Shown here: in pieces, positions 1 to 64,000 of the stretch
Layout: each line of letters opens with the position of its first letter
How positions within the stretch are numbered: position 1 is the stretch's first letter
Assembly (NCBI RefSeq): GCF_002788215.1
Contig: NZ_CP024845.1
Coordinates: forward strand, 1,798,001-1,862,000
Reading direction: 5' to 3'
Source of the DNA: Halohasta litchfieldiae
GTDB lineage: Archaea > Halobacteriota > Halobacteria > Halobacteriales > Haloferacaceae
DNA: 64,000 nt
Position numbers and translations under genes: made by a program
The notes under the pieces: generated by a model
The model's input: only the letters and a program-made list of their open reading frames with translations
What the model was told of the DNA's origin: nothing
Database searches by the model: none

Positions 1-204
1 GTCACAACGGCCGTCGAGGAGGGGATCGAGTCAGGCTACTTCGCGGACGTCGACGCCGAAGAGATCGCGCGGTTCGTCAGCACGGCAATCAACGGCGGCC
101 ACGTTCGAATGGTCGCACTCGGCGAAGAGCCTGCGAAAACCCGCAACGTGGTCGAAGACTATCTCGAAGGGCAGTTGGACTGGAGACCGGAGGAACGCGC
201 GTGA
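1..204 (+). CDS. TetR/AcrR-family regulator, C-terminal part only
   Basis: Frame 1 is open from the window edge to the TGA at 202-204 and encodes 67 residues that look like the helical ligand-binding end of a TetR regulator (an ESGYF-DVDAEEIARF type segment, then a helix and a DYLEGQLDW end). The DNA-binding half lies outside the window. The stop overlaps the GTG start of the MATE exporter by four bases (GTGA), so the two are translationally coupled. TetR proteins commonly repress a co-transcribed exporter, and that is the likely role here. The family call rests on the C-terminal segment alone. Confidence 0.6.
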   Translation, partial: VTTAVEEGIESGYFADVDAEEIARFVSTAINGGHVRMVALGEEPAKTRNVVEDYLEGQLDWRPEERA

Positions 205-1709
205 GCTTTTTTAAAGGACAGGAGGAACTCGAACTGACAGAGGGCGGTATCCTCAAGCCGTTAGTCTACCTTTCACTGCCGATTGTGATCACGAACCTGC
301 TGCAGACCGCGTACAATCTGGCCGATACGTTCTGGCTCGGCCGCTACTCGACGGAGGCGCTGGCAGCCATCTCGTTTGGCTTCCCGATGGTGTTTCTGCT
401 CATCTCGCTTGGGATGGGGCTGTCGGTCGCAGGGAGTGTGCTGGTCGCCCAGCATACGGGGGCCGGAGAGATCGAACAGGCCGAGTACGCCGCCTCCCAG
501 ACGGTCACCTTCGCGCTTATTGGCTCGGTCATCTTGGGGGTCGGCGCCTACCCATTCATTGAGGGGTTTCTCGCGTTCCTCGGGGCCTCACCCGAGGTGT
601 TGCCGGGAGCGACCGCCTACATGGAGGTCATTGCGCTCGGCCTGCCGTTTATGTTCGGCTTTTTCGTGTTCATTGCGCTCATGCGCGGGGCCGGTGATAC
701 GATCACCCCGATGGTCGTCATGTTCGGAACCGTCGTGATCAACGTGATTCTCGATCCCTTCCTCATCTTTGGCTTCGAGGCCAACCCGCTGTTCGGGATG
801 GTCGGGCTGGCCGGGCTCCAAGCGGACCTGTTCGCCGCGACGGGGTTCACCGGTATGGGGATCGAGGGGGCAGCTATCGCGACCATCTTCTCGCGGAGTC
901 TCGCGATGGTCGTCGGTCTCGGCATCATGCTGTCGGGGAGCCGTGGGATTCAGATACATCTCGTCGACATGAAACCCGACTTCGAGTACCTCCGCAAAAT
1001 CCTCAAGATCGGGGTCCCGGCCAGCATCGAGGGGACCGGTCGTGCGCTCTCGATCAACGCACTGTTGATCGTCGTCGGGCTGTTTTCGACCTCGGTCGTC
1101 GCAGCATTCGGGATCGGAACCCGAGTGCTGTCGGTCATCTTCCTGCCAGCAATCGCCGTTGCCCGCGGTGTGGAGACGATGTCGGGCCAAAACATCGGGG
1201 CGGGTAACTACGACCGCGCCGAGACGGCAAACTACCTCGCAGCCAAAGGGCTGTTCGTCATTCTCGGGGTCGTCGGTGTACTCATCTTCCTCGTTCCGAC
1301 ACCCATCGTCGGTGTGTTTACCAACGATCCTGCTGTTATTGAGGAAGGGACCACCCTCCTCCGGTACGTCTCGCTGTCGTTCGGGTTTACTGGTATTATG
1401 CGGGCGTTCGTCGGTGGGTTCCGCGGGGCGGGCAAGACGCTCGTCGCTGCGGCGATCTCGATTCTGACACTCGCCGGGATCCGACTGCCGGTGGCCTACA
1501 TCGCCTCGCAGTTCCGGCTGCCGATTCCCTACGCCGATCTGGTCTTCGGCGTACGTGGGATCTGGACCGCGTTTTTCGTCTCGAACGTTGCCGGAGCGGT
1601 GATCGCGTGGCTCTGGTTCCGGCGCGGAACGTGGCGCGAAAGCGACGTTCGGGGCACGGGTGGACCAACAGTGGAACCCGATGTCGACGCCTCGGCTGGC
1701 GACGACTAA
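201..1709 (+). CDS. MATE family multidrug/sodium exporter
   Basis: This 502-residue polytopic membrane protein has about 12 hydrophobic segments in two similar halves, as in NorM/DinF-type MATE exporters. Family-like features are the PLVYLSLPIVITNLLQ start, the YNLADTFWLG segment in the first helix pair, and a repeat of this pattern near residue 270 (ILKIGVPASIEG). The length is normal for the family. MATE proteins export cationic drugs and metabolites using Na+ or H+ gradients across the cytoplasmic membrane. The GTG start overlaps the end of the upstream TetR gene, so it probably sits in a regulator-exporter operon. The acidic tail (about 20 residues) is typical of halophiles. The substrate cannot be inferred. 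Confidence 0.93.
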   Translation: MSFFKGQEELELTEGGILKPLVYLSLPIVITNLLQTAYNLADTFWLGRYSTEALAAISFGFPMVFLLISLGMGLSVAGSVLVAQHTGAGEIEQAEYAASQTVTFALIGSVILGVGAYPFIEGFLAFLGASPEVLPGATAYMEVIALGLPFMFGFFVFIALMRGAGDTITPMVVMFGTVVINVILDPFLIFGFEANPLFGMVGLAGLQADLFAATGFTGMGIEGAAIATIFSRSLAMVVGLGIMLSGSRGIQIHLVDMKPDFEYLRKILKIGVPASIEGTGRALSINALLIVVGLFSTSVVAAFGIGTRVLSVIFLPAIAVARGVETMSGQNIGAGNYDRAETANYLAAKGLFVILGVVGVLIFLVPTPIVGVFTNDPAVIEEGTTLLRYVSLSFGFTGIMRAFVGGFRGAGKTLVAAAISILTLAGIRLPVAYIASQFRLPIPYADLVFGVRGIWTAFFVSNVAGAVIAWLWFRRGTWRESDVRGTGGPTVEPDVDASAGDD

Positions 1710-1804
1710 TCGAGCGTATCGAGACCAACCATGGCATGTGGGAGCCACACATGCAAAGCGGGATCACGCAACCGTTTTGTAGGAGACCCCAAATAGAGGA
1801 ACTA

Positions 1805-2003
1805 ATGGCAGTTAGTCGTCGACCGAGTTCGCTTCTTACCCAAGAGCGGCGGCGACGGTGCCAGCGGGCACCCCGGCGACTACCGCGAGCGGGGCGGCCA
1901 TACGTGGCCGACCTCGCCTCGTTTTGACGACCGGGCCGACGATTTCGGTCCGATCGTTGTCTGTTTTCTTCCCTGACTCCCTGTTTTCAGGCGCGTAGCC
2001 TGC
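1805..2003 (+). other. Structured, arginine-rich leader candidate upstream of argG
   Basis: The 361-base gap between the MATE gene and argG holds a 40-codon ORF at 1805-1927 (MAVSRRPSSLLTQERRRRCQ at the start, 11 Arg of 40). Within and after it are several strong inverted repeats: GGTGCC/GGCACC (1857-1872), CGGCCA-TACG-TGGCCG (1895-1910) enclosed by GCGAG/CTCGC, two mutually exclusive hairpins at 1933-1951 and 1937-1959, the latter followed by a T-rich tract (1960-1970), and CAGGC/GCCTG (1988-2002). This layout resembles an attenuator. However, argG appears to have its own TATA box near 2037-2044, and Arg-rich chance ORFs are common in GC-rich DNA. It could be a leader peptide, a small RNA or chance structure. 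Confidence 0.3.
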
Positions 2004-2070
2004 TGTATACCGCTATTTTCAAAAAATTAAAGCGCTGAATTTAAGGCCCCTAACTCATACAGTGTAGGTA

Positions 2071-3297
2071 ATGACAAAACGCGTGGCACTGGCGTTCAGT
2101 GGCGGTCTGGATACGACCGTCTGTGTGCCGGTTCTCGAAGAGGAGTACGGGTATGACGAAGTAATCGGCGTCACCGTCGACGTCGGCCAGCCGGCAGAAG
2201 AGTTCGAAGAGGCCCGAGAGACCGCCGAGGCGCTCGATCTCGAACACCACGTCGTCGAGGCAAAAGAGGAGTTCGTCGACCTCTGTTTCGATGCCGTTCG
2301 TGCGAATGCGGACTATCAGGGCTACCCACTCGGCACCGCACTCGCCCGCCCCGTGATCGCTAAGGCGATTCTCCGCGTCGCCCAGGAGGAAGGCTGCGAC
2401 GGGATCGCCCACGGCTGCACAGGGAAGGGCAACGACCAGCTCCGATTCGAGGCCGTCTGGCGCGCCTCCGATCTGGAAGTCATCGCGCCCGTCCGCGAGA
2501 TGGGAATGACCCGCGATTGGGAGATCGAGTACGCCGCCGAGCGTAACCTCCCCGTGCAGGCTGGCAACGAGGGCACGTGGTCTATCGACACCAACCTCTG
2601 GAGCCGATCCATCGAGGGCGGCGACCTCGAAGAACCCGACTACGTCCCCGGCGAGGAGATCTACAACTGGACCACCGCGCCGAGCGGCGAGACGGAGGAG
2701 ATCGAAATCGAGTTCGAAAACGGGTATCCGGTCGCGCTCAACGGCGAGGCGAAGGACCCCATCGAACTCACCGAGGAACTCAACGAACTCGCTGGCTCCT
2801 ACGGCGTCGGTCGGACCGACATGATGGAAGACCGTATGCTCGGCCTGAAGGTCCGCGAGAACTACGAGCACCCCGCCGCGACGACCCTCCTGAATGCCCA
2901 CGAAGGTCTCGAAGCGCTCGTCCTCACCAAAGAGGAACGCGACTTCAAGCGACAAGTCGACGACGAGTGGAGCCAGAAAGGCTACGAGGGCCTCGTGGAT
3001 GGTCCCCTTGTCGCCGCACTCGAAGGCTTCATCGAGGAGACCCAAACGAAGGTCACCGGCTCGGTGACGATCCGATTTGAGGGTGGCCAAGCACGCGTCG
3101 TCGGCCGCGACAGCGACTACGCAGTGTACTCCGCCGATGCAGCCTCGTTCAACACCGAGACAGTCGGCAAGATCACCCAAGAGGACGCGACTGGTGTTGC
3201 CAAATACCACGGCTATCAGGACCGCATTGCGGCCCAAGCGAAGAAGGCCGCCGAAGCCAAGAAACAGGTGTCGACTGACGGCGGCGACGAGGAGTAA
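2071..3297 (+). CDS. argG: Argininosuccinate synthase
   Basis: This enzyme joins citrulline and aspartate using ATP to give argininosuccinate, the penultimate step of arginine synthesis in the cytoplasm. The 408-residue protein begins with the PP-loop FSGGLDTTVCVPVL (residues 9-22) that binds ATP, and has the GCTGKGNDQLRFE segment (about residues 115-127) of the family. Its length is normal. A TATA-like GAATTTAA at 2037-2044 about 28 bases before the ATG suggests a leaderless transcript. It is followed two bases later by argH, so the two form an operon that feeds from ornithine carbamoyltransferase at the end of the same cluster. Confidence 0.97.
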   Translation: MTKRVALAFSGGLDTTVCVPVLEEEYGYDEVIGVTVDVGQPAEEFEEARETAEALDLEHHVVEAKEEFVDLCFDAVRANADYQGYPLGTALARPVIAKAILRVAQEEGCDGIAHGCTGKGNDQLRFEAVWRASDLEVIAPVREMGMTRDWEIEYAAERNLPVQAGNEGTWSIDTNLWSRSIEGGDLEEPDYVPGEEIYNWTTAPSGETEEIEIEFENGYPVALNGEAKDPIELTEELNELAGSYGVGRTDMMEDRMLGLKVRENYEHPAATTLLNAHEGLEALVLTKEERDFKRQVDDEWSQKGYEGLVDGPLVAALEGFIEETQTKVTGSVTIRFEGGQARVVGRDSDYAVYSADAASFNTETVGKITQEDATGVAKYHGYQDRIAAQAKKAAEAKKQVSTDGGDEE

Positions 3298-3299
3298 GT

Positions 3300-4781
3300 A
3301 TGACAGGAGACTCGACAGCAGGCGAGGACGAAACAGTCGTTCGCCGGGACCGCTTCAGCGGCGGCCCAGCCCGCGAATTCCTGTCGAGTCTCGCTGGCGA
3401 CAGCCGGATTTTTGCGGCTGATTTGGCGGTCGACCAGGCACACGTCGTGATGCTCACCGAACAGAGGATCATCAGCGACGAGGAGGCGGGTGACATTCTC
3501 AGCGCACTCGCGGCTGTCGAGACGGCAGGCCACAGTGAACTCCCTGACGGCGAGGATGTTCACGAGGCCATCGAATCGGCAGTCATCGACCGTGTCGGCC
3601 CCGATGGCGGCAAGATGCACACCGCCCGGAGCCGTAACGACGAGGTGGCCGCCTGTATTCGCTACCGACTCCGCGAGGATCTCTTAGAGGCCGCCGAAAC
3701 GACCCTTGCGCTGCGCGAGGCACTGATCGAAGCGGCGGCTGAGCACACAGAAACCCTGATGCCCGGCTACACACATCTCCAGCCCGCCCAGCCGATTACG
3801 GTGGGCCACTTCCTCATGTCGTATGCGTCGACAGTTGCCCGTGATACGGCGCGCCTGCTGGATGCCTACGACCGAACCAATGAATCACCACTGGGCGGCG
3901 CGGCCTTCGCGGGCACACCGTTCGATATCGACCGCGAGCGCACAGCCGAGTTGCTCGGCTTCGACAGTGTGGTCGACAACTCGATGGACGCCTCCTCGGC
4001 ACGGGACTTCCTCGCCGAGGCAACAAGCGCGCTGGCGATTCACGCCACAACGCTGTCGGGGCTGGCCGAGGACATCATCATCTTCGCCAACAAGGGCTTT
4101 CTCGATCTGTCGGACGACTACAGTTCGACCTCGTCGATCATGCCCCAAAAGAAAAATCCCGACACGCTGGAACTGACTCGCGCGGTCGCTGGCGATGCGA
4201 CCGGCGAACTCACTGGACTGCTGACGACGCTCAAAGGGTTGCCGAGAGCCTACAACCGTGATCTCCAGCGCGCCCATCCGCATACGTTTCGGGCGGTCGA
4301 CGCCGTCGTCGAAGCCTCGTCGGTCGCAGCGGGCGCAGTCGCCACGGCGACGTGGAACGAAGAGCGACTGGCCGCCGAGGCCGGAGCAGGCTTCTCGACG
4401 GCGACCGGAATTGCGGATCTGCTGGCGATGGCCGGACTCCCGTTCCGGACTGCCCACGAAGTCGTCGCGCTGGCTGCCGAGGAGTCCGAACAGGAAAACA
4501 CAGCAGTCTCAGCCGCAATACTTGACGCAGCCGCCGAGGAAGTACTCGGTGACTCGCTGTTCGAGTTCGTGAGCGAGGAGGCTGTCACCGAGGCACTCGA
4601 TCCGGCCCAGAGCGTCGACAGCCGAGATTCACAGGGCGGCCCGGCTCCCGAGGCTGTCGAAGCGACCATCGCGGGCGCACGCGAGACGTTGGCGGTCGAC
4701 AGCGAGAGACTGGCTGACGAACGCGAGGCACTGGCAGCCGCCGAATCAGAGCTGGCCTCGGAGGTCGACGACTATGTGTAG
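3300..4781 (+). CDS. argH: Argininosuccinate lyase
   Basis: It cleaves argininosuccinate to arginine and fumarate, the last step of the pathway. The 493-residue protein belongs to the fumarase/aspartase superfamily: the N-terminal RFSGGPAREFLSSL motif, the HTARSRNDEVA segment (about 105-115), the TLMPGYTHLQPAQP segment (about 145-158), and the catalytic loop SSIMPQKKNPDTLE (about 278-291). It starts two bases after argG ends, so the pair is co-transcribed. It is slightly longer than bacterial ArgH, with an acidic insertion near residues 430-455. Confidence 0.97.
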   Translation: MTGDSTAGEDETVVRRDRFSGGPAREFLSSLAGDSRIFAADLAVDQAHVVMLTEQRIISDEEAGDILSALAAVETAGHSELPDGEDVHEAIESAVIDRVGPDGGKMHTARSRNDEVAACIRYRLREDLLEAAETTLALREALIEAAAEHTETLMPGYTHLQPAQPITVGHFLMSYASTVARDTARLLDAYDRTNESPLGGAAFAGTPFDIDRERTAELLGFDSVVDNSMDASSARDFLAEATSALAIHATTLSGLAEDIIIFANKGFLDLSDDYSSTSSIMPQKKNPDTLELTRAVAGDATGELTGLLTTLKGLPRAYNRDLQRAHPHTFRAVDAVVEASSVAAGAVATATWNEERLAAEAGAGFSTATGIADLLAMAGLPFRTAHEVVALAAEESEQENTAVSAAILDAAAEEVLGDSLFEFVSEEAVTEALDPAQSVDSRDSQGGPAPEAVEATIAGARETLAVDSERLADEREALAAAESELASEVDDYV

Positions 4782-4791
4782 ACTCCGGCGA

Positions 4792-4838
4792 CCCCCTCTG
4801 GGGGCAACATACCGCCATGAAATTCGGCCGTGAATTTC
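4792..4838. promoter_or_regulatory. Inverted repeats between argH and argW
   Basis: Two small perfect inverted repeats lie just after argH: CCCCC-TCT-GGGGG at 4792-4804 and GAAATTC-GGCCGT-GAATTTC at 4819-4838. No clear T run follows. They could end the argGH transcript or bind a regulator of the argW operon, whose TATA-like TTTAAGTATA is near 4917-4926. No function is demonstrated. Confidence 0.3.
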
Positions 4839-4951
4839 TACGATGCGCTGAAACGCAATAAACTGCCCTGAGTGGTTACTCCGTCTTTTGTAAATTTTCA
4901 GACAAGTTCGATGTGTTTAAGTATATAGGTTGGCAACGATTGGGTACATAC

Positions 4952-5122
4952 ATGAGCGACGCAGAATGCCCGGAGTGTGGGGCTGAGGTTTCCCTGCACG
5001 ACGACCTCGAAGTAGGAGAGATCATCGACTGTGGAACCTGTGGCGCGGAACTCGAAGTCATTTCGGCCGACCCACCGGTTCTCGAAACGGCTCCGGAACT
5101 CGAAGAGGACTGGGGCGAGTAA
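4952..5122 (+). CDS. argW: LysW/ArgW-type amino-group carrier protein
   Basis: This tiny 56-residue acidic protein carries the growing amino acid in the carrier-based arginine route. Glutamate is attached to the gamma-carboxyl of its C-terminal glutamate, and all later intermediates stay bound to it until ornithine is released. The sequence shows a zinc-ribbon (CPECG at residues 6-10, CGTCG later) and the defining C-terminal EDWGE. An upstream in-frame ATG at 4913 exists, but the ATG at 4952 fits the family length and sits about 28 bases after a TATA-like TTTAAGTATA. It is the first gene of the argWXCBDEF run. Because haloarchaea generally make lysine by the diaminopimelate route, the carrier most likely serves arginine only; that is inference. 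Confidence 0.93.
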   Translation: MSDAECPECGAEVSLHDDLEVGEIIDCGTCGAELEVISADPPVLETAPELEEDWGE

Positions 5123-5180
5123 GTTTGGCAGCGACGACCGCAGCCGCGGTGGCGTTTTCACGCCATAACGTGACAAAACT

Positions 5181-6065
5181 ATGAAAGTCGGAATTCTGTA
5201 TTCGCGGATTCGCAAAGACGAGAAGCTCCTGCTGGGTGAGCTGCGGGAGCGGGACCACGAGATCGAAAAGATCGACGTCCGAAAGCATCAGTTCGGACTC
5301 GATGGGACGACAGCCGACGTCGAGGACTGCGACATTGTCGTCGACCGTTGTCTCTCAACGAGCCGGTCGCTGTATGCGACCCGGTTTATCGACCACTACG
5401 GGGTTCCGGTCGTCAACAGCCCCGAGACTGCCGACATCTGTGCCGACAAGGCCAAAAACAGTCTCGCGCTCGATGCGGCTGGCGTGCCGACACCAGAGAC
5501 GAAGGTCGCCTTTACAACTGACACCGCGATGGAAGCCATCGAGGAGTTCGGCTATCCCTGCGTCTTGAAGCCGGTCGTCGGCTCGTGGGGTCGACTGATG
5601 GCGAAAATCGACTCCAAGAGCGCCGCCGAGGCGATTTTGGAACACAAGAAAGTCTTGGGCCACTACGAGCACAAGGTATTCTACATTCAGGAGTTCGTCG
5701 ACAAGCCGGGACGCGATATTCGCGTCTTGGCGGTCGACGGCGAGCCGATTGCCGCGATGACCAGAACTTCGGACCACTGGCTGACCAACGCCGCCAAAGG
5801 TGGCGAAACCGACGACTTCGCGCTTGACGACAAAGCGCTCGAACTCGTCGAGAAGGCCAGCGACGCAGTTGGTGGCGGCCTGCTCGGCGTCGACCTGATG
5901 GAGGTCGGCGGCGAGAAAAGCGGCGAGTACACCGTCCACGAGATCAACCACAACGTCGAGTTCAAAGCCCTCGATAGCTGTGTCGACATCGACGTTCCGG
6001 CCGCCGTGGTCGACTGGTTGGAATCGAAAGCCAGTAACCAGACTGACGAAATTACGACTACATGA
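5181..6065 (+). CDS. argX: Glutamate--carrier ligase (ATP-grasp, LysX/ArgX type)
   Basis: It ligates glutamate to the C-terminal glutamate of the carrier protein using ATP, so protecting the amino group. The 294-residue protein has an ATP-grasp fold: the KPVVGSWGRLMAKI ATP-binding segment (about residues 134-147), the QEFVDKPGRDIRVLAVDG segment (about 171-188) and the metal-binding HEINHNVEF (about 258-266). It follows argW by 58 bases and its stop overlaps the argC start (ATGA). LysX uses aminoadipate and ArgX uses glutamate. The choice here comes from the all-arginine gene context, not from a diagnostic residue. Confidence 0.9.
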   Translation: MKVGILYSRIRKDEKLLLGELRERDHEIEKIDVRKHQFGLDGTTADVEDCDIVVDRCLSTSRSLYATRFIDHYGVPVVNSPETADICADKAKNSLALDAAGVPTPETKVAFTTDTAMEAIEEFGYPCVLKPVVGSWGRLMAKIDSKSAAEAILEHKKVLGHYEHKVFYIQEFVDKPGRDIRVLAVDGEPIAAMTRTSDHWLTNAAKGGETDDFALDDKALELVEKASDAVGGGLLGVDLMEVGGEKSGEYTVHEINHNVEFKALDSCVDIDVPAAVVDWLESKASNQTDEITTT

Positions 6066-7132
6066 GCAGTGGAAACGACGCCGGGGCGAGCGGGGAAACC
6101 TACACCGCGAGCGTCATCGGCGGCACCGGATTTACTGGCGGCGAACTACTCCGCCTGCTTGCAGGCCACCCGAACTTCGAAGTCGCACAGGCCACGAGTC
6201 GGTCGAAGGCGAACAAGACAGTCGGTCACTCACATCCCAACCTTCGTGAGTTGGATCTCCGATTTAGCTCGCCCGACGACCTGGAGTCGGTCGACGTGCT
6301 GTTCGCAGCGACGCCCCACGGCGTTTCGATGGAGCAGATCGACACCTTCGAAGAACACGCCGACACGGTCGTCGACCTCTCGGCGGACTTCCGCTTAAAT
6401 ACGGCCGAACAGTACGAGGAGTGGTACGACGGCCACAGTGCGCCCGAATACCTCGATAAAAGCGTCTATGCCCTGCCAGAACTGACTCGCGACGAGTTGC
6501 CCGGTGCGGAGCTGATTGCGAGCGGTGGCTGTAATGCCACGTCGACGATTCTCGGCCTCAAACCGATGTTCGATGCTGGGATTCTCGACGGGAGCGAGGA
6601 TATCGTGGTCGACGTCAAAGTCGGCTCCTCGGAGGGTGGCGCAGGCGGCGGAGCCGCATCCAGCCATCCCGAACGCTCTGGCATCGTTCGCCCGTACGCA
6701 CCGATTTCCCACCGCCACGAGGCCGAAATCGAGCAGTTCCTCGGTGTCTCGGTGTCCTTTACGGTGCACGCGGTCGACATGATCCGTGGCTCGTCGGCGA
6801 CCTGCCACGTGTTCCCCGGCCAGCCCGTTTCAAAGGGTGACCTCTGGAAAGCCTACCGCGGGAGCTACGAGGACGAGCCGTTCATGCGGCTGGTCTCTGG
6901 CGGCAGCGGTGTCTACCGCTACCCCGAGCCGAAGGCGGTCGCCGGAACCAACATCGGTGAGGTCGGCTTCGATCTCGACGCCTCGAACAAGCGCATCGTC
7001 GCCTTCTCTGCAATTGATAATATGATGAAGGGCTCGGCCGGGCAGGCGATCCACGGCACCAACATTGCGCTCGGCCTCGACGAAACAGCAGGCCTCGACT
7101 TCGCAGGTCTGCACCCGGTAGGCGCTCCCTAA
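6062..7132 (+). CDS. argC: Carrier-bound gamma-glutamyl-phosphate reductase (ArgC/LysY)
   Basis: It reduces the carrier-bound glutamyl phosphate to the semialdehyde with NADPH. The 356-residue protein starts with a nucleotide-binding GGTGFTGGELLRLL (about residues 20-33) and contains the active-site cysteine in ASGGCNATST (about residues 155-164), both hallmarks of N-acetyl-gamma-glutamyl-phosphate reductases. Its ATG overlaps the end of argX by four bases, and argB follows after 24 bases, so all are in one operon. In this carrier-type cluster the substrate should be the ArgW adduct rather than free N-acetylglutamate. Confidence 0.95.
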   Translation: MSSGNDAGASGETYTASVIGGTGFTGGELLRLLAGHPNFEVAQATSRSKANKTVGHSHPNLRELDLRFSSPDDLESVDVLFAATPHGVSMEQIDTFEEHADTVVDLSADFRLNTAEQYEEWYDGHSAPEYLDKSVYALPELTRDELPGAELIASGGCNATSTILGLKPMFDAGILDGSEDIVVDVKVGSSEGGAGGGAASSHPERSGIVRPYAPISHRHEAEIEQFLGVSVSFTVHAVDMIRGSSATCHVFPGQPVSKGDLWKAYRGSYEDEPFMRLVSGGSGVYRYPEPKAVAGTNIGEVGFDLDASNKRIVAFSAIDNMMKGSAGQAIHGTNIALGLDETAGLDFAGLHPVGAP

Positions 7133-7156
7133 CGCCGCCGAAGACGAGTTATTACT

Positions 7157-8104
7157 ATGACCGGATACGACACGACAGATTCGATTGAATCGGCCGCCCA
7201 CCGGGCGAACCAGCTTCTCGCGGACGGTGGCACTCGGCCACCGGTCGTGGTGAAAATCGGCGGTGCGAAAGCCGTCGACCCCGAAGGCGCAGTGAGCGAC
7301 ATCGCCTCGCTCGTCGCGGATGGACGTGATGTAGTCGTCGTCCACGGCGGGTCGACCGCCGTCGACGAGACGCTCGAACGCATGGACATCGAGCCGACCT
7401 ATGTCGAAACACCCGGCGGTGTCACTGGTCGCTTTACTGACGAGGAGACTATCGAAGTCTTCGAGATGGTGATGGCCGGCAAACTCAACACCGAACTGAC
7501 AACGCTGTTTCGGAACGCTGGCGTCGACGCACTCGGCCTCTCGGGTGTCGACGGTGGCCTGCTGACTGGCCCCCGGAAATCGGCGGTTCGCGTGCTTGAA
7601 GACGGCAAAAAGAAGATCAAGCGCGGCGACCACTCCGGCAAGATCACCGACGTTAACGACGACCTACTGGCCGATTTGTTGGCCGATAGCTATACGCCAG
7701 TCGTGAGCGTCCCGATGCTTGGCGAGAACAAGGATGGGTCGGTGACCCCGGTCAACGCGGATGCCGACCGCTCGGCGGCAGCGATTGCGGGCGCACTCGG
7801 CGGAGAGCTTATTATGTTGACTGACGTGACCGGAATTTACGCAGACCCCGAGGACCCGGAGACGCTGATCGAATCGGCCTCAACAGCCGAGGAGTTGGAT
7901 GCAGTCAAAACGGCCGCAGAAGGATTTATGACAAAGAAAGTGATGGCAGCGACCGAGGCACTGGAGGGCGGCGCACCAGCAGTGTACGTCGCGGATGCGA
8001 ACAGCGACAACCCAGTAACCGATGCGCTCGGTGGCACCGGAACGACGATCCACCGGAGTGTGCTGGATGCTGACGAAGACGGGCCAGCGGAGGTCGACCA
8101 ATGA
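7157..8104 (+). CDS. argB: Carrier-bound acetylglutamate/aminoadipate-type kinase (ArgB/LysZ)
   Basis: This amino-acid kinase phosphorylates the distal carboxyl of the carrier-bound glutamate using ATP. In 315 residues it shows VVKIGGAKAVD near residue 30, VVVHGGSTAVDETL near 60, LTDVTGIYADP near 220 and the KKVMAATEAL segment before the end. The order argC-argB-argD with four-base or shorter spacing is the usual order of this cluster. The stop overlaps the argD ATG (ATGA). An N-terminal extension of about 20 residues precedes the kinase fold, as often seen in haloarchaea. Confidence 0.95.
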   Translation: MTGYDTTDSIESAAHRANQLLADGGTRPPVVVKIGGAKAVDPEGAVSDIASLVADGRDVVVVHGGSTAVDETLERMDIEPTYVETPGGVTGRFTDEETIEVFEMVMAGKLNTELTTLFRNAGVDALGLSGVDGGLLTGPRKSAVRVLEDGKKKIKRGDHSGKITDVNDDLLADLLADSYTPVVSVPMLGENKDGSVTPVNADADRSAAAIAGALGGELIMLTDVTGIYADPEDPETLIESASTAEELDAVKTAAEGFMTKKVMAATEALEGGAPAVYVADANSDNPVTDALGGTGTTIHRSVLDADEDGPAEVDQ

Positions 8105-9237
8105 GCGGCTTCGTCTTCTCGGAGAAGCCAATCGATATCGACCACGGCGAGGGCCCCTTCCTCTACAGTGAAAATGGAACCGAGTACCTCGATTTCGGTG
8201 CCAGCTACGCGGTTGCACCGCTGGGTCACAGCCACCCTGACGTGACCGCAGCCATCCAACAGCAGGCCGAGACGCTGACCTACGTCCAAGCGTCGTACCC
8301 AGTCGACGTCCGGACCGAACTCTACGAACGACTTGGAGACCTCGCGCCCGGCGATCTCTCGAAAGTCTGGCTCTGCAATTCGGGCACTGAGGCCAACGAA
8401 GCCGCGATGAAGTTCGCCCGGAGTGCGACCGGGAACTCCAAAATCGTCGCCACCAAGCGCGCCTTCCACGGTCGCACCATGGGCGCGCTGGCGATGACAT
8501 GGAAAAAGAAGTACAAGGCCGCCTTCGAGCCACTCGCTGGCGACATCGAGTTCGTGTCCTACGGCGACGAGGAGGAACTCGCAGACGTTGTCGACGACGA
8601 GACGGCGGCGGTCTTTTTGGAACCAGTCCAAGGCGAGGGCGGAATTCATCCCGCGACGGTCGACTACCTCGAATCGGCCCGCGAGGTGACCGAAGATGTA
8701 GGGGCAGCACTCGTGTTTGACGAGATTCAGACCGGTGTCGGCCGGACTGGAACGCTGTGGGCCTGCGAACAGGCTGGCGTGGTTCCAGATATACTAACGA
8801 GCGCGAAAGGCATTGCAAATGGGATGCCGCTTGGCGCGACGCTGTGTGCCGACTGGATCGCCGAAGACTGTGGGAATCACGGCTCGACATTCTCTGGTGG
8901 GCCGGTCGTCGCCGCCGCAGCGAACGCAACCCTCGAAACGCTGATGGACGAAGATGTGCCCGGTCACGCTGCAGAGATGGGCGAGTACATGATGGCCGAA
9001 ATCGAGGCGGCTGCCGGAGAACACGACCTCCCGGTTCGGGAGGTTCGCGGCAACGGGCTGATGATCGGTGTCGAGGTCAAACGCGGGGCCAATCGAGTCC
9101 TGCGTGATCTCGCAATCAACCATCAGGTACTCGCGCTTCCGGCAGGCCGGACCGTCGTCCGCTTCCTGCCGCCACTGACGATTGAAAAGGACCACGTCGA
9201 CAGCGTCGTCGACGCACTGACGGAGGCACTCTCGTAA
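8101..9237 (+). CDS. argD: Carrier-bound ornithine/lysine aminotransferase (ArgD/LysJ)
   Basis: This is a pyridoxal-phosphate class III aminotransferase that converts the carrier-bound semialdehyde to carrier-bound ornithine with glutamate as donor. In 378 residues it has the cofactor-binding NSGTEANEAAMKFAR (about residues 97-111), FHGRTMGALAMT (about 122-133), the DEIQTGVGRTG acceptor motif (about 207-217) and the PLP lysine in SAKGIANGMPLGA (about 233-245). It overlaps argB by four bases and ends three bases before the next start. Its length is normal. Confidence 0.95.
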   Translation: MSGFVFSEKPIDIDHGEGPFLYSENGTEYLDFGASYAVAPLGHSHPDVTAAIQQQAETLTYVQASYPVDVRTELYERLGDLAPGDLSKVWLCNSGTEANEAAMKFARSATGNSKIVATKRAFHGRTMGALAMTWKKKYKAAFEPLAGDIEFVSYGDEEELADVVDDETAAVFLEPVQGEGGIHPATVDYLESAREVTEDVGAALVFDEIQTGVGRTGTLWACEQAGVVPDILTSAKGIANGMPLGATLCADWIAEDCGNHGSTFSGGPVVAAAANATLETLMDEDVPGHAAEMGEYMMAEIEAAAGEHDLPVREVRGNGLMIGVEVKRGANRVLRDLAINHQVLALPAGRTVVRFLPPLTIEKDHVDSVVDALTEALS

Positions 9238-9239
9238 CC

Positions 9240-10361
9240 ATGGCCGTCGAAACCACCGACAGCGCAGTTGAGCATCCCGCAGTCACCACCGAGGGCCGTC
9301 GACTGCTGACCGAACTCGTCTCGATTCCCTCGGTCTCGGGAAACGAAACCGAGGCAGCTGAAGCACTGGCCGCCTTTCTTGAACAGAACGGACGCGAGAC
9401 CTATATCGACGACATCGGCAACGTCCACGCACCCGGCGACGATACCGTCCTCTTGACCTCGCATATCGACACCGTGCCGGGTGACATCCCGGTCGAAATT
9501 AAGGAGGGCGAAGAGGGACCCGAACTCTGGGGTCGTGGCAGCGTCGACGCCACTGGCCCACTGGCTGCGATGGCCGTGGCTGCAGTCGAAACCGGGGCCT
9601 CGTTTGTTGGGGTCGTCGGCGAGGAGTCGACCTCCCGCGGCGCGTGGCATCTCATCGAGAACCGCGAAGCACCCGAGGCAGTCATCAACGGCGAGCCCTC
9701 GGGCTGGGACGGGATTACGCTGGGCTACCGTGGCCTCTTGGAGGGCACCTACGTGGCAACCAGCGAATCCGGTCACACCTCTCGGCCCGACCCCAACGCG
9801 ATCCAGCACGCGATGAGTTGGTGGAACCGCGTCGAGGACACCTTCGAACCCGACGAGTGGATTCCCGTCTTCGAGCAGGTCACGACCAAACCAGTCGACA
9901 TCGAGGGCGGCGTCTCGGTCGACGGGCTCTCGATGGACGCGACCATGGAGTTCCAGCTTCGTGTCCCGCCGGAACGTACCCCCGAAGAGGTTCGGGAGCT
10001 ATCCGATGCCGAACTCGAAACGGGAACGGTCAACTGGACCGAGTTCATCCCGGCCGTGATGACCAGCCCCCGAACCGAGGTCGCCCGCCTCTTTCGGGTC
10101 GCGATCCGCAAGCAGGGCGGCGATCCACGCCTGCTTCGGAAAACCGGGACGGCGGATATGAACATCTACGCCGAGGAGTGGGGCTGCCCCATTCTGAGCT
10201 ACGGCCCCGGCGACTCGAACCTCGATCACACGCCCCACGAGCACCTGTCGCTCGCCGAGTTCGACCACTCGGTCGACGTGCTAATCGAGGTCTGTGAGCA
10301 ACTCGGTGTCGAACAGCCCGACGACCACACCAGCGACGAAACGACGGAGAGCAAGTCATGA
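9240..10361 (+). CDS. lysK: [Carrier]-ornithine/lysine hydrolase (ArgE/LysK, M20 family)
   Basis: It releases ornithine from the carrier protein by hydrolysis in the cytoplasm, so the carrier can be reused. The 373-residue protein is an M20-family metallohydrolase: the metal ligands lie in SHIDTVPG (about residues 64-71), GRGSVDATGPLAAM (about 98-111) and GEESTSRGAWH (about 127-137), with a dimerisation domain in the middle and a C-terminal PNLDHTPHEHLSL-like histidine region. It is in an operon with argD before and argF after (four-base overlap with argF). Confidence 0.93.
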   Translation: MAVETTDSAVEHPAVTTEGRRLLTELVSIPSVSGNETEAAEALAAFLEQNGRETYIDDIGNVHAPGDDTVLLTSHIDTVPGDIPVEIKEGEEGPELWGRGSVDATGPLAAMAVAAVETGASFVGVVGEESTSRGAWHLIENREAPEAVINGEPSGWDGITLGYRGLLEGTYVATSESGHTSRPDPNAIQHAMSWWNRVEDTFEPDEWIPVFEQVTTKPVDIEGGVSVDGLSMDATMEFQLRVPPERTPEEVRELSDAELETGTVNWTEFIPAVMTSPRTEVARLFRVAIRKQGGDPRLLRKTGTADMNIYAEEWGCPILSYGPGDSNLDHTPHEHLSLAEFDHSVDVLIEVCEQLGVEQPDDHTSDETTESKS

Positions 10362-11242
10362 ATACGGACAACTTTCTCGATATCGACGACCTGTCGGCCG
10401 ACGAAGTCGACGCGGTACTGACGCGTGCAGCAGCACTGAAAAACGGCGATGACGCCCAGCTGGCTGATCAGACCCTCGGCATGCTGTTCGAAAAACCGAG
10501 TACCCGGACCCGAATCTCCTTCGAGACCGGAATGACCCAACTCGGCGGCCACGCCATCTTCATGGGGCCCGACGACATCCAACTCGGTCACGGCGAACCA
10601 CTCAAAGACACCGCCCGCGCGATGGGTCGGTACGTCGACGGGATCATGGCCCGCCTCTTTAGCCACGAGGACGCCGAGATTCTGGCCAAATACGCTGACG
10701 TGCCTGTAATCAATGGGCTGACTGACGACGCCCACCCGTGTCAGACCCTCGCTGATCTGTTGACGATCCGCGAGCAGTTCGACGACGACGTCTCAGTCGC
10801 GTGGGTCGGCGACGGCAACAACGTCGGCCAGTCGTTCGCGATTGGCTGTGCGCTCGCAGGTGTCGACCTCACGGTGGCGACCCCGCCGGAGTACCCGATG
10901 GACGAGGCGGTCGTCGACCGCGCGACCGAACTCGGCGGCGAACCCGACATCTACACCGACCCCGAGGCCGCAATCGAAGACGTCGACGTGATCTACACCG
11001 ATGTCTGGGTCAGTATGGGCGAAGAGGACAAACGTGAGGCAAAACTCGCGGCCTTCGAGGGGTTCCAGCTCAACGAGGAACTGCTTGCGGGAACTGACGC
11101 GAAGGTGATGCACTGTCTGCCCGCCCACCGCGGCGAGGAGATTACCGACGCTGTCTTAGAAAGTGACCGATCTATCGTCTGGGATCAGGCCGAAAACCGG
11201 CTCCACGCCCAGAAGGCGCTGCTGGTCGAACTGCTCGGCTGA
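10358..11242 (+). CDS. argF: Ornithine carbamoyltransferase
   Basis: It makes citrulline from ornithine and carbamoyl phosphate, linking the carrier pathway to argG/argH. The 294-residue protein has the carbamoyl-phosphate loop KPSTRTRISFE (about residues 46-56), HPCQTL (about 127-132), DVWVSMGEE (about 213-221) and the ornithine-binding HCLPAHRGEEI (about 250-260). The ATG overlaps the end of the preceding hydrolase gene. It is the last gene of the arg operon. A small convergent zinc-finger gene lies immediately downstream. Confidence 0.97.
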   Translation: MNTDNFLDIDDLSADEVDAVLTRAAALKNGDDAQLADQTLGMLFEKPSTRTRISFETGMTQLGGHAIFMGPDDIQLGHGEPLKDTARAMGRYVDGIMARLFSHEDAEILAKYADVPVINGLTDDAHPCQTLADLLTIREQFDDDVSVAWVGDGNNVGQSFAIGCALAGVDLTVATPPEYPMDEAVVDRATELGGEPDIYTDPEAAIEDVDVIYTDVWVSMGEEDKREAKLAAFEGFQLNEELLAGTDAKVMHCLPAHRGEEITDAVLESDRSIVWDQAENRLHAQKALLVELLG

Positions 11243-11251
11243 GCCGGGCGC

Positions 11252-11476
11252 TTACTCACTGCAGGAGATATGCTCAGCAAGGTCGTCGAGGTCGACCTCC
11301 TTCGGAATCGTCCCCTGTGGCCCGTGGACTGTATCACTGGTCGCGCGGATGTGGGTGCGAAGGTGGTTAGAGGCCGAGTGGCACGCTGTATCGCTCCGAA
11401 CGCATACCCTCGTGGTTCCGCAAAGCGGGCACGTCCATCTGCAAAACGCAGGGCGGAACTGTTTTTGAGAGGGCAT
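11252..11476 (-). CDS. Small cysteine/histidine zinc-finger-like protein
   Basis: A 74-residue protein starting MPSQKQFRPAF, with a likely zinc-binding arrangement: CPLC near residues 15-18, then Cys and His residues in the CHSASNHLRTHIRA segment, and an acidic C-terminus (DLDDLAEHISCSE). The Cys2...His pattern resembles small haloarchaeal zinc-finger proteins, whose roles are unknown. The reading frame is open upstream to 11545. I chose the ATG at 11476 because a TATA-like TTTTATA lies 36-30 bases upstream on the minus strand, giving a nearly leaderless transcript. The gene converges on argF. No specific function is proposed. Confidence 0.6.
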   Translation of the reverse strand: MPSQKQFRPAFCRWTCPLCGTTRVCVRSDTACHSASNHLRTHIRATSDTVHGPQGTIPKEVDLDDLAEHISCSE

Positions 11477-11588
11477 TATCTGCTGACAGGTGTATGAGTC
11501 GACAGTATAAAACGGTTTATCAGTAACAATAGCAGGCACAGTCAAATAGGCTGGTAGAAAGAACAGAATTAGCCGAACGTGTCGACAG

Positions 11589-12050
11589 CTACTCGGCAGT
11601 GAATGCGGCGTAGAGGACGCCGAGCACGCCGCCGTAGACGACGTGGCCGACGAGGCTCATGGGATTGATGTTCGGAACGGGTGGATTCGCCGGCAATACG
11701 GCGCCGACCCACGCGGGCATCACAATCGCTCCGAGGACCGCCCAGAGGACGAGCCCGTAAACGATGCCAGCACCGAGACTCTTGCCGAGCGTCTCATCAT
11801 ACCCCGTCGGACTCGCAATCGCGGCGAAGACGACGCCGAGAACCGCCGAGTGGGCCATATGGATCGTCCACCCAGCGACCCCGCCGCTGAGGCCGTACAG
11901 TCCGGGGGTCGCCCCGCCAATGATATCCGGCATCATCATCGACATCAGGATGCCGAAGACGAGACCGCCGCCGAGGCCGCCGATGACACCGGCTTTCCAG
12001 TGGTCGAGATCTGCTATGAGTGCCGTCTGCGTGGAGGTTTGGGTTGCCAT
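11589..12050 (-). CDS. Small multi-pass membrane protein of unknown role
   Basis: A 153-residue hydrophobic protein with four probable membrane segments: GVIGGLGGGLVFGILMSMMM near the N-terminus, then GWTIHMAHSAVLGVVFAAIA, then GIVYGLVLWAVLGAIVMPAW, then LVGHVVYGGVLGVLYAAF. The glycine-rich helices and conserved HMAHS and GH residues recall haloarchaeal proteins often mislabelled as histidine kinase although they have no kinase domain. The frame is open from 12071. I chose the ATG at 12050 (MATQTSTQ). It stands alone between a zinc-finger gene and a flavin-binding protein, so context says little. Confidence 0.7.
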   Translation of the reverse strand: MATQTSTQTALIADLDHWKAGVIGGLGGGLVFGILMSMMMPDIIGGATPGLYGLSGGVAGWTIHMAHSAVLGVVFAAIASPTGYDETLGKSLGAGIVYGLVLWAVLGAIVMPAWVGAVLPANPPVPNINPMSLVGHVVYGGVLGVLYAAFTAE

Positions 12051-12167
12051 TGCAACCGTACCAACGCGCAACTAGCCGAAAGTACTGCCTCGGAACGGCG
12101 AAGTCGACGCACGGCACCGACACGTATATTAGTTGTAATACTATTTGATAGCTCTCCAGCGGCAATG

Positions 12168-12659
12168 TTAGTCGGGTTTGTTGTCAGTCGACGGGGCTTC
12201 GAGTTCCGGCGGGAGTCCGAGATGTTTGATGCCGCTCTGCCCGGTAATTTTGAACTGGTAGAGCGCAGTCGGTTCGGAGACGCTGGCCCGTTCGAAGAGG
12301 TCGGGACGCCATCGAATCTCTATCGCCTCCAACAGCGCCCTCTGCTCATCAGCTGGGACCTCACTAATCGAACCTGTGAGAATGACGCTTCGCCAATTAA
12401 ACGGTGTTTCGGCGCTGTAGACGAGAAACCGAGCGGTGTCGGCCTGCTGGCTTAGGTCGTGTTTTTCGCTCTGATCGCCGAGAACGTAAACGAAATACAG
12501 GGAATCGGAACCGTCGTACCAAAACGACAGCGGTCGCATCATCGGACCATCTCTTGTGGGAAGGCCCAGCACGCCAACGCTTCGGGTCGACAAAAAGCTT
12601 CGAATGTTGGCGTCAGTCATAGGTTTCATGCCGTACTCGGTGAGATCGTCGACGGTCAT
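12168..12659 (-). CDS. Pyridoxamine 5'-phosphate oxidase-like (FMN split-barrel) protein
   Basis: A 163-residue protein with the features of the flavin reductase/PNPOx-like split barrel: an N-terminal helix (DANIRSFLSTRSVGVLGL), the PMMRPLSFWYDG beta strands that line the flavin site, and FLVYSAETPFNWRSVILTG further on. Such haloarchaeal proteins bind FMN or F420 and are general redox or stress proteins; the substrate is unknown. The start at 12659 (MTVDDLTEYGM) is chosen over the longer frame to 12725. It is divergent from the helicase gene that follows. Confidence 0.75.
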   Translation of the reverse strand: MTVDDLTEYGMKPMTDANIRSFLSTRSVGVLGLPTRDGPMMRPLSFWYDGSDSLYFVYVLGDQSEKHDLSQQADTARFLVYSAETPFNWRSVILTGSISEVPADEQRALLEAIEIRWRPDLFERASVSEPTALYQFKITGQSGIKHLGLPPELEAPSTDNKPD

Positions 12660-12817
12660 AGGCGAATATGACGAGAGACGGCCACTTGAGCCATTGCTCG
12701 TTCCGGAATTAGTGATAGTAGGCACTGCAGAACAGCCGCATAGCGATGACTATTTTGTGTCGACTACATTCACCGTGGCGACCACACGTTTTAATCCGGT
12801 GATGCCAAAGGAAGGCT

Positions 12818-15001
12818 GTGGCAGTAGACGACGCGCTACGGTTCTTTCCGTACGAGACGCCGTATCCGAACCAGCGAGAGGCCATCGACCGGATCGCCAA
12901 CTCGCTGGGCCAGCGTCGAGACGTCCTCTTAGAGGGCGCTCCCGGCACTGGCAAGACGCTGTCGGCACTCGTGCCCGCGCTCGCATACGCTCGCGAACAC
13001 GACAAAACGGTCGTCATCACGACCAACGTCCACCAGCAGATGCGGCAGTTCGTCGAAGACGCCCGCGCGATCACTCGCACCGAGCCGATTCGCGCAGTCG
13101 TTTTTAAAGGCAAAAAGCAGATGTGCCATATCGACGTGGGGTATCAGGAGTGTCAGAGCCTCCGGGATACCACCCGTGAGTTGGTCGACACCGAGACCGA
13201 CAAGGACCAATTGGCCGCCCGCCAACAGGAGCTGTTGGATGCAAGCAAGGAGGGCGATTCGGGCGCGGCCGAGGCCCGCAGCGCGGTGATGGACGAACTC
13301 GATTCGGTCGAAGACGAACTCGAAGAGCTACGGGAGGGAAACGTCTGTGATTTTTATTACAACAATCTCATCGACGACAACGACGAGTTCTTTTCGTGGC
13401 TGTTCAATGACGTGCGGACCCCTGACGACGTCTACGAGTACGCCGACCAGCAGGGACTCTGTGGCTACGAGCTTTTAAAAGAGGGAATGGAGGGTGTCGA
13501 CCTCGTGGTCTGCAACTACCATCACCTGCTGGACCCGATGATCCGCGAGCAGTTTTTCCGGTGGTTGGACCGCGATCCCGACGACGTGATCACGGTGTTC
13601 GACGAGGCCCACAACATCGTAGACGCTGCCAGAGATCACGCGACGCGAACGGTGACCGAGAACACGCTGGCGTCGGCGCTCGACGAACTGGACGGTCTCG
13701 ACGACTCCCGGGCAGAGCCTGCCCGCAACGTGATCGAGGCGTTCCTAGAGGCCCTGCAGTCGACCTACGACACAGGACTGGGGACGAAAATCAACCCGCG
13801 AAAGGTCGGTGACGAGTGGACAGATCTCGCGGTGGCGAACCGCGACCGGCGAGACGATCTGACGCTGGCGTTCCTGCAGCGCTACGAGGGCCGCGGGATC
13901 AGTATCGAGGCCGAACTCGCCGTCCAGTTGGGAAAGGTCCTCGACGAGGAGTACGAACAAGCCTATCGGGATGGTGATGCGACGACGCGGGCCGAATGCC
14001 AGACGCTCCAAGCGGCGACCTTTATCAGTACGTGGATGTCCGAGGGCGACGAACTCGGCCAGCATCCGATGGTTGGCGTCCGGCGGGATGGGGCCACCGA
14101 GGAGATCTACGGCCGGGCGGAGCTGTATACCTGTATTCCGCGCGAGGTGACAAGCGAACTGTTCGACGAGGTGTATGCGAGCATTCTGATGAGCGCGACA
14201 CTCCGACCGTTCGATGTGACCGAAGACGTCCTCGGCCTCGACTCACCGGCGCGGCTGGCCTACAAACTAAACTATCCCGAAGCCAACCGCCGGACCTACG
14301 CTGCGAAGGTGCCGGCGCTGTTCGCCAGCGAGCGGGACAACCCCGAGACCCAAGAGATAGTCACCGAACTGCTCGAAGACGTAATCCGGTTTACGCCGGG
14401 CAATACCCTGCTGTTTTTCCCCTCCTACTCGGAGTCCGAGCGGTACTACGACCGGCTCGACGACAGCAACGCGGGCGAACTCGGGACGCTGGTGCTCGAT
14501 GGCTCCGACCGGTCGACCGAAAAACTGCGCACACGATTCGTCGACAGCGACAACGCCACGCTCTGTACCTCGCTGTGGGGGACGCTGGCCGAAGGCGTGA
14601 GCTTCGACGGCGACGACGCACGGACGGTCGTGGTGGTTGGGGTGCCGTATCCGCATCTCTCCGAGCGGATGGATGCGGTTCAGGATGCCTACAATCGGGC
14701 CTACAGCGACAGTCGACGCACGCGGGATGCGGGCTGGGCCTACGCCGTCGAGATCCCGACGATCCGCAAAACGCGGCAGGCCCTTGGGCGAGTAATCCGG
14801 TCACCCGAGGATTTCGGCGTCCGAATTCTGGCCGACAAGCGGTACACACAGGCTGATATGGGGAAATACAGTGTGCGCGGGAGTTTCCCGGTCGAAGAGC
14901 GCGAAGAGTTCGTCGACATCAAGCCGCAAAAGCTGAAGTTTGCCATGCTGAACTTTTATACTGATCACGACGCTTACGGTGGCGATCCGCCGGAACCCTG
15001 A
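12818..15001 (+). CDS. XPD/DinG-type ATP-dependent DNA helicase
   Basis: A 727-residue superfamily 2 helicase of the Rad3/XPD group, which unwinds DNA 5'-3' in repair or transcription. It has Walker A EGAPGTGKT (residues 39-47), the DEAH box VFDEAHN (about 261-267), and late motifs AEGVSFDG and ALGRVIRSPEDFG. Cysteines at about 103, 112, 177 and 215 lie between Walker A and DEAH, the place of the [4Fe-4S] cluster in XPD, and could hold one. A GTG start at 12818 lies about 28 bases after a TTTTAAT box, so the mRNA is probably leaderless. It ends about 320 bases before the next gene. Confidence 0.9.
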   Translation: MAVDDALRFFPYETPYPNQREAIDRIANSLGQRRDVLLEGAPGTGKTLSALVPALAYAREHDKTVVITTNVHQQMRQFVEDARAITRTEPIRAVVFKGKKQMCHIDVGYQECQSLRDTTRELVDTETDKDQLAARQQELLDASKEGDSGAAEARSAVMDELDSVEDELEELREGNVCDFYYNNLIDDNDEFFSWLFNDVRTPDDVYEYADQQGLCGYELLKEGMEGVDLVVCNYHHLLDPMIREQFFRWLDRDPDDVITVFDEAHNIVDAARDHATRTVTENTLASALDELDGLDDSRAEPARNVIEAFLEALQSTYDTGLGTKINPRKVGDEWTDLAVANRDRRDDLTLAFLQRYEGRGISIEAELAVQLGKVLDEEYEQAYRDGDATTRAECQTLQAATFISTWMSEGDELGQHPMVGVRRDGATEEIYGRAELYTCIPREVTSELFDEVYASILMSATLRPFDVTEDVLGLDSPARLAYKLNYPEANRRTYAAKVPALFASERDNPETQEIVTELLEDVIRFTPGNTLLFFPSYSESERYYDRLDDSNAGELGTLVLDGSDRSTEKLRTRFVDSDNATLCTSLWGTLAEGVSFDGDDARTVVVVGVPYPHLSERMDAVQDAYNRAYSDSRRTRDAGWAYAVEIPTIRKTRQALGRVIRSPEDFGVRILADKRYTQADMGKYSVRGSFPVEEREEFVDIKPQKLKFAMLNFYTDHDAYGGDPPEP

Positions 15002-15109
15002 AACGAGGGTGTCGACGTACCCTCTCTGCGTAGTGGCGTAGTCTCGCCACGCCATCCACCGGTCGACGAACAGACAGCGGAGAGGAAGCAGCGGTCTCTC
15101 GTAGTAAAT

Positions 15110-15255
15110 TTATAAAACACCGTATAGGTACGGTAATTTATTCGTTGCCGGATGTTGCAGTAGGTAGCGTTCGAGTCTGTCATTCGCATCCGCGCGAGCG
15201 GAGCGAGCGCGGTTCTCCGAGGGTGAGGCCAAATACCTCACCCTCGGCCCTTTTT
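15110..15255 (+). ncRNA. Candidate small RNA with a strong terminator
   Basis: The 317-base gap after the helicase has no credible ORF. It holds a TATA-like TTTATAAAA at about 15110-15118, then a CCGCGC/GCGCGG hairpin (15190-15212) and a perfect 12-bp hairpin followed by five T's. A transcript starting near 15138 and ending near 15255 would be about 115 bases. It may equally be the terminator of the helicase transcript or of a longer read-through. The promoter assignment is tentative. Confidence 0.3.
15217..15255 (+). terminator. Intrinsic-type hairpin terminator
   Basis: A perfect 12-bp stem (CCGAGGGTGAGG at 15217-15228 with CCTCACCCTCGG at 15236-15247) with a 7-base loop, followed by CCCTTTTT. 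Archaea mainly need the T run, but this is the strongest hairpin plus T run I noticed in the window. A second perfect hairpin, GGTTCGCC-ACC-GGCGAACC (15281-15299), lies between it and the convergent minus-strand gene. Confidence 0.6.
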
Positions 15256-15318
15256 GATCGACATCAGTGCGGAGGCGAGCGGTTCGCCACCGGCGAACCC
15301 GAGGCGGAAAAAGGTCGT

Positions 15319-15789
15319 TTAGATAAAGAAGCCCTTGAACGCGTTGATGACGGCCCACTTGATTTTCTCGACGGTCTGGCCGTCTTCGCCGGTGATCACG
15401 ATGTCGTCGTTGGCGACGGCATCCCGGAAGGCGACGGCGGGATTGCTCGCGGTGGTGATTTGTTCAATCGTTGCACGGTCCGTGGTAATCTTCCGTTTTG
15501 CATCTTCACTGGGAGTGTCAGCGAGATCAGTGATGCGGTTCTGCTTGTCCATCGTCATCGAGTAGGTGACGACCGACTCGCCGTCCTGAATGTAGATATT
15601 GCTGGTGCCAGCAATGCTGACCGGACCAAGGTCGACGCTATCGGCGTTGTCGTTGTACAGCGGAACCATCTCCTCTAAGGATTCATAGAGGTCATCGCCG
15701 GAGGCAGACTGTGCGGCTGCGCTGCCAGTCACTGCGCTTGCGAGCAGCACAGCGACCATCAACATCGAAAGGATACGTGCAATATTCAT
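15319..15789 (-). CDS. Secreted protein of unknown function
   Basis: A 156-residue protein with a Sec-type signal peptide: a short basic start, the hydrophobic stretch LSMLMVAVLLASAVTGSAAA, and a likely cleavage after AAA or AAQ near residue 26-27. The mature part is acidic with a repeating beta-like texture (VSIAGTSNIYIQDGESVVTY) and an aromatic C-terminus (WAVINAFKGFF). I do not recognise a domain. The frame begins MKM; I chose the second Met (15789), but the first at 15795 is equally possible. It stands alone between convergent and divergent neighbours. Confidence 0.6.
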   Translation of the reverse strand: MNIARILSMLMVAVLLASAVTGSAAAQSASGDDLYESLEEMVPLYNDNADSVDLGPVSIAGTSNIYIQDGESVVTYSMTMDKQNRITDLADTPSEDAKRKITTDRATIEQITTASNPAVAFRDAVANDDIVITGEDGQTVEKIKWAVINAFKGFFI

Positions 15790-16029
15790 TTTCAAATGTA
15801 TATCGCAGTGTGAGTATATAAATCAGATGTGTGTTTTATGTATAAATTTCCACAGTATGCGTTGGATTTTGGTTATTCTGTTCGAAGGTCCTGTATCGCG
15901 GAGTAAGACAGCTGTGTGATTGCCATTGCTGATCGTAACCGGGGGTTGGAAACGATCACACCACCAGTGGTCTCGGTCGTTACCGAGAGCCGCAACGTTT
16001 TATCGGCAACCGAAGTAACGTCCAGTTAG

Positions 16030-17031
16030 ATGTCAGCTATTCAGCTCTCCAACGTCACAAAGCGGTATGGCGACCTCACTGCCGTCCGCAATCTGGATCT
16101 CACCGTCGAGTCGGGTGAGATCTACGGCTTTCTCGGGCCGAACGGGGCCGGAAAGTCGACAACGATCAACATGCTGCTCGACTTCGTTCGCCCCACGGAG
16201 GGGACGATTACCGTCCTCGGCGAGCCGGTCGGCGATTCGAGCGTCGACATCCGCGAGCGAACTGGAGTCCTGCCGGAGGGGTTCGACGTCTACAGTCGAC
16301 TCACCGGCCGGAAACACATCGAGTTCGCTATCGAGTCGAAAGAGGCAGACAATGATCCGGATGCGATTTTGGATCGCGTCGGTCTCGCCGACGCGGGCGA
16401 CCGGGCGGCTGGCGAGTACTCAAAGGGGATGCGCCAGCGACTGGTACTCGGGATGGCACTCGTGGGCGACCCCGAACTCCTGATCCTCGACGAACCCTCC
16501 ACGGGTCTCGACCCCGGCGGAGCCAAGGAGATGCGAGATATCGTCCAGCAGGAGGCCGACCGTGGCGCGACCGTCTTCTTTTCGAGTCACGTACTCGGAC
16601 AGGTCGAAGCCGTGTGTGATCGCGTCGGCATCCTCCACAAGGGCGAACTTGTGACCGAAGACAGTATCGAGGGGCTCCGGGAGGAAACCGGCAGCGAGGA
16701 GACGCTCATTTTGACCGTCGACGACGCGACTGACGACGATCTGGACCCGATTCGGCGGCTGGATGGCGTCTCGGGAGCCGCCGTCGACGGGCCCACGGTC
16801 ACGGTCTCCTGTGAGTCGGGCGTCAAAAACGAGGTGATCGCCACACTCAGCGAGGCCGGCATCGAGATCGAGGATATCGAAACCGAGTCGACGTCGCTCG
16901 AAGAGCTCTTTTTATCGTACACCGATGGCGAAGGCGTCGTCGAGAAAGACGGTGGGAGCACCGGGAGCGGCGGCGGTGGGGATGGGACAGGCTCACAGCC
17001 ACCGGAGGCCACCCCGGAGGGACGCCAATGA
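16030..17031 (+). CDS. ABC transporter ATP-binding protein (ABC-2 type exporter)
   Basis: The ATPase of an ABC exporter, 333 residues. It shows Walker A GPNGAGKST (about residues 36-44), the signature YSKGMRQRL (about 134-142), Walker B LLILDEPSTGLDP (about 155-167) and the H-loop FFSSHVLGQV. A C-terminal accessory domain (about 215-305) and a Gly/Ser-rich acidic tail follow. The stop overlaps the start of the permease by four bases, so it is a two-gene operon. The substrate cannot be read from sequence; related haloarchaeal pairs are annotated only as ABC-2 type. Confidence 0.92.
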   Translation: MSAIQLSNVTKRYGDLTAVRNLDLTVESGEIYGFLGPNGAGKSTTINMLLDFVRPTEGTITVLGEPVGDSSVDIRERTGVLPEGFDVYSRLTGRKHIEFAIESKEADNDPDAILDRVGLADAGDRAAGEYSKGMRQRLVLGMALVGDPELLILDEPSTGLDPGGAKEMRDIVQQEADRGATVFFSSHVLGQVEAVCDRVGILHKGELVTEDSIEGLREETGSEETLILTVDDATDDDLDPIRRLDGVSGAAVDGPTVTVSCESGVKNEVIATLSEAGIEIEDIETESTSLEELFLSYTDGEGVVEKDGGSTGSGGGGDGTGSQPPEATPEGRQ

Positions 17032-17825
17032 GTTGGCTCGTCGTTGCTCGGAAGGATTTCGAGGATGCGATCCGCTCGCGGTGGCTGATCGGGCTGACAG
17101 TGGTGTTCATCCTGCTCGTTTCGGGCGTGTCGTACCTCGCGCGTCAGACGGCCAGCGCGAACGCGGTCCTCCAGTTGTCCGGGAGCCTGTTCGTCGGAAC
17201 GCTCGTCCCGCTAATTGCGCTGGTTGTCGCCTACAACGCCGTGACCGGCGAGCGGGAGTCGGGATCGCTGAAACTCCTGTTGTCGCTCCCACATTCGCGG
17301 GCCGACGTGGTCTTCGGGAAAGTTGTGGGTCGGGCTGCCGCGCTGTCGACGGCGATCACTGTCGGCTTTATATTGCCAGCAGTGATTCTCGCGCTCGGTC
17401 CGTTCACCCTCGAAATCGGCACCTACATCGGCTACATGCTACTGGTGGCGCTGTTGGCCTCGGTGTTCGTCGCTATCGCGGTCGGCTGGTCAGCGGCCGC
17501 GCCCTCTCAGCGGACTGCGCTAGGTGGCGCTATCGGGCTCTACTTCGTGTTCGTTCCCTTCTGGGGGGCGATCCAGCTCCGGCTCGGATCCGCCATCGGC
17601 TCGCTGGCCGACGTGCTACCCCTGAGCGCTCGGACCATCGGGAACGCCATTTTCCTGACTAACCCAGCCGAGTCGTTCGGGTGGCTGACGGGGCGACTCC
17701 TAGCCGGCGAGTTCATGATCGGCGAGACGGCGGGCCTCCAGCTGTCGGCGCTGTCGATGCTGTTGTTCTGGCTGCTGGCGGCTCCGCTCGTTGGACTGCT
17801 GGTGTTCCAACGCCGGGATCTGTGA
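17028..17825 (+). CDS. ABC-2 type transporter permease
   Basis: The membrane partner of the preceding ATPase: 265 residues with about six membrane segments, starting with a cytoplasmic helix (WLVVARKDFEDAIRSRWLIG) that is typical of ABC-2 permeases, followed by the large loop VAYNAVTGERESGSLKLLLSLPHSRADVVFGK, which is the conserved coupling region. It overlaps the ATPase gene by four bases (ATGA). It ends close to an unrelated convergent pilin gene, so the operon has two genes. Confidence 0.9.
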   Translation: MSWLVVARKDFEDAIRSRWLIGLTVVFILLVSGVSYLARQTASANAVLQLSGSLFVGTLVPLIALVVAYNAVTGERESGSLKLLLSLPHSRADVVFGKVVGRAAALSTAITVGFILPAVILALGPFTLEIGTYIGYMLLVALLASVFVAIAVGWSAAAPSQRTALGGAIGLYFVFVPFWGAIQLRLGSAIGSLADVLPLSARTIGNAIFLTNPAESFGWLTGRLLAGEFMIGETAGLQLSALSMLLFWLLAAPLVGLLVFQRRDL

Positions 17826-18023
17826 CGACTGATTGCGGCCACAACCGTCTCTGCAGAGCGATACTGCGCGTCGACCGTTGGGACCACAAGTGGATCGCTA
17901 TGAGTCACCCGCCCATTGAGAGTCCCAAAACAGGGTTAGTAGCGTATCGGTGGCGACGAGCCGGGGGCTGTCGACGTGGGGTCAAAAATAGAGACGGTCC
18001 GCTGAAAACGGTTAGTTCGGAAT

Positions 18024-18536
18024 TTAGGCCCGGATTTCGCGCTCGAAGATAATCTCGCCCGAAGATTTGTCGATGAGCGTGATTGTGAGCTGGTCATCAC
18101 TCTCAAGATTATACTCGGTAGGGCCATTATCCACATTGTATGAACTACCAGATACAGAGCTATTCGCAGTAGAATTTTTTTCTGCCCCATCGGTTGTATT
18201 TATATATAGTTCATCGGCTGTGGCAAATGGGTCCTGATTGGTCCCATCCCAAGTTAGAGTGGCTTTTTCCTCATTTTCGACAATAATTCTTGTGTCTGCC
18301 AACTCAATGGTATCGCCACCAGAATGTTGGAGTACAATTTGGTCGTCAGCAACAGTGATGCTGTCGACGCCAACTGACGCCTGTGGAGCTGTTTGCGAGA
18401 CGCTATCACCGAGCTGCAGCACGAACGCACCGATCACAGCAGCGAGGATCACCGTTATCGCCACCATGAGAATCACGCCGATAACCGGCGAGACAGCGCG
18501 TTCGTCGTCGTCGTTTCCGAGTAGTTCGTTGAACAT
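18024..18536 (-). CDS. Type IV pilin-like protein
   Basis: A 170-residue pilin precursor. After a short acidic leader (MFNELLGNDDDERAVSPVIG) it has one long hydrophobic helix (VIGVILMVAITVILAAVIGAFVLQ), the layout of haloarchaeal type IV pilins that PibD cleaves next to the helix. The remainder is a beta-rich head with acidic and serine/asparagine-rich segments. Such pilins mediate surface adhesion, biofilm or other cell-surface functions. The frame continues to 18578, but the Met at 18536 matches the leader expected for this family. No pilus-assembly genes are adjacent. Confidence 0.82.
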   Translation of the reverse strand: MFNELLGNDDDERAVSPVIGVILMVAITVILAAVIGAFVLQLGDSVSQTAPQASVGVDSITVADDQIVLQHSGGDTIELADTRIIVENEEKATLTWDGTNQDPFATADELYINTTDGAEKNSTANSSVSGSSYNVDNGPTEYNLESDDQLTITLIDKSSGEIIFEREIRA

Positions 18537-18894
18537 ATGTAGTTCCTTGTCCACAGCACAACGATTTACGAGACACACTGCGTAGGAGGACGTGGAGTAA
18601 ACAGCCTCTCACACTCCACCTTTTTGTGACTCGGTAGCCGCCAGTATCTGTGGTGTGCTATTTGTATTCGCCCTTACCTACTTAATGGATTCGCTGACAA
18701 TCTCAAATTCGATACCATCAAACGGTGGACACCGATGCTGTCACGCGACGATAAGGGTATTCGCAACGACTGGAATAACTGCCCTAACGGTCCGATCTGA
18801 GGGCTATCGAGCAGATATGACAAATACCGTTGGTGAAGAAACAGCAGAGATTTGACAATAAATTAATGTGACAGTTCGGTAGCAGCGGTCCGAC
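18537..18894. other. Intergenic region, no gene seen
   Basis: This 358-base stretch holds the upstream region of the pilin gene (a TATA-like GTAAATC on the minus strand near 18568-18574) and the short space after the DNA ligase stop. A 66-codon frame at 18655-18855 has no recognisable features and is not called. I see no repeat or RNA. Confidence 0.5.
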
Positions 18895-21003
<2,109 letters not shown>

Positions 21004-21205
21004 CTACTGGCCCATACCTCAAAAGACGACTGGGTTGGCGGCTCTCACAGGCGTCGAATGGCGAGTGTCAAACCAGTTGGCGGCCGAGGAACTCCGAGTC
21101 GACACCAGTACGGTCACCACCCGGTGTCAATTGGCCGACCTGTAATTATTGGAATCGATAGTTAGGCCGCTAGGATATATATCCATGAGGTCACGAGCGA
21201 AGACA

Positions 21206-22888
21206 ATGGGAGATGACGTTTTACTGAGTATACTCGTCGTCTCATTGGTACTGCTGGCGACCGTCGTGAGTGCAGTGTTAGCGGTCTACTCGTGGCGACG
21301 GATCGAGCATCCGATTTCGGACTCCTACGCTCGGCTGTTGGCGGCCGACAGCCTGTGGGCTGGCTGGTATCTGGTCGTGATTCTCAGCGGTGGGGGGCTG
21401 GTCACCACCGGCGCGCTCATCGGTCAGTCGGTCAGTGCCTCGCTTGCGGCCGTAATGTGGTTCCTGTTCGTCATCGAGTACACCGGCGACAGCGAGTGGC
21501 TGCCGGAAGTCGTCGGCCCGATCCTCCTCTCGGAGATCGGTCTGTACACTGTCCTGCGGCTGCTGAATCCGAACGGACTGGCGATTAGAGAAATCGCGAC
21601 CGGGGAGTTCGGCCTTTTTGTGCTGTCGGCTGAGGTGTTTGGGCCAATCGTCTTCGCTCAATTAGCCCTCGTCTACGGGCTACTCGGGGTCTCGTTCGTG
21701 CTGTTAGGGCGGTTCATGTGGAAGACCCAGAATCTCTACCGATACCAGGCCGGAGCGATCCTCCTGACGGCGGTTGTCGTCACGGCCTCGACAGTGCTGT
21801 TCGTGAGTGAGTACCGGCTCCATCCACAGCTAGATATCACCTCCGTCTTTTTCGTCTTTCAGGCGGTCGTCATCGGCGTTGCGCTCTACCGTTACGACTT
21901 TTTAAAGGTCGCCCCGGTTGCTGCCGACCGCTTTTTCCGTGAGATGGCCGACCCGGTGTTGATTTTGGACGCCGATCAGGGGATCATCGACGCCAACGAC
22001 GCTGCCGAGGGGATCGTCGACGGACTCAGTAGCCACCACTCACTCGACGACCTCGACACCGGGGAACTCACCAGTACGATCAGGTCGGTCGTCGACGAGC
22101 GGGCCGAAACGGCCGAATTCTCGTTGATGACCGACGGGGGCAGACGGGAGGTGTACGATATCGAAGTGACGCCGATCACCGATCAGTTCGAGATGACACA
22201 GGGTCACGTCGTCGTCCTCCACGAGATCACCGATCGAAAGCAGCGGGAGCGACGGCTCCGCGAGCAAAACAGGCGACTCGAAGAGTTCGCCGACATCGTC
22301 TCTCACGACCTGCGGAACCCGCTGTCGACGGCGGCTGGCTGGACGGAGGTCGTCGACAGAAAGCTGGCCGACGAGAAGCCCGACATTGAGGCTGCCAGAG
22401 ACGGTCTCGACCAGATCGCCGACTCCCACGAACGGATGGACGAACTCATCGAGGTGTTGCTGACGATGGCCCAGCAGGGTCAGACCGTCGACGAAACCGA
22501 GCCGGTCGCACTCGACCAGTGTGCCACCGAAGCGTGGTCGACCGCCGACACCGGGGAGCTGGAACTCCGCATCGAAACCAATCAGACTGTCGAGGCCGAT
22601 CCGGCGCGGCTCAGACAAGCCTTCGAGAACCTCTTCCGGAACGCCGACGACCACGGCACGGCGTCGACGGTCTCGGTCACCGAACTCCCTACCGGGTTCG
22701 CGGTCGAAGACGACGGCGAGGGGATTGCTGATGCCGACACGGAGTCGCTGTTCGAGTTCGGCTACACCACCGACGCCGAGGGCACCGGCATCGGACTCGC
22801 GGTGGTCAAACGCATCGTCGAAGCCCATGGCTGGCAGATCAGTGTCGACAACAGTGCAGACGGCGCACGGTTCGAGATCAGGGTTTAA
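21206..22888 (+). CDS. Membrane sensor histidine kinase with PAS domain
   Basis: A 560-residue sensor kinase: seven membrane segments over about residues 1-230 (haloarchaeal N-terminal 7TM type), a PAS domain (about 240-350), the HisKA segment with the phospho-accepting histidine in SHDLRNPL (H367), and an ATPase with NADDHG, DDGEGI and GTGIGLAVVK. A response regulator gene is not adjacent. Start codons are possible at 21149, 21185 and 21206. I chose 21206 because a TATA-like ATATATAT is centred near 21176, fitting a leaderless start. What it senses is unknown. Confidence 0.88.
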   Translation: MGDDVLLSILVVSLVLLATVVSAVLAVYSWRRIEHPISDSYARLLAADSLWAGWYLVVILSGGGLVTTGALIGQSVSASLAAVMWFLFVIEYTGDSEWLPEVVGPILLSEIGLYTVLRLLNPNGLAIREIATGEFGLFVLSAEVFGPIVFAQLALVYGLLGVSFVLLGRFMWKTQNLYRYQAGAILLTAVVVTASTVLFVSEYRLHPQLDITSVFFVFQAVVIGVALYRYDFLKVAPVAADRFFREMADPVLILDADQGIIDANDAAEGIVDGLSSHHSLDDLDTGELTSTIRSVVDERAETAEFSLMTDGGRREVYDIEVTPITDQFEMTQGHVVVLHEITDRKQRERRLREQNRRLEEFADIVSHDLRNPLSTAAGWTEVVDRKLADEKPDIEAARDGLDQIADSHERMDELIEVLLTMAQQGQTVDETEPVALDQCATEAWSTADTGELELRIETNQTVEADPARLRQAFENLFRNADDHGTASTVSVTELPTGFAVEDDGEGIADADTESLFEFGYTTDAEGTGIGLAVVKRIVEAHGWQISVDNSADGARFEIRV

Positions 22889-22969
22889 TTTCATGCTAAC
22901 ACACAACACAGTGGCGACTTTTGCCGTAACTGGCGTGCATAAACGTTTGTAGATATATGCACAGTACAC

Positions 22970-24253
22970 ATGACTGAGGGTTTCAACACGCGGAGCCTCC
23001 ACGTCGGGACCGAACCGGACTCCGCGACCGGCGCACGGGCACCGCCGATCTACCAGACGACATCGTACGTTTTCGACGATGCTGACAGCGCGGCCGAACT
23101 CTACGCGCTCCGTGAGGAGGGCGACGTCTACTCGCGGGTCTCAAATCCGACCGTTCGCCAGCTGGAGGCCCGGCTGACGAGCCTCGAAGGCGGCGTCGGC
23201 GCGGTGGCAACCGCCGCCGGAATGGCCGCGCTTGATTCAGCAACCACGATCCTCGCCGAAAGCGGCGACAACATCGTCGCCAGCAACGATATGTACGGCG
23301 GCACCGGGACTTACCTCTCGAAGCTCGCCCCCCGGCGCGGGATCGAAGCCCGAACCGTCGACACCCTCGACTACGATGCCTACGCGGAGGCCATCGACGA
23401 CGACACAGCCTATGTGCACGTCGAAACGCTGGCCAATCCCTCACTTGTCACCCCGGATTTCGAACGCCTCGCCGACGTGGCTCACGACCACTCCGTCCCA
23501 CTGGTCGTCGACAACACGTTCGGAACTCCCTACCTCTGTCGACCGCTCGAACATGGCGCGGACATCGTCTGGGAGTCGACGACCAAGTGGATTCACGGCT
23601 CGGGGACGACAGTCGGTGGCATCTTGGTTGACGGCGGCACGTTCCCGTGGGACCACCCCGACGCCGACTATCCCGAACTGTCGGGCGAAAACCCCGGCTG
23701 GGGGTTCGACTTTTCTGAACGATTTGGCGAGCGCGCCTTTACGCTCGCGGCGCGCCACCGGGCGATCCGGGCGCTCGGCAACCAACAGGGCCCGTTCGAC
23801 GCGTGGCAGACGATGCAGGGGCTCGAAACCCTCCCGCTGCGGATGGACCGCCACTGCGAGAACGCCCAATCGGTCGCGGAGTTCCTACGGGACGACGACC
23901 GCGTCGCGTGGGTGACGTATCCGGGGTTCGAGGACCACCCGACTCACGACAATGCGACCGAATATCTCGACGGCTACGGTGGCATGGTCACCTTTGGCGT
24001 CGACGGCGGCTTCGAGCCGGCCAAAACGTTCTGCGAGAGCGTCGACCGCATCAGCTTCCTCGCCAACATCGGCGACGCGAAGACGCTCGTGATTCATCCG
24101 GCCTCAACGACTCACGCCCAGTTGAGCGAAGCCGAGCAGAAGGCCGCAGGGGTTGCGCCGGATATGCTCCGGCTGTCGGTGGGCATCGAGAACAGCGAGG
24201 ACATTATTGCCGATTTGGACGCCGGACTGGAAGCGGCAGCAAACCAACAATGA
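22970..24253 (+). CDS. metY: O-acetylhomoserine sulfhydrylase (aminocarboxypropyltransferase)
   Basis: A PLP enzyme that replaces the acetyl group of O-acetylhomoserine with sulfide or methanethiol, giving homocysteine or methionine. The 427-residue protein is of the Cys/Met-metabolism family: TRSLHVGTEPD start, APPIYQTTSY, SRVSNPTVRQLE, the VDNTFGTPYLCRPLEHGADIV cofactor region and the PLP lysine in WESTTKWIHGSG (about residues 202-213). It precedes metX by 30 bases, forming a methionine operon. A second copy of the same family lies right after metX. Confidence 0.93.
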   Translation: MTEGFNTRSLHVGTEPDSATGARAPPIYQTTSYVFDDADSAAELYALREEGDVYSRVSNPTVRQLEARLTSLEGGVGAVATAAGMAALDSATTILAESGDNIVASNDMYGGTGTYLSKLAPRRGIEARTVDTLDYDAYAEAIDDDTAYVHVETLANPSLVTPDFERLADVAHDHSVPLVVDNTFGTPYLCRPLEHGADIVWESTTKWIHGSGTTVGGILVDGGTFPWDHPDADYPELSGENPGWGFDFSERFGERAFTLAARHRAIRALGNQQGPFDAWQTMQGLETLPLRMDRHCENAQSVAEFLRDDDRVAWVTYPGFEDHPTHDNATEYLDGYGGMVTFGVDGGFEPAKTFCESVDRISFLANIGDAKTLVIHPASTTHAQLSEAEQKAAGVAPDMLRLSVGIENSEDIIADLDAGLEAAANQQ

Positions 24254-24283
24254 CACATAGACAGCAACTAAAGAAGGCAAACA

Positions 24284-25537
24284 ATGAGTGCGACTGACGT
24301 CGACCGGGGAACCGTCGAGCTCGGAGAGTTCCGCTTCGAGTGCGGCGAAACCATCCAAGAGTTAGAAATCGCCTACGAAGCCTACGGCGAGTTCACCGGC
24401 GACAACGCCGTTCTGATCTGTCATGCCCTCACCGGCAGCCAGAACGTCGCCAGCTACAACACACCCGGCACTGCCGGGCAGGCCAGAGCATGGTGGGGCG
24501 ACATCGTCGGTCCCGGCAAGGCCATCGATACGACCGAATACTACGTGGTCTGTGCGAACGTCCCGGGATCGTGTTACGGCTCCTCGGGGCCATCGTCGAC
24601 CAACCCTGAGACGGGCGAGCCGTGGGGCTCTGCGTTCCCACCGGTGACGATCGGCGACTGGACCCGTGCCCAGCGCCGCCTCTTGGATCATCTCGGCGTC
24701 GGCCGATTGCGACTGATCATCGGCGGTAGCGTCGGCGGGATGAATGTCCTAGAGTGGGCCAAACAGTTCCCCGACGACGCCGAACTGATCGCCCCGATTG
24801 CGGCGGCCGACAAACTCGATCCACAGTGTCTCGGCCTCGATGCCATCGCCCGGCGGGCGATCCGCAGCGACCCCAACTGGAACGGCGGCGACTACTACGG
24901 GAGTGGCGACGACGATGCCAGTCCGCCACGACAGGGGTTGGCGATTGCGCGACAGATCGGCCATCTCATGTATCTCTCGAAGGCCTCGATGGACCGCAAG
25001 TTCGGTCGACGCTCCGCGGGTCGCGACAGCGGCATCGAGGGCAGCGACGCGCTGTTCCCGCCGGATGCAGCCGCGGCCTTCTTCCCCTACCGGGAGGTCG
25101 AATCCTACCTCGACTACAACGCCGAGCAGTTTACTGATCGCTTTGATGCCAACAGCTATCTCTATCTGACGCGGGCGATGGACGACTACGACCTCGCCGA
25201 GGGTCACGGCACCGTCGACCGCGCCGTGTCGGCCTTCGAGGGCGAGGTGCTCCTGCTGTCGTTCACCGGCGACTGGCATTTCACCGTCGAACAGAGCGAA
25301 CACCTCGCTGAAGCGTTCCGGGCGGTCGACATTCCGGTTGCGCATCACGTCGTCGACTCAGACCACGGCCACGACGCCTTCTTGGTCGAACCCGAAAACG
25401 TCGCCCCACCCGTCGGCGACTTCCTGAACAGTGGGATCGCAGGCCGAGCGATCACGGATACCGCCGAGACGGACGACGATGTCGACAGCGGGAATACGGA
25501 CTTTGCGCCGGTTCACACCAGTCTGTTTTCGGGCTGA
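24284..25537 (+). CDS. metX: Homoserine O-acetyltransferase
   Basis: It acetylates homoserine with acetyl-CoA, giving the substrate for MetY. The 417-residue alpha/beta-hydrolase has the nucleophile serine in [15 protein letters not shown] (about residues 145-159), the acid in [10 protein letters not shown] (about 322-331) and the histidine in [10 protein letters not shown] (about 358-367), the catalytic triad of the family. It also has an [17 protein letters not shown] segment near residue 90, which is typical. The C-terminal tail of 40 acidic residues is extra. It is flanked on both sides by MetY-type genes. Confidence 0.95.
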
Positions 25538-25609
25538 GTGGCTGTCTCTCCATCTCGGAGAAGATGAACAACGGGATTTACGTTATATGCCACGAACTCA
25601 CGTAGTGAT

Positions 25610-26899
25610 ATGTCCGAGGACAATCGTCGATTCGACACCCGAAGCCTTCACGCCGGAACCAGTCCCGACCCAGCAACGGGATCGCGTGCGCCACCGATCT
25701 ATCAGACCACGTCGTATGTGTTCGACGACGCGGAGGACGCCGCCGCGCAGTTCGCCCTCGAAAAGCCGGGCCACATCTATTCACGGCTGATGAACCCCAC
25801 AGTGGGGAGTCTTCAGGAGCGACTGGCCTCACTGGAGGGTGGTGTCGGTGCGGTTGCTACCGCCTCCGGGATGGCCGCCTTCGACGTGGCGACGTTCCTG
25901 CTGGCGTCGGCTGGCGACAACATCGTCTCGGCCTCTTCGCTGTACGGCGGGACCTACACCTACCTCACCCACACCGTCGAGCGCCGCGGCATCGAGACCC
26001 GGTTCGTCGACACCCTCGACTACGACGCCTACGAGGAGGCCATCGACGACGACACCGCCTACGTTCATTTCGAAACGATTGGGAATCCAGCACTTGTGAC
26101 GCCGGATATCGAACGCATCGCCGAGATCGCTCACGAACACGATACGCCGCTGTTCGTCGACAACACCTTCGCCACACCTGCGCTCTGTCGACCGCTTGAG
26201 CATGGTGCAGATCTCGTCTGGGAGTCGACCACCAAATGGATTCACGGCGCGGGGTCGACAGTTGGCGGCGCACTGATCGACGGTGGCTCCTTCGACTGGG
26301 CCGAGCATGCCGACGACTATCCCGAAATCGGCGCGGATAACCCAGCGTATCATGGGATCAATTTTGCCGAGACGTTCGGGGATGCCGCATTTACCTACGC
26401 CGGAATTGCGCGAGGGCTTCGTGATCTCGGGAATCAGCAGTCGCCGTTTGACGCGTGGGTCACGCTCCAGAAGCTCGAAACGCTGCCGATGCGGATGGAT
26501 CGCCACTGCGAGAATGCACAGGTCGTTGCGGAATTCTTGGAAGCCCACGACGACGTCTCGTGGGTCAACTACCCCGGCCTCGAAAGCCACGAGACACACG
26601 AAGAGGCCAGCAAGTATCTCGACGGCGGCTACGGCGGGATGATCACCTTCGGCTTGGAGGGCGACTACGAGGCCGCACGGGGGACTGTCGAGTCGACCGA
26701 ACTCGCCTCGCTGCTTGCCAACGTCGGCGACGCAAAAACGCTGATTATCCATCCGGCCTCAACGACCCACCAGCAGTTGAGCGAGGAGGAGAAACTCTCG
26801 GCGGGCGTGACGAACGATCTGGTTCGCTTGTCGGTCGGCATTGAAGATCCACAGGACATCGTCGACGACCTCGCCCAAGCAATCGAGCAGTCGAGCTAA
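25610..26899 (+). CDS. Second O-acetylhomoserine aminocarboxypropyltransferase paralogue
   Basis: A 429-residue PLP enzyme closely related to the gene at 22970: same start motif (TRSLHAGTSPDP), same PLP lysine motif WESTTKWIHGAG, and full length. It lies 72 bases after metX. Two paralogues around metX may divide work between sulfide and methanethiol, or one may act as a cystathionine-type lyase or synthase; the sequence does not decide. An intact frame and conserved motifs argue it is active. Confidence 0.9.
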   Translation: MSEDNRRFDTRSLHAGTSPDPATGSRAPPIYQTTSYVFDDAEDAAAQFALEKPGHIYSRLMNPTVGSLQERLASLEGGVGAVATASGMAAFDVATFLLASAGDNIVSASSLYGGTYTYLTHTVERRGIETRFVDTLDYDAYEEAIDDDTAYVHFETIGNPALVTPDIERIAEIAHEHDTPLFVDNTFATPALCRPLEHGADLVWESTTKWIHGAGSTVGGALIDGGSFDWAEHADDYPEIGADNPAYHGINFAETFGDAAFTYAGIARGLRDLGNQQSPFDAWVTLQKLETLPMRMDRHCENAQVVAEFLEAHDDVSWVNYPGLESHETHEEASKYLDGGYGGMITFGLEGDYEAARGTVESTELASLLANVGDAKTLIIHPASTTHQQLSEEEKLSAGVTNDLVRLSVGIEDPQDIVDDLAQAIEQSS

Positions 26900-26934
26900 C
26901 AACGCGTGGCTCTTACAGGAGAGCAGTAGCCATC

Positions 26935-27031
26935 AAGCATCTATTTTTACATATCGTGTCTGTTTTTATATATTATTTTAACACTATTATAATAAAAGTA
27001 CTTATACTTATATAGCGTAATATAGCCGTCT
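26935..27031 (+). promoter_or_regulatory. AT-rich promoter region of the tandem HU gene
   Basis: The 132 bases before the HU gene are unusually AT-rich for this genome, with long A/T runs between 26940 and 27013 (TTTTTATATATTATTTTAAC and following). The last TATA-like stretch, TTATACTTATATAG (27002-27015), sits 17-30 bases before the ATG at 27032, compatible with a leaderless start. The low GC could also mark recent acquisition. Confidence 0.5.
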
Positions 27032-27754
27032 ATGAATCAAGATCCCACCCATCGAGTCGACATCTCACGCCGAACCGTGCTCCGGAAGGGGGCTGTCGTC
27101 TCGGCACTCCTCGGGGTGGGACTCCCAATCGCAACAGGCTCCGTCGCAGCGATGAACAAAGCGGAGTTGATCGAAGCGATGGCTTCCGAGGCCGGTCTCA
27201 CGAACGAAGCGGCAAAACGGGTCCTAGGCGCATTTACTAATGCGACAACGAAGGCACTCAAAAAGGGCGACCGGCTCTCACTGATCGGCTTCGGTTCGTT
27301 CAGTATTTCGAAGCGGTCTGCCCGGACGGGACGCAATCCCCAGACTGGCAAAGAAATTCAGGTCGCCACAAAGAACGTCGTGGTGTTCGAGCCCAGTGAC
27401 GAACTCACTGCCGCACTGGATCTCATTCCGGGCGCGGGCGACGAGCGTCGACTCAATGGACGAGGAGAGACAAACCGAAACGAAGACTCACAGATCGATG
27501 TCGACCAACTGGCGCGTGAGGCCCGTGTGACGACCGCAGACGCGAAACGGGCCCTCGAGGGGTTCAGCAATGCAACCACGAAGGCACTCAAAAAGGGCGA
27601 CCGGCTCTCGCTGATCGGCTTCGGTTCGTTCAGTATTTCGAAACGGTCCGCTCGGACTGGACGCAACCCCCAGACTGGCAAAGGGGTTCAGAGGGCTGGT
27701 AGGAACGTCGTGAAATTCAAAGCCGGAGCTGAACTGTCGAAAGCAGTCAACTAA
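27032..27754 (+). CDS. Tat-exported protein with two HU DNA-binding domains
   Basis: A 240-residue protein. Residues 1-40 form a twin-arginine signal (ISRRTVLRKG, then a hydrophobic stretch VVSALLGVGLPIATGSVAA), with no lipobox cysteine, so the protein is probably exported folded and soluble. Residues 41-129 and 155-240 are two bacterial HU domains. Each has the DNA-binding arm (RNPQTGK with the intercalating proline, P103 and P213), and they share 38 identical residues (70-107 and 180-217). The first begins at Met41 with MNKAELIEAMASEAG, the sequence expected at the start of a free HU; the second ends in the FKAGAELSKAVN seen in Bacteroidota HU. A linker of about 25 acidic/basic residues joins them. 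HU is a bacterial nucleoid protein and is not normal in haloarchaea. Export suggests binding of extracellular DNA; that is inference. Confidence 0.85.
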   Translation: MNQDPTHRVDISRRTVLRKGAVVSALLGVGLPIATGSVAAMNKAELIEAMASEAGLTNEAAKRVLGAFTNATTKALKKGDRLSLIGFGSFSISKRSARTGRNPQTGKEIQVATKNVVVFEPSDELTAALDLIPGAGDERRLNGRGETNRNEDSQIDVDQLAREARVTTADAKRALEGFSNATTKALKKGDRLSLIGFGSFSISKRSARTGRNPQTGKGVQRAGRNVVKFKAGAELSKAVN

Positions 27755-27773
27755 CCCGAATACAGCCTTTTAA

Positions 27774-27838
27774 GAGACCAGTTCACCGTCGTCATCGTAG
27801 AGTCTGATCGCGTCGACAAACTGTGAGAGGATCTCCCA
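27774..27838 (-). pseudogene. Remnant of the 3' end of a ferredoxin gene
   Basis: On the minus strand this stretch reads ILSQFVDAIRLYDDDGELVS followed by a stop, which matches the end of the intact ferredoxin just 500 bases away (CPVDAIRLYDDDGEQVV). The 48 bases ending at the stop codon are roughly 80% identical between the two copies. The rest of the gene is missing, and the Cys-Pro pair that binds the iron-sulfur cluster is lost through a small change. It is a decayed duplicate or the scar of a rearrangement. Confidence 0.65.
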
Positions 27839-27850
27839 TGAGCTACTGGG

Positions 27851-28255
27851 TTATTTCGAGTCGACAGCGGCGGTAGTCGCAGAATCAGTCGGATTGGGGT
27901 CGTCCGACTGAAGTTCGATTTCGCCGCTTTCGACCAGCCAAAGACCGGTCGACACGCCGAACGCTACGAGACCGACGCCCAACACACCAGCACCGAGATG
28001 AACACCCGGACCGACGCCTTGGGCCAGTGAAATGGTCCCGAACGTGATACCGCCAGCGAGCACGCCAGAAACCAGTCCGCCGTCCTGCTTACGACTCCAG
28101 AGGAGGGCTGGATACCGGAGCGTGAGAGCGGTAGCCAGCGTGTAGATTCCGAAGATACCAACGAGGAGAACGACCGACTGGTTTTGTGTGGCCACACCGC
28201 CGGTGACACCAGCAGCGAACAGCAGCGAACTCACAAATCGAGTCGACCGATTCAT
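27851..28255 (-). CDS. Small integral membrane protein of unknown function
   Basis: A 134-residue protein with four likely membrane helices (STRFVSSLLFAAGVTGGV; SVVLLVGIFGIYTLATAL; GLVSGVLAGGITFGTISLA; LGAGVLGVGLVAFGVSTGLW) and an acidic cytoplasmic tail of about 25 residues. No family recognised. It sits between the ferredoxin remnant and the intact ferredoxin, in the same orientation as both, 40 bases from the intact ferredoxin gene. Confidence 0.6.
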   Translation of the reverse strand: MNRSTRFVSSLLFAAGVTGGVATQNQSVVLLVGIFGIYTLATALTLRYPALLWSRKQDGGLVSGVLAGGITFGTISLAQGVGPGVHLGAGVLGVGLVAFGVSTGLWLVESGEIELQSDDPNPTDSATTAAVDSK

Positions 28256-28295
28256 GTCAATTTAGACAACAACCGGCTGCAAAAGCGTTCGGTAC

Positions 28296-28538
28296 TCAGA
28301 CGACCTGCTCGCCGTCGTCGTCGTACAGTCGGATCGCGTCGACTGGACAGGATCGAGCGGCGAACTCGGCGTCGAACTCTTCGCCGTTCGGTACCTCAAG
28401 GACGAACAGGTCGTCGTCGACTTCCTCGCTGTCGACGAGGTCGGCCTTTCCGGCGTCGAGGTTCTTTTCAAAAGCGTCCCACTCTGCAACGCATTGGTAC
28501 ATCCCGATACAGGTGTCGCGGTCGAACTCGATTTTCAT
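28296..28538 (-). CDS. Small ferredoxin ([3Fe-4S] type likely)
   Basis: An 80-residue acidic electron carrier. It has CIGMYQC at residues 10-16 and a later CP pair in ARSCPVDAIRLYDDDGE, a three-cysteine pattern found in [3Fe-4S] ferredoxins that serve cytochromes P450 and oxidoreductases. The ATG at 28538 (MKIEFDRDTC) is chosen over a longer frame to 28565 because it gives the family start. A broken copy of its last codons lies at 27774-27838. The electron partner is not in the neighbourhood. Confidence 0.85.
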   Translation of the reverse strand: MKIEFDRDTCIGMYQCVAEWDAFEKNLDAGKADLVDSEEVDDDLFVLEVPNGEEFDAEFAARSCPVDAIRLYDDDGEQVV

Positions 28539-28622
28539 ACCTTCGTGTAGGAGCGTGGACCACAAAGTCGTGTTGGAGTAGTGGGTTGGGCGAAGCGTCG
28601 ACGTTCACCTTGCGTCCTGTGT

Positions 28623-28689
28623 GTACGAGAGCGTCCCCCGAGTTCAGGGAAGGCCAACGGGTTGCCTCCATCTGGAGACGCTGTCGTAC
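28623..28689. repeat. Cloverleaf-like palindromic element
   Basis: An outer stem of 13 positions pairs GTACGAGAGCGTC (28623-28635) with GACGCTGTCGTAC (28677-28689), with only one mismatch. The 41-base interior holds further inverted repeats: CCC/GGG (28637-28639 with 28647-28649), AGGC...GCCT around GG (28651-28667) and TCCA-TC-TGGA (28667-28676). The whole is 67 bases and sits in a 300-base AT-rich gap. It could be a structured RNA, or the end of an IS200/IS605-like or PATE-type element. No transposase remnant was seen. Confidence 0.5.
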
Positions 28690-28840
28690 GGAATAATATG
28701 AGTGAGATTGTTTTTGAATAGTTACTATGAAATTAGAGAGATTCAGTCAGAATAATAACCCAATATAAATATAATCCAACACACATCACAAACAATCAAT
28801 CATAAATTTAAATGTCAGTGTGTAGAACTGCTAGTTTTAT

Positions 28841-30466
28841 ATGTCTTATAGAGAATATATTTGTGTGCCTTCCACCGAACAGCTCATCAAAAATTCGTTA
28901 GATACGTTACCGATACATATTGCCATTTTGGACGACGACGGGACGATTTTACAAACGAATCAACCATGGCAGGAGTACGGGTCCCAAAACAACATCCAGT
29001 CGGATACTGTCGGTGCTAACTATCTTGAGATCTGTAGCCAGTCGTCGACGAACACTGGTGAACAAACCGGTCGTGGACTCAGCGAACTCTTGGACGGAAC
29101 GCGGGAGATGTTTACCCTCGAATATCCCTGTCACTCGCCAGTCCAACAGCAGTGGTTTCTGCTTATCGCTGTTTCATTTACCGTCGACAACGGCAGATAC
29201 GCCGTTGTTGGCCATTTTGACATCACCGAATACAAACGTAAACAACACCGGCTCGAACAGCAGCACGATCAGCTCGAAGCACTCAACCAGCTCAATACGG
29301 CGATTCGGACCCTCACACATGACGTGATCGAACAGTCGACACGGGCGGGCATCGAACAGGCAGCCTGTCGGGCGCTTGTCGACACTGATGTGTTTGTCTG
29401 TGCGTGGCTCGGCAGAGTCGACCCGAGAGACGAGTCGGTCGAGATCACAACCAAAGCGGGAGCCTATGAGGAGATTATTGCTGACTCACCGCTGATAGAG
29501 AGTGATGCTGTCGTCGACACACAGATCGTGAAGGAGGCGATCCGGACCGGAGAGATACAGACGGCAGACAACAAGCAGGAACACCGCAGTTTCGGTCAGC
29601 AGTACGGCTCCCAGCCTACGGAGAGCTATCGCTCAGTTGCCGCTGTGCCGATCACACACGAGGAAACTGTGTACAGTGTCGTCTGTCTGTACACGAACCG
29701 ACCGAATGCGTTTGGAACCGACGAACAGGCGATCAGTACACAGCTTGGAGCGATTGTCGGCCACGCGATTGTCGCGACCGAGCGAAAACAGGCACTCATC
29801 AGCGACGAACTGATCGAAGTCGAGCTACAGATCCCGAACTTCATTACCGAGCCGGGAGGCAGATCGGCCGACTGGACTGTCACAGTCACACAGACAGTCA
29901 GTGGCTCCGATGACGACTGCATGATGTATGGAACGGTGTCCGAAGACGACCTCGAAGCCGTCGAAACAGCAGTCGACAAGCGAGACGATATTCGGCTCAC
30001 GGTTGTCGGTAAAGAGCAGGATACCGTCCGAATCGAACTCCATCTGCGGCGGCCGAGTCTGGTCTCACAGCTTGCAGCCCACGGCTGGTCGACGACGGAT
30101 ATCGTGCTTACCAACGGCGGCTGCTATCTCACTGTGCATCTCCCTCCCGGAGACGATGTACATCGGATGATGGATGTCATCCGCGACAGGTTCCCGAACG
30201 TAGAACTGCTTGCTCGTCGACAGATATCGTCCCCACAACCAGTCGACTCGAAACTCCAAACGGTCATCGAAAGCCTCACTGATCGACAGTTAACCGTCCT
30301 CCGAACCGCACAGGCAGCGGGCTACTTCGAGTGGCCGCGACAGACCTCCGGCAAAGAGATCGCGGAGACGCTGGATATCGCGCCACCAACGTTTCATCAG
30401 CATCTCCGACTCGGAGAACGGAAAATCATGGCTGCAGTTTTTGACGAGGCTCCGATTGCGATTTGA
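28841..30466 (+). CDS. Bat-type regulator: PAS, GAF and HTH_10 domains
   Basis: A 541-residue transcription regulator of the haloarchaeal bacterioopsin-activator type. Residues about 12-130 form a PAS domain (HIAILDDDGTILQTNQPW), about 150-310 a GAF domain (CRALVDTDVFVCAWLG ... RSVAAVPITHEETVYSVV), about 315-470 the Bat-specific beta domain (ELIEVELQIPNF...), and about 480-535 the HTH_10 helix-turn-helix (LTDRQLTVLRTAQAAGYFEW, then ETLDIAPPTFHQHLR). Such proteins respond to oxygen, light or redox. The target is not evident. It is followed by a decayed histidine kinase in the same orientation. Confidence 0.9.
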   Translation: MSYREYICVPSTEQLIKNSLDTLPIHIAILDDDGTILQTNQPWQEYGSQNNIQSDTVGANYLEICSQSSTNTGEQTGRGLSELLDGTREMFTLEYPCHSPVQQQWFLLIAVSFTVDNGRYAVVGHFDITEYKRKQHRLEQQHDQLEALNQLNTAIRTLTHDVIEQSTRAGIEQAACRALVDTDVFVCAWLGRVDPRDESVEITTKAGAYEEIIADSPLIESDAVVDTQIVKEAIRTGEIQTADNKQEHRSFGQQYGSQPTESYRSVAAVPITHEETVYSVVCLYTNRPNAFGTDEQAISTQLGAIVGHAIVATERKQALISDELIEVELQIPNFITEPGGRSADWTVTVTQTVSGSDDDCMMYGTVSEDDLEAVETAVDKRDDIRLTVVGKEQDTVRIELHLRRPSLVSQLAAHGWSTTDIVLTNGGCYLTVHLPPGDDVHRMMDVIRDRFPNVELLARRQISSPQPVDSKLQTVIESLTDRQLTVLRTAQAAGYFEWPRQTSGKEIAETLDIAPPTFHQHLRLGERKIMAAVFDEAPIAI

Positions 30467-30583
30467 GTGCAACCGGACGCAGCTATCACTCCCTAATCTA
30501 TTAGCTAGCTGCTTCATTCATGTTGAGGTTTCTTTTACAGATAAGGAAACATCACCGGTCGAATTTCCACCGATGGTGTTGCC

Positions 30584-31190
30584 TTGCCCTCCATTGCTTG
30601 CAAATCCCCCGCTGACGTCATTTTTCACAGTCCTCCCACTCAATGTACCGAGATCAGTCTCCAGCAGCTACTCGACGAGATTCGGACCGATATCGAATCG
30701 ACCGCCCCGGAGACGGCGGTCGAAATCAGTGCGGACGCGACCGAACTCGGGACGATCCGGACGGACCCGTCGCTGTTCGTGCTCGTCATCAAAACGCTCG
30801 CCGAGAGTACGCTGACCCACAACGAGAGTCCGACACCCGCTATCGAGATTGCCGTCCGAAGAGCCACAGTCGAACGCGAGGCCATCGAGATCTCCATTCG
30901 GGACAACGGAACTGGGATTCCCGAATCGGAGTTAGCCCCGCTCCGGAACGGCTCGGAGAACCCGCTCGAACACGGCAGCGGCGTCAGCCTTTGGATCGTC
31001 TACTGGGGCGTCCGCGTCCTTGGTGGCGAGCTCTCCTTCGAGAGCCAGTCGACTGGGACGACCGCGACGGTGTCGCTGCCACAGCAGCGCGAGCCCGAGC
31101 CCGAGCAGTCGACGGACGAATCAGAGCGCCGAGAGCCACAGACAGATAGCCCGGACGGGGTCGACAGAGCGGTTGCTCATTGTCGCGTTT
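30584..31190 (+). pseudogene. Histidine kinase remnant (ATPase domain only)
   Basis: Only the C-terminal ATPase half of a haloarchaeal PAS-type histidine kinase remains. Readable parts are ISLQQLLDEIRTDI, the N-box region LVIKTLAESTLTHNES, DNGTGIPESEL, and HGSGVSLWIVYWGVRVLGG, ending in VSLPQQ. There is no sensor part or phospho-acceptor histidine. The N-box lacks the usual asparagines (LAEST for LLENA), and the frame has lost its stop and runs into the antisense of the next gene. A decayed gene, possibly left by a deletion next to the Bat-type regulator. Confidence 0.65.
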
Positions 31191-31275
31191 ATGTATCAAC
31201 AGATGTCAACATGATCTTCACCGTCAGAAGTTGCAGCCGACGGTGGGAGCGATACCCCCACGAGTACGTCGGCTG

Positions 31276-32136
31276 TCACTCCCACAGTTCGGGAAACTGG
31301 CGTTCTACATACGGGTCGAGAGGGTCCGAGTCCGCCCACAACTCGTCAAACAGGTCACGGCCAAACTGGACCGCTGAATCGGTCTCTGAGACAAATATGG
31401 CGGTGGTGTCAGTGACCGAGCCGTGGTCGGACGGCTCGGTTGTTCGCTCCCCATCGTGTCGGTTCGTCGGTCCCTCGCTCAGCCTCGGCAGCTCGAATTT
31501 CAGTGCCTTATCGGTGACGACCGACGCGAACTGGCAGTCCGTCAGTCGGATGCTCGATGGCTCTAACTGGTTCAACTCTTCGCGGTGACCATCCTTGTAC
31601 CGCTGGATGCTGACATCGATTGCCTCCCGGGTTACCAGCAAGCGCGTCTCGGGGTGTGTCGGGATGGCCTCCTGATGTCGACGTGAGTAGTACGGTGTCG
31701 TAAGCTCACAGTGGTCGGCCGAGTCGAGCAGGCTAATGGCGACATCCTCGGAGCGGTTGGGATCTTGTGGGCCATCGCGGACGATCTCATACTCGCTTAT
31801 CTCCGGGAGTCGTCGACGGAACCGCGCTGGAATGACCGTGATCCGATGGTTCTTCCAGAACCTCGGGTCCGTCGAGAGGAACTCCTCCGAATACTGCCAG
31901 GCCGAGACACTGTCGGCGACAAGATGTCCGTGAGCGGTGAGTTCCCACCCCCTGCTGCACTCGGTGATCAGCCCGCGGTCTCTGAGCGTCGACAGCGCGT
32001 CGTAGACCGCGGAGTCGCTCGCATCGATTCCGGACAGCAGTGCGTCGGTCGACGTCGTGTTCTCGGCGGCCCGAAGCACGATCTCCGTCCGTACTGACGA
32101 CGTAATGACGAACTCGTTGGGCGACTGAGACGGCAT
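31276..32136 (-). CDS. Winged-helix transcriptional regulator (FilR1-like)
   Basis: A 286-residue regulator. The N-terminal 80 residues form a winged helix (SSVRTEIVLRAAENTTSTDALL, DSAVYDALSTLRDRGLITE, GWELTAHG). The rest resembles the FilR1-type C-terminal domain of haloarchaeal regulators: FLSTDPRFWKNHRITVIPARFRRRLPEI, then an alternating alpha/beta part ending YVERQFPELW. It is divergent from the GMC oxidoreductase gene 151 bases away, so it may control it. The ligand is unknown. Confidence 0.8.
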   Translation of the reverse strand: MPSQSPNEFVITSSVRTEIVLRAAENTTSTDALLSGIDASDSAVYDALSTLRDRGLITECSRGWELTAHGHLVADSVSAWQYSEEFLSTDPRFWKNHRITVIPARFRRRLPEISEYEIVRDGPQDPNRSEDVAISLLDSADHCELTTPYYSRRHQEAIPTHPETRLLVTREAIDVSIQRYKDGHREELNQLEPSSIRLTDCQFASVVTDKALKFELPRLSEGPTNRHDGERTTEPSDHGSVTDTTAIFVSETDSAVQFGRDLFDELWADSDPLDPYVERQFPELWE

Positions 32137-32273
32137 TCGTCCCTAGAGCCATGGTAGTCATACTTAAATTATCAGATTACACAACGAACGGACCGCGCAA
32201 CCGCTGGTTGGCCACTTACCCGCCACCTGTCCGTTCTTCCCGGCGATACTGTGGGATTTAACCCGTTGTTTTC

Positions 32274-32287
32274 GATAATATATTATC
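32274..32287. promoter_or_regulatory. Perfect palindrome directly before the GMC oxidoreductase start
   Basis: GATAATATATTATC is a perfect 14-bp palindrome that ends at the base before the ATG at 32288. A TATA-like GGATTTAAC (32255-32263) lies about 30 bases before the ATG, so the palindrome would cover the transcription start. The divergent FilR1-like regulator next door is the natural candidate for binding here. Confidence 0.4.
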
Positions 32288-33874
32288 ATGTCAAATCAGG
32301 GTGGGCGGGGCTACGATTACATCATCGTTGGCGCGGGGTCGGCGGGCTGTGTGCTCGCAAATCGGCTCTCGGCTGACGGCGAGAGCGTGTTGCTCTTGGA
32401 GGCAGGCAAACCGGATGAGAAAAACGAGATCGGTATTCCCGCGGGGTACTCGGAACTATTCAAGTCCGATGTCGACTGGGCGTACGACACCGAACCGCAG
32501 ACAGAATTGAACGACCGGGAATGCTACTGGCCACGCGGGAAGACCCTCGGGGGGTCGAGTTCGATCAACGCGATGATCTATGCTCGCGGCCAGCCGGCGG
32601 ATTACGACCACTGGGCCGACCTCGGAAACGACGGCTGGGCCTACGAAGACGTTCTCCCCTACTTCAAGCGGGCCGAACACAACGAACGCGGCTCCTCGGA
32701 GCACCACGGCACCGGCGGGCCACGGAACGTGGCCGACCTGCAGTCGCCAAACGAACTCAGCGAGGCGTTCATCGAAGCGGGACAGGCAGTCGGATTGGCC
32801 CGGAATGACGATTTCAACGCCGGCGATCAGTCGGGCGTCGGCCTCTATCAGGTGACCCAAAAGGACGGCAAACGACACAGTGCCGCCGATGGCTACCTCA
32901 AACCGGTTTTGGATCGGCCAACCCTGACTGCCACGACCGGTGCGCAGGTGACCCGCGTCAGGTTCGACGGTCGACAGGCAGTCGGGGTCGACTACGTTCA
33001 GGATGGAACCGGGTCGACCGAATCAGTCGACGCCGGGGAGGTGATCCTCTCGGCGGGTGCGATCAACTCACCGCAGTTGCTCATGCTGTCGGGCGTTGGG
33101 CCCGCAGATCACCTCACAGACCACGATATTTCGGTCGTCCACGATCTGCCGGGTGTTGGCCAGAACCTCCAAGATCATCTGCAGGCAAAGATCAACTACG
33201 CCTGCGAGAAGCCGGTCACACTCGAAGATGCGGACTCGCTGTGGAACCTGCTGAAATATTTGGTGTTGAAACGGGGGCCATTGACCTCGAATGTCGCGGA
33301 AGCTGGCGGCTTCACGTCGGTCTCGGACGGGGTCGACCGGCCCGAGATCCAGTTCCACTTCGGCCCCTCCTACTCCGTCAACCACGGGTTCGACAATCCC
33401 GACGGGCATGGCTTCTGGCTTGGCGCGCTCTGCCTTCGGCCGGAGAGCCGTGGTCGAGTCGCCCTCCGGTCGGCAGATCCCCTAGAGGAGCCGATCATCG
33501 ACCCGCAGTACCTCACCGAGGGAGATGATCTGGAGATCCTGCTCGACGGACTCAAACTGGTCCGTGAGATCCTGGCCGCCGAGCCGTTCGACGACTACCG
33601 AGGACAGGAGGTCTCACCGGGAGCCGATGTCCAGTCCGACGAGCAACTGATCGAGCATATCCGTGAGACCGCGGAGACGCTCTACCACCCTGTCGGCACC
33701 TGCAAGATGGGTGACGATGAGATGGCGGTCGTCGACGACCGGCTCTCTGTCCACGGGCTCGATGGACTCCGTGTCGTCGATGCCTCAATCATGCCAACGA
33801 TTACCAGCGGGAACACGGACGCCCCGACGACCATGATTGCTGAGAAGGCGGCAGACGACATACTGGGTCGGTAA
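32288..33874 (+). CDS. GMC-family FAD oxidoreductase
   Basis: A 528-residue flavoprotein of the glucose-methanol-choline group: FAD-binding IIVGAGSAGCVLANRLS (about residues 12-28), GKTLGGSSSINAMIYARG (about 85-102) and a C-terminal LYHPVGTCKMGDD ... DASIMPTITSGNT with the catalytic His/Asn pair. Such enzymes oxidise alcohols such as choline or sugars. The adjacent class V aminotransferase and the winged-helix regulator do not settle the substrate. The length is normal for choline dehydrogenase-like members. Confidence 0.92.
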   Translation: MSNQGGRGYDYIIVGAGSAGCVLANRLSADGESVLLLEAGKPDEKNEIGIPAGYSELFKSDVDWAYDTEPQTELNDRECYWPRGKTLGGSSSINAMIYARGQPADYDHWADLGNDGWAYEDVLPYFKRAEHNERGSSEHHGTGGPRNVADLQSPNELSEAFIEAGQAVGLARNDDFNAGDQSGVGLYQVTQKDGKRHSAADGYLKPVLDRPTLTATTGAQVTRVRFDGRQAVGVDYVQDGTGSTESVDAGEVILSAGAINSPQLLMLSGVGPADHLTDHDISVVHDLPGVGQNLQDHLQAKINYACEKPVTLEDADSLWNLLKYLVLKRGPLTSNVAEAGGFTSVSDGVDRPEIQFHFGPSYSVNHGFDNPDGHGFWLGALCLRPESRGRVALRSADPLEEPIIDPQYLTEGDDLEILLDGLKLVREILAAEPFDDYRGQEVSPGADVQSDEQLIEHIRETAETLYHPVGTCKMGDDEMAVVDDRLSVHGLDGLRVVDASIMPTITSGNTDAPTTMIAEKAADDILGR

Positions 33875-33999
33875 CTGCGGTAACTGCTGGCTATTCAGTC
33901 CGGTCGACAGTCTGGAGTGTCGCAAACGTGCTCGCAGTCTTGCATATGAAAACGAATACAGAAATCCACCCGTCGACACAGCACTCCATTGAACGCCGT

Positions 34000-34018
34000 T
34001 TATAAACCCGGTTTATAA
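34000..34018. promoter_or_regulatory. AT-rich inverted repeat across the aminotransferase stop codon
   Basis: TTATAAAC-CCG-GTTTATAA is a perfect 8-bp inverted repeat. It contains two TTTATAA copies in opposite directions and includes the stop of the minus-strand aminotransferase (34013-34015). It may terminate both neighbouring transcripts or act as a bidirectional promoter-like element. Confidence 0.35.
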
Positions 34019-35125
34019 GTCGGCGACGTCTTCGATGGCGTCGGTCAGCTCTTTGATCGACTCGACGTCGTGTTCGCCCATGTGGCCGATGCGGAACGTC
34101 TTTTCGCCGAGCTGGGAGCCGTAGCCGTTCGAGAAGGCCATATCGTACTCCTCGTTGATCGTCTCGATGGTTTCGGCGACGTCGATCCCCTGCGTATTCT
34201 CGATGCAGGCGACCGTCTTCGACTCGTAGCCCTCCTCAGGGAACATGGCGAAGTGTTCGTCGGCCCAGTCTTGGACGTATTCGGCCATTTCGGTGTGGCG
34301 CTCGGCGCGACCTTCGTGGGTCTCGTCGAGCATGTATTTCATCTGCTTGCGGTAGGCCAGCATGATCGGGATCGCGGGCGTCGAATGGGTCTGGCCCTTC
34401 CGGTCGTAGTAGTCGAGACAGCGCTGGAAGCCACCGTACCACGAGGCTTCGTCCTTGGCGAGTTCTCGCTCGTAGGCCTCGTCGCTGACGACACAGACCG
34501 CCAGTCCCGGCGGCATGGCGAAGGCCTTCTGGGTTGAGGCGAAGATCACGTCGATCCCATGCTCGTCGATGTCGACGTAGTCGCCACCCAAGCAGGACAC
34601 CGCGTCGACCACAAAGTAGGTGTCCGGATACTCGTCGACAACGTCACCGATCTCCTCGACAGGGTTGCGGATGCCGGTTGAACTCTCGTTCATGACGCAA
34701 GCGACGACGTCGTAGTGTTTGTCGCTGGTTTCGAGTTCCTCGCGGATGTCTTCGGGTTTGACAGCCTCGCCCCACTCGTATTCGAGTCGGTCGACGTTCT
34801 TGCCGAGTCGTTCGGCGACGTTGGCGTGGCGCTCACTGAAGCTCCCGCAGGTCGGGACGAGGATATTCTCGTCGACGAGGTTGAGCGTCGAAGCCTCCCA
34901 GAACTCGGTGCCCGAGCCCGTGAGGATGATGACGTTGTTCTCGGTGCCGAGGAACTCCTTGGTGTCCTCGACAATCGTGGTATAGAGGTCGGTCATCCGG
35001 TCCATCCGGTGGCCGAACATCGGTTGGGCCATCTCCTCGATTACGTCCTCGCGGACTTCGGTCGGGCCGGGGATGTACAGCGTCTTGTCTCGATAGTCGT
35101 CGGTATACTCCTGTTTTTTGCTCAC
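34013..35125 (-). CDS. Class V PLP aminotransferase (alanine/serine-glyoxylate type)
   Basis: A 370-residue PLP enzyme of the alanine-glyoxylate/serine-pyruvate group: the start TLYIPGPTEVREDVIEEMAQPMFGHR, the glycine-rich LTGSGTEFWEASTLNLVD (about residues 70-87), VDAVSCLGGDYVDID (about 185-199) and the PLP lysine in ASTQKAFAMPPGLAV (about 206-220). The frame has no ATG in the right place; a GTG (35125, MSKKQEYTDD) gives a family-like start. It likely transfers the amino group from serine or alanine to glyoxylate. It follows a small membrane-protein gene with the same orientation. Confidence 0.88.
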   Translation of the reverse strand: MSKKQEYTDDYRDKTLYIPGPTEVREDVIEEMAQPMFGHRMDRMTDLYTTIVEDTKEFLGTENNVIILTGSGTEFWEASTLNLVDENILVPTCGSFSERHANVAERLGKNVDRLEYEWGEAVKPEDIREELETSDKHYDVVACVMNESSTGIRNPVEEIGDVVDEYPDTYFVVDAVSCLGGDYVDIDEHGIDVIFASTQKAFAMPPGLAVCVVSDEAYERELAKDEASWYGGFQRCLDYYDRKGQTHSTPAIPIMLAYRKQMKYMLDETHEGRAERHTEMAEYVQDWADEHFAMFPEEGYESKTVACIENTQGIDVAETIETINEEYDMAFSNGYGSQLGEKTFRIGHMGEHDVESIKELTDAIEDVADL

Positions 35126-35202
35126 GAAATCCACCTTGTAGCTGTTGCTGGGGAGCGAGAGGGCATGGTAGTTTTGATACTGCTGCGAGGGCCAAGCCAC
35201 GA

Positions 35203-35475
35203 TCAAAGAAACTGTAGCAGGACACCCGCAACATATCCCGTAACACCGACAGCGACTGCCCAAAAGGCCAGAGCACGCTGCCGAAAGAGCGCGAACTCGT
35301 CGTAGCAGCCCTGATAAATGGTTCGAACGGTAACACCACTGATCAGGAAACCACCAGCGAAAAGTACCGACAGCTGCGGCTCGAAGCCAGCCATCAACGC
35401 GAGCCTGATAGCCTCCCCAATCGTGACCAGCCCATATAGGCCGAACAGATAGACGACGAGCTTCGCTCGATCCAT
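35203..35475 (-). CDS. Small membrane protein
   Basis: A 90-residue protein with three hydrophobic segments (KLVVYLFGLYGLVTIGEAI; LSVLFAGGFLISGVTV; ALAFWAVAVGVTGYVAGVLL) and few charges between them. The start MDRAKLVVYLFGLYG and length look like a haloarchaeal family of unknown function. It precedes the aminotransferase gene on the same strand and is divergent from hel308. Confidence 0.65.
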   Translation of the reverse strand: MDRAKLVVYLFGLYGLVTIGEAIRLALMAGFEPQLSVLFAGGFLISGVTVRTIYQGCYDEFALFRQRALAFWAVAVGVTGYVAGVLLQFL

Positions 35476-35576
35476 ACCATAGTGTCAAATTAAGATGATA
35501 TAATTGTGTCTACGATGGTTCGCAGGAGCCGGGCAGGTCCGGAAATTTAAACCCCAACAGCAGCCAACACAGGCTA

Positions 35577-38018
35577 ATGAAGCCAGCCGAGATCCCCGAG
35601 TTGCCGCCGGGGGTCGACGACCAACTCGCAGGCGAGGGCATCGAGTCGCTGTACCCGCCGCAGGCCGAGGCCGTCGAGGCAGGCCTCACCAAGGGCGAGA
35701 GTCTCGTCGCCTCGGTGCCGACCGCCAGCGGCAAGACCCTTATCGCCGAGTTGGCCATGCTGTCGGCGATCCAGCGCGGTGGGAAGGCCCTCTACATCGT
35801 CCCGCTGCGGGCGCTGGCCAGCGAGAAGAAAACCGAGTTCGAGCGCTGGGAGGAGTACGGCATCTCCGTGGGCGTCTCCACTGGCAACTACGAGTCCAGC
35901 GAGGAGTGGCTGGCGAGTCGAGATATCATCGTCGCGACGAGCGAAAAGGTCGACTCCCTCGTGCGAAACAATGCGGGCTGGATCGACCAACTGTCGTGTG
36001 TCGTGGCCGACGAAGTCCACCTCGTCGACGACCGCAATCGGGGGCCGACCCTCGAAGTCACACTCGCAAAGCTCCGGCGTATTAATCCGGGGCTACAGGT
36101 GGTCGCCCTCTCTGCGACCGTCGGCAACGCCGGAGAGATCGCCGACTGGCTCGACGCGGAACTGGTCCACTCGGAGTGGCGACCCATCGACCTCCGCATG
36201 GGGGTCCATTTCGGCAACGCGATCAACTTCGACGACGGCAGTCAGCGCGAGGTCCCAGTCGACCGAAGCCAGCGACAGACCGAAGCCCTCGTTGGGGACA
36301 CACTGGATGAGGGCGGGTCGACGCTCGTCTTCGTCAACTCCCGGCGGAACGCCGAATCGGCGGCCAAACGACAAGGAGGAGTCGTCGAGCGTCGACTGGA
36401 CGACGACGAGAAAGCCGAACTTCAGGACCTCGCCGAGGAGATTCGAAGCGTCTCCGACACCGAAACGAGTGACGATTTAGCCGACTGCGTCGAGAATGGT
36501 TCGGCGTTCCACCACGCAGGGCTAGCGTCGGAGCATCGGAGCCTCGTGGAAGATGCGTTTCGGGACCGCTTGTTAAAGGTGATCTGTGCGACGCCGACGC
36601 TAGCGGCGGGGGTGAATACGCCGAGTCGACGGGTGATCATCCGGGACTGGCGGCGCTACGACGGCGAGTTCGGCGGGATGAAACCACTTGATGTCTTGGA
36701 GATTCATCAGATGTGTGGCCGGGCAGGTCGACCCGGACTCGATCCCTACGGCGAGGCGGTGCTATTATCGAAGGATGCCGACACGATGGACGAACTGTTC
36801 GAGCGATACGTCTGGGCCGACCCCGAGCCAGTACGATCAAAGCTGGCCGCCGAGCCAGCCCTCCGGACCCACCTCCTGGCGACGATCTCTTCGGGCTTTG
36901 CCAACAGCCGCGAGGGGCTACTTGAGTTCCTAGATGCGACCCTGTATGCGACCCAGACCGGTGACGATGGTCGACTGTCGACGGTGACCGACACCGTCTT
37001 GGACTATCTGGAAGCCAACGACTTCATCGAACGAGAGGACGAGACGATCCGGGCGACGAACATCGGCCACACGGTCTCGCGGCTGTATCTCGATCCGATG
37101 AGCGCCGCCGAGATTATCGATGGCCTCCGGTACGCCGAGGAGGATCGTGGCAAGGATGAGCAGTCGACGGGCGAGAGCCACCGAGAGCGACCCGCCGCCG
37201 AGCCCGAAAAAGTCGAGACCGACGGGTTCGTCTCGGCGAGTGATCTCGTTGGAGACGAAACGGAGGATGAGACAACGGAGACAGAAGCCGAATCCGACGT
37301 CGACGAGACACAACCCCCAGCGCGACCGACCCCGTTGGGGCTCTACCACCTCGTGAGTCGGACGCCGGATATGTACGAACTCTACCTGAAATCAGGGGAC
37401 CGAGAGACGTACACCGAAATCTGCTACGAACACGAAGCGGAGTTCTTGGGTCGGATGCCCTCGGAGTACGAGGACGTGGCGTTCGAAGACTGGCTATCGG
37501 CGCTCAAAACGGCCAAACTGCTCGACGACTGGGCCAGCGAGGTCGACGAAGACCGGATTACCGAGCGCTACGGTGTCGGGCCGGGAGATATTCGCGGGAA
37601 GGTCGAGACCGCCGACTGGCTGCTGGGTGCGGCCGAGCAGCTGGCCGGGACGCTGGAGTTTTCGTCGACGATTGCGGTTCGCGAGGCCAAAAAGCGGATC
37701 GAGTACGGTGTCCGCGAGGAACTGCTTGATCTCGCGGGCGTTCGGAACGTCGGCCGAAAACGTGCCAGACGGCTCTTCGAGGCCGGAATCGAGAGCCGAG
37801 CCGATCTCCGGAACACGGAGAAAGGCGTTGTGTTGGGCGCGCTTCGGGGTCGACGGAAAACCACCGAAACGATTCTCGAAAACGTCGGCCGAGAGGACCC
37901 GTCGCTGGATGGCGTCGACGAGGTCGAAACCGAGACCGCGGCAGTGGCGCGAGAAGACAGGGAGAGTGACTCGGGCGACGAACACAGCGGCGACCAGTCG
38001 AGTTTGGGTGATTTCTGA
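35577..38018 (+). CDS. hel308: Hel308-type DNA helicase
   Basis: An 813-residue superfamily 2 helicase that works at stalled replication forks and in recombination. Motifs seen: Walker [11 protein letters not shown] (residues 45-54), DEVH box (D145-H148), [14 protein letters not shown] (about 181-194), [17 protein letters not shown] (about 380-396) and a C-terminal helix-hairpin-helix ([18 protein letters not shown]). An acidic, charged insertion of about 70 residues (about 518-587) splits the winged-helix/ratchet part, and there is a 50-residue acidic tail. Both are unusual for size. It is followed 16 bases later by cgi121, the usual haloarchaeal arrangement. Confidence 0.94.
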
Positions 38019-38034
38019 TGACAGGAGTGTATAA

Positions 38035-38523
38035 ATGAAGCTCGTCGACGGACGCACCGAGATCCAGGACCTAGATAGCTTTTTAAATGAGATCGGACAG
38101 ATTAGCGAGGAGACAGAGTCGACCATCCAGTTGTTCGATGCCGACTACGTGGCTGGGGAGCAACACCTGCGGCGGGCCGCCGAGTTAGCGGGTCGGGCAG
38201 TCGACCGCGGGACGACGATTGCCCGCGAGCCAGCGGTCGAACTCCTGTTGTATGCGGCAGGCCGCCGACAGATCAATCGGGCACTCGAAATGGGGGTCTC
38301 TGAGGGATCGATGGCGGTCGTTGGCGTTGTGGATGGCGGCGATGAGGCTGCCGGAGTAGTTGCAGTCGAGGAGTTGCTTGGGTCGACCGACCCCGTCGAG
38401 TGGGGCGATAGGGAGACCCTCACAACGTTCTTCGATATTGGCGACCCAGAGGTGGGAGTTGTCGACGGGGATATCGAGTCGATTGTCCTCGAACGAGTCG
38501 CGCTGCTGGCGGTCGAACAGTAG
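38035..38523 (+). CDS. cgi121: KEOPS complex subunit Cgi121
   Basis: A 162-residue homologue of Cgi121/TPRKB, a subunit of the KEOPS complex that makes the t6A base in tRNA. It shows IQLFDADYVAGEQHLRRAAELAGRA (about residues 25-49), LLLYAAGRRQINRALEMGVSEG and the C-terminal EWGDRETLTTFFDIGDPEVG. It is 16 bases after hel308, probably co-transcribed. The tRNA gene that follows is on the opposite strand. Confidence 0.9.
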   Translation: MKLVDGRTEIQDLDSFLNEIGQISEETESTIQLFDADYVAGEQHLRRAAELAGRAVDRGTTIAREPAVELLLYAAGRRQINRALEMGVSEGSMAVVGVVDGGDEAAGVVAVEELLGSTDPVEWGDRETLTTFFDIGDPEVGVVDGDIESIVLERVALLAVEQ

Positions 38524-38604
38524 CAATCACACTCGATTTTTGAACCCCCGTGTTTCGACTGGAAAGCTGTTAGGTGTAGTGAATTCGACGGAAAAGACGG
38601 AGTA

Positions 38605-38677
38605 TAGTTCCACCAGGATTCGAACCTGGGTCGTTGCCCCCAGAAGGCAACAGGATTGGCCACTACCCCATGGAACT
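38605..38677 (-). tRNA. tRNA-Gln (anticodon CUG)
   Basis: Read on the minus strand, 73 bases fold as a tRNA: acceptor stem AGTTCCA/TGGAACT plus the discriminator A (38605), D-arm with GGGTAGTGGCC, anticodon stem TTGCC/GGCAA with a 7-base loop TTCTGGG (anticodon CTG), and T-arm CCAGGTTCGAATCCTGG. No intron. The CCA end is not encoded. It lies between cgi121 and purO. Confidence 0.95.
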
Positions 38678-38815
38678 TCGCGCACTCGAAGGAAGCGGGT
38701 GAGTTTACAAAACCGTGTCGGTTCGACAGTCGACTGTGTCGCCGACCCACGGCTCGATGGCACACGGCTCGACCGAATCACCATCTATTAGGTCGACAGC
38801 GAGCCACCACTCTGT

Positions 38816-39409
38816 ATGTACATCGGACGCTTCATCGTCGTCGGCCCGGGACTCGGTGCCTACCGCGTCTCGTCGCGCTCGTTCCCGAACCGCCAGATTA
38901 CCGACCGGGACGGCCTGCTAACCGTCGGTCCAACGTCCGACGCACCCGAAACCGACAACCCATACGTCGGCTACAACTGCGTGCGAACGGTCGACGGACC
39001 AGCGACTGACGGCGAGGTTGCGGTCGTCGGCAACGGCTCCCATGTCGACCCCATCGCCGAAAAGCTGGACCTCGGCTACCCGCCACGGGACGCGCTGGCG
39101 GCGAGCCTGCTCGCACTCGACTACGAGAAAGACGACTACAACACCCCCCGGATCGCCGGTGTTGTCGCCACCGACGAAGCGTATATCGGCACTGTGCGCC
39201 ACGACGCGCTGCTCGTCAAACGAGTCACGGAGCCAACGCTCGTGGCGACCTACGAGGAGAACAGCCCGACAGCCCACGAACTGAAAGCGTCGGATGCCGC
39301 CGGTGCTGCGGCAGAAGTTTATAAGGCCGACTACGAACACGCGGTCTGTGCAGCCGGTGTAACGGTCGACGCCGACGGTGCGACCTACGCCATCGAGAAC
39401 GGCGAGTAG
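38816..39409 (+). CDS. purO: Archaeal IMP cyclohydrolase
   Basis: It closes the ring to form IMP in the last step of purine synthesis, and is the archaeal replacement for the PurH cyclohydrolase domain. The 197-residue protein begins [26 protein letters not shown], with later [10 protein letters not shown] and [15 protein letters not shown], and it has the length of PurO. It ends 31 bases before the convergent NUP gene. Confidence 0.93.
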
Positions 39410-39440
39410 CGACCAGTTTTAAAAAGGCGAGTAGCGCCAA

Positions 39441-40280
39441 TCAGTCGACGAGATCGTCGACGACAGCTGTCCCCACGCGAACCGCGTTTTCGATGCCGAG
39501 ATCGAACACGTCGGCCTCGATGCTCGTGGTTGGATCGCCGCCCGCTGGCTCCCGGTCGAAGTTGGCTGCTGCGCGGATGTTTATATACTGATCGAGCAGG
39601 CCGAACCGTTCGAGCGCCGTGGCGGTCCCGGCATCCTCCATCTCCGTGGTGACGAACCCGTCGACGCCGTAGGAGTCGCAGAGCGCGTCGACCTGTGCGG
39701 CGGTGGCCTCGCCGTGGTACACTTCGTCGCCGCAGACGGTCGTGCCGACGTCGACTTCGGGTGTTCGGCTGTCGTCGTACTGCTGGCGGATCTCGGCTGC
39801 GCGGTCGCTGTCGGCCAGCCGCACCTCGCGGGCGGCCGTTAGCGCGCGGTCGACGAGACCCTCGTCGAGCTGCCAGACGTACTCGCCGGTGAGCCACTGC
39901 ATCCGCCCCGTCGTCTCGCCGATCCGGAGTTTGATGTCCCAGTCGACCACCCGGTCGGCGACGAATACCGAACCAAGGGTTCCGGCGGCGGGTCGACAAC
40001 CGGCGATCCCGACGGTGAGGAGTGTTGCCTCGTCGAGCGCAACGTCGTCGCCCGCCGCAAGCGCGCTGACGGTTGTGGCCGCGGCGCTTTTGCCGATGCC
40101 GGTCGGCGCGAGAGTCAGCCCAGCGTCGGTCGCGTGGTAGATCGGGTGGTCGACGCCAGCGACGTCGAGCTCGCGGTCGAACACGTAGCGGTCGAGCCAC
40201 GGCTCGACCTCGCTTGCCTCGCCGGTATACTCTGCCTCGGTGAACGCTGGAAACACCACGACAGCCGGATGGAGCGTCAT
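39441..40280 (-). CDS. NUP family protein (purine nucleoside permease-like)
   Basis: A 279-residue protein of the NUP family, named for fungal and bacterial purine nucleoside permease. It shows PAVVVFPAFTEAEYTGE, GIAGCRPAAGTLGSVFVADRVVDWDIK, and the C-terminal TTEMEDAGTATALERFG. The fold is soluble and related to nucleoside phosphorylases, so an enzyme rather than a permease is plausible. The ATG at 40280 is chosen over the frame to 40349. A purine role fits the adjacent purO. Confidence 0.8.
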   Translation of the reverse strand: MTLHPAVVVFPAFTEAEYTGEASEVEPWLDRYVFDRELDVAGVDHPIYHATDAGLTLAPTGIGKSAAATTVSALAAGDDVALDEATLLTVGIAGCRPAAGTLGSVFVADRVVDWDIKLRIGETTGRMQWLTGEYVWQLDEGLVDRALTAAREVRLADSDRAAEIRQQYDDSRTPEVDVGTTVCGDEVYHGEATAAQVDALCDSYGVDGFVTTEMEDAGTATALERFGLLDQYINIRAAANFDREPAGGDPTTSIEADVFDLGIENAVRVGTAVVDDLVD

Positions 40281-40339
40281 AGCTGTCGTTCCGCAGTGAG
40301 AGAAAAGAGGCTGTCGACCCAGCGAAACAATCGTGAAAT

Positions 40340-40361
40340 ATTTACTCAAATATTAGTAAAT
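40340..40361. promoter_or_regulatory. Inverted repeat in the divergent NUP/usp region
   Basis: ATTTACT-CAAATATT-AGTAAAT is a perfect 7-bp inverted repeat in an AT-rich patch between the divergent NUP and stress-protein genes. It is well placed to be a shared operator or a pair of TATA-like elements. Confidence 0.35.
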
Positions 40362-40390
40362 TTTTTACGTAGACGCTCCAACACGACAGT

Positions 40391-40468
40391 ATGGGCAGAG
40401 CAAAGAGCGACGCAGCGACAGTCGACAGGGCAGCGATCAACCGGGCACCCCTCTGGGAGAACCGATGA
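40391..40468 (+). CDS. 25-residue ORF overlapping the stress-protein start
   Basis: An ATG at 40391 begins a 25-codon frame (MGRAKSDAATVDRAAINRAP, ending LWENR) whose TGA overlaps the ATG of the universal stress protein as ATGA. This is the usual sign of translational coupling in this genome. It lies after the AT-rich patch at 40332-40374. It could be a leader peptide or a small protein; nothing else supports it. Confidence 0.3.
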   Translation: MGRAKSDAATVDRAAINRAPLWENR

Positions 40469-40923
40469 GTCTCGAAACGGTGCTTGTGACGGTTGAGGAG
40501 GCCAAGACAGCACAGCTCGACGAGCTCGTCGAGACGGCCATCGACATCGCGGGGCCAGCCGGGGCCACCGTCGTTCTGGCACGTGTCTTTTCGAGCGAAG
40601 CATACGAGGACGCCCGCGAGCGGCTCCAGTTCGACCCCAACAGCGAGGTCACACCCAGTGTGGTCGCCAAGCGAAACGTGACCATCCGAGAACTGGGCGA
40701 CACGCTGGCCGACGCTGGGGTCGACTCCACGGTCGAGGCCCGCCTCAGCAACGGCGAGAGTGACGGCGACCGACTCGCCGAACTGGCCGACGAAATCGAC
40801 GCCGACCTCGCTATCATCGGCGGGCGCGGACGGACCCCCGCGGGCAAGGCCGTCTTCGGGTCGACTGCACAGACGCTCATGCTGACTGGGCCCTGTCCGG
40901 TGACGTTCGTCCGGAACGAGTAG
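40465..40923 (+). CDS. Universal stress protein (UspA family)
   Basis: A 152-residue alpha/beta protein with the ATP-binding GGRGRTPAGKAVFGSTAQ motif (G-x2-G-x9-G-S/T type, about residues 119-136) and the ending TGPCPVTFVRNE. UspA proteins bind ATP and help survival in stress, with no single reaction known. It may be coupled to the short frame just upstream. Confidence 0.92.
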   Translation: MSLETVLVTVEEAKTAQLDELVETAIDIAGPAGATVVLARVFSSEAYEDARERLQFDPNSEVTPSVVAKRNVTIRELGDTLADAGVDSTVEARLSNGESDGDRLAELADEIDADLAIIGGRGRTPAGKAVFGSTAQTLMLTGPCPVTFVRNE

Positions 40924-40943
40924 CTACCTCGGCTCGAAACGGG

Positions 40944-42071
40944 CTATATTTTCACCCACTCGCCTCGTTCGTCGGCGCGTTCGATCCCGTCGAGGACCGT
41001 CTGGACGTCGAGGGCGTCCTGGAACGACGGCGAGAAGTTCGACTGATCGGCGACCGCCGAGAGGAACTCGTCGTTTTCGTGGACGAAACTGTGTTCCCAG
41101 CCGATGGTGTGGCCCGGCGGCCACCAGTGGTCGACGTAGGGGTCGGTTTCGTCGGTGACGAGGACGGTTTCGTACCCCCGGTTGTCACCGGTTAGGACTT
41201 CGAGTTCGTTGAGCCGTTCTAAGGAGAACTTCAGGCTGCCCGCCGAGCCGTGGATCTCGATGGTGTGGTCGTTCTTGTGGCCGGTGGCGAACCGCGAAGC
41301 CTCGAAGCTGCCGACCGCGCCGGTTTCGAACTCGGCTTGAGCGGTGTAGGCGTCGTCGACGGTCACTGGTCGGTACTCCTCGATAGCTCCCGCGTCGTCG
41401 TACACTGGGCGTTCGTCGACAAACGTTTCGAGGTGCCCTGAGACGCGTTCGATTCCCCCTACCTGGTCGCCGACGAGGAAGCGCGCGAGGTCGACGGTGT
41501 GGGCTCCGAGATCGCCGAGCGCGCCGGAGCCGGCGAGATCGGCATCCATCCGCCAGGCCCACTCGGCCTCGGGGTCGACGAGCCAGTCTTGGAGGTACCG
41601 TCCCCGGACATGGCGGATCTCGCCGAGCTCGCCCGACTCGATCAGCCGCTTGGCGTACTGGATCGCGGGCAAAAACCGGTAGTTGAACGCACAGCCTGCC
41701 GGCACGTCGGCATCGGCCGCGGCGGCGGCCATCGCTTCGGCGGCCTCCAGCGTCGGTGCAAGTGGTTTCTCACAGAGCACCGCGGTGCCAGCTTCGAGGG
41801 CCGCAATCGAGGGCTCGGCGTGGAGGTGGTTCGGGCCGAGATTGTAGAACACGTCGACTTCCTCAATCACGTCTTCCCAGTCGGTCGCCGTGTGGGCGAA
41901 GCCGAACTGATCGGCGGCCTCGGCGAGGGCATCCTCGTTGCGACCAATGAGCGTGTGGCGTTCGATCTCGGGAGCCTCGGGGAAAAACATCGGCAGGCGA
42001 GCAAGCGCGTTCGAGTGGGCTCTGCCCATAAACCGGTAGCCGAGCATCCCGATTTTCAGTGGTTCGGACAT
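40944..42071 (-). CDS. Gfo/Idh/MocA family dehydrogenase 1
   Basis: A 375-residue NAD(P)-dependent sugar oxidoreductase. N-terminus KIGMLGYRFMGRAHSNAL is the nucleotide-binding fold, CEKPLAPTLEAAEAM (about residues 94-108) holds the EKP motif, and WRMDADLAGSGALGDLGAHTVDL (about 167-189) is the usual catalytic region with GDLGAH. The gene follows the TIM-barrel gene by three bases (same operon) in the sugar locus. The substrate is probably a sugar or inositol derivative, perhaps a disaccharide or its 3-keto form; not provable here. Confidence 0.88.
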   Translation of the reverse strand: MSEPLKIGMLGYRFMGRAHSNALARLPMFFPEAPEIERHTLIGRNEDALAEAADQFGFAHTATDWEDVIEEVDVFYNLGPNHLHAEPSIAALEAGTAVLCEKPLAPTLEAAEAMAAAAADADVPAGCAFNYRFLPAIQYAKRLIESGELGEIRHVRGRYLQDWLVDPEAEWAWRMDADLAGSGALGDLGAHTVDLARFLVGDQVGGIERVSGHLETFVDERPVYDDAGAIEEYRPVTVDDAYTAQAEFETGAVGSFEASRFATGHKNDHTIEIHGSAGSLKFSLERLNELEVLTGDNRGYETVLVTDETDPYVDHWWPPGHTIGWEHSFVHENDEFLSAVADQSNFSPSFQDALDVQTVLDGIERADERGEWVKI

Positions 42072-42074
42072 GGA

Positions 42075-43043
42075 TTACTCCGCCCAGTAGGCATCACCGG
42101 GTGTGGTTTCGAACATGGCCCGCGAGAGGACGTCGACGGCCTTTTCGAGGCCCTCTTTCGAGGTGGTTAGCGAGTCCTCGTGTTCGATAGAGAGTGCGCC
42201 CTCGTAGCCGACCATCCGGAGCGTCGAGACGACGTCCTTCCAGTGACCCTCGCCGTGCCCGTAGCCGATCGAGCGGAACAGCCACGAGCGATTGGCCTCG
42301 TCGGTGTAGTCGGTGGTATCGAGGACGCCCTTCTCGCGGGCCTGTGGCTCGTAGATCTTGGTGTCTTTGGCGTGGAAATGGTGGATCGCATCCTCGTCGC
42401 CAAGGAGCCGGATCGCGTCAGTGACACTGATTCCCTGCCAGTAGAGATGGGAGGGATCGAAGTTGGCACCGATACGCCCGTTTGTCAGCTCGCGGAGTTT
42501 GAGCATCCCGTGAGGTTCGTAGACCAACATATTGGGGTGCATCTCGATAGCGATGTCGACGCCCTGCTCGTCGGCGAACTCGGCGAGTTCGGTCCAGTAG
42601 TTTTCGGCAACGGTCCACTGGTAGTCGTGAGCATCAGCGTGTTCGACCGGCCACGGGGCTGTAACCCAATTTGGGACCTCGTCGTTCGGCCCGCCCGCCG
42701 GGAGGCCCGAAAAGCAGGTGACCGTATTCACGTCGAGCTGGGCGGCCAGCTCGATGGCTTCCCGAAGTTCGGTATCGGCCTCCGCAGCGCGCTCCTCGTC
42801 GGGATGCAGCGGGTTGTTGTGGGTCGCCAACGCGCTAATCGAGAGGTCGTGTTCGTCGAGCAGGTCGAGCAGTTCGGCCTGTGCCTCGGCGTTGTCGAGG
42901 GTGGCCGTCCGGTCGACGTGGTCGTCGCCGGGATAGCCGCCGACGCCGAGTTCGACGCAGTCGACGCCGATCTCGGCGAGATACTCGAAGGTCTCTTCAC
43001 GGGACTGATTACCAAAGGGGACTGTTAGTACACCAAGCTCCAT
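42075..43043 (-). CDS. TIM-barrel sugar isomerase/epimerase
   Basis: A 322-residue protein of the xylose-isomerase-like TIM-barrel family: MELGVLTVPFGNQSREETFEYLAEIGVDCVELG at the start, EMHPNMLVYEPHGMLKLREL (metal-binding E and H), NFDPSHLYWQG, HHFHAKDTKIYEP and the late SIEHEDSLTTSKEGLEKAV. Members isomerise or epimerise keto-sugars or act as 2-keto-myo-inositol dehydratase. It is first in an operon with a Gfo/Idh dehydrogenase. A half-operator TACAACA sits at 43056-43062. Confidence 0.85.
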   Translation of the reverse strand: MELGVLTVPFGNQSREETFEYLAEIGVDCVELGVGGYPGDDHVDRTATLDNAEAQAELLDLLDEHDLSISALATHNNPLHPDEERAAEADTELREAIELAAQLDVNTVTCFSGLPAGGPNDEVPNWVTAPWPVEHADAHDYQWTVAENYWTELAEFADEQGVDIAIEMHPNMLVYEPHGMLKLRELTNGRIGANFDPSHLYWQGISVTDAIRLLGDEDAIHHFHAKDTKIYEPQAREKGVLDTTDYTDEANRSWLFRSIGYGHGEGHWKDVVSTLRMVGYEGALSIEHEDSLTTSKEGLEKAVDVLSRAMFETTPGDAYWAE

Positions 43044-43178
43044 ACACAAATCAACTACAACACCCCGAATAAATGTTTATGAAAGACTTATAGGATGTAT
43101 GAAATATGTGTGTGCTGTGTATCCGTCAGCAAGGAGCCCGGTGGTCGAATAGCGTCAGTACCTCAGCAGTGGGTCTCC

Positions 43179-44273
43179 TTATTTAGGTGAGAGGGCTGGG
43201 ACGGAGTCGGTGTTCAGCGAGACGGCCTCGCCCTGTTCGGACGACCGGTAGATGGCGTCGATGACACGCTGGACGGCGAGTCCCTCGTCGACCGTGTTGC
43301 GCTCGGGTGGGGTTCCCGCCGCGACGTGGTCGAGGAAGTAGCCTACTTCGGCTTTGTGGGTGTCGCTGTTTTGGGTCTGGATCTCGGCGTCAGTCAGATG
43401 GTCGCGTCCGGCCTTACTGCCCTCGTGAATCGTGAGTTCGTGGCTCGCGCGGTCGAACGTGGCTCCGGCTTCGGTACCCCGAAGTACGAACTCGTCGTTG
43501 GTCGGCCGGTTGACCGCCCAGGCGACATCCAGCGAGATCGTCTGGCCTGCCTCGGTCCGAATAAACGCGCTGACCGAGTCGTCGACGTCGAACCCCTCGG
43601 GGCCGATGTCTTCGCCCCACATCTCGACGTAGGCGTAATCCTCGCGGGTCCCGAACTGCGAGCGCGTCGTCCCCGAGACCTCGCTGATCGTTGGGAAATC
43701 GAGGAAGTGGAGCGCGAGATCGATGGCGTGGACGCCGATATCGATCAGCGAGCCGCCACCGGCGACCTCCTTCGAGGTGAACCACGAACCGCGGCCAGGG
43801 ATGCCGCGTCGACGGACGTAGTTGGCCTCGATGTGCGAGAAGTCGCCGAACCGACCCTCGTTTTGGTACTCTTTGACTACCTCAACTGGGGCCGAAAATC
43901 GGTTGTTGAAGCCGACCATGCAGAATCCCTCGGCGGCGTGGGCCGCCTCGACGATTCGCTCGGCGCTTTCGAGGGTGTGGGCGAGCGGCTTTTCCAACAG
44001 CACGTCGCAGCCGGCTTCGAGCGCGGCGACTGCGTACTGCTCATGGAACCGGTTCGGCGTGGTGATGAGCACTGCGTCAGCGGTCTTCAGCAGCTCGGCG
44101 TCGTCTTCGTACGTCGATACATCATACTTTTCGCGGAAGTTCTTGCGGGCCTCGCCGTTGATGTCGACGCCGCCGACAAGCTCCGCTTCTTGATCTTCAA
44201 GTCGGTCCGCGTGGTGGTGTCCGATCCCACCGAGACCGACGATTCCTACCTGTACTGGTGTGTTTGTCGTCAT
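43179..44273 (-). CDS. Gfo/Idh/MocA family dehydrogenase 2
   Basis: A 364-residue NAD(P)-dependent oxidoreductase: VQVGIVGLGGIGHHHADRL, LEKPLAHTLESAERI (EKP motif, about residues 92-106), GGGSLIDIGVHAIDLALH (about 176-193) with the catalytic-type histidine. The frame is open to 44345; the ATG at 44273 (MTTNTPVQVG) is chosen. An operator-like TACTACGGGTGTTGTTA lies 12-27 bases before that start. It lies between the ABC ATPase and the isomerase operon, with gaps large enough for its own promoter. Confidence 0.88.
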   Translation of the reverse strand: MTTNTPVQVGIVGLGGIGHHHADRLEDQEAELVGGVDINGEARKNFREKYDVSTYEDDAELLKTADAVLITTPNRFHEQYAVAALEAGCDVLLEKPLAHTLESAERIVEAAHAAEGFCMVGFNNRFSAPVEVVKEYQNEGRFGDFSHIEANYVRRRGIPGRGSWFTSKEVAGGGSLIDIGVHAIDLALHFLDFPTISEVSGTTRSQFGTREDYAYVEMWGEDIGPEGFDVDDSVSAFIRTEAGQTISLDVAWAVNRPTNDEFVLRGTEAGATFDRASHELTIHEGSKAGRDHLTDAEIQTQNSDTHKAEVGYFLDHVAAGTPPERNTVDEGLAVQRVIDAIYRSSEQGEAVSLNTDSVPALSPK

Positions 44274-44283
44274 TAGAATGTAT

Positions 44284-44301
44284 TTACTACGGGTGTTGTT
44301 A
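44284..44301. promoter_or_regulatory. Operator copy upstream of dehydrogenase 2
   Basis: TTACTACGGGTGTTGTTA matches the full palindrome GTACAACAGGTGTTGTAC at 13 of 18 positions. It lies close to the start of the dehydrogenase gene, so it overlaps its core promoter or 5' leader. See the two other copies at 49103 and 50634. Confidence 0.5.
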
Positions 44302-44362
44302 AGATTCACGTTACCGTGATTGTCAGTGACGGTACCCAAAGTCACCTGTCGAGAGGCTCCGA

Positions 44363-45541
44363 TCAGTCGTCGGTGCTGGGCTCGGCCTCCGATTCCGAGG
44401 CTACCGCTGGATCGGCAATTCCGTGGGAGATCGCCGTTCCCGACGCCGTATCGAAGAGGTGGACCTTACTTCGGTCCAAGACGACCTCCAGCTGTTCGTC
44501 CTCGCCGAGTGTGCTGTCGGGGTCCGTACTCATCAACAGCTGATCGTTGGCCTGTGCGGTATCCATCGAGGTTTCGGCAGCCTCGCTGAGGAGGAGGTAA
44601 ATGAATATCTCGTCGCCCATCGGTTCGAGCACATCGGTCGTGACAGGCATCGCTACTGTCGGATCCGCGAGCGTGTGAGCCTTGCTCGATTCGTAGACAT
44701 CCTCCGGTCGGATACCGAGTGTGATCGACGACCCTACCGTGACGCCGACAGTCGACGGGTCGAAGTCGACAGTGACGTATTCGGACTCGAAGCCGTTGTC
44801 CGTAATCGTCCCTTCGATGAAGTTCATCGACGGCGAGCCAATGAAGCCAGCAACGAACAGGTTTGCGGGTTCGTTGTAACAGACCAACGGTGGGTCGATC
44901 TGCTGGAGTTTGCCGGCGTTGATGACCGCAATCCGGTCGGACATCGTCATCGCCTCGGCCTGATCGTGGGTGACGTAGATGATCGTCGTATCCAGCTCCT
45001 TGTGGAGTCGCTGGAGTTCGGTTCGCATGTGGACACGTAGCTTGGCATCGAGGTTCGCCAGTGGCTCGTCCATCAGGAAGACGTCCGGGTTACGGACAAT
45101 CGCCCGTGCGATGGCGACCCGCTGTCGCTGTCCGCCCGACATTTCCTCGGGCATCCGATCTTGCATGTTTTCGAGCTGGACGATGTCGGCAGCGCGGTCG
45201 ACCCGGCGCTGAATCTCCTCGTCGTCGTATTTGCGGAGCCGGAGGCCGAAACTGATGTTGTCGAAGACGTCCATGTGAGGGAACAGCGCGATGTTCTGAA
45301 ACACCATCGAGATCCCACGGTCCTTCGGCGGGAGGTTCGTGACGTCACGGCCGCTGATGCTGATCGTCCCCTCGGTTGGTTTCGTCAGTCCAGCGATGGT
45401 CTCCATCGTGGTCGACTTGCCACACCCCGAGGGACCGACAAAGGTGACGAACTCGCCGTCCTTGATGTCGAGGTTCATGTCGTCGACTGCCGTTACATCA
45501 TCGTACCGCTTTGTCATGTGTTCGAGTTTAACGTTTCCCAT
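44363..45541 (-). CDS. Sugar ABC transporter ATP-binding protein
   Basis: The 392-residue ATPase of a MalK/UgpC-type importer. It shows Walker A GPSGCGKST (about residues 36-44), Q-loop, signature MSGGQRQRVAIARAI (about 134-148), Walker B VFLMDEPLANLDA, the H-loop VTHDQAEAMTMSDRIAV and a C-terminal TOBE domain of about 130 residues. The start at 45541 (MGNVKLEHMTK) is chosen from a longer frame. It lies four bases after the second permease, in the sugar-import operon. Confidence 0.93.
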   Translation of the reverse strand: MGNVKLEHMTKRYDDVTAVDDMNLDIKDGEFVTFVGPSGCGKSTTMETIAGLTKPTEGTISISGRDVTNLPPKDRGISMVFQNIALFPHMDVFDNISFGLRLRKYDDEEIQRRVDRAADIVQLENMQDRMPEEMSGGQRQRVAIARAIVRNPDVFLMDEPLANLDAKLRVHMRTELQRLHKELDTTIIYVTHDQAEAMTMSDRIAVINAGKLQQIDPPLVCYNEPANLFVAGFIGSPSMNFIEGTITDNGFESEYVTVDFDPSTVGVTVGSSITLGIRPEDVYESSKAHTLADPTVAMPVTTDVLEPMGDEIFIYLLLSEAAETSMDTAQANDQLLMSTDPDSTLGEDEQLEVVLDRSKVHLFDTASGTAISHGIADPAVASESEAEPSTDD

Positions 45542-45545
45542 TGGA

Positions 45546-46559
45546 TTACTCCTTGAGTGCTCCCGCGGTGAGCCCGCTGACGATTTTTTCCTGTGCGACG
45601 ACAACCAGTATGGCAACTGGTAGCACGCCGACGATACTCGCTGCGGCCATCACGTTGAACAGCACCTCGTATTGGCCCTGATACTGCAGAATCCCGTCGA
45701 CGATGGGGGCCCAGTTGTCGGCGCTGCCGTCGGTCATGAGGAACGAGAAGAAGAACTCGTTGTAGACCGCGATGAACGTCAGCACGCCCGCCGTTGCGAC
45801 GCCGGGGGCCGACAGTGGCATAATCACACGGAACAGCGCGCCGAGCCGTGTGGTGCCTTCGATCCGGGCGGCGTCTTCGAGCCCATCGGGGATCTGACTG
45901 TAGAACGTCGTGAGGATGAAGATCGACAGCGGCATGAAGATTGCACTGAACGGGACGACCATCGCGTACGGCGTGTTGTAGAGGCTGCCGTCGGCCAAGA
46001 TTGGCCGCAAGATGTCTATGTTCGTGTTGAACAGATCGTTCAGCGGGATGAAGAACGCCGCTGGCGGGAAGAACGACACGATCAACACGAGCAGCATGAG
46101 CGGTCCCTTACCGGGGAACCGCAGTCGACCGAAGACGTAGCCCGCGAGGCTGGCGACGATGATGACGACAATCGTCGTCACCGTCGCGATCACGAAGCTG
46201 TTGAACATGTAGCGGTGGAACGGAATGATCGTAAACACCTCAAGGAAGACGCCGGGATTGGTCCCCATCGTGAGATCACCCTGCGCAAGCAGCGAGGGGT
46301 CGAAGCCAGAGGGGACAAGCCCGACGTCCTGGAGATTACGACGTGGCGTCAGTGCCACCATGAACAGCCAGTAGAACGGGAACAGCGTTGTGACGAGGAA
46401 GAAGATCGTCGCTGTGTAGAACAACGCTTTGTACGTCCGCTTTGGGTTTTTGATCGTTTTCGCGGCCCAAGCTTCGAACAGCCCGCGGTCGATCTCCGGT
46501 TCCTCGCTGTCGTCGTCGTTGGTGTAGACCTTTTGTCCGTCTGTTTGTTCGAGAGACAT
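45546..46559 (-). CDS. Sugar ABC transporter permease (MalG type)
   Basis: A 337-residue inner-membrane permease with six membrane segments and the coupling motif EAARIEGTTRLGALFRVIMPLSAPGVATA (about residues 225-253), the EAA loop that contacts the ATPase. It pairs with the MalF-type permease just upstream, overlapping by one base. Acts with the binding protein and ATPase to import a carbohydrate. Confidence 0.93.
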   Translation of the reverse strand: MSLEQTDGQKVYTNDDDSEEPEIDRGLFEAWAAKTIKNPKRTYKALFYTATIFFLVTTLFPFYWLFMVALTPRRNLQDVGLVPSGFDPSLLAQGDLTMGTNPGVFLEVFTIIPFHRYMFNSFVIATVTTIVVIIVASLAGYVFGRLRFPGKGPLMLLVLIVSFFPPAAFFIPLNDLFNTNIDILRPILADGSLYNTPYAMVVPFSAIFMPLSIFILTTFYSQIPDGLEDAARIEGTTRLGALFRVIMPLSAPGVATAGVLTFIAVYNEFFFSFLMTDGSADNWAPIVDGILQYQGQYEVLFNVMAAASIVGVLPVAILVVVAQEKIVSGLTAGALKE

Positions 46560-47587
46560 TACATGAACCCTCCTTCTGAGTCACGGAATTTCGCGAGGTA
46601 GACGGCGATGAAGACGCCGATTAGCGCTGCGGTGAGGAAGGCAACTGCAGCGGCCGTCCCGTAGATCCGGGTGCCGCCGAACAGGCCATCGATCACCAGA
46701 CAGGTCATCGATGGGACGGTCGAACAGCTCGCCGTCGACTCGATGATGCCGTAGACGCGCATGGCGTCCATCGTCCGGAACAGCATGGCGACGATCAGTG
46801 CTGGCATCACGATTGGCAGGGTAATCAGCTTGAATCGCTGCCACGGGGTCGCCCCCGAGACTTTGGCCACGTCGTAGAGGCTGCGGTCGACGCTCTGGAG
46901 CCCTGCGAGGATCAACAGCGCCATGAACGCCGAGGTTTTCCAGATGTCGGCGACGAGCACGATGATGAACGAATCACGGCTCGATGCCAGTGGGTTGTCG
47001 CCGAACAGGCCGATCGACTGCATGATCTCGCTGCCGAAGCCGACGGTCGGCTGGAACATGAGGAAGAACAGCATCCCCTGAATGACGATTGGAATCGCCC
47101 ACGGGAGGATGATGGCGACACGGACCCAGCGGCGGCCCTCGAACTCTTGGTTGAGGACCATCGCCTGACCGAAGCCGATGATTGTTTCGAACAGGACGCT
47201 CAGTATTGCAAACGCGAGCGTGACGAACAGTGCTTGCCTGAAAAACGGGGTCCCGAGTTCGAGAAACGGGAAGTCGGATGTGAGTGCAACGTCGATTACC
47301 TGTCGGCTGAGTCGCGTATCCCCAGTGAAGACGTCGATGTAGTTTTCCAGCCCGACGAACCCGCCGAGTGGCTCTGCACCACGGGTTTCGTCGGCCAGCA
47401 ACGACATCCGTAACGTCGACAAGAGGGGATAGAACGCGACCAATGCCAACAGGAGGAAGCCGGGAATCAACAGCAGGTAGGCGTAGGCGGCCTCACTGAG
47501 GTTTTCCATCCAGGTAAGGAAACCACTGAAAACGCCACCGCTGTCGGCCCCGGTCTCGGCCGGTGAGTTGGTGTGGTCGGTTGCCAT
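46559..47587 (-). CDS. Sugar ABC transporter permease (MalF type)
   Basis: A 342-residue permease with about six membrane segments (AYAYLLLIPGFLLLALVAFYPLL first) and an EAA loop (YDVAKVSGATPWQRFKLITLPIVMPALIVA, about residues 238-267). It follows the binding-protein gene by 30 bases and overlaps the next permease by one base. Its extra N-terminal acidic region of 20 residues is halophile-like. Confidence 0.93.
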   Translation of the reverse strand: MATDHTNSPAETGADSGGVFSGFLTWMENLSEAAYAYLLLIPGFLLLALVAFYPLLSTLRMSLLADETRGAEPLGGFVGLENYIDVFTGDTRLSRQVIDVALTSDFPFLELGTPFFRQALFVTLAFAILSVLFETIIGFGQAMVLNQEFEGRRWVRVAIILPWAIPIVIQGMLFFLMFQPTVGFGSEIMQSIGLFGDNPLASSRDSFIIVLVADIWKTSAFMALLILAGLQSVDRSLYDVAKVSGATPWQRFKLITLPIVMPALIVAMLFRTMDAMRVYGIIESTASCSTVPSMTCLVIDGLFGGTRIYGTAAAVAFLTAALIGVFIAVYLAKFRDSEGGFM

Positions 47588-47617
47588 GCTAATAAGGAAT
47601 TGTGAGTTGGTGGGTGG

Positions 47618-49057
47618 TTATCTGGTGTCGCTCTCTTCGAGTTCGGTTGCGAGGGTGCTCATTGCCTCCTCGGGCGTCTTCGTCTGGGTGTAGGCGTCGT
47701 GGACCTCCTGGTAGACCAGTGCCGACTGGTTCGGCCACAGGTCGGTCACGGGGCGTGGCACGGCCGTATCGGCCACGTACTGCAGCGTGTCGACGTAGCG
47801 GCCGATTGGGCCGACATCGTCTTCGGTAACGCCGTCGAGAACGCCCGGAATCGGCGGGAGGTTGCCGGCGGTCTCGAAGACCGTCAGCATGACCTCGTCG
47901 GAGGTCCACGCTTCGAGGACCTGTACTGCGTCTTCGGTCTTCTGTGAGTTGGGGTTCATCGTCAGATGCCAGCCACCGAGGGCTGCGCGGCTGCCACCGA
48001 GGCCGTCGTACTTCGATTCGCTTTCGGGGACACCGTACGGAAGCGGCATCACGTCGAAGTCGGTTCCGAAGGCTTCGACGTTGTTGGTGATCGCGTATGG
48101 CCAGTTGCGGTGGAACGCCGCGTTGCCGGAGGTAAACGGTCCGCGAGCGTCCTCTTCGGTCCACTGGACGATCGAGCTCGGAGCGATCTGTTCGTACCCC
48201 TCTGCGGCCTCCGGATCATCGCTGCCGTACATGAACGCACGCATCATGCGAATCGTCTCGATGACTGGTTCTTCCTCGACAGTTACGGGTCGCTCGCCAA
48301 CCGGGCCGAAGAGGTTGTCGACGCCACCGAAGTACGCACCGCCGAAACTCGACATCGTCTCGTTGAACGTACAACAGGCCAGTCCCTCGTAGGCGGCTGC
48401 CTGCGTCGTAAAGCCGTACTCAACGCCGCTTTGATCCCGAACATCAGCGGCAACCTGCGAGAACTCCTGCCAAGACATTGGCGTGGTCGCCCAGTTGTTA
48501 CCATCCGGGTTGTAGCCCGCGGCTTCGGCGAGGTCTTTCCGGTAGTGCATAACCGGGTAATCCGGGAAGATCGGCACGCCGTAGAGGTCTCCGGACATAG
48601 GGCTTTCGGCGGTCGCAACCGATGCCGAAAGGTAGTCGTTGCGGATGCGGTCGAGCACGTCGCTCGACAGCTGCTCTTCGAGATTTACGAGCTGCTCGCG
48701 CACGATGAACGGAATCGTCCACCCGCTGTCCATCATGAACAGGTCCGGCGACGACCGGCCAGCGTTGAGCGCCGAGCTGTAGGTCTGTCGACGGCTGTCG
48801 GTCTGGAAGTCTTCCTGAACGATCTCGACTTCGATGTCGGTGTCGAGACCAGAGTTTCGAAGTGCGCTGATGATCTCGTCGGACGCGTCGGCCATCACCG
48901 AGTCAGCCGAGACGACGACGGCGTCGCTGCCGCCGTTGCCGCCGGTGCAGCCAGCCAAACTAGTCGAGATTCCTGCCGCACTTGCTGCCTGTACGAATCG
49001 TCGACGGGAGACACCAGCGTTTGCCAGACCGTTTTCGTTTGAGTATTCCTTACCCAT
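47618..49057 (-). CDS. Sugar ABC transporter substrate-binding lipoprotein
   Basis: A 479-residue extracellular binding protein. It has a Tat signal (VSRRRFVQAASAAG) and a lipobox ending LAGC (C37), so it is exported folded and lipid-anchored. The mature part has the two-lobed fold of family 1 carbohydrate-binding proteins (DLFMMDSGWTIPF, GLACCTFNETMSSFGGAYFG). It is the first gene of the importer operon. On the minus strand a TATA-like TTATATATAATA is near 49080-49091, and the operator at 49103 is just upstream of that. The sugar is inferred as sucrose or a similar disaccharide from the downstream GH68 gene. Confidence 0.92.
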   Translation of the reverse strand: MGKEYSNENGLANAGVSRRRFVQAASAAGISTSLAGCTGGNGGSDAVVVSADSVMADASDEIISALRNSGLDTDIEVEIVQEDFQTDSRRQTYSSALNAGRSSPDLFMMDSGWTIPFIVREQLVNLEEQLSSDVLDRIRNDYLSASVATAESPMSGDLYGVPIFPDYPVMHYRKDLAEAAGYNPDGNNWATTPMSWQEFSQVAADVRDQSGVEYGFTTQAAAYEGLACCTFNETMSSFGGAYFGGVDNLFGPVGERPVTVEEEPVIETIRMMRAFMYGSDDPEAAEGYEQIAPSSIVQWTEEDARGPFTSGNAAFHRNWPYAITNNVEAFGTDFDVMPLPYGVPESESKYDGLGGSRAALGGWHLTMNPNSQKTEDAVQVLEAWTSDEVMLTVFETAGNLPPIPGVLDGVTEDDVGPIGRYVDTLQYVADTAVPRPVTDLWPNQSALVYQEVHDAYTQTKTPEEAMSTLATELEESDTR

Positions 49058-49102
49058 AGGAAAGAATATGATGGTTATTATTATATATAACTATGGGATC
49101 GG

Positions 49103-49120
49103 GTACAACAGGTGTAGTTA
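49103..49120. promoter_or_regulatory. Operator copy upstream of the importer operon
   Basis: GTACAACAGGTGTAGTTA matches the full palindrome GTACAACAGGTGTTGTAC at 15 of 18 positions. It lies about a dozen bases upstream of the TATA box of the binding-protein gene, an activator-type position. Confidence 0.6.
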
Positions 49121-49293
49121 ACAAATAGTGACCACATAGTTCACGATAAAAACCGCCGACAGCGAAGGGGCACGACGCTGTCGACAGCCGTCAAATCGGG
49201 CCGAACAACCCGTGATAAGTATTACTCAGCAGTAATGAACATTCGATTCAGGCAGCTCAGAACGAAGGCCACGGGGCGTGACCTCGAGGCGGT

Positions 49294-50379
49294 TCACGGT
49301 TGCTTTTCGGCCCGTTCAACCGTGATCTGTATTGCTTCGATCTCTTCGATCATCGCGCCCCAGCCGCCGACCGTGTACGTGCCATCATCCGTTTCGAGGG
49401 TGAATGAGGCTTCCCCTGCGAGGTGGGACAACGATGTTAGATACGTTTCGTCTTGGGTTTGCCCAGCGTAGGTGACATCAGTAACGGTTCCACGAAGCGA
49501 AATTTCGTGGCCGGTCACAGTCTCGATACCGTTGACAGAGACATCGATCTGCATGCCGTCTTCAAACAACGGGACGATTGTTCGCAGACAGTGGCGAATA
49601 TCGACATACGAGATGGGAAGCTCCTCGTTGCGTGCCGAATAGATACTCTCGTAGCCCTCCCAGAGGTTCGTCAAAAAGTACCAGTAAAACACGTACGTAT
49701 GTGTCATATCGTTGACTATCACGCCGTACTCGTTGGTCGACCGTCCGTGTGGCGAAAAGCAGGTCCACGACCGGTCGATCAATGCAATAAACGGCGACGG
49801 TGCCGACCGGGTTCGGACTTCGGTCGCGGTCCGCGAGAAGGAGTCGGTCGATGGAAGCTCCATCTCTCGGTCGAGCGAGGGGACGAGACACACCTTCACG
49901 TCGGCACCACGGTCGAGCGCACACTCGAGGGCATCCTCCAGTTCGTAATACTGGTCGATTGTGAGACCCACGTTGACCTGTGTCTCGGCGTTGCGAATCA
50001 ACTGCTCGGCCTGTGCCAACACCGTATCGAGTCGCTTGACAATGCTTACTCGGTGTTCGTCGATATCCGGCCGGTCCCACCGGTCTTCGATCTCTTCGGC
50101 CGCCGTCTCGAAGCGGTTGGCTCGTTGCCGGAGATCAGCAAGCACGTCGGCTGGGTCGTGGGCCCGAGCGTGTAAGCTGTCCTGTTGATAGGTCTCGATA
50201 TACTCCGCCTCTTCGAGCCCACGGAGTACATCGTAAATTCTCGCATCAGGGACGGAACTGGCCTTGGCGATTTGAGTCGCTGATGCCGATCCGAGACCGA
50301 GCAACGTCACGAAGGCGTCGGCCTGATACGGTGACAACCCGGCATCCTCCAGCGTCTCGATAAGCTCCTCACCGTTCAT
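49294..50379 (-). CDS. TrmB-like sugar transcriptional regulator
   Basis: A 361-residue regulator of the TrmB family: winged helix at the N-terminus (GLSPYQADAFVTLLGLGSASATQIAKASSVPDARIYDVLRGLEEAEYIET), a coiled linker (LADLRQRANRFETAAEEIED), and a C-terminal sugar-binding part with a PLD-like region (about residues 110-355). TrmB proteins in haloarchaea bind sugar signals and control sugar transport and glycolysis genes. It is transcribed towards the importer operon, in the same direction, and divergently from the kinase/GH68 genes. It is the natural candidate to bind the palindromic operator. Confidence 0.88.
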   Translation of the reverse strand: MNGEELIETLEDAGLSPYQADAFVTLLGLGSASATQIAKASSVPDARIYDVLRGLEEAEYIETYQQDSLHARAHDPADVLADLRQRANRFETAAEEIEDRWDRPDIDEHRVSIVKRLDTVLAQAEQLIRNAETQVNVGLTIDQYYELEDALECALDRGADVKVCLVPSLDREMELPSTDSFSRTATEVRTRSAPSPFIALIDRSWTCFSPHGRSTNEYGVIVNDMTHTYVFYWYFLTNLWEGYESIYSARNEELPISYVDIRHCLRTIVPLFEDGMQIDVSVNGIETVTGHEISLRGTVTDVTYAGQTQDETYLTSLSHLAGEASFTLETDDGTYTVGGWGAMIEEIEAIQITVERAEKQP

Positions 50380-50487
50380 ACCGCACCGTTAGGGCTCGCA
50401 TCCGTCGAATAATCAATCATCTATGTGATCGTAATACAGCCATTACAAAAATGTTGCCTTCAGCGTACTGTCCGCGTTTTAATTCCA

Positions 50488-50549
50488 GATGGTCGACAGT
50501 ACGTGATTTCGGATGGTCGACAGTACGTGATTCCGGATGGTCGACAGTC
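50488..50549. repeat. 24-bp tandem repeat in the regulatory gap
   Basis: Two and a half copies of GATGGTCGACAGTACGTGAT-TTCG/TCCG: unit 1 at 50488-50511, unit 2 at 50512-50535 (one base different), and a partial third from 50536. It lies between the divergent TrmB-like and kinase genes and may be a multi-site operator or a replication-slippage repeat. Confidence 0.75.
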
Positions 50550-50633
50550 TAGGTCCGGATTCGACCGTGACTCTGACTAGTCACCGTACCGCGGATACCG
50601 GGCAGATCTCGGCCCCGATCTCTCGATTCTAAG

Positions 50634-50651
50634 GTACAACAGGTGTTGTAC
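50634..50651. promoter_or_regulatory. Full palindromic operator of the kinase/GH68 operon
   Basis: GTACAACA-GG-TGTTGTAC is a perfect 8-bp inverted repeat with a two-base centre. It ends about 10 bases before a TATA-like ATTTATTAT (50662-50670). A variant sits in the same geometry upstream of the importer operon (49103), and another before dehydrogenase 2 (44284). Confidence 0.65.
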
Positions 50652-50686
50652 TATCTTCAAAATTTATTATCTACCACCATATATCC

Positions 50687-50806
50687 ATGAGTGTAACGGA
50701 ACCCAAAATGACAGAGACCAACCCACTACACGACCGGAAACCAAAACCAGGCGAGCGTCTTCGACCGCGTGAACAGCATCCCACGGACAGATGGAACGAT
50801 GTCTGA
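50687..50806 (+). CDS. 39-residue ORF ahead of the carbohydrate kinase
   Basis: An ATG at 50687 begins a frame (MSVTEPKMTETNPLHDRKPK and so on, ending PTDRWNDV) that stops at 50804-50806 just inside the kinase start (ATGTCTGA). The ATG lies about 21 bases after the TATA-like element, so it may be the first codon of a leaderless mRNA. It is charged, rich in Pro/Arg/Lys, with no known domain. It may be a leader peptide of the sucrose operon or a chance frame. Confidence 0.4.
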   Translation: MSVTEPKMTETNPLHDRKPKPGERLRPREQHPTDRWNDV

Positions 50807-51752
50807 GCCGTCGGTCTTAGTCGCTGGCGAAGCGCTCATCGATTTTATTCCCGATACTCCAGGATCGCTGGCCGGGGTTGAAACGTTCCACCGGCGGGCT
50901 GGTGGTGCCCCCGCCAATGTCGCCGTCGGGCTCGCCCGGCTCAACGAAACGCCGTGGCTGTGTACGACGCTGTCGACCGATCCCTTTGGCGAGTTTCTGG
51001 CCGACCGGCTCGACGCCGAAGGGCTGCCCGAGCGGTTCGTCACGCGCGTCAAAAACGCGACGGCACTGGCATTCGTCAGCCACGGCGAGACGGGCGACCG
51101 GGAGTTTAGCTTCCATCGCGAGCGGACTGCCGACACCGTCCTGCAGACCGACGTGGTCGACACCGCGACGCTGGCGGCGGTCGACTGGCTGGTTGTCGGT
51201 GGCGTGACGCTGTCGGCCGAGCCGTCCCGTTCGGCGACCTTCGAGCTTGTCGAGCGAGCCCAAGAGGCGGGCTGTCGGATCGTCTTCGATCCCAACACCC
51301 GGCCGGAGCTGTGGGCCGAATCCGACGACATGACGCTGACGCTCGAACGAATGCTGCGGCGGACCGACGTGCTCAAAGCGACCCGCGAGGACTTCGAGCC
51401 GACCGCAATCGACGCCAGCAGCGACGGCTTCGCCGACCGACTGCTTGAAAAGGGTCCCGAGATCGTCCTGCTCACAGAAGGGACGGCGGGCGCACGGGCA
51501 GTCGCCGACGGCGACTCGGCGTGGGGGCAAGGCGAGTGGCATCATTCGGGCTACGAGATCGACGCCGTCGACACCACCGGCGCTGGCGATGCGTTTCTTG
51601 CGGGTGCGGTCGCGGCCCTCACAGAGGAGGCCGACCCGACCGAGACGCTCGCGTTCGCCAACGCCGTCGCCGCCCTTGCGACGACCGAGGGCGGGGCGAT
51701 GGCCGCGCTGCCGGATCGGTCGGCCGTCGACCAGTTGATGGAGGATCGATGA
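50799..51752 (+). CDS. PfkB-family carbohydrate kinase (fructokinase-like)
   Basis: A 317-residue ribokinase-type sugar kinase: VLVAGEALIDFIPDTPGS start, HRRAGGAPANVAVGLARL (about residues 30-47), LSTDPFGEFLADRL, and the ATP/catalytic signature VDTTGAGDAFLAGAVAAL (about 251-268) with Asp as base. Such kinases phosphorylate fructose or related sugars. The stop overlaps the GH68 start (ATGA). With GH68 it can take sucrose to glucose plus fructose phosphate. The ATG at 50799 (MSEPSVL) is chosen over 50769. Confidence 0.93.
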   Translation: MSEPSVLVAGEALIDFIPDTPGSLAGVETFHRRAGGAPANVAVGLARLNETPWLCTTLSTDPFGEFLADRLDAEGLPERFVTRVKNATALAFVSHGETGDREFSFHRERTADTVLQTDVVDTATLAAVDWLVVGGVTLSAEPSRSATFELVERAQEAGCRIVFDPNTRPELWAESDDMTLTLERMLRRTDVLKATREDFEPTAIDASSDGFADRLLEKGPEIVLLTEGTAGARAVADGDSAWGQGEWHHSGYEIDAVDTTGAGDAFLAGAVAALTEEADPTETLAFANAVAALATTEGGAMAALPDRSAVDQLMEDR

Positions 51753-53074
51753 GAGAAACGAGCGCCGACCGGGAGTGGACTCGGTGGAGCCGCGAAGCGG
51801 CCGACCGGATCGAGCGAACCGACGGGACGGTCGCACCTCCGGCCGGACTACCGGAGAGCGATCCGGCACCCGATCTCCACGTCTGGGATACATGGCCGCT
51901 CCGCACTCGGAGCGGCGAGATCGCCACCGTCGACGGCTGGCAGGTGCTGATCTCGCTGACGGCCCCGGCCGACGTGACGCCCGGCGAGCGCCACGACATC
52001 GCCGAACACCGGTATTTCGTCTCCCGCGACGGTCGGGAGTGGACCGACCGCGGCCCCGTCTTCGGCGACGACGCCCTCGGCACCCGGCAGTGGGCCGGGT
52101 CGGCGCTGTACGACGACGGCGAGCTGTATTTCTTTTATACGGCCGCGGGCGACGCCGACAGCGAGGACCTGACCTACACCCAGCGGCTCGCCGTGGGTTA
52201 CGGCGGAACCCTTGAGACGGTCGACGGCGAGCTCACCATCGAAGGGCCATGGAGCCACGAGGTCCTCCTTGAGGCGGACGACGAGTGGTACGAGACACAG
52301 GCCCAGTCCGGCGAGATGACCTACACGTTCCGCGATCCGTGGTTCTTCGAGGACCCCGAGACCGGCCGGACACACCTCCTTTTCGAGTCGAACACGCCAC
52401 CGGCGGCCGACGACTGCGGTGGTGACGCCGACCAGCAGGCGTTTAACGGGTGTGTCGGCCTCGCGGTCTCGCCGTCGGGCGATCCCCTCGACTGGGAGTT
52501 CCGCCCGCCGATCTTCGACAGCGTCTGTGTGAACCAGGAGATCGAACGCCCCCACGTCGTGGTCCATGAGGGTCGCTACTACCTATTCGTCTCCAGCCAC
52601 GTCGACACCTTCGCGCCGGGGCTCTCGGGGTACGACGCCCTCTACGGGTTCGTTGCCGACTCGCTGGGCGGCGAGTATCGGCCGCTAAACGAGTCAGGAC
52701 TGGTCGTGACGAACCCGGCGAGCGCACCGTTTCAGGCCTACTCGTGGCTGGCGGTCGACCACGGCGAGGAACTGCTCGTGAGTGGGTTTTGCAACTATCC
52801 CGAGTTCGACGGGGTCGCGATCGGCGAGCTCGCGGCGCTGTCGGGCGAGGAGCAACGTCAGCGTTTTGCGGGCACGTTGACCCCGACGCTCCGAGTGGCC
52901 GTCGACGGCGAGCAGACGCGGATTCAGGGAACGCTCGGCCATTGGGCGTTCCCGAGCGAGGGCGAGACGTTGCCGCCGGTCGACGACGGGTGGAGTCTTC
53001 CGGCAAAAGAACTCAACCCCGAGCCGGGGCTGACCCAGACGGCATCGCGGCGGGACGAGGGCCCCTTCTGGTAG
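51749..53074 (+). CDS. GH68 sucrose-cleaving enzyme (levansucrase/invertase type), intracellular
   Basis: A 441-residue five-bladed beta-propeller glycoside hydrolase family 68 protein. The catalytic residues are visible: nucleophile D47 in HVWDTWPL, stabiliser D196 in TFRDPWFF, and acid/base E266 in NQEIERPHVV. It has no signal peptide, unlike most bacterial levansucrases, so it should act in the cytoplasm on imported sucrose. The gene overlaps the kinase by four bases. It probably hydrolyses sucrose rather than building levan, but transfer activity cannot be excluded. Confidence 0.9.
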   Translation: MRETSADREWTRWSREAADRIERTDGTVAPPAGLPESDPAPDLHVWDTWPLRTRSGEIATVDGWQVLISLTAPADVTPGERHDIAEHRYFVSRDGREWTDRGPVFGDDALGTRQWAGSALYDDGELYFFYTAAGDADSEDLTYTQRLAVGYGGTLETVDGELTIEGPWSHEVLLEADDEWYETQAQSGEMTYTFRDPWFFEDPETGRTHLLFESNTPPAADDCGGDADQQAFNGCVGLAVSPSGDPLDWEFRPPIFDSVCVNQEIERPHVVVHEGRYYLFVSSHVDTFAPGLSGYDALYGFVADSLGGEYRPLNESGLVVTNPASAPFQAYSWLAVDHGEELLVSGFCNYPEFDGVAIGELAALSGEEQRQRFAGTLTPTLRVAVDGEQTRIQGTLGHWAFPSEGETLPPVDDGWSLPAKELNPEPGLTQTASRRDEGPFW

Positions 53075-53173
53075 GCGGGCGGCGACCACCAGACGACGGG
53101 CGACCACCACAACTCCTTTTGAAAACAGATATCGACCCCAAACGGATTTTTGTCCCTCGACCGAAGCGATGGT

Positions 53174-53848
53174 ATGCGCTTCGGTATCATTTCGGACATT
53201 CACGGTAATCTGCCCGCCTTCGAGGCGGTGTGTGAGGCGATGGGTCCGGTCGACCGCCTGCTCTGTGCGGGCGATGTCGTGGGCTACAACCCGTGGCCCG
53301 CCGCCTGTATCGACCGGGTCCGGGAGTTGGGTGCGGTGACGGTGCGGGGCAACCACGACCGAGCAGTCGCCTTCGACGGCGGGCGGCGGTTCAACTCGAT
53401 GGCGAAAGCCGGGGTCCGGCACGCCCGCGAAGAGTTGGGTGATGTCGACATGGAGTGGCTCCGATCGCTGCCGACCGAACAGTTCGTCGCCGACGGGCGG
53501 ATTCACATGGTCCACGGCCACCCCGAGGATCCGGATCGATACACCTACTCGTCCGAGTTTTCGGCCTCGATGATCGGTGAAGGAGTGGAGATCGTTATGT
53601 TGGGTCACACGCATGTCCAAGAGTATCGGACGTTCGAGGGGGGTATCGTCTTGAATCCGGGAAGCGTCGGCCAGCCTCGGAACGGCGATCCAAAGGCGGC
53701 GTTTGCGGTGGTAGAACTCGATGAGAATGGAGACAGTCCGACAGTGATGGAACATCGCGTCGACTACGACATTGATCGAGTCATCGAGGCCGTCGAGGAA
53801 GCCGGACTCCCCAAACAGATCGGCACGCGGCTGCAGGCAGGAAAATAA
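53174..53848 (+). CDS. YfcE/MJ0936-type metallophosphoesterase
   Basis: A 224-residue calcineurin-like phosphoesterase: metal ligands in DIHGN (start MRFGIISDIHGNLPAFE), GDVVGYNPWP, RGNHD, HGHP and LGHTHVQ, ending with the NPGSVGQPR motif of small phosphodiesterases. Metal-dependent phosphodiesterase activity is likely; the natural substrate is unknown. The ATG at 53174 is chosen over an in-frame codon at 53150. It is convergent with aspartate kinase. Confidence 0.9.
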   Translation: MRFGIISDIHGNLPAFEAVCEAMGPVDRLLCAGDVVGYNPWPAACIDRVRELGAVTVRGNHDRAVAFDGGRRFNSMAKAGVRHAREELGDVDMEWLRSLPTEQFVADGRIHMVHGHPEDPDRYTYSSEFSASMIGEGVEIVMLGHTHVQEYRTFEGGIVLNPGSVGQPRNGDPKAAFAVVELDENGDSPTVMEHRVDYDIDRVIEAVEEAGLPKQIGTRLQAGK

Positions 53849-53858
53849 AAGCAGACAG

Positions 53859-55037
53859 TTAGACGTGGTCTTGGACGATTTCGAGCGTGTCTTCGCGGTC
53901 GTCCCAGTCGACAAAGACGGCGACCGAGGTCGCGCTGGTGATGACGTCCTGAATGTTGATACCGGCGTCCGCAATCGGGGTGAGGACTTCCTGGATGACA
54001 CCTGGCTGATTCGGGAGTTCGCCGCCAGTGACGCGGATGACTGCGATGCCGTCTTCGACAGTGACACTCGACAGCGTCGTGCCGCTGACGACCTCCTCGT
54101 GGAGGAGTGCCTCGGCCTTCTGGGCGAGGTCTTCGTTGGTGTAGAACGTGATCGAGTCCATCCCGCTTGCGACCGCATCGATATTGATGTCCGCGGCGCG
54201 GAGTGCTTGGGAGAGATCAGCCAAGATACCGGGGCTGTTGCGGATCGCCCGACCAGCGACCGTCAGACAGGCCAACTGCTGTTCCTGCATATCGATGAGG
54301 TTCTCGAACTGGCCTTCGATCTGGGTACCGCCGCTCAGCAGGTCACCGTGCTGGTAGTGGACGACTCGAACCCCGAGATGTTCGCCTTTGTAGGACAACG
54401 CACTTGGCGCGACAACCTCCGCACCCCTAAAGGAGAGATTTCGGAGTTCGTCGACCGAGATCCGACCCACGTTGCGGGCCCCTTCGACGACCCGTGGATC
54501 GCCGGTCATGACACCCTCGACGTCAGTGACGATGACGACTTCGTCGGCGTTCATGTAGTTACCGAGCATGACGGCGGTCGTATCCGAGCCACCGCGGCCG
54601 AGGGTCGTGATGTCACCCTCGATATTCTGTGCGAGAAAGCCCGTGATGACCGGAACGACGCCGTCGAGTTCGCCAGCGAGGTGTGCGGCGCGGCGTTTGG
54701 TTTCCTCGACGTCGACCTCGCCCAGATCGTTGGTGATGATCGGCCACTCGTCGCTGCCGGGTTCGAGGAACAGGGCGTCGACGCCGCGGGCGGTGAGTGC
54801 GGCTTTGAGCATGCGGACGCTGGTTCGCTCGCCCATCGAGACGATTTCGGCGCGGTCGGCGTCCGAGGCTTCGAAGTTGATCTCGTCGAGCAGTTCGTCG
54901 GTCGTCGAGCCCATCGCGCTGGCCACGACCGCGATCTGATGGCCCGCCTCAACGGCGGCGGCGATTGAGTCCGCAGCGCGGTTGATCCGGTCGCCGCTCC
55001 CCAAACTCGTTCCGCCGAACTTGGCGACGACTCTCAT
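53859..55037 (-). CDS. lysC: Aspartate kinase
   Basis: A 392-residue kinase that phosphorylates aspartate, the first step to lysine, threonine and methionine. It starts VVAKFGGTSLGSGDRI, has DEINFEASDADRAEIVSMGERTSVRML, GRGGSDTTAVMLG (about residues 147-159), and two C-terminal ACT domains (about 255-390) that usually carry feedback inhibition. Homoserine from this branch also feeds the metX/metY genes of the window. Its operon context is single-gene. Confidence 0.95.
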   Translation of the reverse strand: MRVVAKFGGTSLGSGDRINRAADSIAAAVEAGHQIAVVASAMGSTTDELLDEINFEASDADRAEIVSMGERTSVRMLKAALTARGVDALFLEPGSDEWPIITNDLGEVDVEETKRRAAHLAGELDGVVPVITGFLAQNIEGDITTLGRGGSDTTAVMLGNYMNADEVVIVTDVEGVMTGDPRVVEGARNVGRISVDELRNLSFRGAEVVAPSALSYKGEHLGVRVVHYQHGDLLSGGTQIEGQFENLIDMQEQQLACLTVAGRAIRNSPGILADLSQALRAADINIDAVASGMDSITFYTNEDLAQKAEALLHEEVVSGTTLSSVTVEDGIAVIRVTGGELPNQPGVIQEVLTPIADAGINIQDVITSATSVAVFVDWDDREDTLEIVQDHV

Positions 55038-55247
55038 TAGACCGCCCTCCGGAATCGCGGTACGTCACTGAGACAGCCACATGTGAATCGCATGTCGTCG
55101 GTAAACATGGACGGTCCTAACATGGGGACCTGCATAACGTTGTTCACTTCTGGAAGGGTTGCAGAATCGAGATATTGAACCGGGAGTAAATAAGCAACGA
55201 AACAGTCGACCAAGGGGCAGCGGCCTCATCGTCGGTTTCGGTACTGA

Positions 55248-55883
55248 TCAGGAGTCGCCCCAGCCGTCGGGGACTTCGATCACGTAGCGGCCGTCTTCGC
55301 GGAGCGAGATGATGTACTCGTCGCGGTCGTAGAGCTCCATCAGGTTCAGTTCGTACTGGCCGGGACTGACGATCCGAATGGACTCGAATTGGTCGTTGAG
55401 TTCCTTTCGGAGCTGATCAAGACTCGATCCGTCCTCGGCGGCCTCGGGACTGCTCTCGGCGGCTGGCTCCGTCCCGGCTGGCTGGGAGTCTGGAGTCGAC
55501 TCCTCGTCGTCGGACTGTGGCCCCATCGAACCAGCAGCAGTTACCTCTTGGTCGGTAACGACATCCGACCGCGCCGTCGACTGAGCGGGGGCTTCGGTCG
55601 AAGAATCGAGGGGCTGATCGGCTGTCGCGTCGGTATCACTCTCGACCCCCTCGGTTTCGGGTGGAGATTGGGTCGACGAGGGTGAGTTGGTGGTTGGTGG
55701 GGTACTCGACGATGAGTCAGTGGTCGGTGGGGGACTCGTTGATTGGTCGGTGGCTGATTGGCTCTCGGTTTGGCCGGCGGGTTTGAACTGGAACTTGTTG
55801 CCGCCACAGTCAGGGCAGCCGGAAAGCATCTCTTTGGAGCCGTCGGGGAACGTATGCCCGCAGTTGGTACACTGGTGTGGCAT
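55248..55883 (-). CDS. oapC: OapC-type zinc-ribbon protein of the origin cluster
   Basis: A 211-residue protein: an N-terminal zinc-ribbon (CTNCGHTF...CPDCGGNKF, residues 5-30), a long low-complexity Ser/Thr/Pro/acid-rich linker (about 35-150), and a C-terminal conserved block (LDQLRKELNDQFESIRIVSPGQYELNL ... DGRYVIEVPDGWG). It is the third of the oapA-oapB-oapC cluster that lies beside oriC1 in haloarchaea. Its function is unknown; a role with RNA or DNA is plausible. It starts six bases after oapB ends. Confidence 0.8.
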   Translation of the reverse strand: MPHQCTNCGHTFPDGSKEMLSGCPDCGGNKFQFKPAGQTESQSATDQSTSPPPTTDSSSSTPPTTNSPSSTQSPPETEGVESDTDATADQPLDSSTEAPAQSTARSDVVTDQEVTAAGSMGPQSDDEESTPDSQPAGTEPAAESSPEAAEDGSSLDQLRKELNDQFESIRIVSPGQYELNLMELYDRDEYIISLREDGRYVIEVPDGWGDS

Positions 55884-55889
55884 AGAGAA

Positions 55890-56279
55890 CTATTTCCGGG
55901 AGACCAGCGCGCTGATGAGCTGTTCGTCCTTGTGGAGCGTTTCGATCTGGTTGGCTGGCCCAATGACCGTGAGCTTCTTGGTCGACTCCCGGCCCATGAG
56001 TTTGTCCAAAAAGCTCTGGTCGGCGGCCTCGGCTCGTGGATAGCTCTCGATCTCGATGCCCGAGAAATCGTCGGGGCTGATCTCGGTCATCGTCACCTCG
56101 ATGAGTTTTGATTCTTCATCGGGTGACAGTCCCTCTTCGAGGATAACGATGTTTCCCTCGCGGACCCCATCGAGAATCAGGCGGATCTTCTCCATGCTGC
56201 GGAGCCCGGCCATTCGGGAGCCGCTGATCAGGTCGATCTGGACACCACTGTCCGAATCGCTGGGTGTTGTTTCGGGCAT
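55890..56279 (-). CDS. oapB: OapB-type protein (DUF2073)
   Basis: A 129-residue conserved haloarchaeal protein (IDLISGSRMAGLRSMEKIRLILDGVREGNIVILEEGLSPDEESKLIEV). DUF2073 proteins are found almost always next to the Era-like GTPase and the zinc-ribbon protein near oriC1. The start overlaps the GTPase stop by one base (TAATG). The role is unknown. Confidence 0.85.
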   Translation of the reverse strand: MPETTPSDSDSGVQIDLISGSRMAGLRSMEKIRLILDGVREGNIVILEEGLSPDEESKLIEVTMTEISPDDFSGIEIESYPRAEAADQSFLDKLMGRESTKKLTVIGPANQIETLHKDEQLISALVSRK

Positions 56280-56920
56280 TATGCGAAGTACTCCGCGATT
56301 TTGTCGTACACTTCGTCCATGTTGTTCCCCTCCAGTGCCGACAGCGGCACCGTCTCGTGGTCGGGGAACGCGTCGGCAACGCGCTGGACGTCCGAGTCTT
56401 CGAGATCGGTCTTGTTAGCGAAAATGAGGACGGGGAGTTCCCGGCTCTCGATGATCCCGATCAGCATGGTGTTGACCTGCGTGAAGGGATCGGTCGTCGA
56501 ATCGAGGACGTAGATGACGCCGTCGACGTCCTCCCGGAGCCAGTGCATGGCCTCGGCGACACCCTCGGTGGCCTCTCGGGAGCGACGAATGGCGTCGTCT
56601 TTCTCCATGTCGTGGTCGAGGAACTCCTTGTAGTCGACTTTCGTGGTGACACCCGGTGTGTCGACGATGTCGATAGTGACCGATTTCCCGTTGCGCTCGA
56701 TGTCGACGCCCTCCTTGCGTCGCGCCCGGCGCGTTTCGTGTGGAACGTGGCTTTCAGGCCCGATAGCGTCGCCAGTCCAGTCGCGTGCAATACGGTTCGC
56801 AAGAGTCGTCTTTCCGGCGTTTGGCGGTCCGTAGATGCCGATTCGCTTCGGCTCCTCGGTGGCAAACAGCCGGTCGGTGACCCGTGAAACGCTGTCTTTG
56901 AGACTTGTAATCAGACCCAT
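56279..56920 (-). CDS. oapA: OapA-type Era-like GTPase
   Basis: A 213-residue GTPase: G1 GIYGPPNAGKTTLANR (about residues 24-39), switch region, G3 DTPG (IDIVDTPGVTTKVD), and G4 NKTD (FANKTDLEDS). It is the first gene of the oapA-oapB-oapC operon transcribed away from the origin. Starts at 56920 or 56923 (two tandem Met) are both possible. A role in chromosome or ribosome-related functions is guessed by others; unknown. Confidence 0.88.
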   Translation of the reverse strand: MGLITSLKDSVSRVTDRLFATEEPKRIGIYGPPNAGKTTLANRIARDWTGDAIGPESHVPHETRRARRKEGVDIERNGKSVTIDIVDTPGVTTKVDYKEFLDHDMEKDDAIRRSREATEGVAEAMHWLREDVDGVIYVLDSTTDPFTQVNTMLIGIIESRELPVLIFANKTDLEDSDVQRVADAFPDHETVPLSALEGNNMDEVYDKIAEYFA

Positions 56921-57419
56921 CATGTGAGCTCCCGCACCCCCCGCGTCGCGCGTACAGAGGAGCGTATGCACCATCTTGACCACCGGGCACACTTAAGCAC
57001 TGCGTCAGACACAGGGGAGGGTACCACGTTGTTACGGTGGCTACCGACTGTTTTTCGGCGGTTCAACGACTTTTATCGACTGGAATTGACTGTTGGCAAA
57101 CGTCGACTGTCACGAAACACTGGCTACTGTACTGGACGGCAGCTAAATCGAACTAGCAGGTAAGTCATGGGTGGCAGTAGCAGGCAGGTCATGAATGGCA
57201 GGACCCGAATAGTCGGCGGTGAGAGGTGGACGGTTGGTCGACGGAACTGTTGGAGTCGAAGGAACTGAGTAGTGACGGAGTGGATGATGCGAATCGATTG
57301 GTCGGGCAAACATCGGTTGGAGTGGTCAGCCTGACGTGTCGCTTGATCTGGATGATAGCCAGCCGAGTCGGATGAGTCGGATGAGTGAGGGTACCCAGGA
57401 GCCGACACGATCAGACGGC

Positions 57420-57455
57420 CAAGCCCCCCACCCCTTCGTTTCGGGTGGAACCCTC
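57420..57455 (-). promoter_or_regulatory. Origin recognition box, left
   Basis: On the minus strand: GGTTCCACCCGAAACGAAGG then GGTGGGGGGCTT. It has the TTCCA-GAAAC core and the halophile-type G string that Orc1/Cdc6 proteins bind. Confidence 0.8.
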
Positions 57456-57642
57456 CAACAGTGTGTCTACAGCGGAGCAAAACTGTCGACTAGAAAATTC
57501 CTAGACTAGTCTCTCTTTCATACAACAAACAAAAACAACTAGATAACAGTACTTAGTGCAGTACGGATTTGGTTTCTATGGAAAGGATATAAAGATTTCT
57601 CTCGACTACTAGTAGTTCTCGTACCCACCCCCACCCTCTCGT

Positions 57643-57675
57643 GGAGTTCCAGTGGAAACGAAGGGGTGGGGGGCT
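57643..57675 (+). promoter_or_regulatory. Origin recognition box, right
   Basis: On the plus strand: GGAGTTCCAGTGGAAACGAA then GGGGTGGGGGGCT. It is inverted relative to the left box, about 190 bases away across the AT-rich zone. Confidence 0.8.
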
Positions 57676-57814
57676 AGACAGTTCGTGTGGCCCAACCGAC
57701 ACAAACGAATCGACCCAACATACCAGTCAACCCAACACACCAGTCGACAGTTGGCAGTTACACTGACCGACTACTATCTTCATCCGTGTAGAAGACAACC
57801 GTTTTATCGTGTGG

Positions 57815-57831
57815 TTAGGTATCACACCTAA
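57815..57831. promoter_or_regulatory. Inverted repeat over the phosphoesterase start
   Basis: TTAGGT-ATCAC-ACCTAA is a perfect 6-bp inverted repeat whose last base is the A of the ATG at 57831. A TTTTATC box at 57802-57808 places the start of transcription inside it. It may be an operator or just a start-site hairpin. Confidence 0.35.
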
Positions 57832-59189
57832 TGGCAGATGATGTCGACCGAGTCTACTACGTCATCAGCGATCTCCACATCGGCGGCGACGAGCAGTTAG
57901 AGGAGGTCGACTTCCTCGATGAGCTACTCAGGTTTCTCAGGGAGTTGGAATCGACCGACGAGAAGGCCGAGCTCCTGATCAACGGTGACGCATTCGGTCT
58001 CTGGGAGTTCACCACTGCTGACGGAATCGCCAAGTTCGATATCCTCGAAGCAAGCTATCCCGAACTGTTCGACCAGCTCCGGTCGACCGGCCAGAACATC
58101 CAGATAACCCTCCTCCCGGGCAACCACGACCACGAACTCGCAGCCTACGATGCGTACGTCGACCGCCTTGCCGAGTACAACGTCGACCTCGTTCAGGACC
58201 AGTCGCTCGAACGCCGAGTCGGCGACCGCGTCATCCATTTCGAACATGGCCACCAGCAGGACCCCAATAACCGCATCGAAGACTGGGGCAACCCTCACGC
58301 CACACCGCTGGGCTACTACTACAACACCCTCATCACGAGCCGCGCGGGGAAGCTCTCCGACCGGGGGCGCTACAACTGGCTGAAAGACGTTCAGGCAGTC
58401 ACACCCACCGAGCGGATGCCGGTGTGGCTCATCTCGAAATACTTCTACCGGGAGATGAACCCCGTCCTCCGCTACTCGCTTGTCCCCTTCCTCCTGCTGT
58501 TCAATATCAGCGCCATCCTCGCCCTCGTTGCGGGACTCGATCTCGTCGGCATCTGGTCGCTCCCGGTCGACCGAACAGCGGCGTTTCTCGCCCAGTTCGG
58601 CAGGGCTGGAGACGTCGCTTGGTTCCTGCTGTCGATCAATGTCATTGTTACCGGGCTGCTGTTGTTGGTTGGCATCCCACTCTACTTCATTCGGCGAGAC
58701 GTGAGACAGACGATCAACCGGTTCGGCGTCTTCGAGACGGCGCTCACTGTCGACGCCGAGGCTCCATACGAAACGGCCGCCCGCGAGATCTTCGACGACA
58801 ACCCCGACACCGCCATCTTCTGCTATGGCCACACTCACCGCCCCTCATTGCAGGGCGTCGACGGCGGCCTGCTGGTCAACACGGGAACGTGGCTCAAGCG
58901 ACTCCACCGCCGCGACGGGATCATCGGCATCCTCCCGCCCGTGTTCTACCCGTCCTACCAACTGGCGACGGTCCGTATTGCAGCCGAACCCGAGGGGGTG
59001 GCCGTGGAGTTCGAGTCGATCCGAAAACCCAGCCCGGCGACCGAGGAACTCACGCTCACTGAGCGACTGTTCACTGTCGGCCGCGAGCCCGACGCCGATC
59101 TCCCCGACCGACGACTCGTCCCCGACCAGTCGACGGCCGATCCGGCGGCCACTTCCCCACCCACACCGTCAGCCGACCGGACCGATTAA
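57831..59189 (+). CDS. Membrane-anchored calcineurin-like phosphoesterase
   Basis: A 452-residue protein with metal-binding motifs of the calcineurin superfamily: SDLHIGGDE (residues 13-21), NGDAFGLWEF (about 50-59), LPGNHDHEL (about 94-102), FEHGHQQDP, and a far C-terminal YGHTHRPSL. Two hydrophobic segments (VPFLLLFNISAILALVAGLDLVG; WFLLSINVIVTGLLLLVGIPL) interrupt the domain at about 220-285, so it is membrane-bound. It lies between the origin and orc1, where in other haloarchaea orc1 is usually nearer the origin. The substrate is unknown. Confidence 0.85.
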   Translation: MADDVDRVYYVISDLHIGGDEQLEEVDFLDELLRFLRELESTDEKAELLINGDAFGLWEFTTADGIAKFDILEASYPELFDQLRSTGQNIQITLLPGNHDHELAAYDAYVDRLAEYNVDLVQDQSLERRVGDRVIHFEHGHQQDPNNRIEDWGNPHATPLGYYYNTLITSRAGKLSDRGRYNWLKDVQAVTPTERMPVWLISKYFYREMNPVLRYSLVPFLLLFNISAILALVAGLDLVGIWSLPVDRTAAFLAQFGRAGDVAWFLLSINVIVTGLLLLVGIPLYFIRRDVRQTINRFGVFETALTVDAEAPYETAAREIFDDNPDTAIFCYGHTHRPSLQGVDGGLLVNTGTWLKRLHRRDGIIGILPPVFYPSYQLATVRIAAEPEGVAVEFESIRKPSPATEELTLTERLFTVGREPDADLPDRRLVPDQSTADPAATSPPTPSADRTD

Positions 59190-59334
59190 CAGCCGGCTGG
59201 ATCGAAGGGAGAACGTTTTTGTATTCGCTCTTCCTCTGCTTCGTCTGCATCACCTGGATACAGTGTTGCCGCCCTTTCGGATGGAACTCCCCGCTTACGG
59301 TCCCCTCCGTTCGGTTTGGGCGGCACGCGCCACA

Positions 59335-59361
59335 GGTTCCACTTGAAACAGAGGGGGTAGT
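59335..59361 (+). promoter_or_regulatory. Origin recognition box at the orc1 start
   Basis: GGTTCCACTTGAAACAGAGG then GGGTAGT, sharing the TTCCA-NNN-GAAAC core with the origin boxes. It ends at the base before the orc1 ATG. Orc1 could thus repress its own gene or load here. Confidence 0.75.
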
Positions 59362-60951
59362 ATGACGAAGGATAACACAGACTCGGAGACCGAGTCCGCC
59401 GACGACGCCACAGCAGACGATTCGACAGCCGCCAGAGACCGCTCTGCCACGTCGACGAATCTCGATTTCGATTCGATGTTCGAGGAGTCGAGCGATGAGA
59501 GCCAAGGGCTGTTCGATGACCTGTTGTCGAGCGAGCCGATCTTCGAGAACAAAGAGGTGCTCCGCCCCTCGTATACCCCCCACGAACTCCCACACCGAAA
59601 CGACCAGATCAACCAGATGGCGACGATCCTCGTTTCGGCGCTCCGGGGCGATACGCCATCGAATATCCTTATTTACGGGAAAACGGGGACCGGAAAAACA
59701 GCCAGCGCGAAGTTCGTGAGCCAAGAACTCGAATCGACCTCCCAGAAGTACGACGTTCCCTGTGAGGTCGAGTATATCAACTGCGAGGTGACAGACACAC
59801 AGTATCGTGTCCTCGCTCAACTCGCAAACAAATTCATCGAGAAAAACGAGGCCCGGATCGAGTCGAAAATCGAGACACTGAACGAGGTTCGCGAGCGGCT
59901 TCAGTCGACCGAGTCCGATGAGTTGATCGACGCGGCCGAGCCGACGGCTCCCAACGCTGACGACGCTGACGACGAGGAGATCAGGTCGCTGGCCGAGGAG
60001 TACGATTCGGTCGAGGCGGTCGACGCCGAAATCGAGTCACTGACTGCCGATCTCGACGAGATCGATCCCGTCCCGATGACGGGCTGGCCTACTGACCGGG
60101 TGTACTCCACGTTTTTCGACGCCGTCGACTACCACGAGCGGGTAGTCGTCATTATGCTCGACGAGATCGACAAACTCGTTGAGAAAAGCGGCGACGACAC
60201 CCTCTACAATCTGTCGCGGATGAACTCCGAACTCACCAACTCTCGGATCTCCATCATGGGGATCTCGAACGACCTCAAATTCACTGACTTCCTCGATCCC
60301 CGTGTCAAATCCTCGCTTGGCGAAGAGGAGATCGTCTTTCCACCGTACGACGCCACCCAACTCCGGGATATCCTCCAACACCGTGCGGATGTCGCGTTTA
60401 AATCCGAAGCCCTGACCTCGGATGTCATCCCGCTGTGTGCGGCCTTTGCCGCACAGGAACACGGTGACGCTCGCCGCGCACTGGATCTGCTCCGGACTGC
60501 CGGCGAACTCGCCGAGCGGAGTCAGGCCGATCTGATCGAGGAGACTCATGTCCGGCAGGCCCAAGACAAGATCGAACTGGATCGGGTCGTCGAGGTCGTC
60601 CGCACCCTTCCGACCCAAAGCAAGATCGTCCTCTTTTCGATCATCCTCCTTGAAAAGAATGGGGTCCATAACATCAACACCGGCGAGGTGTTCAACATCT
60701 ACAAGCGGCTCTGCGAGGAGATCGATGCCGACGTACTCACCCAGCGTCGTGTCACCGACCTCATCAGCGAACTCGACATGCTCGGCATCGTCAACGCGGT
60801 CGTCGTTTCGAAAGGTCGCTACGGGCGAACAAAGGAGATGAACCTCTCGGTCCCAATCGACGAGACCGAGGCCGTTCTCCTCTCGGACTCTCGGCTCGGC
60901 GACATCGATAACGTCCAGCCGTTCGTCCAGGCCCGGTTCGACAACGACTAA
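59362..60951 (+). CDS. orc1: Orc1/Cdc6 replication initiator
   Basis: A 529-residue AAA+ initiator that binds origin boxes and loads the MCM helicase. It has an acidic N-terminus (about 70 residues), Walker A YGKTGTGKTASAK (about residues 108-120), a long acidic insertion (about 176-235), Walker B VIMLDEIDKL (about 260-269), sensor NDLKFTDFLDPRVKSSL, and a C-terminal winged helix (about 410-520). It overlaps the convergent signal peptidase stop by a few bases. The location beside oriC1 marks it as the oriC1-type initiator. Confidence 0.96.
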   Translation: MTKDNTDSETESADDATADDSTAARDRSATSTNLDFDSMFEESSDESQGLFDDLLSSEPIFENKEVLRPSYTPHELPHRNDQINQMATILVSALRGDTPSNILIYGKTGTGKTASAKFVSQELESTSQKYDVPCEVEYINCEVTDTQYRVLAQLANKFIEKNEARIESKIETLNEVRERLQSTESDELIDAAEPTAPNADDADDEEIRSLAEEYDSVEAVDAEIESLTADLDEIDPVPMTGWPTDRVYSTFFDAVDYHERVVVIMLDEIDKLVEKSGDDTLYNLSRMNSELTNSRISIMGISNDLKFTDFLDPRVKSSLGEEEIVFPPYDATQLRDILQHRADVAFKSEALTSDVIPLCAAFAAQEHGDARRALDLLRTAGELAERSQADLIEETHVRQAQDKIELDRVVEVVRTLPTQSKIVLFSIILLEKNGVHNINTGEVFNIYKRLCEEIDADVLTQRRVTDLISELDMLGIVNAVVVSKGRYGRTKEMNLSVPIDETEAVLLSDSRLGDIDNVQPFVQARFDND

Positions 60952-61901
60952 TTTTCCCAGATCTGCCGTCGACCGATTGCGTACGCCGTACTGGCACCAA
61001 CCGCGCTGATTCCTGCAGGGAAGAGCGGACCGAAACTCGCCGCCCCGGTCAGCGCAAGCCGGATGTAGCCGACGTGGGGAAGCCGAACTTGGGCAATACC
61101 GGTAACCCACTCCGGTCTGACGACTGGCGCGATACCGTTTGCCTGGTCGTACTGACTGTTGCTCGCGTTGTTGTCGCCTTTCGTAATGTACCCTGCGTGG
61201 GGGGCCGGACAGTGGGTGAGTTCGGCACAGTTATCCGCCGAGACGTACGCCGGATTCGCTCGGTCGTACCAGTTTTCGTTATCCTCGACGTAAAAGTGTG
61301 CGCGATGGATGATCGGTGGCCCGAACGAGCTCGGATCGTCGTAAACGACCACACTCCCGGGCTGATTGAACGATTCGTGTTCGCCATCGCTAACCGAGGC
61401 CGCCGTCACAACCCCTTTTCGGTCGGCCTCCTCGGCTGCAAACCGCCCTGGTTCGCTGACGACAATCAGATCATACTGGTTGATGTTCGGCTCCATACTC
61501 TCGCTTTCGACCGCAACCATCGGTGGCCAGACGCCGCTGATGCCGAACAACACCAGTCCGATCAGGAGGACGATACCGCCACTGATGAGTACCTCACGAA
61601 GTAACAATAGCGGTCCATCTCTGGCCGTTCGGAACCGTCTCCACAGCGATTCGGATTCTTGAGACGCGGTATGTGACTGAAAGTTCCCGGTTGCTTGCTG
61701 CTCGTCAGTGACTCTCTGGTCGTCGTCTCGGAGATGGTCGGTCGACTCGGCGCGGCCGTTCTCGGCGGATCGGTCGTCGATTTCGGCAGACGACTCTTGG
61801 GTGGATCCCTCGTTGGACTCTTGAGCGGGTTTCCCGCTGGAATCTTGAGCGGACTCCCCGCTGTCCTCGTCGCCCGGCGACCGACGATCCCCTGGACTCA
61901 T
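60948..61901 (-). CDS. sec11: Signal peptidase I (Sec11 type)
   Basis: A 317-residue membrane peptidase that removes Sec signal peptides on the outer face. Residues 1-85 are an acidic, low-complexity extension, then a membrane segment (about 104-123), the catalytic serine S135 in VESESMEPN, the second-site histidine in IIHRAHFYVED (Sec11 type), and KGDNNASNSQYD with the Asp. C-terminal hydrophobic helices follow. It is convergent with orc1 and divergent from the PolD small-subunit gene. Confidence 0.9.
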   Translation of the reverse strand: MSPGDRRSPGDEDSGESAQDSSGKPAQESNEGSTQESSAEIDDRSAENGRAESTDHLRDDDQRVTDEQQATGNFQSHTASQESESLWRRFRTARDGPLLLLREVLISGGIVLLIGLVLFGISGVWPPMVAVESESMEPNINQYDLIVVSEPGRFAAEEADRKGVVTAASVSDGEHESFNQPGSVVVYDDPSSFGPPIIHRAHFYVEDNENWYDRANPAYVSADNCAELTHCPAPHAGYITKGDNNASNSQYDQANGIAPVVRPEWVTGIAQVRLPHVGYIRLALTGAASFGPLFPAGISAVGASTAYAIGRRQIWEN

Positions 61902-62162
61902 TGTCCTCTCATTCGATAGGCCCGTGTTTGAACCTTCTGGGTAATTTCCCTGCTACGTCTTGTGATTTCGTCCACAGATACTCAGCTTCTGCCTGCGATA
62001 GTGACGGCTTACTCACAAGTACCGGCTGTTTATACGCTCTCTGCGGCTGTTATATTGTTCTTACTGTTCCACACCGTATCCTGTCACGAAACGTTACTCA
62101 CTGCTTTCGGTTCGGGTCAGTGGTTCGGCATGCTTTTGACCGGAGCCATCTCACAACACTTT

Positions 62163-63749
62163 GTGCCACTGGAGACTCAGTCACGGATCGTCCGTGCGCT
62201 CGCCGAACGCGGTTACAATGCCGAGCGCGAGGCAGTGACGCTGCTGGCCGGAGCCGACGATCCGACGGCCGCACTGGCAGCAGTCGTCGATGCCACCGAC
62301 GACGATGCGCTGCGTATCACCGCCGCCAGCGTTCGGGAAACGCTCAACTCCCCAACCCCCGATCCGGCAGCAGTCTCCACCGAATCACCGTCCTCAAACA
62401 CCCCCGTTTCGACTCCAACAAAAAATCCTGAAAAATCAACGGAAGGAGCCGAACGTCCAGTCGAAACTGGGGGGTCTTCGACTGCGGTCGACACCGGTGC
62501 TACCGAGCCTCAGTCGAGCTCCGGCCAAGCGTCGACACGCTCCCCGGAGCCAGCCGAGATCACTGGCGATATCACCGGTCGGAGCACCGGAACCGGCGAG
62601 TACGGTCAGTTCGTCACCACGTTTAAAGATCGCTACGAGCGGCTTTCCAAACTCTTGGGCGGGCGAGTTAACCACCGCCCGGCCTCAGCAATTCAGGCGA
62701 TGGCTGGCGGCAGCGAAGCCGAGATGATCGGGCTTGTCAACGACATTCGGTCGACAGCCAGCGGCCACTGGTTGATCGAACTCGAAGATACGACAGGGAC
62801 GTTCCCGGTCCTCGTGATGAAAGATCGCGAGATCGCAAATATGGTCGACGACCTCCTCTTGGACGAATGTATCGCCGTCCAGGGGACCCTCGCCGACGAC
62901 AGTGGGATCATGTTCGTCGACTCGCTGTTTTTCCCCGACGTGCCCCGAACGTTCCGCCCCTCGACAGCCGACCGCCACGTGCAGGCCGCGCTTATTTCCG
63001 ATGTCCACGTCGGGAGCCAAGAGTTCATGGCCGACGCTTGGAACCGATTCGCCGACTGGCTCCACACCGAGGAGGCCGAATCCGTCGAATACCTCCTGAT
63101 TGCGGGCGATATGGTCGAGGGTGTGGGAGTGTATCCCGACCAGGACAAAGAGCTGGATATCGTCGACATCTTCGATCAGTACGAGGCGTTCTCGGAGCAT
63201 CTCAAAGCTGTGCCGGGTGATATGGAGATCGTGATGATTCCCGGCAACCACGATGCGGTCCGACTCGCCGAACCACAGCCCGGATTTGACGAGGAGCTGC
63301 GGAACATTATGTCAGCCCACGATGCCCGAATTACAGGCAATCCGTCGACCGTCACAATCGAAGGCGTCTCGATTTTGATGTATCACGGCGTCTCGCTCGA
63401 CGAGGTGATTGCCGAACTTCCCGAAGACAAAGCCAGCTACGACGAGCCGCACAAGGCGATGTACCAGCTGCTTAAAAAGCGGCACGTCGCACCGCAGTAC
63501 GGAGGCAAGATGCGACTTGCACCCGAAACAAAGGACTACTTAGTTATTGACGATGTACCGGACGTCTTCCACACCGGTCACGTCCACAAACTCGGCTGGG
63601 GGAAGTACCACAACGTGTTGTCGGTCAACAGCGGCTGTTGGCAGGCCCAAACCGAGTTCCAGAAGAAAGTCAATATTGACCCTGATGTGGCTCACGCACC
63701 GATTGTCGACCTCGATACACTGAACATGACTGTCCGAAAGTTCGCCTGA
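62163..63749 (+). CDS. polD1: DNA polymerase II (PolD) small subunit
   Basis: The 528-residue small subunit of the archaeal replicative polymerase PolD. An N-terminal region with a flexible Ser/Thr/Pro-rich linker (about 55-150) precedes the OB-fold (LVNDIRSTASGHWLIELEDT) and a calcineurin-like 3'-5' exonuclease: SDVHVGSQEF, AGDMVEG, PGNHDAVR, MYHGVSLDE, GHVHKLG. The frame is open upstream to 61962, but a GTG at 62163 (MPLETQSRIVRAL) is the likely start; the upstream part would add a membrane-like segment not expected here. It completes the replication cluster. Confidence 0.93.
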   Translation: MPLETQSRIVRALAERGYNAEREAVTLLAGADDPTAALAAVVDATDDDALRITAASVRETLNSPTPDPAAVSTESPSSNTPVSTPTKNPEKSTEGAERPVETGGSSTAVDTGATEPQSSSGQASTRSPEPAEITGDITGRSTGTGEYGQFVTTFKDRYERLSKLLGGRVNHRPASAIQAMAGGSEAEMIGLVNDIRSTASGHWLIELEDTTGTFPVLVMKDREIANMVDDLLLDECIAVQGTLADDSGIMFVDSLFFPDVPRTFRPSTADRHVQAALISDVHVGSQEFMADAWNRFADWLHTEEAESVEYLLIAGDMVEGVGVYPDQDKELDIVDIFDQYEAFSEHLKAVPGDMEIVMIPGNHDAVRLAEPQPGFDEELRNIMSAHDARITGNPSTVTIEGVSILMYHGVSLDEVIAELPEDKASYDEPHKAMYQLLKKRHVAPQYGGKMRLAPETKDYLVIDDVPDVFHTGHVHKLGWGKYHNVLSVNSGCWQAQTEFQKKVNIDPDVAHAPIVDLDTLNMTVRKFA

Positions 63750-63812
63750 CCGGTCGTCCGAGCGCCGCCAGCGATAGATGCTATTTTAGGCCCGACACAC
63801 AGAGAGACCCGT

Positions 63813-64000
63813 ATGGATTACAACCCGCAGGAACTCGAAGCCGACTGGCGGGAGCGGTGGGACACCGAGGAGCGGTACGAACCGGATCCCACTTCGACCG
63901 CAGATCCCGAAGCCGAGGAGACGACGTTCATCACGGTCCCGTATCCCTACCCGAGCGGCGGGATGCATATCGGCCACGCCCGAACCTACACTGTCCCCGA
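63813..64000 (+). CDS. leuS: Leucyl-tRNA synthetase, N-terminal part
   Basis: The first 62 codons before the window ends: [20 protein letters not shown], then [19 protein letters not shown]. The HIGH-type motif [10 protein letters not shown] and the YPSG segment identify a class I leucyl-tRNA synthetase. A TATA-like CTATTTTA (63781-63788) about 29 bases before the ATG suggests a leaderless start. Confidence 0.93.

Follow-up and report, generated by a model that had tools for sequence, protein, structure and literature searches.

The sugar locus of Halohasta, a haloarchaeon of the class Halobacteria, carries an importer, two dehydrogenases (dh1 and dh2), a TIM-barrel enzyme (TIM), a TrmB regulator, a PfkB kinase, and a GH68 enzyme, which raises the question of whether its hydrolytic and oxidative parts act on the same sugar. 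A sequence-only reading of the window (the whole analyzed stretch of 64,000 nucleotides) had named the importer, GH68, PfkB, two dehydrogenases, and a TIM barrel, and all were found where it had placed them; its remarks on bacteria are not directly applicable, since the host is archaeal. The features, in window positions, are as follows.

40944 to 42071, minus strand: dh1, Gfo/Idh/MocA dehydrogenase, levoglucosan-dehydrogenase-like (Pfam, NCBIfam, and PDB matches)
42075 to 43043, minus strand: TIM, xylose-isomerase-like barrel, 2-hydroxy-3-keto-glucal hydratase-like (PF01261, sequence, predicted fold)
43179 to 44273, minus strand: dh2, Gfo/Idh/MocA dehydrogenase, DgpA-like, of glycoside 3-dehydrogenase type (Pfam, PDB 7xr9)
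44285 to 44300, no strand: operator site 3, degenerate, 12 to 27 nt 5' of the dh2 ATG (1 mismatch)
44363 to 45541, minus strand: importer ATPase, CUT1, MalK/UgpC type (domain matches, motif GIRPED)
45546 to 46559, minus strand: importer permease, MalG type (domain matches)
46559 to 47587, minus strand: importer permease, UgpA/MalF type (domain matches)
47618 to 49057, minus strand: sugar-binding protein (SBP) of the importer (Pfam, PDB 1eu8)
49104 to 49119, no strand: operator 5' of the importer (SBP), exact, with a TATA-like box ~14 bp downstream
49294 to 50379, minus strand: TrmB-family sugar-responsive regulator, between the two gene groups (PF11495, PF01978)
50635 to 50650, no strand: operator 5' of PfkB-GH68, perfect palindrome, exact, with a TATA-like box ~16 bp downstream
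50799 to 51752, plus strand: PfkB-family sugar kinase, fructokinase-like (PF00294, PDB 5ey7)
51749 to 53074, plus strand: GH68 sucrose-acting enzyme without a signal peptide (PF02435, PDB 7bj4)

We give roughly an even chance to the explanation that this is a TrmB-controlled haloarchaeal locus for uptake and breakdown of an alpha-glucoside, most probably sucrose and/or trehalose, by a hydrolytic and a 3-keto route. The ABC importer would bring the sugar in intact, and two routes would then be open in the cytosol. Along one, GH68 would split sucrose and PfkB would phosphorylate the fructose. Along the other, a 3-keto route amounting formally to hydrolysis, dh2 (or dh1) would oxidize the glucose unit at C3 with NAD+, TIM would eliminate the aglycone and/or hydrate 2-hydroxy-3-keto-glucal, and the other dehydrogenase would reduce 3-keto-glucose to glucose, recycling the cofactor. 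Here we infer the substrate, the direction in which each dehydrogenase works, and the performance of both middle steps by TIM.

The importer is complete as a CUT1 system, with SBP, two permeases, and one ATPase all on the minus strand, and the ATPase motif GIRPED fits the CUT1 motif G[IV]RPE[DH] as defined in an excerpt of PMC11519228. The best PDB match of SBP was 1eu8, a trehalose/maltose-binding protein (118.5 bits), followed by MalE3 (6dtq, 108 bits), and its N terminus reads as that of a lipoprotein with a twin arginine. TrmB has both its sugar-binding (PF11495, 180.6 bits) and its DNA-binding (PF01978, 50.8 bits) domains.

On the hydrolytic side, PfkB matches PF00294 and the fructokinase 5ey7 (136 bits), and its stop codon is overlapped by the GH68 ATG by four bases (ATGA). 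The GH68 protein belongs to its family at 233 bits on PF02435 (cut-off 27), and alignment to its nearest PDB relative, 7bj4 (539.5 bits), holds the motifs WDTW, RDP, and ERPH, which we take to be the catalytic motifs of GH68. Its N terminus, judged by eye, shows no Tat or Sec signal, as had been read before. That this was regarded as unusual does not hold: of 72 haloarchaeal GH68 proteins checked, 65 are without a recognizable signal. A missing signal is the rule among them, so there is nothing unusual here.

On the oxidative side, dh1 is, by its sequence matches, nearest to levoglucosan dehydrogenase (LGDH) and dh2 to the glucoside 3-dehydrogenase DgpA. The PDB matches of dh1 were 4h3v (344 bits) and LGDH 6a3f (280 bits), rising to 404 and 339 bits with a profile, and dh1 carries the LGDH-like motifs EKP, FNYR, and YLQDW. 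Against our explanation, it scored 333 bits on the LGDH/LgdA equivalog model NF052479, well short of the cut-off of 650. As a single sequence dh2 matched DgpA (7xr9) at 145 bits, and a profile of 19 orthologues placed two DgpA chains (197.9 and 174.6 bits) above other Gfo/Idh/MocA enzymes (next match, 115.8 bits).

TIM matches PF01261 and, among structures, 8ro4 (AtHYD) and 2zds. Its model, predicted from an alignment of 53 sequences (that of the window and those of 52 of 80 TIM loci surveyed in other genomes), had a pLDDT of 86.5 and matched 2zds at Z 34.3 and 8ro4 at Z 32.4 (294 residues, rmsd 2.3), ahead of the next fold at 27.4; in these lists of fold relatives (VIA-align) a family that is missing is not thereby absent. 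The alignment with AtHYD shows shared E, D, H, and E residues and the FRSxGxGH residues, so that TIM resembles AtHYD in both fold and active site. TIM is thus predicted to fold like a 2-hydroxy-3-keto-glucal hydratase, and it is conserved in 147 of 194 haloarchaeal genomes sampled. The locus holds no second TIM gene for the elimination step, which counts against our explanation.

A shared operator had also been proposed, and it is real: the palindrome TACAACA-N2-TGTTGTA (TACAACAGGTGTWGT) occurs exactly at 49104, 5' of SBP, and at 50635, 5' of PfkB, with a one-mismatch copy at 44286, 5' of dh2, so that each of the three promoters here has an operator. At up to two mismatches the window holds seven matches versus 0.40 expected, a number reached by none of 100 shuffles. 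Across the 3.33-Mb genome the exact operator occurs in two places only, both in this locus, and three of the four places with at most one mismatch lie here. The fourth, at genome position 1118399, adjoins a small secreted-looking protein, with what we take to be a ThiL-like gene on its other side and no sugar gene among the ORFs listed there. Since the reversed control pattern gives just as many rows genome-wide at one mismatch (seven each), the unusual part is the clustering at gene starts and not the total, and a regulon extending beyond the locus was rejected. The operator is putatively bound by TrmB.

The operator recurs in other haloarchaea 5' of importer, TIM, GH13, and GH68 genes, which supports the joint role claimed earlier. 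We surveyed 80 TIM loci (hits at E 1e-10 or below, keeping the higher scoring of overlapping hits; for operators, matches of at least 100 bits and ATPase hits of at least 60 percent identity; in one search, homologues with >85 percent coverage, >40 percent identity, and no stop). Of the 41 operator sites in these loci, 31 lay at the start of an SBP, TIM, TrmB, or GH13 gene, whereas 25 permuted half-sites gave a mean of 0.68 sites overall (never more than 2) and of 0.2 at such gene starts. Likewise, 14 of 72 GH68 regions carried the operator ~60 to 70 bp upstream of GH68 (controls averaged 0.04), although the genomes are related to one another and the operators counted in them are not independent. 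Because the operator recurs so far above permuted controls, co-regulation of the locus is well supported. In Halohasta salina the operator 5' of PfkB is kept with the same spacing, and the position upstream of dh2 is kept at three mismatches. Against our explanation, no operator with up to two mismatches was found 5' of dh2 in 25 orthologous loci or 5' of PfkB in 11. Also against it, the TIM-dh1 pair was without an operator (up to three mismatches) in 10 of the 14 Haloarcula-family genomes with an operator 5' of GH68.

We asked whether gene neighborhoods bear out the pairing of the two groups. In all other genomes examined they sit in separate loci, and GH68 adjoins oxidative genes in none of the 80 other TIM loci and none of the 72 other GH68 regions, which counts against our explanation, as does the finding that many TIM-dh1 pairs are without any importer. 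A gluconate-dehydratase-like gene adjoins TIM in some genomes.

It is conceivable, if rather unlikely, that rearrangement joined two independent modules, an importer with dh2-TIM-dh1 for another glycoside or anhydrosugar (levoglucosan-like or a plant glycoside) and TrmB-PfkB-GH68 for sucrose, with the common operator reflecting only related TrmB regulators. Separation of the groups even in Halohasta salina, where GH68-PfkB-TrmB has its own, different importer, fits this idea, as does the action of relatives of dh1 and dh2 on levoglucosan and C-glycosides. However, an identical exact operator stands at both groups and at no other place in the genome, hydrolase, TIM-dh1, TrmB, and importer recur together with a GH13 enzyme in Haloarcula-family clusters, and SBP resembles trehalose/maltose binders. 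That the dehydrogenases and TIM act after hydrolysis on free hexoses, by C3 oxidation, epimerization or isomerization by TIM, and reduction, or in salvage of adventitious 3-keto sugars, we consider improbable. The fold of TIM is also that of YcjR, a 3-keto-glucoside 4-epimerase, and of ketose 3-epimerases (Z ~25), TIM-dh1 pairs lacking both importer and hydrolase are common, and the dehydratase-like neighbor would suit such a role, but the matches to AtHYD and 2zds lie 5 to 7 Z units above the next rows and no test here pointed to an epimerized product.

An equally improbable alternative concerns GH68, which might mainly transfer fructose as an inulosucrase, yielding cytosolic fructo-oligosaccharides instead of hydrolyzing sucrose. 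Its nearest solved relative, 7bj4, is listed as a levansucrase, and an excerpt of PMC8066391 reports a haloarchaeal GH68 enzyme that makes inulin; against this, the gene overlaps that of a fructokinase-like enzyme, encodes no signal peptide, and lies in an uptake locus. Catabolism of inositol or another cyclitol alongside sucrose use, the second option of the sequence-only reading, is far less probable still. Gfo/Idh/MocA and IolE/IolI-like folds are present and the IolC model gives PfkB 197 bits against a cut-off of 300, but the locus has no Iol genes, the importer resembles disaccharide binders, TIM scores 30.9 of 290 bits on IolE, and the best IolD match in the genome, at 205.7 bits, falls far below the cut-off of 715 in a search that detected all 14 control genomes. 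We rejected inositol catabolism on the IolD and IolE scores; of the two options, 3-keto-sugar chemistry is the better, in view of the TIM fold, the LGDH-like dh1, and the DgpA-like dh2. DUF1080-type hydrolysis of 3-keto-disaccharides was also rejected, as the genome has no PF06439 protein at E 0.001.

Parts of the locus have counterparts in known systems. AtHYD (8ro4), from the Agrobacterium O-glycoside deglycosylation system (AtOGE, AtHYD, and a Gfo oxidoreductase), is one of the two structures closest to TIM in fold, yet no separate eliminase was seen in the Halohasta locus. Similarly, dh2 is nearest to DgpA of C-glycoside deglycosylation, in which DgpB/DgpC are the eliminase partners, but no eliminase of that type was seen. 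The Agrobacterium trehalose/sucrose locus ThuEFGK-ThuAB is alike by description only, in combining a disaccharide importer with a Gfo/Idh/MocA dehydrogenase. The levoglucosan (Lgd) pathway of Bacillus smithii and its relatives, LgdA-LgdB1-LgdB2-LgdC, which the gene set here resembles, has two Gfo/Idh/MocA enzymes, a xylose-isomerase-like TIM, and an ABC sugar importer, and here a LgdA-like dh1 shares a gene run with the importer and with dh2 as the second such enzyme (LgdC). According to excerpts of PMC7676230 and PMC10066097, this bacterial pathway has the same parts, along with an ABC importer, and LgdB2 can perform both elimination and hydration. The Halohasta locus differs in having one TIM in place of a separate eliminase (LgdB1) and hydratase (LgdB2), a dh1 well below the LGDH cut-off, an archaeal host, and hydrolases and a kinase that share the operator. 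The Lgd survey by Kaur et al. does not use the word archaea. Haloarchaeal GH68 inulosucrases (7bj4; HmcIsc) are of the same family and highly similar, but in Halohasta the gene is coupled to that of a kinase, within a locus for uptake. The Haloarcula hispanica mannitol/sorbitol locus also combines a CUT1 importer, dehydrogenases, and a sugar kinase in a haloarchaeon, but the excerpt of PMC11519228 gives MDR-type dehydrogenases and other substrates and mentions no hydrolase or TIM. A literature search of titles and abstract openings returned no haloarchaeal 3-keto pathway and, for Halohasta or Deep Lake, nothing on this locus.

More tentatively, and with less than even confidence, we propose an archaeal 3-keto-glucoside pathway in which a TIM hydratase, possibly carrying out elimination as well as hydration, would work with one or two Gfo/Idh/MocA dehydrogenases beside cytosolic GH13 or GH68 under one TrmB operator, two chemical ways to open the same disaccharide. 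If our explanation of the locus is true, haloarchaea use 3-keto glycoside breakdown, so far known mainly from bacteria, and link it to ordinary hydrolysis through a single operator. This would give a testable function to the TIM-dh1 pair of most haloarchaea sampled, along with a defined TrmB regulon, and the reason for keeping two routes per sugar, whether substrate range, redox balance, or hydrolase-resistant sugars, would be open to experiment.

Transcription on the minus strand of the locus runs from the gene for a TrmB-family regulator (49294-50379) through the genes for the sugar-binding protein (SBP), two permeases and the ATPase of a CUT1 importer to dh2, TIM (a xylose-isomerase-like barrel) and dh1, the two dh genes encoding Gfo/Idh/MocA dehydrogenases. 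On the plus strand PfkB comes first and GH68 second, the PfkB stop being overlapped by the GH68 ATG (51749). The best match of the SBP was a trehalose/maltose-binding protein (1eu8, 118.5 bits), followed by a MalE3 (108.1 bits), and the importer ATPase carries the motif GIRPED, defined for CUT1 ATPases in a section of PMC11519228. The host genome is a single contig of 3,332,022 bases. Since the recovered TIM loci are haloarchaeal, with that of Halohasta salina closest to the window's (88 percent identity), the comparison with bacteria made in the sequence-only reading needs changing. The gene set and shared operator that it described hold, the operator occurring at three places in the locus:

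49104, before the SBP gene (minus strand): exact match, TACAACAGGTGTAGT
50635, before PfkB-GH68 (plus strand): exact match, TACAACAGGTGTTGT
44286, immediately before the dh2 ATG (minus strand): one mismatch

A TATA-like stretch, read by eye, lies ~14-16 bp downstream of each exact site, and in H. salina the site before PfkB is conserved at the same spacing. Less weight attaches to the dh2 site because it overlaps a possible longer dh2 N-terminus. Exact matches occur at only two places genome-wide, both in this locus. Whole-genome totals were 7 rows for the operator versus 7 for the reversed control at one mismatch and 18 versus 24 at two, so that only exact matches and clustering carry weight. 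A fourth operator-like place, with one mismatch (genome position 1118399; L120, ~6400), precedes a gene for a small secreted-looking protein. Between TrmB and PfkB is a 24-bp tandem repeat (50482-50548; 2.8 copies, unit ATTCCGGATGGTCGACAGTACGTG). Right after the PfkB promoter begins a 39-codon plus-strand frame (50687-50806) whose stop overlaps the PfkB ATG; the H. salina region (L187) has a shorter frame of 19 codons with the same kind of end. The 39-codon frame is possibly a leader peptide, or possibly due to chance.

We searched 80 haloarchaeal TIM loci for the operator with up to two mismatches, using 25 permuted half-sites as controls. The 41 sites found lay at 15 SBP, 6 TIM, 6 TrmB and 4 GH13 starts and at 10 places elsewhere (15/31, 6/80, 6/28 and 4/16 of the respective genes), compared with control means of 0.68 sites overall (maximum, 2) and 0.2 at these four kinds of start. 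At this threshold none preceded dh2 (0/25), PfkB (0/11) or dh1 (0/71) in the TIM loci. In 72 GH68 regions, 14 of 20 sites were 58-71 bp upstream of GH68 (control means, 0.48 overall and 0.04 at that position). Among the 14 genomes with a GH68 operator, TIM also has a site at up to two mismatches in two (L209, L211) and at three mismatches in two more (L203, L214); in the remaining 10, TIM lacks a site at up to three mismatches. The regulon is thus real, and the TIM-dh1 pair belongs to it in only some genomes. As far as regulation goes, the shared operator gives good support to a joint role for the two gene groups.

The closest solved chain to the window's GH68 was 7bj4 (539.5 bits), and the enzyme possibly works by transfer rather than hydrolysis. 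One haloarchaeal GH68 is described, in part of PMC8066391, as an inulin producer in which PRED-TAT found a signal and SignalP none. A mechanical look at 72 haloarchaeal N-termini, judged by eye and liable to miss atypical signals, found a twin-arginine signal in seven (L123, L134, L188-L192) and none in 65. The signal-less form is therefore the usual one among haloarchaeal GH68 proteins. The seven form a separate group, ~41-48 percent identical to the window's protein and sometimes in tandem (L191).

The 3-keto-sugar reading of the oxidative genes is better supported than sequence alone could indicate, and the inositol reading is unsupported. A predicted TIM model (53 aligned sequences, mean column identity 83 percent; mean pLDDT 86.5) was closest in fold to 2zds, of unknown function (Z 34.3). 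AtHYD, the hydratase of 2-hydroxy-3-keto-glucal (8ro4), followed at Z 32.4, ahead of a third match at Z 27.4 and of sugar epimerases at ~25. In a profile alignment with AtHYD, E169, D198, a histidine of HHFHAKD, E289 and the FRSxGxGH stretch line up; the four residues are probably metal ligands, as is usual in the family. DgpA is the clear first match of dh2 by sequence. The top structures for dh1 are 4h3v and 6a3f, with EKP, FNYR, YLQDW and a D/H motif in common; 6a3f is presumably levoglucosan dehydrogenase (its database entry reads putative dehydrogenase), and dh1 reaches half the cut-off score of the NCBIfam LGDH model. Second copies of dh1 (86 percent; L193, 7140-8276) and dh2 (80 percent; L194, ~7300-8300) lie elsewhere in the genome, the former near a putative SDR-like and a putative GH15-like gene.

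In the bacterial levoglucosan pathway, as outlined in part of PMC7676230, LgdA performs C3 oxidation, LgdB1 elimination, LgdB2 hydration and LgdC reduction, and LgdB2 can partly replace LgdB1. Similarly, an excerpt of PMC10628242 has AtOGE, AtHYD and a Gfo oxidoreductase acting jointly on a 3-keto plant glucoside in an lgd-like manner. By this replacement and parallel, one hydratase-type TIM with two dehydrogenases is a plausible minimal version of the bacterial 3-keto pathways.

TIM occurs in 147/194 genomes (48/65 genera) and forms a core with dh1, full length in 71/80 TIM loci; dh2 is found in 25/80. In seven loci, PfkB and TrmB genes adjoin those for TIM and the importer (L039, L042, L051, L061, L071, L075, L076). 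Several Haloarcula-family loci have the order gluconate-dehydratase-like gene, TIM, dh1, M24-like gene, GH13, TrmB, importer. The dehydratase name is tentative because scores fall below curated cut-offs; if right, it would indicate glucose as a product. The M24-peptidase-like gene (L009, 12202-13326) lies between dh1 and GH13. A PspA/IM30 gene is directly upstream of TIM-dh1 in 12 loci, mainly in Halorubrum (e.g., L043, 8940-9932), and an AIM24-family gene adjoins TIM or dh1 in nine, mainly in Haloarcula (e.g., L012, 11066-11779). GH68 is present in 70/194 Halobacteria genomes, and an importer with a recognizable SBP adjoins it in 12/72 regions (L145, L150, L153, L154, L157, L162, L166, L177, L178, L179, L187, L191). 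GH68 appeared in none of the 80 TIM loci, and TIM, dh1 and dh2 in none of the 72 GH68 regions, so the window is the sole examined place where GH68 and the oxidative set touch. The two may have come together because their functions merged, or through a rearrangement that happened by chance.

Follow-up and report, generated by a model that had tools for sequence, protein, structure and literature searches.

A conserved palindrome in a haloarchaeal sugar-uptake locus as the probable operator of the neighbouring TrmB-family regulator

The locus analysed here combines a TrmB-family regulator gene with a sugar ABC transporter and several sugar-metabolism genes, and raises the question of whether one palindromic operator ties these genes into a regulon and, if so, which protein reads it. 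Coordinates refer to the window, the 64 kb stretch of DNA that was analysed as a whole. Its relevant features are:

40944..42071, minus strand: Gfo/Idh/MocA oxidoreductase (Gfo2)
42075..43043, minus strand: xylose-isomerase-like TIM barrel protein (AP2)
43055..43072, minus strand: possible degenerate operator (weak; a single good half-site), 11 nt upstream of the AP2-type gene's ATG at 43043
43179..44273, minus strand: Gfo/Idh/MocA oxidoreductase (Gfo1)
44284..44301, minus strand: predicted operator 3, repressor-type position, its end 10 nt from the Gfo1 ATG at 44273
44363..45541, minus strand: ABC ATPase (MalK type)
45546..46559, minus strand: ABC permease
46559..47587, minus strand: ABC permease
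47618..49057, minus strand: sugar ABC transporter solute-binding protein
49083..49090, minus strand: TATA box of the transporter operon, TTATATAT
49103..49120, minus strand: predicted operator 2, activator position, ~12 bp upstream of the TATA box in the transporter-operon promoter
49294..50379, minus strand: TrmB-family regulator (PF01978 and PF11495), likely binder
50634..50651, plus strand: predicted operator 1, palindrome, activator position, ~12 bp upstream of the TATA box in the promoter that serves leader ORF, pfkB and GH68 as one operon
50664..50670, plus strand: TATA box, TTATTAT
50687..50806, plus strand: 39-aa leader ORF overlapping the pfkB start codon
50799..51752, plus strand: PfkB-family sugar kinase, start codon read from the sequence
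51749..53074, plus strand: GH68 levansucrase/invertase-like glycosidase

The GH68 and PfkB genes indicate that the substrate is probably sucrose. We take the Gfo/Idh-AP2-Gfo/Idh set (40944-44273) beside a disaccharide transporter to resemble a 3-keto-sugar route; this set is kept together with the transporter in many genomes. The leader ORF, which begins ~35 nt past operator 1, runs with its stop codon into the pfkB start region. At the corresponding place a congener (L055) has a 19-aa leader ORF, so the leader peptide may be coupled to pfkB translation. A tandem repeat (50482-50548) with 2.8 copies of a 24-bp unit, ATTCCGGATGGTCGACAGTACGTG, separates trmB from operator 1.

The original prediction held that the palindrome GTACAACAGGTGTTGTAC, at 50634-50651, recurs at two further places in the locus, and the recurrences matched: 49103-49120 agrees with it at 15 of 18 positions (3 mismatches) and 44284-44301, which reads TTACTACGGGTGTTGTTA, at 13 of 18. 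Shuffled windows contained on average 0.02 matches and never reached three. Scored with a profile trained on 34 sequences from other genomes (window, Natronococcus-like and seed loci excluded; the training sites were originally located with a first profile that contained the window seeds), the three sites rank 1-3 in the 64 kb window, with 25.14 bits for 44284 and 25.12 and 24.84 bits for the other two. With the same profile the next-best window position scored 10.1 bits, and the best score in 60 shuffled windows was 9.6 bits on average and 16.6 at maximum. A half-site that had also been claimed, at 43056, fared less well: the stretch at 43055-43072 scored 4.1 bits with the other-species profile (rank 19 in the window), which alone is not above chance. 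Its position approximates that of operator 3 and is similar to that of the full sites of loci L137-L139.

Genome-wide counts were obtained by IUPAC pattern searches. The family consensus WACWAYNNNNRTWGTW has four matches in the 3.33 Mb genome, three of which are the window sites, inside 6.4 kb, which supports the claim that one operator ties the locus together; its reversed control likewise has four matches genome-wide (their places were not listed). Because this consensus was derived in part from the window sites themselves, more weight falls on the clustering and on the other-species profile. The fourth match (L076) falls within an ORF for a membrane protein and was taken as chance, as were a one-mismatch match at C1:1118399 (L002) and a two-mismatch match at C1:1111761 (L005), both with nearby genes that are not sugar-like by reading. 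The whole-genome search with the strict consensus yielded no further regulatory-looking site. A looser motif (16 bp, ≤3 mismatches) gave 72 genome matches versus 129 for its reversed control, so only strong sites are meaningful. The regulon seems to be local in this genome and scattered in Haloarcula-like genomes.

The operator is conserved beside trmB in dozens of haloarchaeal loci. An orthologous trmB adjoins the same transporter genes in Natronococcus, Halobaculum, Halobellus and genomes of the families coded f1, f3, f4, f7 and f8, and most of these loci have the palindrome in the interval that separates trmB from the gene for the solute-binding protein. The position of operator 2 is shared with 30+ loci of other genomes, and that of operator 1 with a congener (L055). 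Of 35 distinct promoters, 27 have a best TATA match that begins 11-13 nt downstream of the operator, and the start codon, in promoters where it is readable, usually lies 40-47 nt past it. The sites at 49103 and 50634 share the operator-TATA geometry of this majority class and lie directly upstream of BRE/TATA, as activator-type sites do, in line with the prediction that two sites stand about 10-15 bases upstream of a TATA box (~12 bp in both). The site at 44284 does not. It belongs to a second, start-codon-proximal class, in which the operator lies 4-12 nt before the start codon, as at gfo2 in 7 f4 loci and at AP2 in 3 f3 loci. There is no space for a TATA box between operator 3 and the Gfo1 ATG, and the position of this site suggests repression.

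At 19 other loci the 260 nt preceding trmB contain a palindrome as well, which is what autoregulation would predict; in many f4 loci these operators directly follow a T-rich stretch. Haloarcula-like genomes carry unlinked palindromes ~37-46 nt before GH13 alpha-glucosidase, GH68 and Usp genes and one immediately before an AP2 gene, labels that were read from translations and not from a family search. Most guaB-linked TrmB orthologues have no palindrome near trmB, the exception being the L027/L037/L038/L040 group. In Halorubrum-type sucrose loci (L058-L062, L074) the divergent trmB and GH68 genes flank another palindrome, TACCACGGCYGTGATA or similar, and these loci were excluded from the profile. 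A search of papers available without subscription found none on this operator at a sugar-uptake locus.

We compared the palindrome with known TrmB sites. It had been suggested that it may be a new site type, which the comparison does not sustain. TAC and GTA stand 10 bp apart, as in the TACT-N7-GAGTA frame, exactly so in 50634; 49103 and 44284 keep the TAC-N10-GTA frame except that one side has GTT in place of GTA, and the other-species profile retains A3 C4 and G15 T16. The GA before the closing GTA (the GAGTA half) is absent, the inner bases of the window sites being (A/T)AC-N4-GT(A/T). Both kinds of half are joined in Haloarcula-like genomes, where the gapII promoter has a conserved GTACAACTATGTGAGTTA (and close variants) and the fbp promoter a conserved TCACTCGAAATGTAGTAA, each combining a present-type half with a GAGT-type half; the half-site TACAAC itself occurs in the gapII-promoter site. 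Both promoters are TrmB ChIP peaks in Har. hispanica, and the expression of both genes falls on trmB deletion (PMC10817205). Since these hybrid sites stand at ChIP-bound, TrmB-activated genes, one TrmB probably reads both half kinds. The Haloarcula-like gapII and fbp sites join two different halves whereas the window sites join two like halves, a comparison made by reading the promoters and not from a published logo. Judged by its sequence, the palindrome is a symmetric, conserved form of the operator already known for haloarchaeal TrmB. As for the classical form, this genome's gapII retains TTACTCGGCGCAGAGTTA: the perfect TACTC-N6-GAGTTA at G000:C1:669579-669596 (L211, L173), before a type II GAPDH gene, is a classical TrmB gluconeogenic site that has been kept.

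Other archaeal regulators offer further points of comparison. The TACT-N7/8-GAGTA motif of Halobacterium salinarum TrmB (VNG1451C) has the TAC-N10-GTA frame in common with the window sites, but it has T...GA where these have inner AC-N4-GT, and its regulon is global whereas the window sugar regulon is local. The Pyrococcus furiosus TrmB site at malE, TACT-N3-AGTA, also lies beside a sugar ABC transporter and has TAC...GTA outer halves, although these are 5 bp apart versus 10 here and the site overlaps BRE/TATA and represses. TATCAC-N5-GTGATA, the Thermococcales glycolytic motif of TrmBL1/Tgr, is unlike the window palindrome in sequence.

The TrmB encoded at 49294-50379 scored 50.8 bits with PF01978 and 180.6 bits with PF11495, both above the cut-off. 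The Tyr-Asp pair that contacts DNA in TrmB (Y49/50-D50/51; PMC4158304) is present as Y49-D50, invariant in 12 aligned homologues, and so is the whole segment R47-I48-Y49-D50-V51-L52-R53, a region that differs in this genome's two other TrmB paralogues. G339 and E345 are likewise invariant in the 12 homologues and, compared by spacing, have the same interval of six as the sugar-binding G320 and E326 of Thermococcus litoralis TrmB, which makes them candidates for the same role. In the tree, the window TrmB falls inside the f4 (Natrialbaceae-containing) clade, within a larger clade that includes the Haloarcula-like TrmB; this genome's other two two-domain paralogues fall outside that larger clade. 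In a Haloarcula-like genome (G199) the order is trmB, ABC transporter, Gfo1 and glucose dehydrogenase, with a second TrmB ~10 kb off, an arrangement that agrees with what has been published for HAH_1548 and HAH_1557 (PMC10817205). Synteny (trmB, ABC transporter, glucose dehydrogenase, trmB3) and the tree together identify the window protein as the orthologue of Haloarcula hispanica TrmB (HAH_1548), which has been studied by ChIP-seq (PMC10817205). Three congeners carry a distinct TrmB lineage, and PfkB and GH68 are 87-90% identical to those of a congener (G043). Taken with the placement in the f4 clade, this suggests that trmB was horizontally replaced.

As had been predicted, this TrmB is the best candidate binder, a judgement from its conserved linkage, the sites before trmB in other loci and parallel occurrence. 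Genomes of f4 with a close TrmB have a mean of 2.17 palindrome matches (reversed control 1.26), and those without have 0.80 (reversed control 0.76). The forward counts of the two sets differ at P = 1e-7, and the reversed-control counts also differ slightly (P = 0.10), both uncorrected for relatedness. The main counter-evidence is that the published targets of the Haloarcula orthologue are gluconeogenic and other genes, with no ABC transporter or sucrase promoter named among its 15 ChIP peaks (PMC10817205). Either the symmetric sites were empty in the ChIP medium or they are bound by another TrmB, and this holds our confidence below 0.8. We put the probability at roughly 0.76 that the palindromes are operators of the TrmB at 49294-50379, activating at two promoters, blocking at Gfo1 and responding to sugar. 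Very likely they belong to a genuine control circuit whose sites are a variant of the known TrmB site.

From the computed sites, their conservation, their positions and their linkage to trmB, we infer binding, the direction of control and the inducer as follows. A TrmB dimer would bind TAC(A/T)AC-N4-GT(A/T)GTA. At the transporter and leader-pfkB-GH68 promoters, TrmB bound ~12 bp before the TATA box would help to recruit basal factors and so activate transcription. At Gfo1 the operator would occupy the TATA/start-site place of a leaderless transcript, so that bound TrmB blocks transcription; alternatively, the operator there may function within an operon that is transcribed by read-through. Binding of sugar to the C-terminal domain would alter how TrmB binds DNA and, if this TrmB behaves as in Haloarcula, glucose would release it, leaving disaccharide uptake and cleavage on when glucose is absent. 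The direction of control is drawn by analogy from the rule that binding upstream of BRE/TATA activates and binding downstream represses, described for TrmBL1, Tgr and the Halobacterium TrmB (PMC4158304). Haloarcula hispanica TrmB likewise has its sites upstream of TATA at activated genes (PMC10817205).

A variant of this reading keeps TrmB as the binder and contests only the direction of control: all sites would repress, since TrmB just upstream of TATA could hinder TFB/TBP, and sugar would induce by releasing it, as for Pyrococcus TrmB at malE. This would give a catabolic locus a simple induction logic, the Pyrococcus TrmB operator does overlap BRE/TATA (PMC4158304), and the motifs of TrmB-repressed Haloarcula genes overlap BRE. 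We consider it unlikely, because the great majority of promoters keep 11-13 nt between the operator and TATA and the gapII and fbp sites, which are also upstream of TATA, belong to TrmB-activated genes.

A second alternative concerns the binder. The palindromes could be read by a TrmB3-type paralogue (L077, C1:2469612), with the neighbouring TrmB mainly serving gluconeogenic TACTC-N6-GAGTA sites such as the one retained before gapII in this genome (C1:669579). A TrmB3-like gene was present in 30 of 30 genomes tested, which leaves no TrmB3-free genome to argue from; it lies near the transporter in some genomes, flanking the same transporter in Haloarcula-like ones, and the ChIP list for the TrmB orthologue, which holds no transporter or sucrase peak (PMC10817205), would fit this assignment. 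Yet TrmB3 is unlinked to the locus in most genomes and no palindrome was found near TrmB3 genes, whereas trmB stands beside the palindrome and has sites in its own upstream region. The f4 palindrome excess also tracks TrmB, and the existence of hybrid sites implies recognition of both kinds of half by TrmB. We regard binding by TrmB3 as quite improbable. That the palindromes are chance occurrences or functionless leftovers, for which one could cite the lack of enrichment of loose motif versions in the genome, is hardly credible and already contradicted by their top three ranks with an independent profile, the clustering of three of the four strict matches in 6.4 kb and the way both site and spacing have been preserved across dozens of loci.

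Reading the palindromes as TrmB operators allows a broader, tentative proposal, which is less likely than not to hold: haloarchaeal TrmB would read two half-sites, TACTC and TAC(A/T)AC, in one TAC-N10-GTA frame, with symmetric TACAAC sites marking a disaccharide uptake and cleavage branch and GAGTA-type and hybrid sites a gluconeogenic branch. Within the sugar branch, site position would then set the outcome for the same bound protein, with transport activated and Gfo/AP2 and trmB repressed. The finding would provide a precise operator for the TrmB clade that holds the best studied haloarchaeal TrmB, and predicts a sugar-uptake branch of the regulon beyond the published ChIP-seq list. It also offers natural paired sites, in activator and repressor positions and with symmetric and hybrid halves, with which direction switching by one archaeal regulator may be probed.
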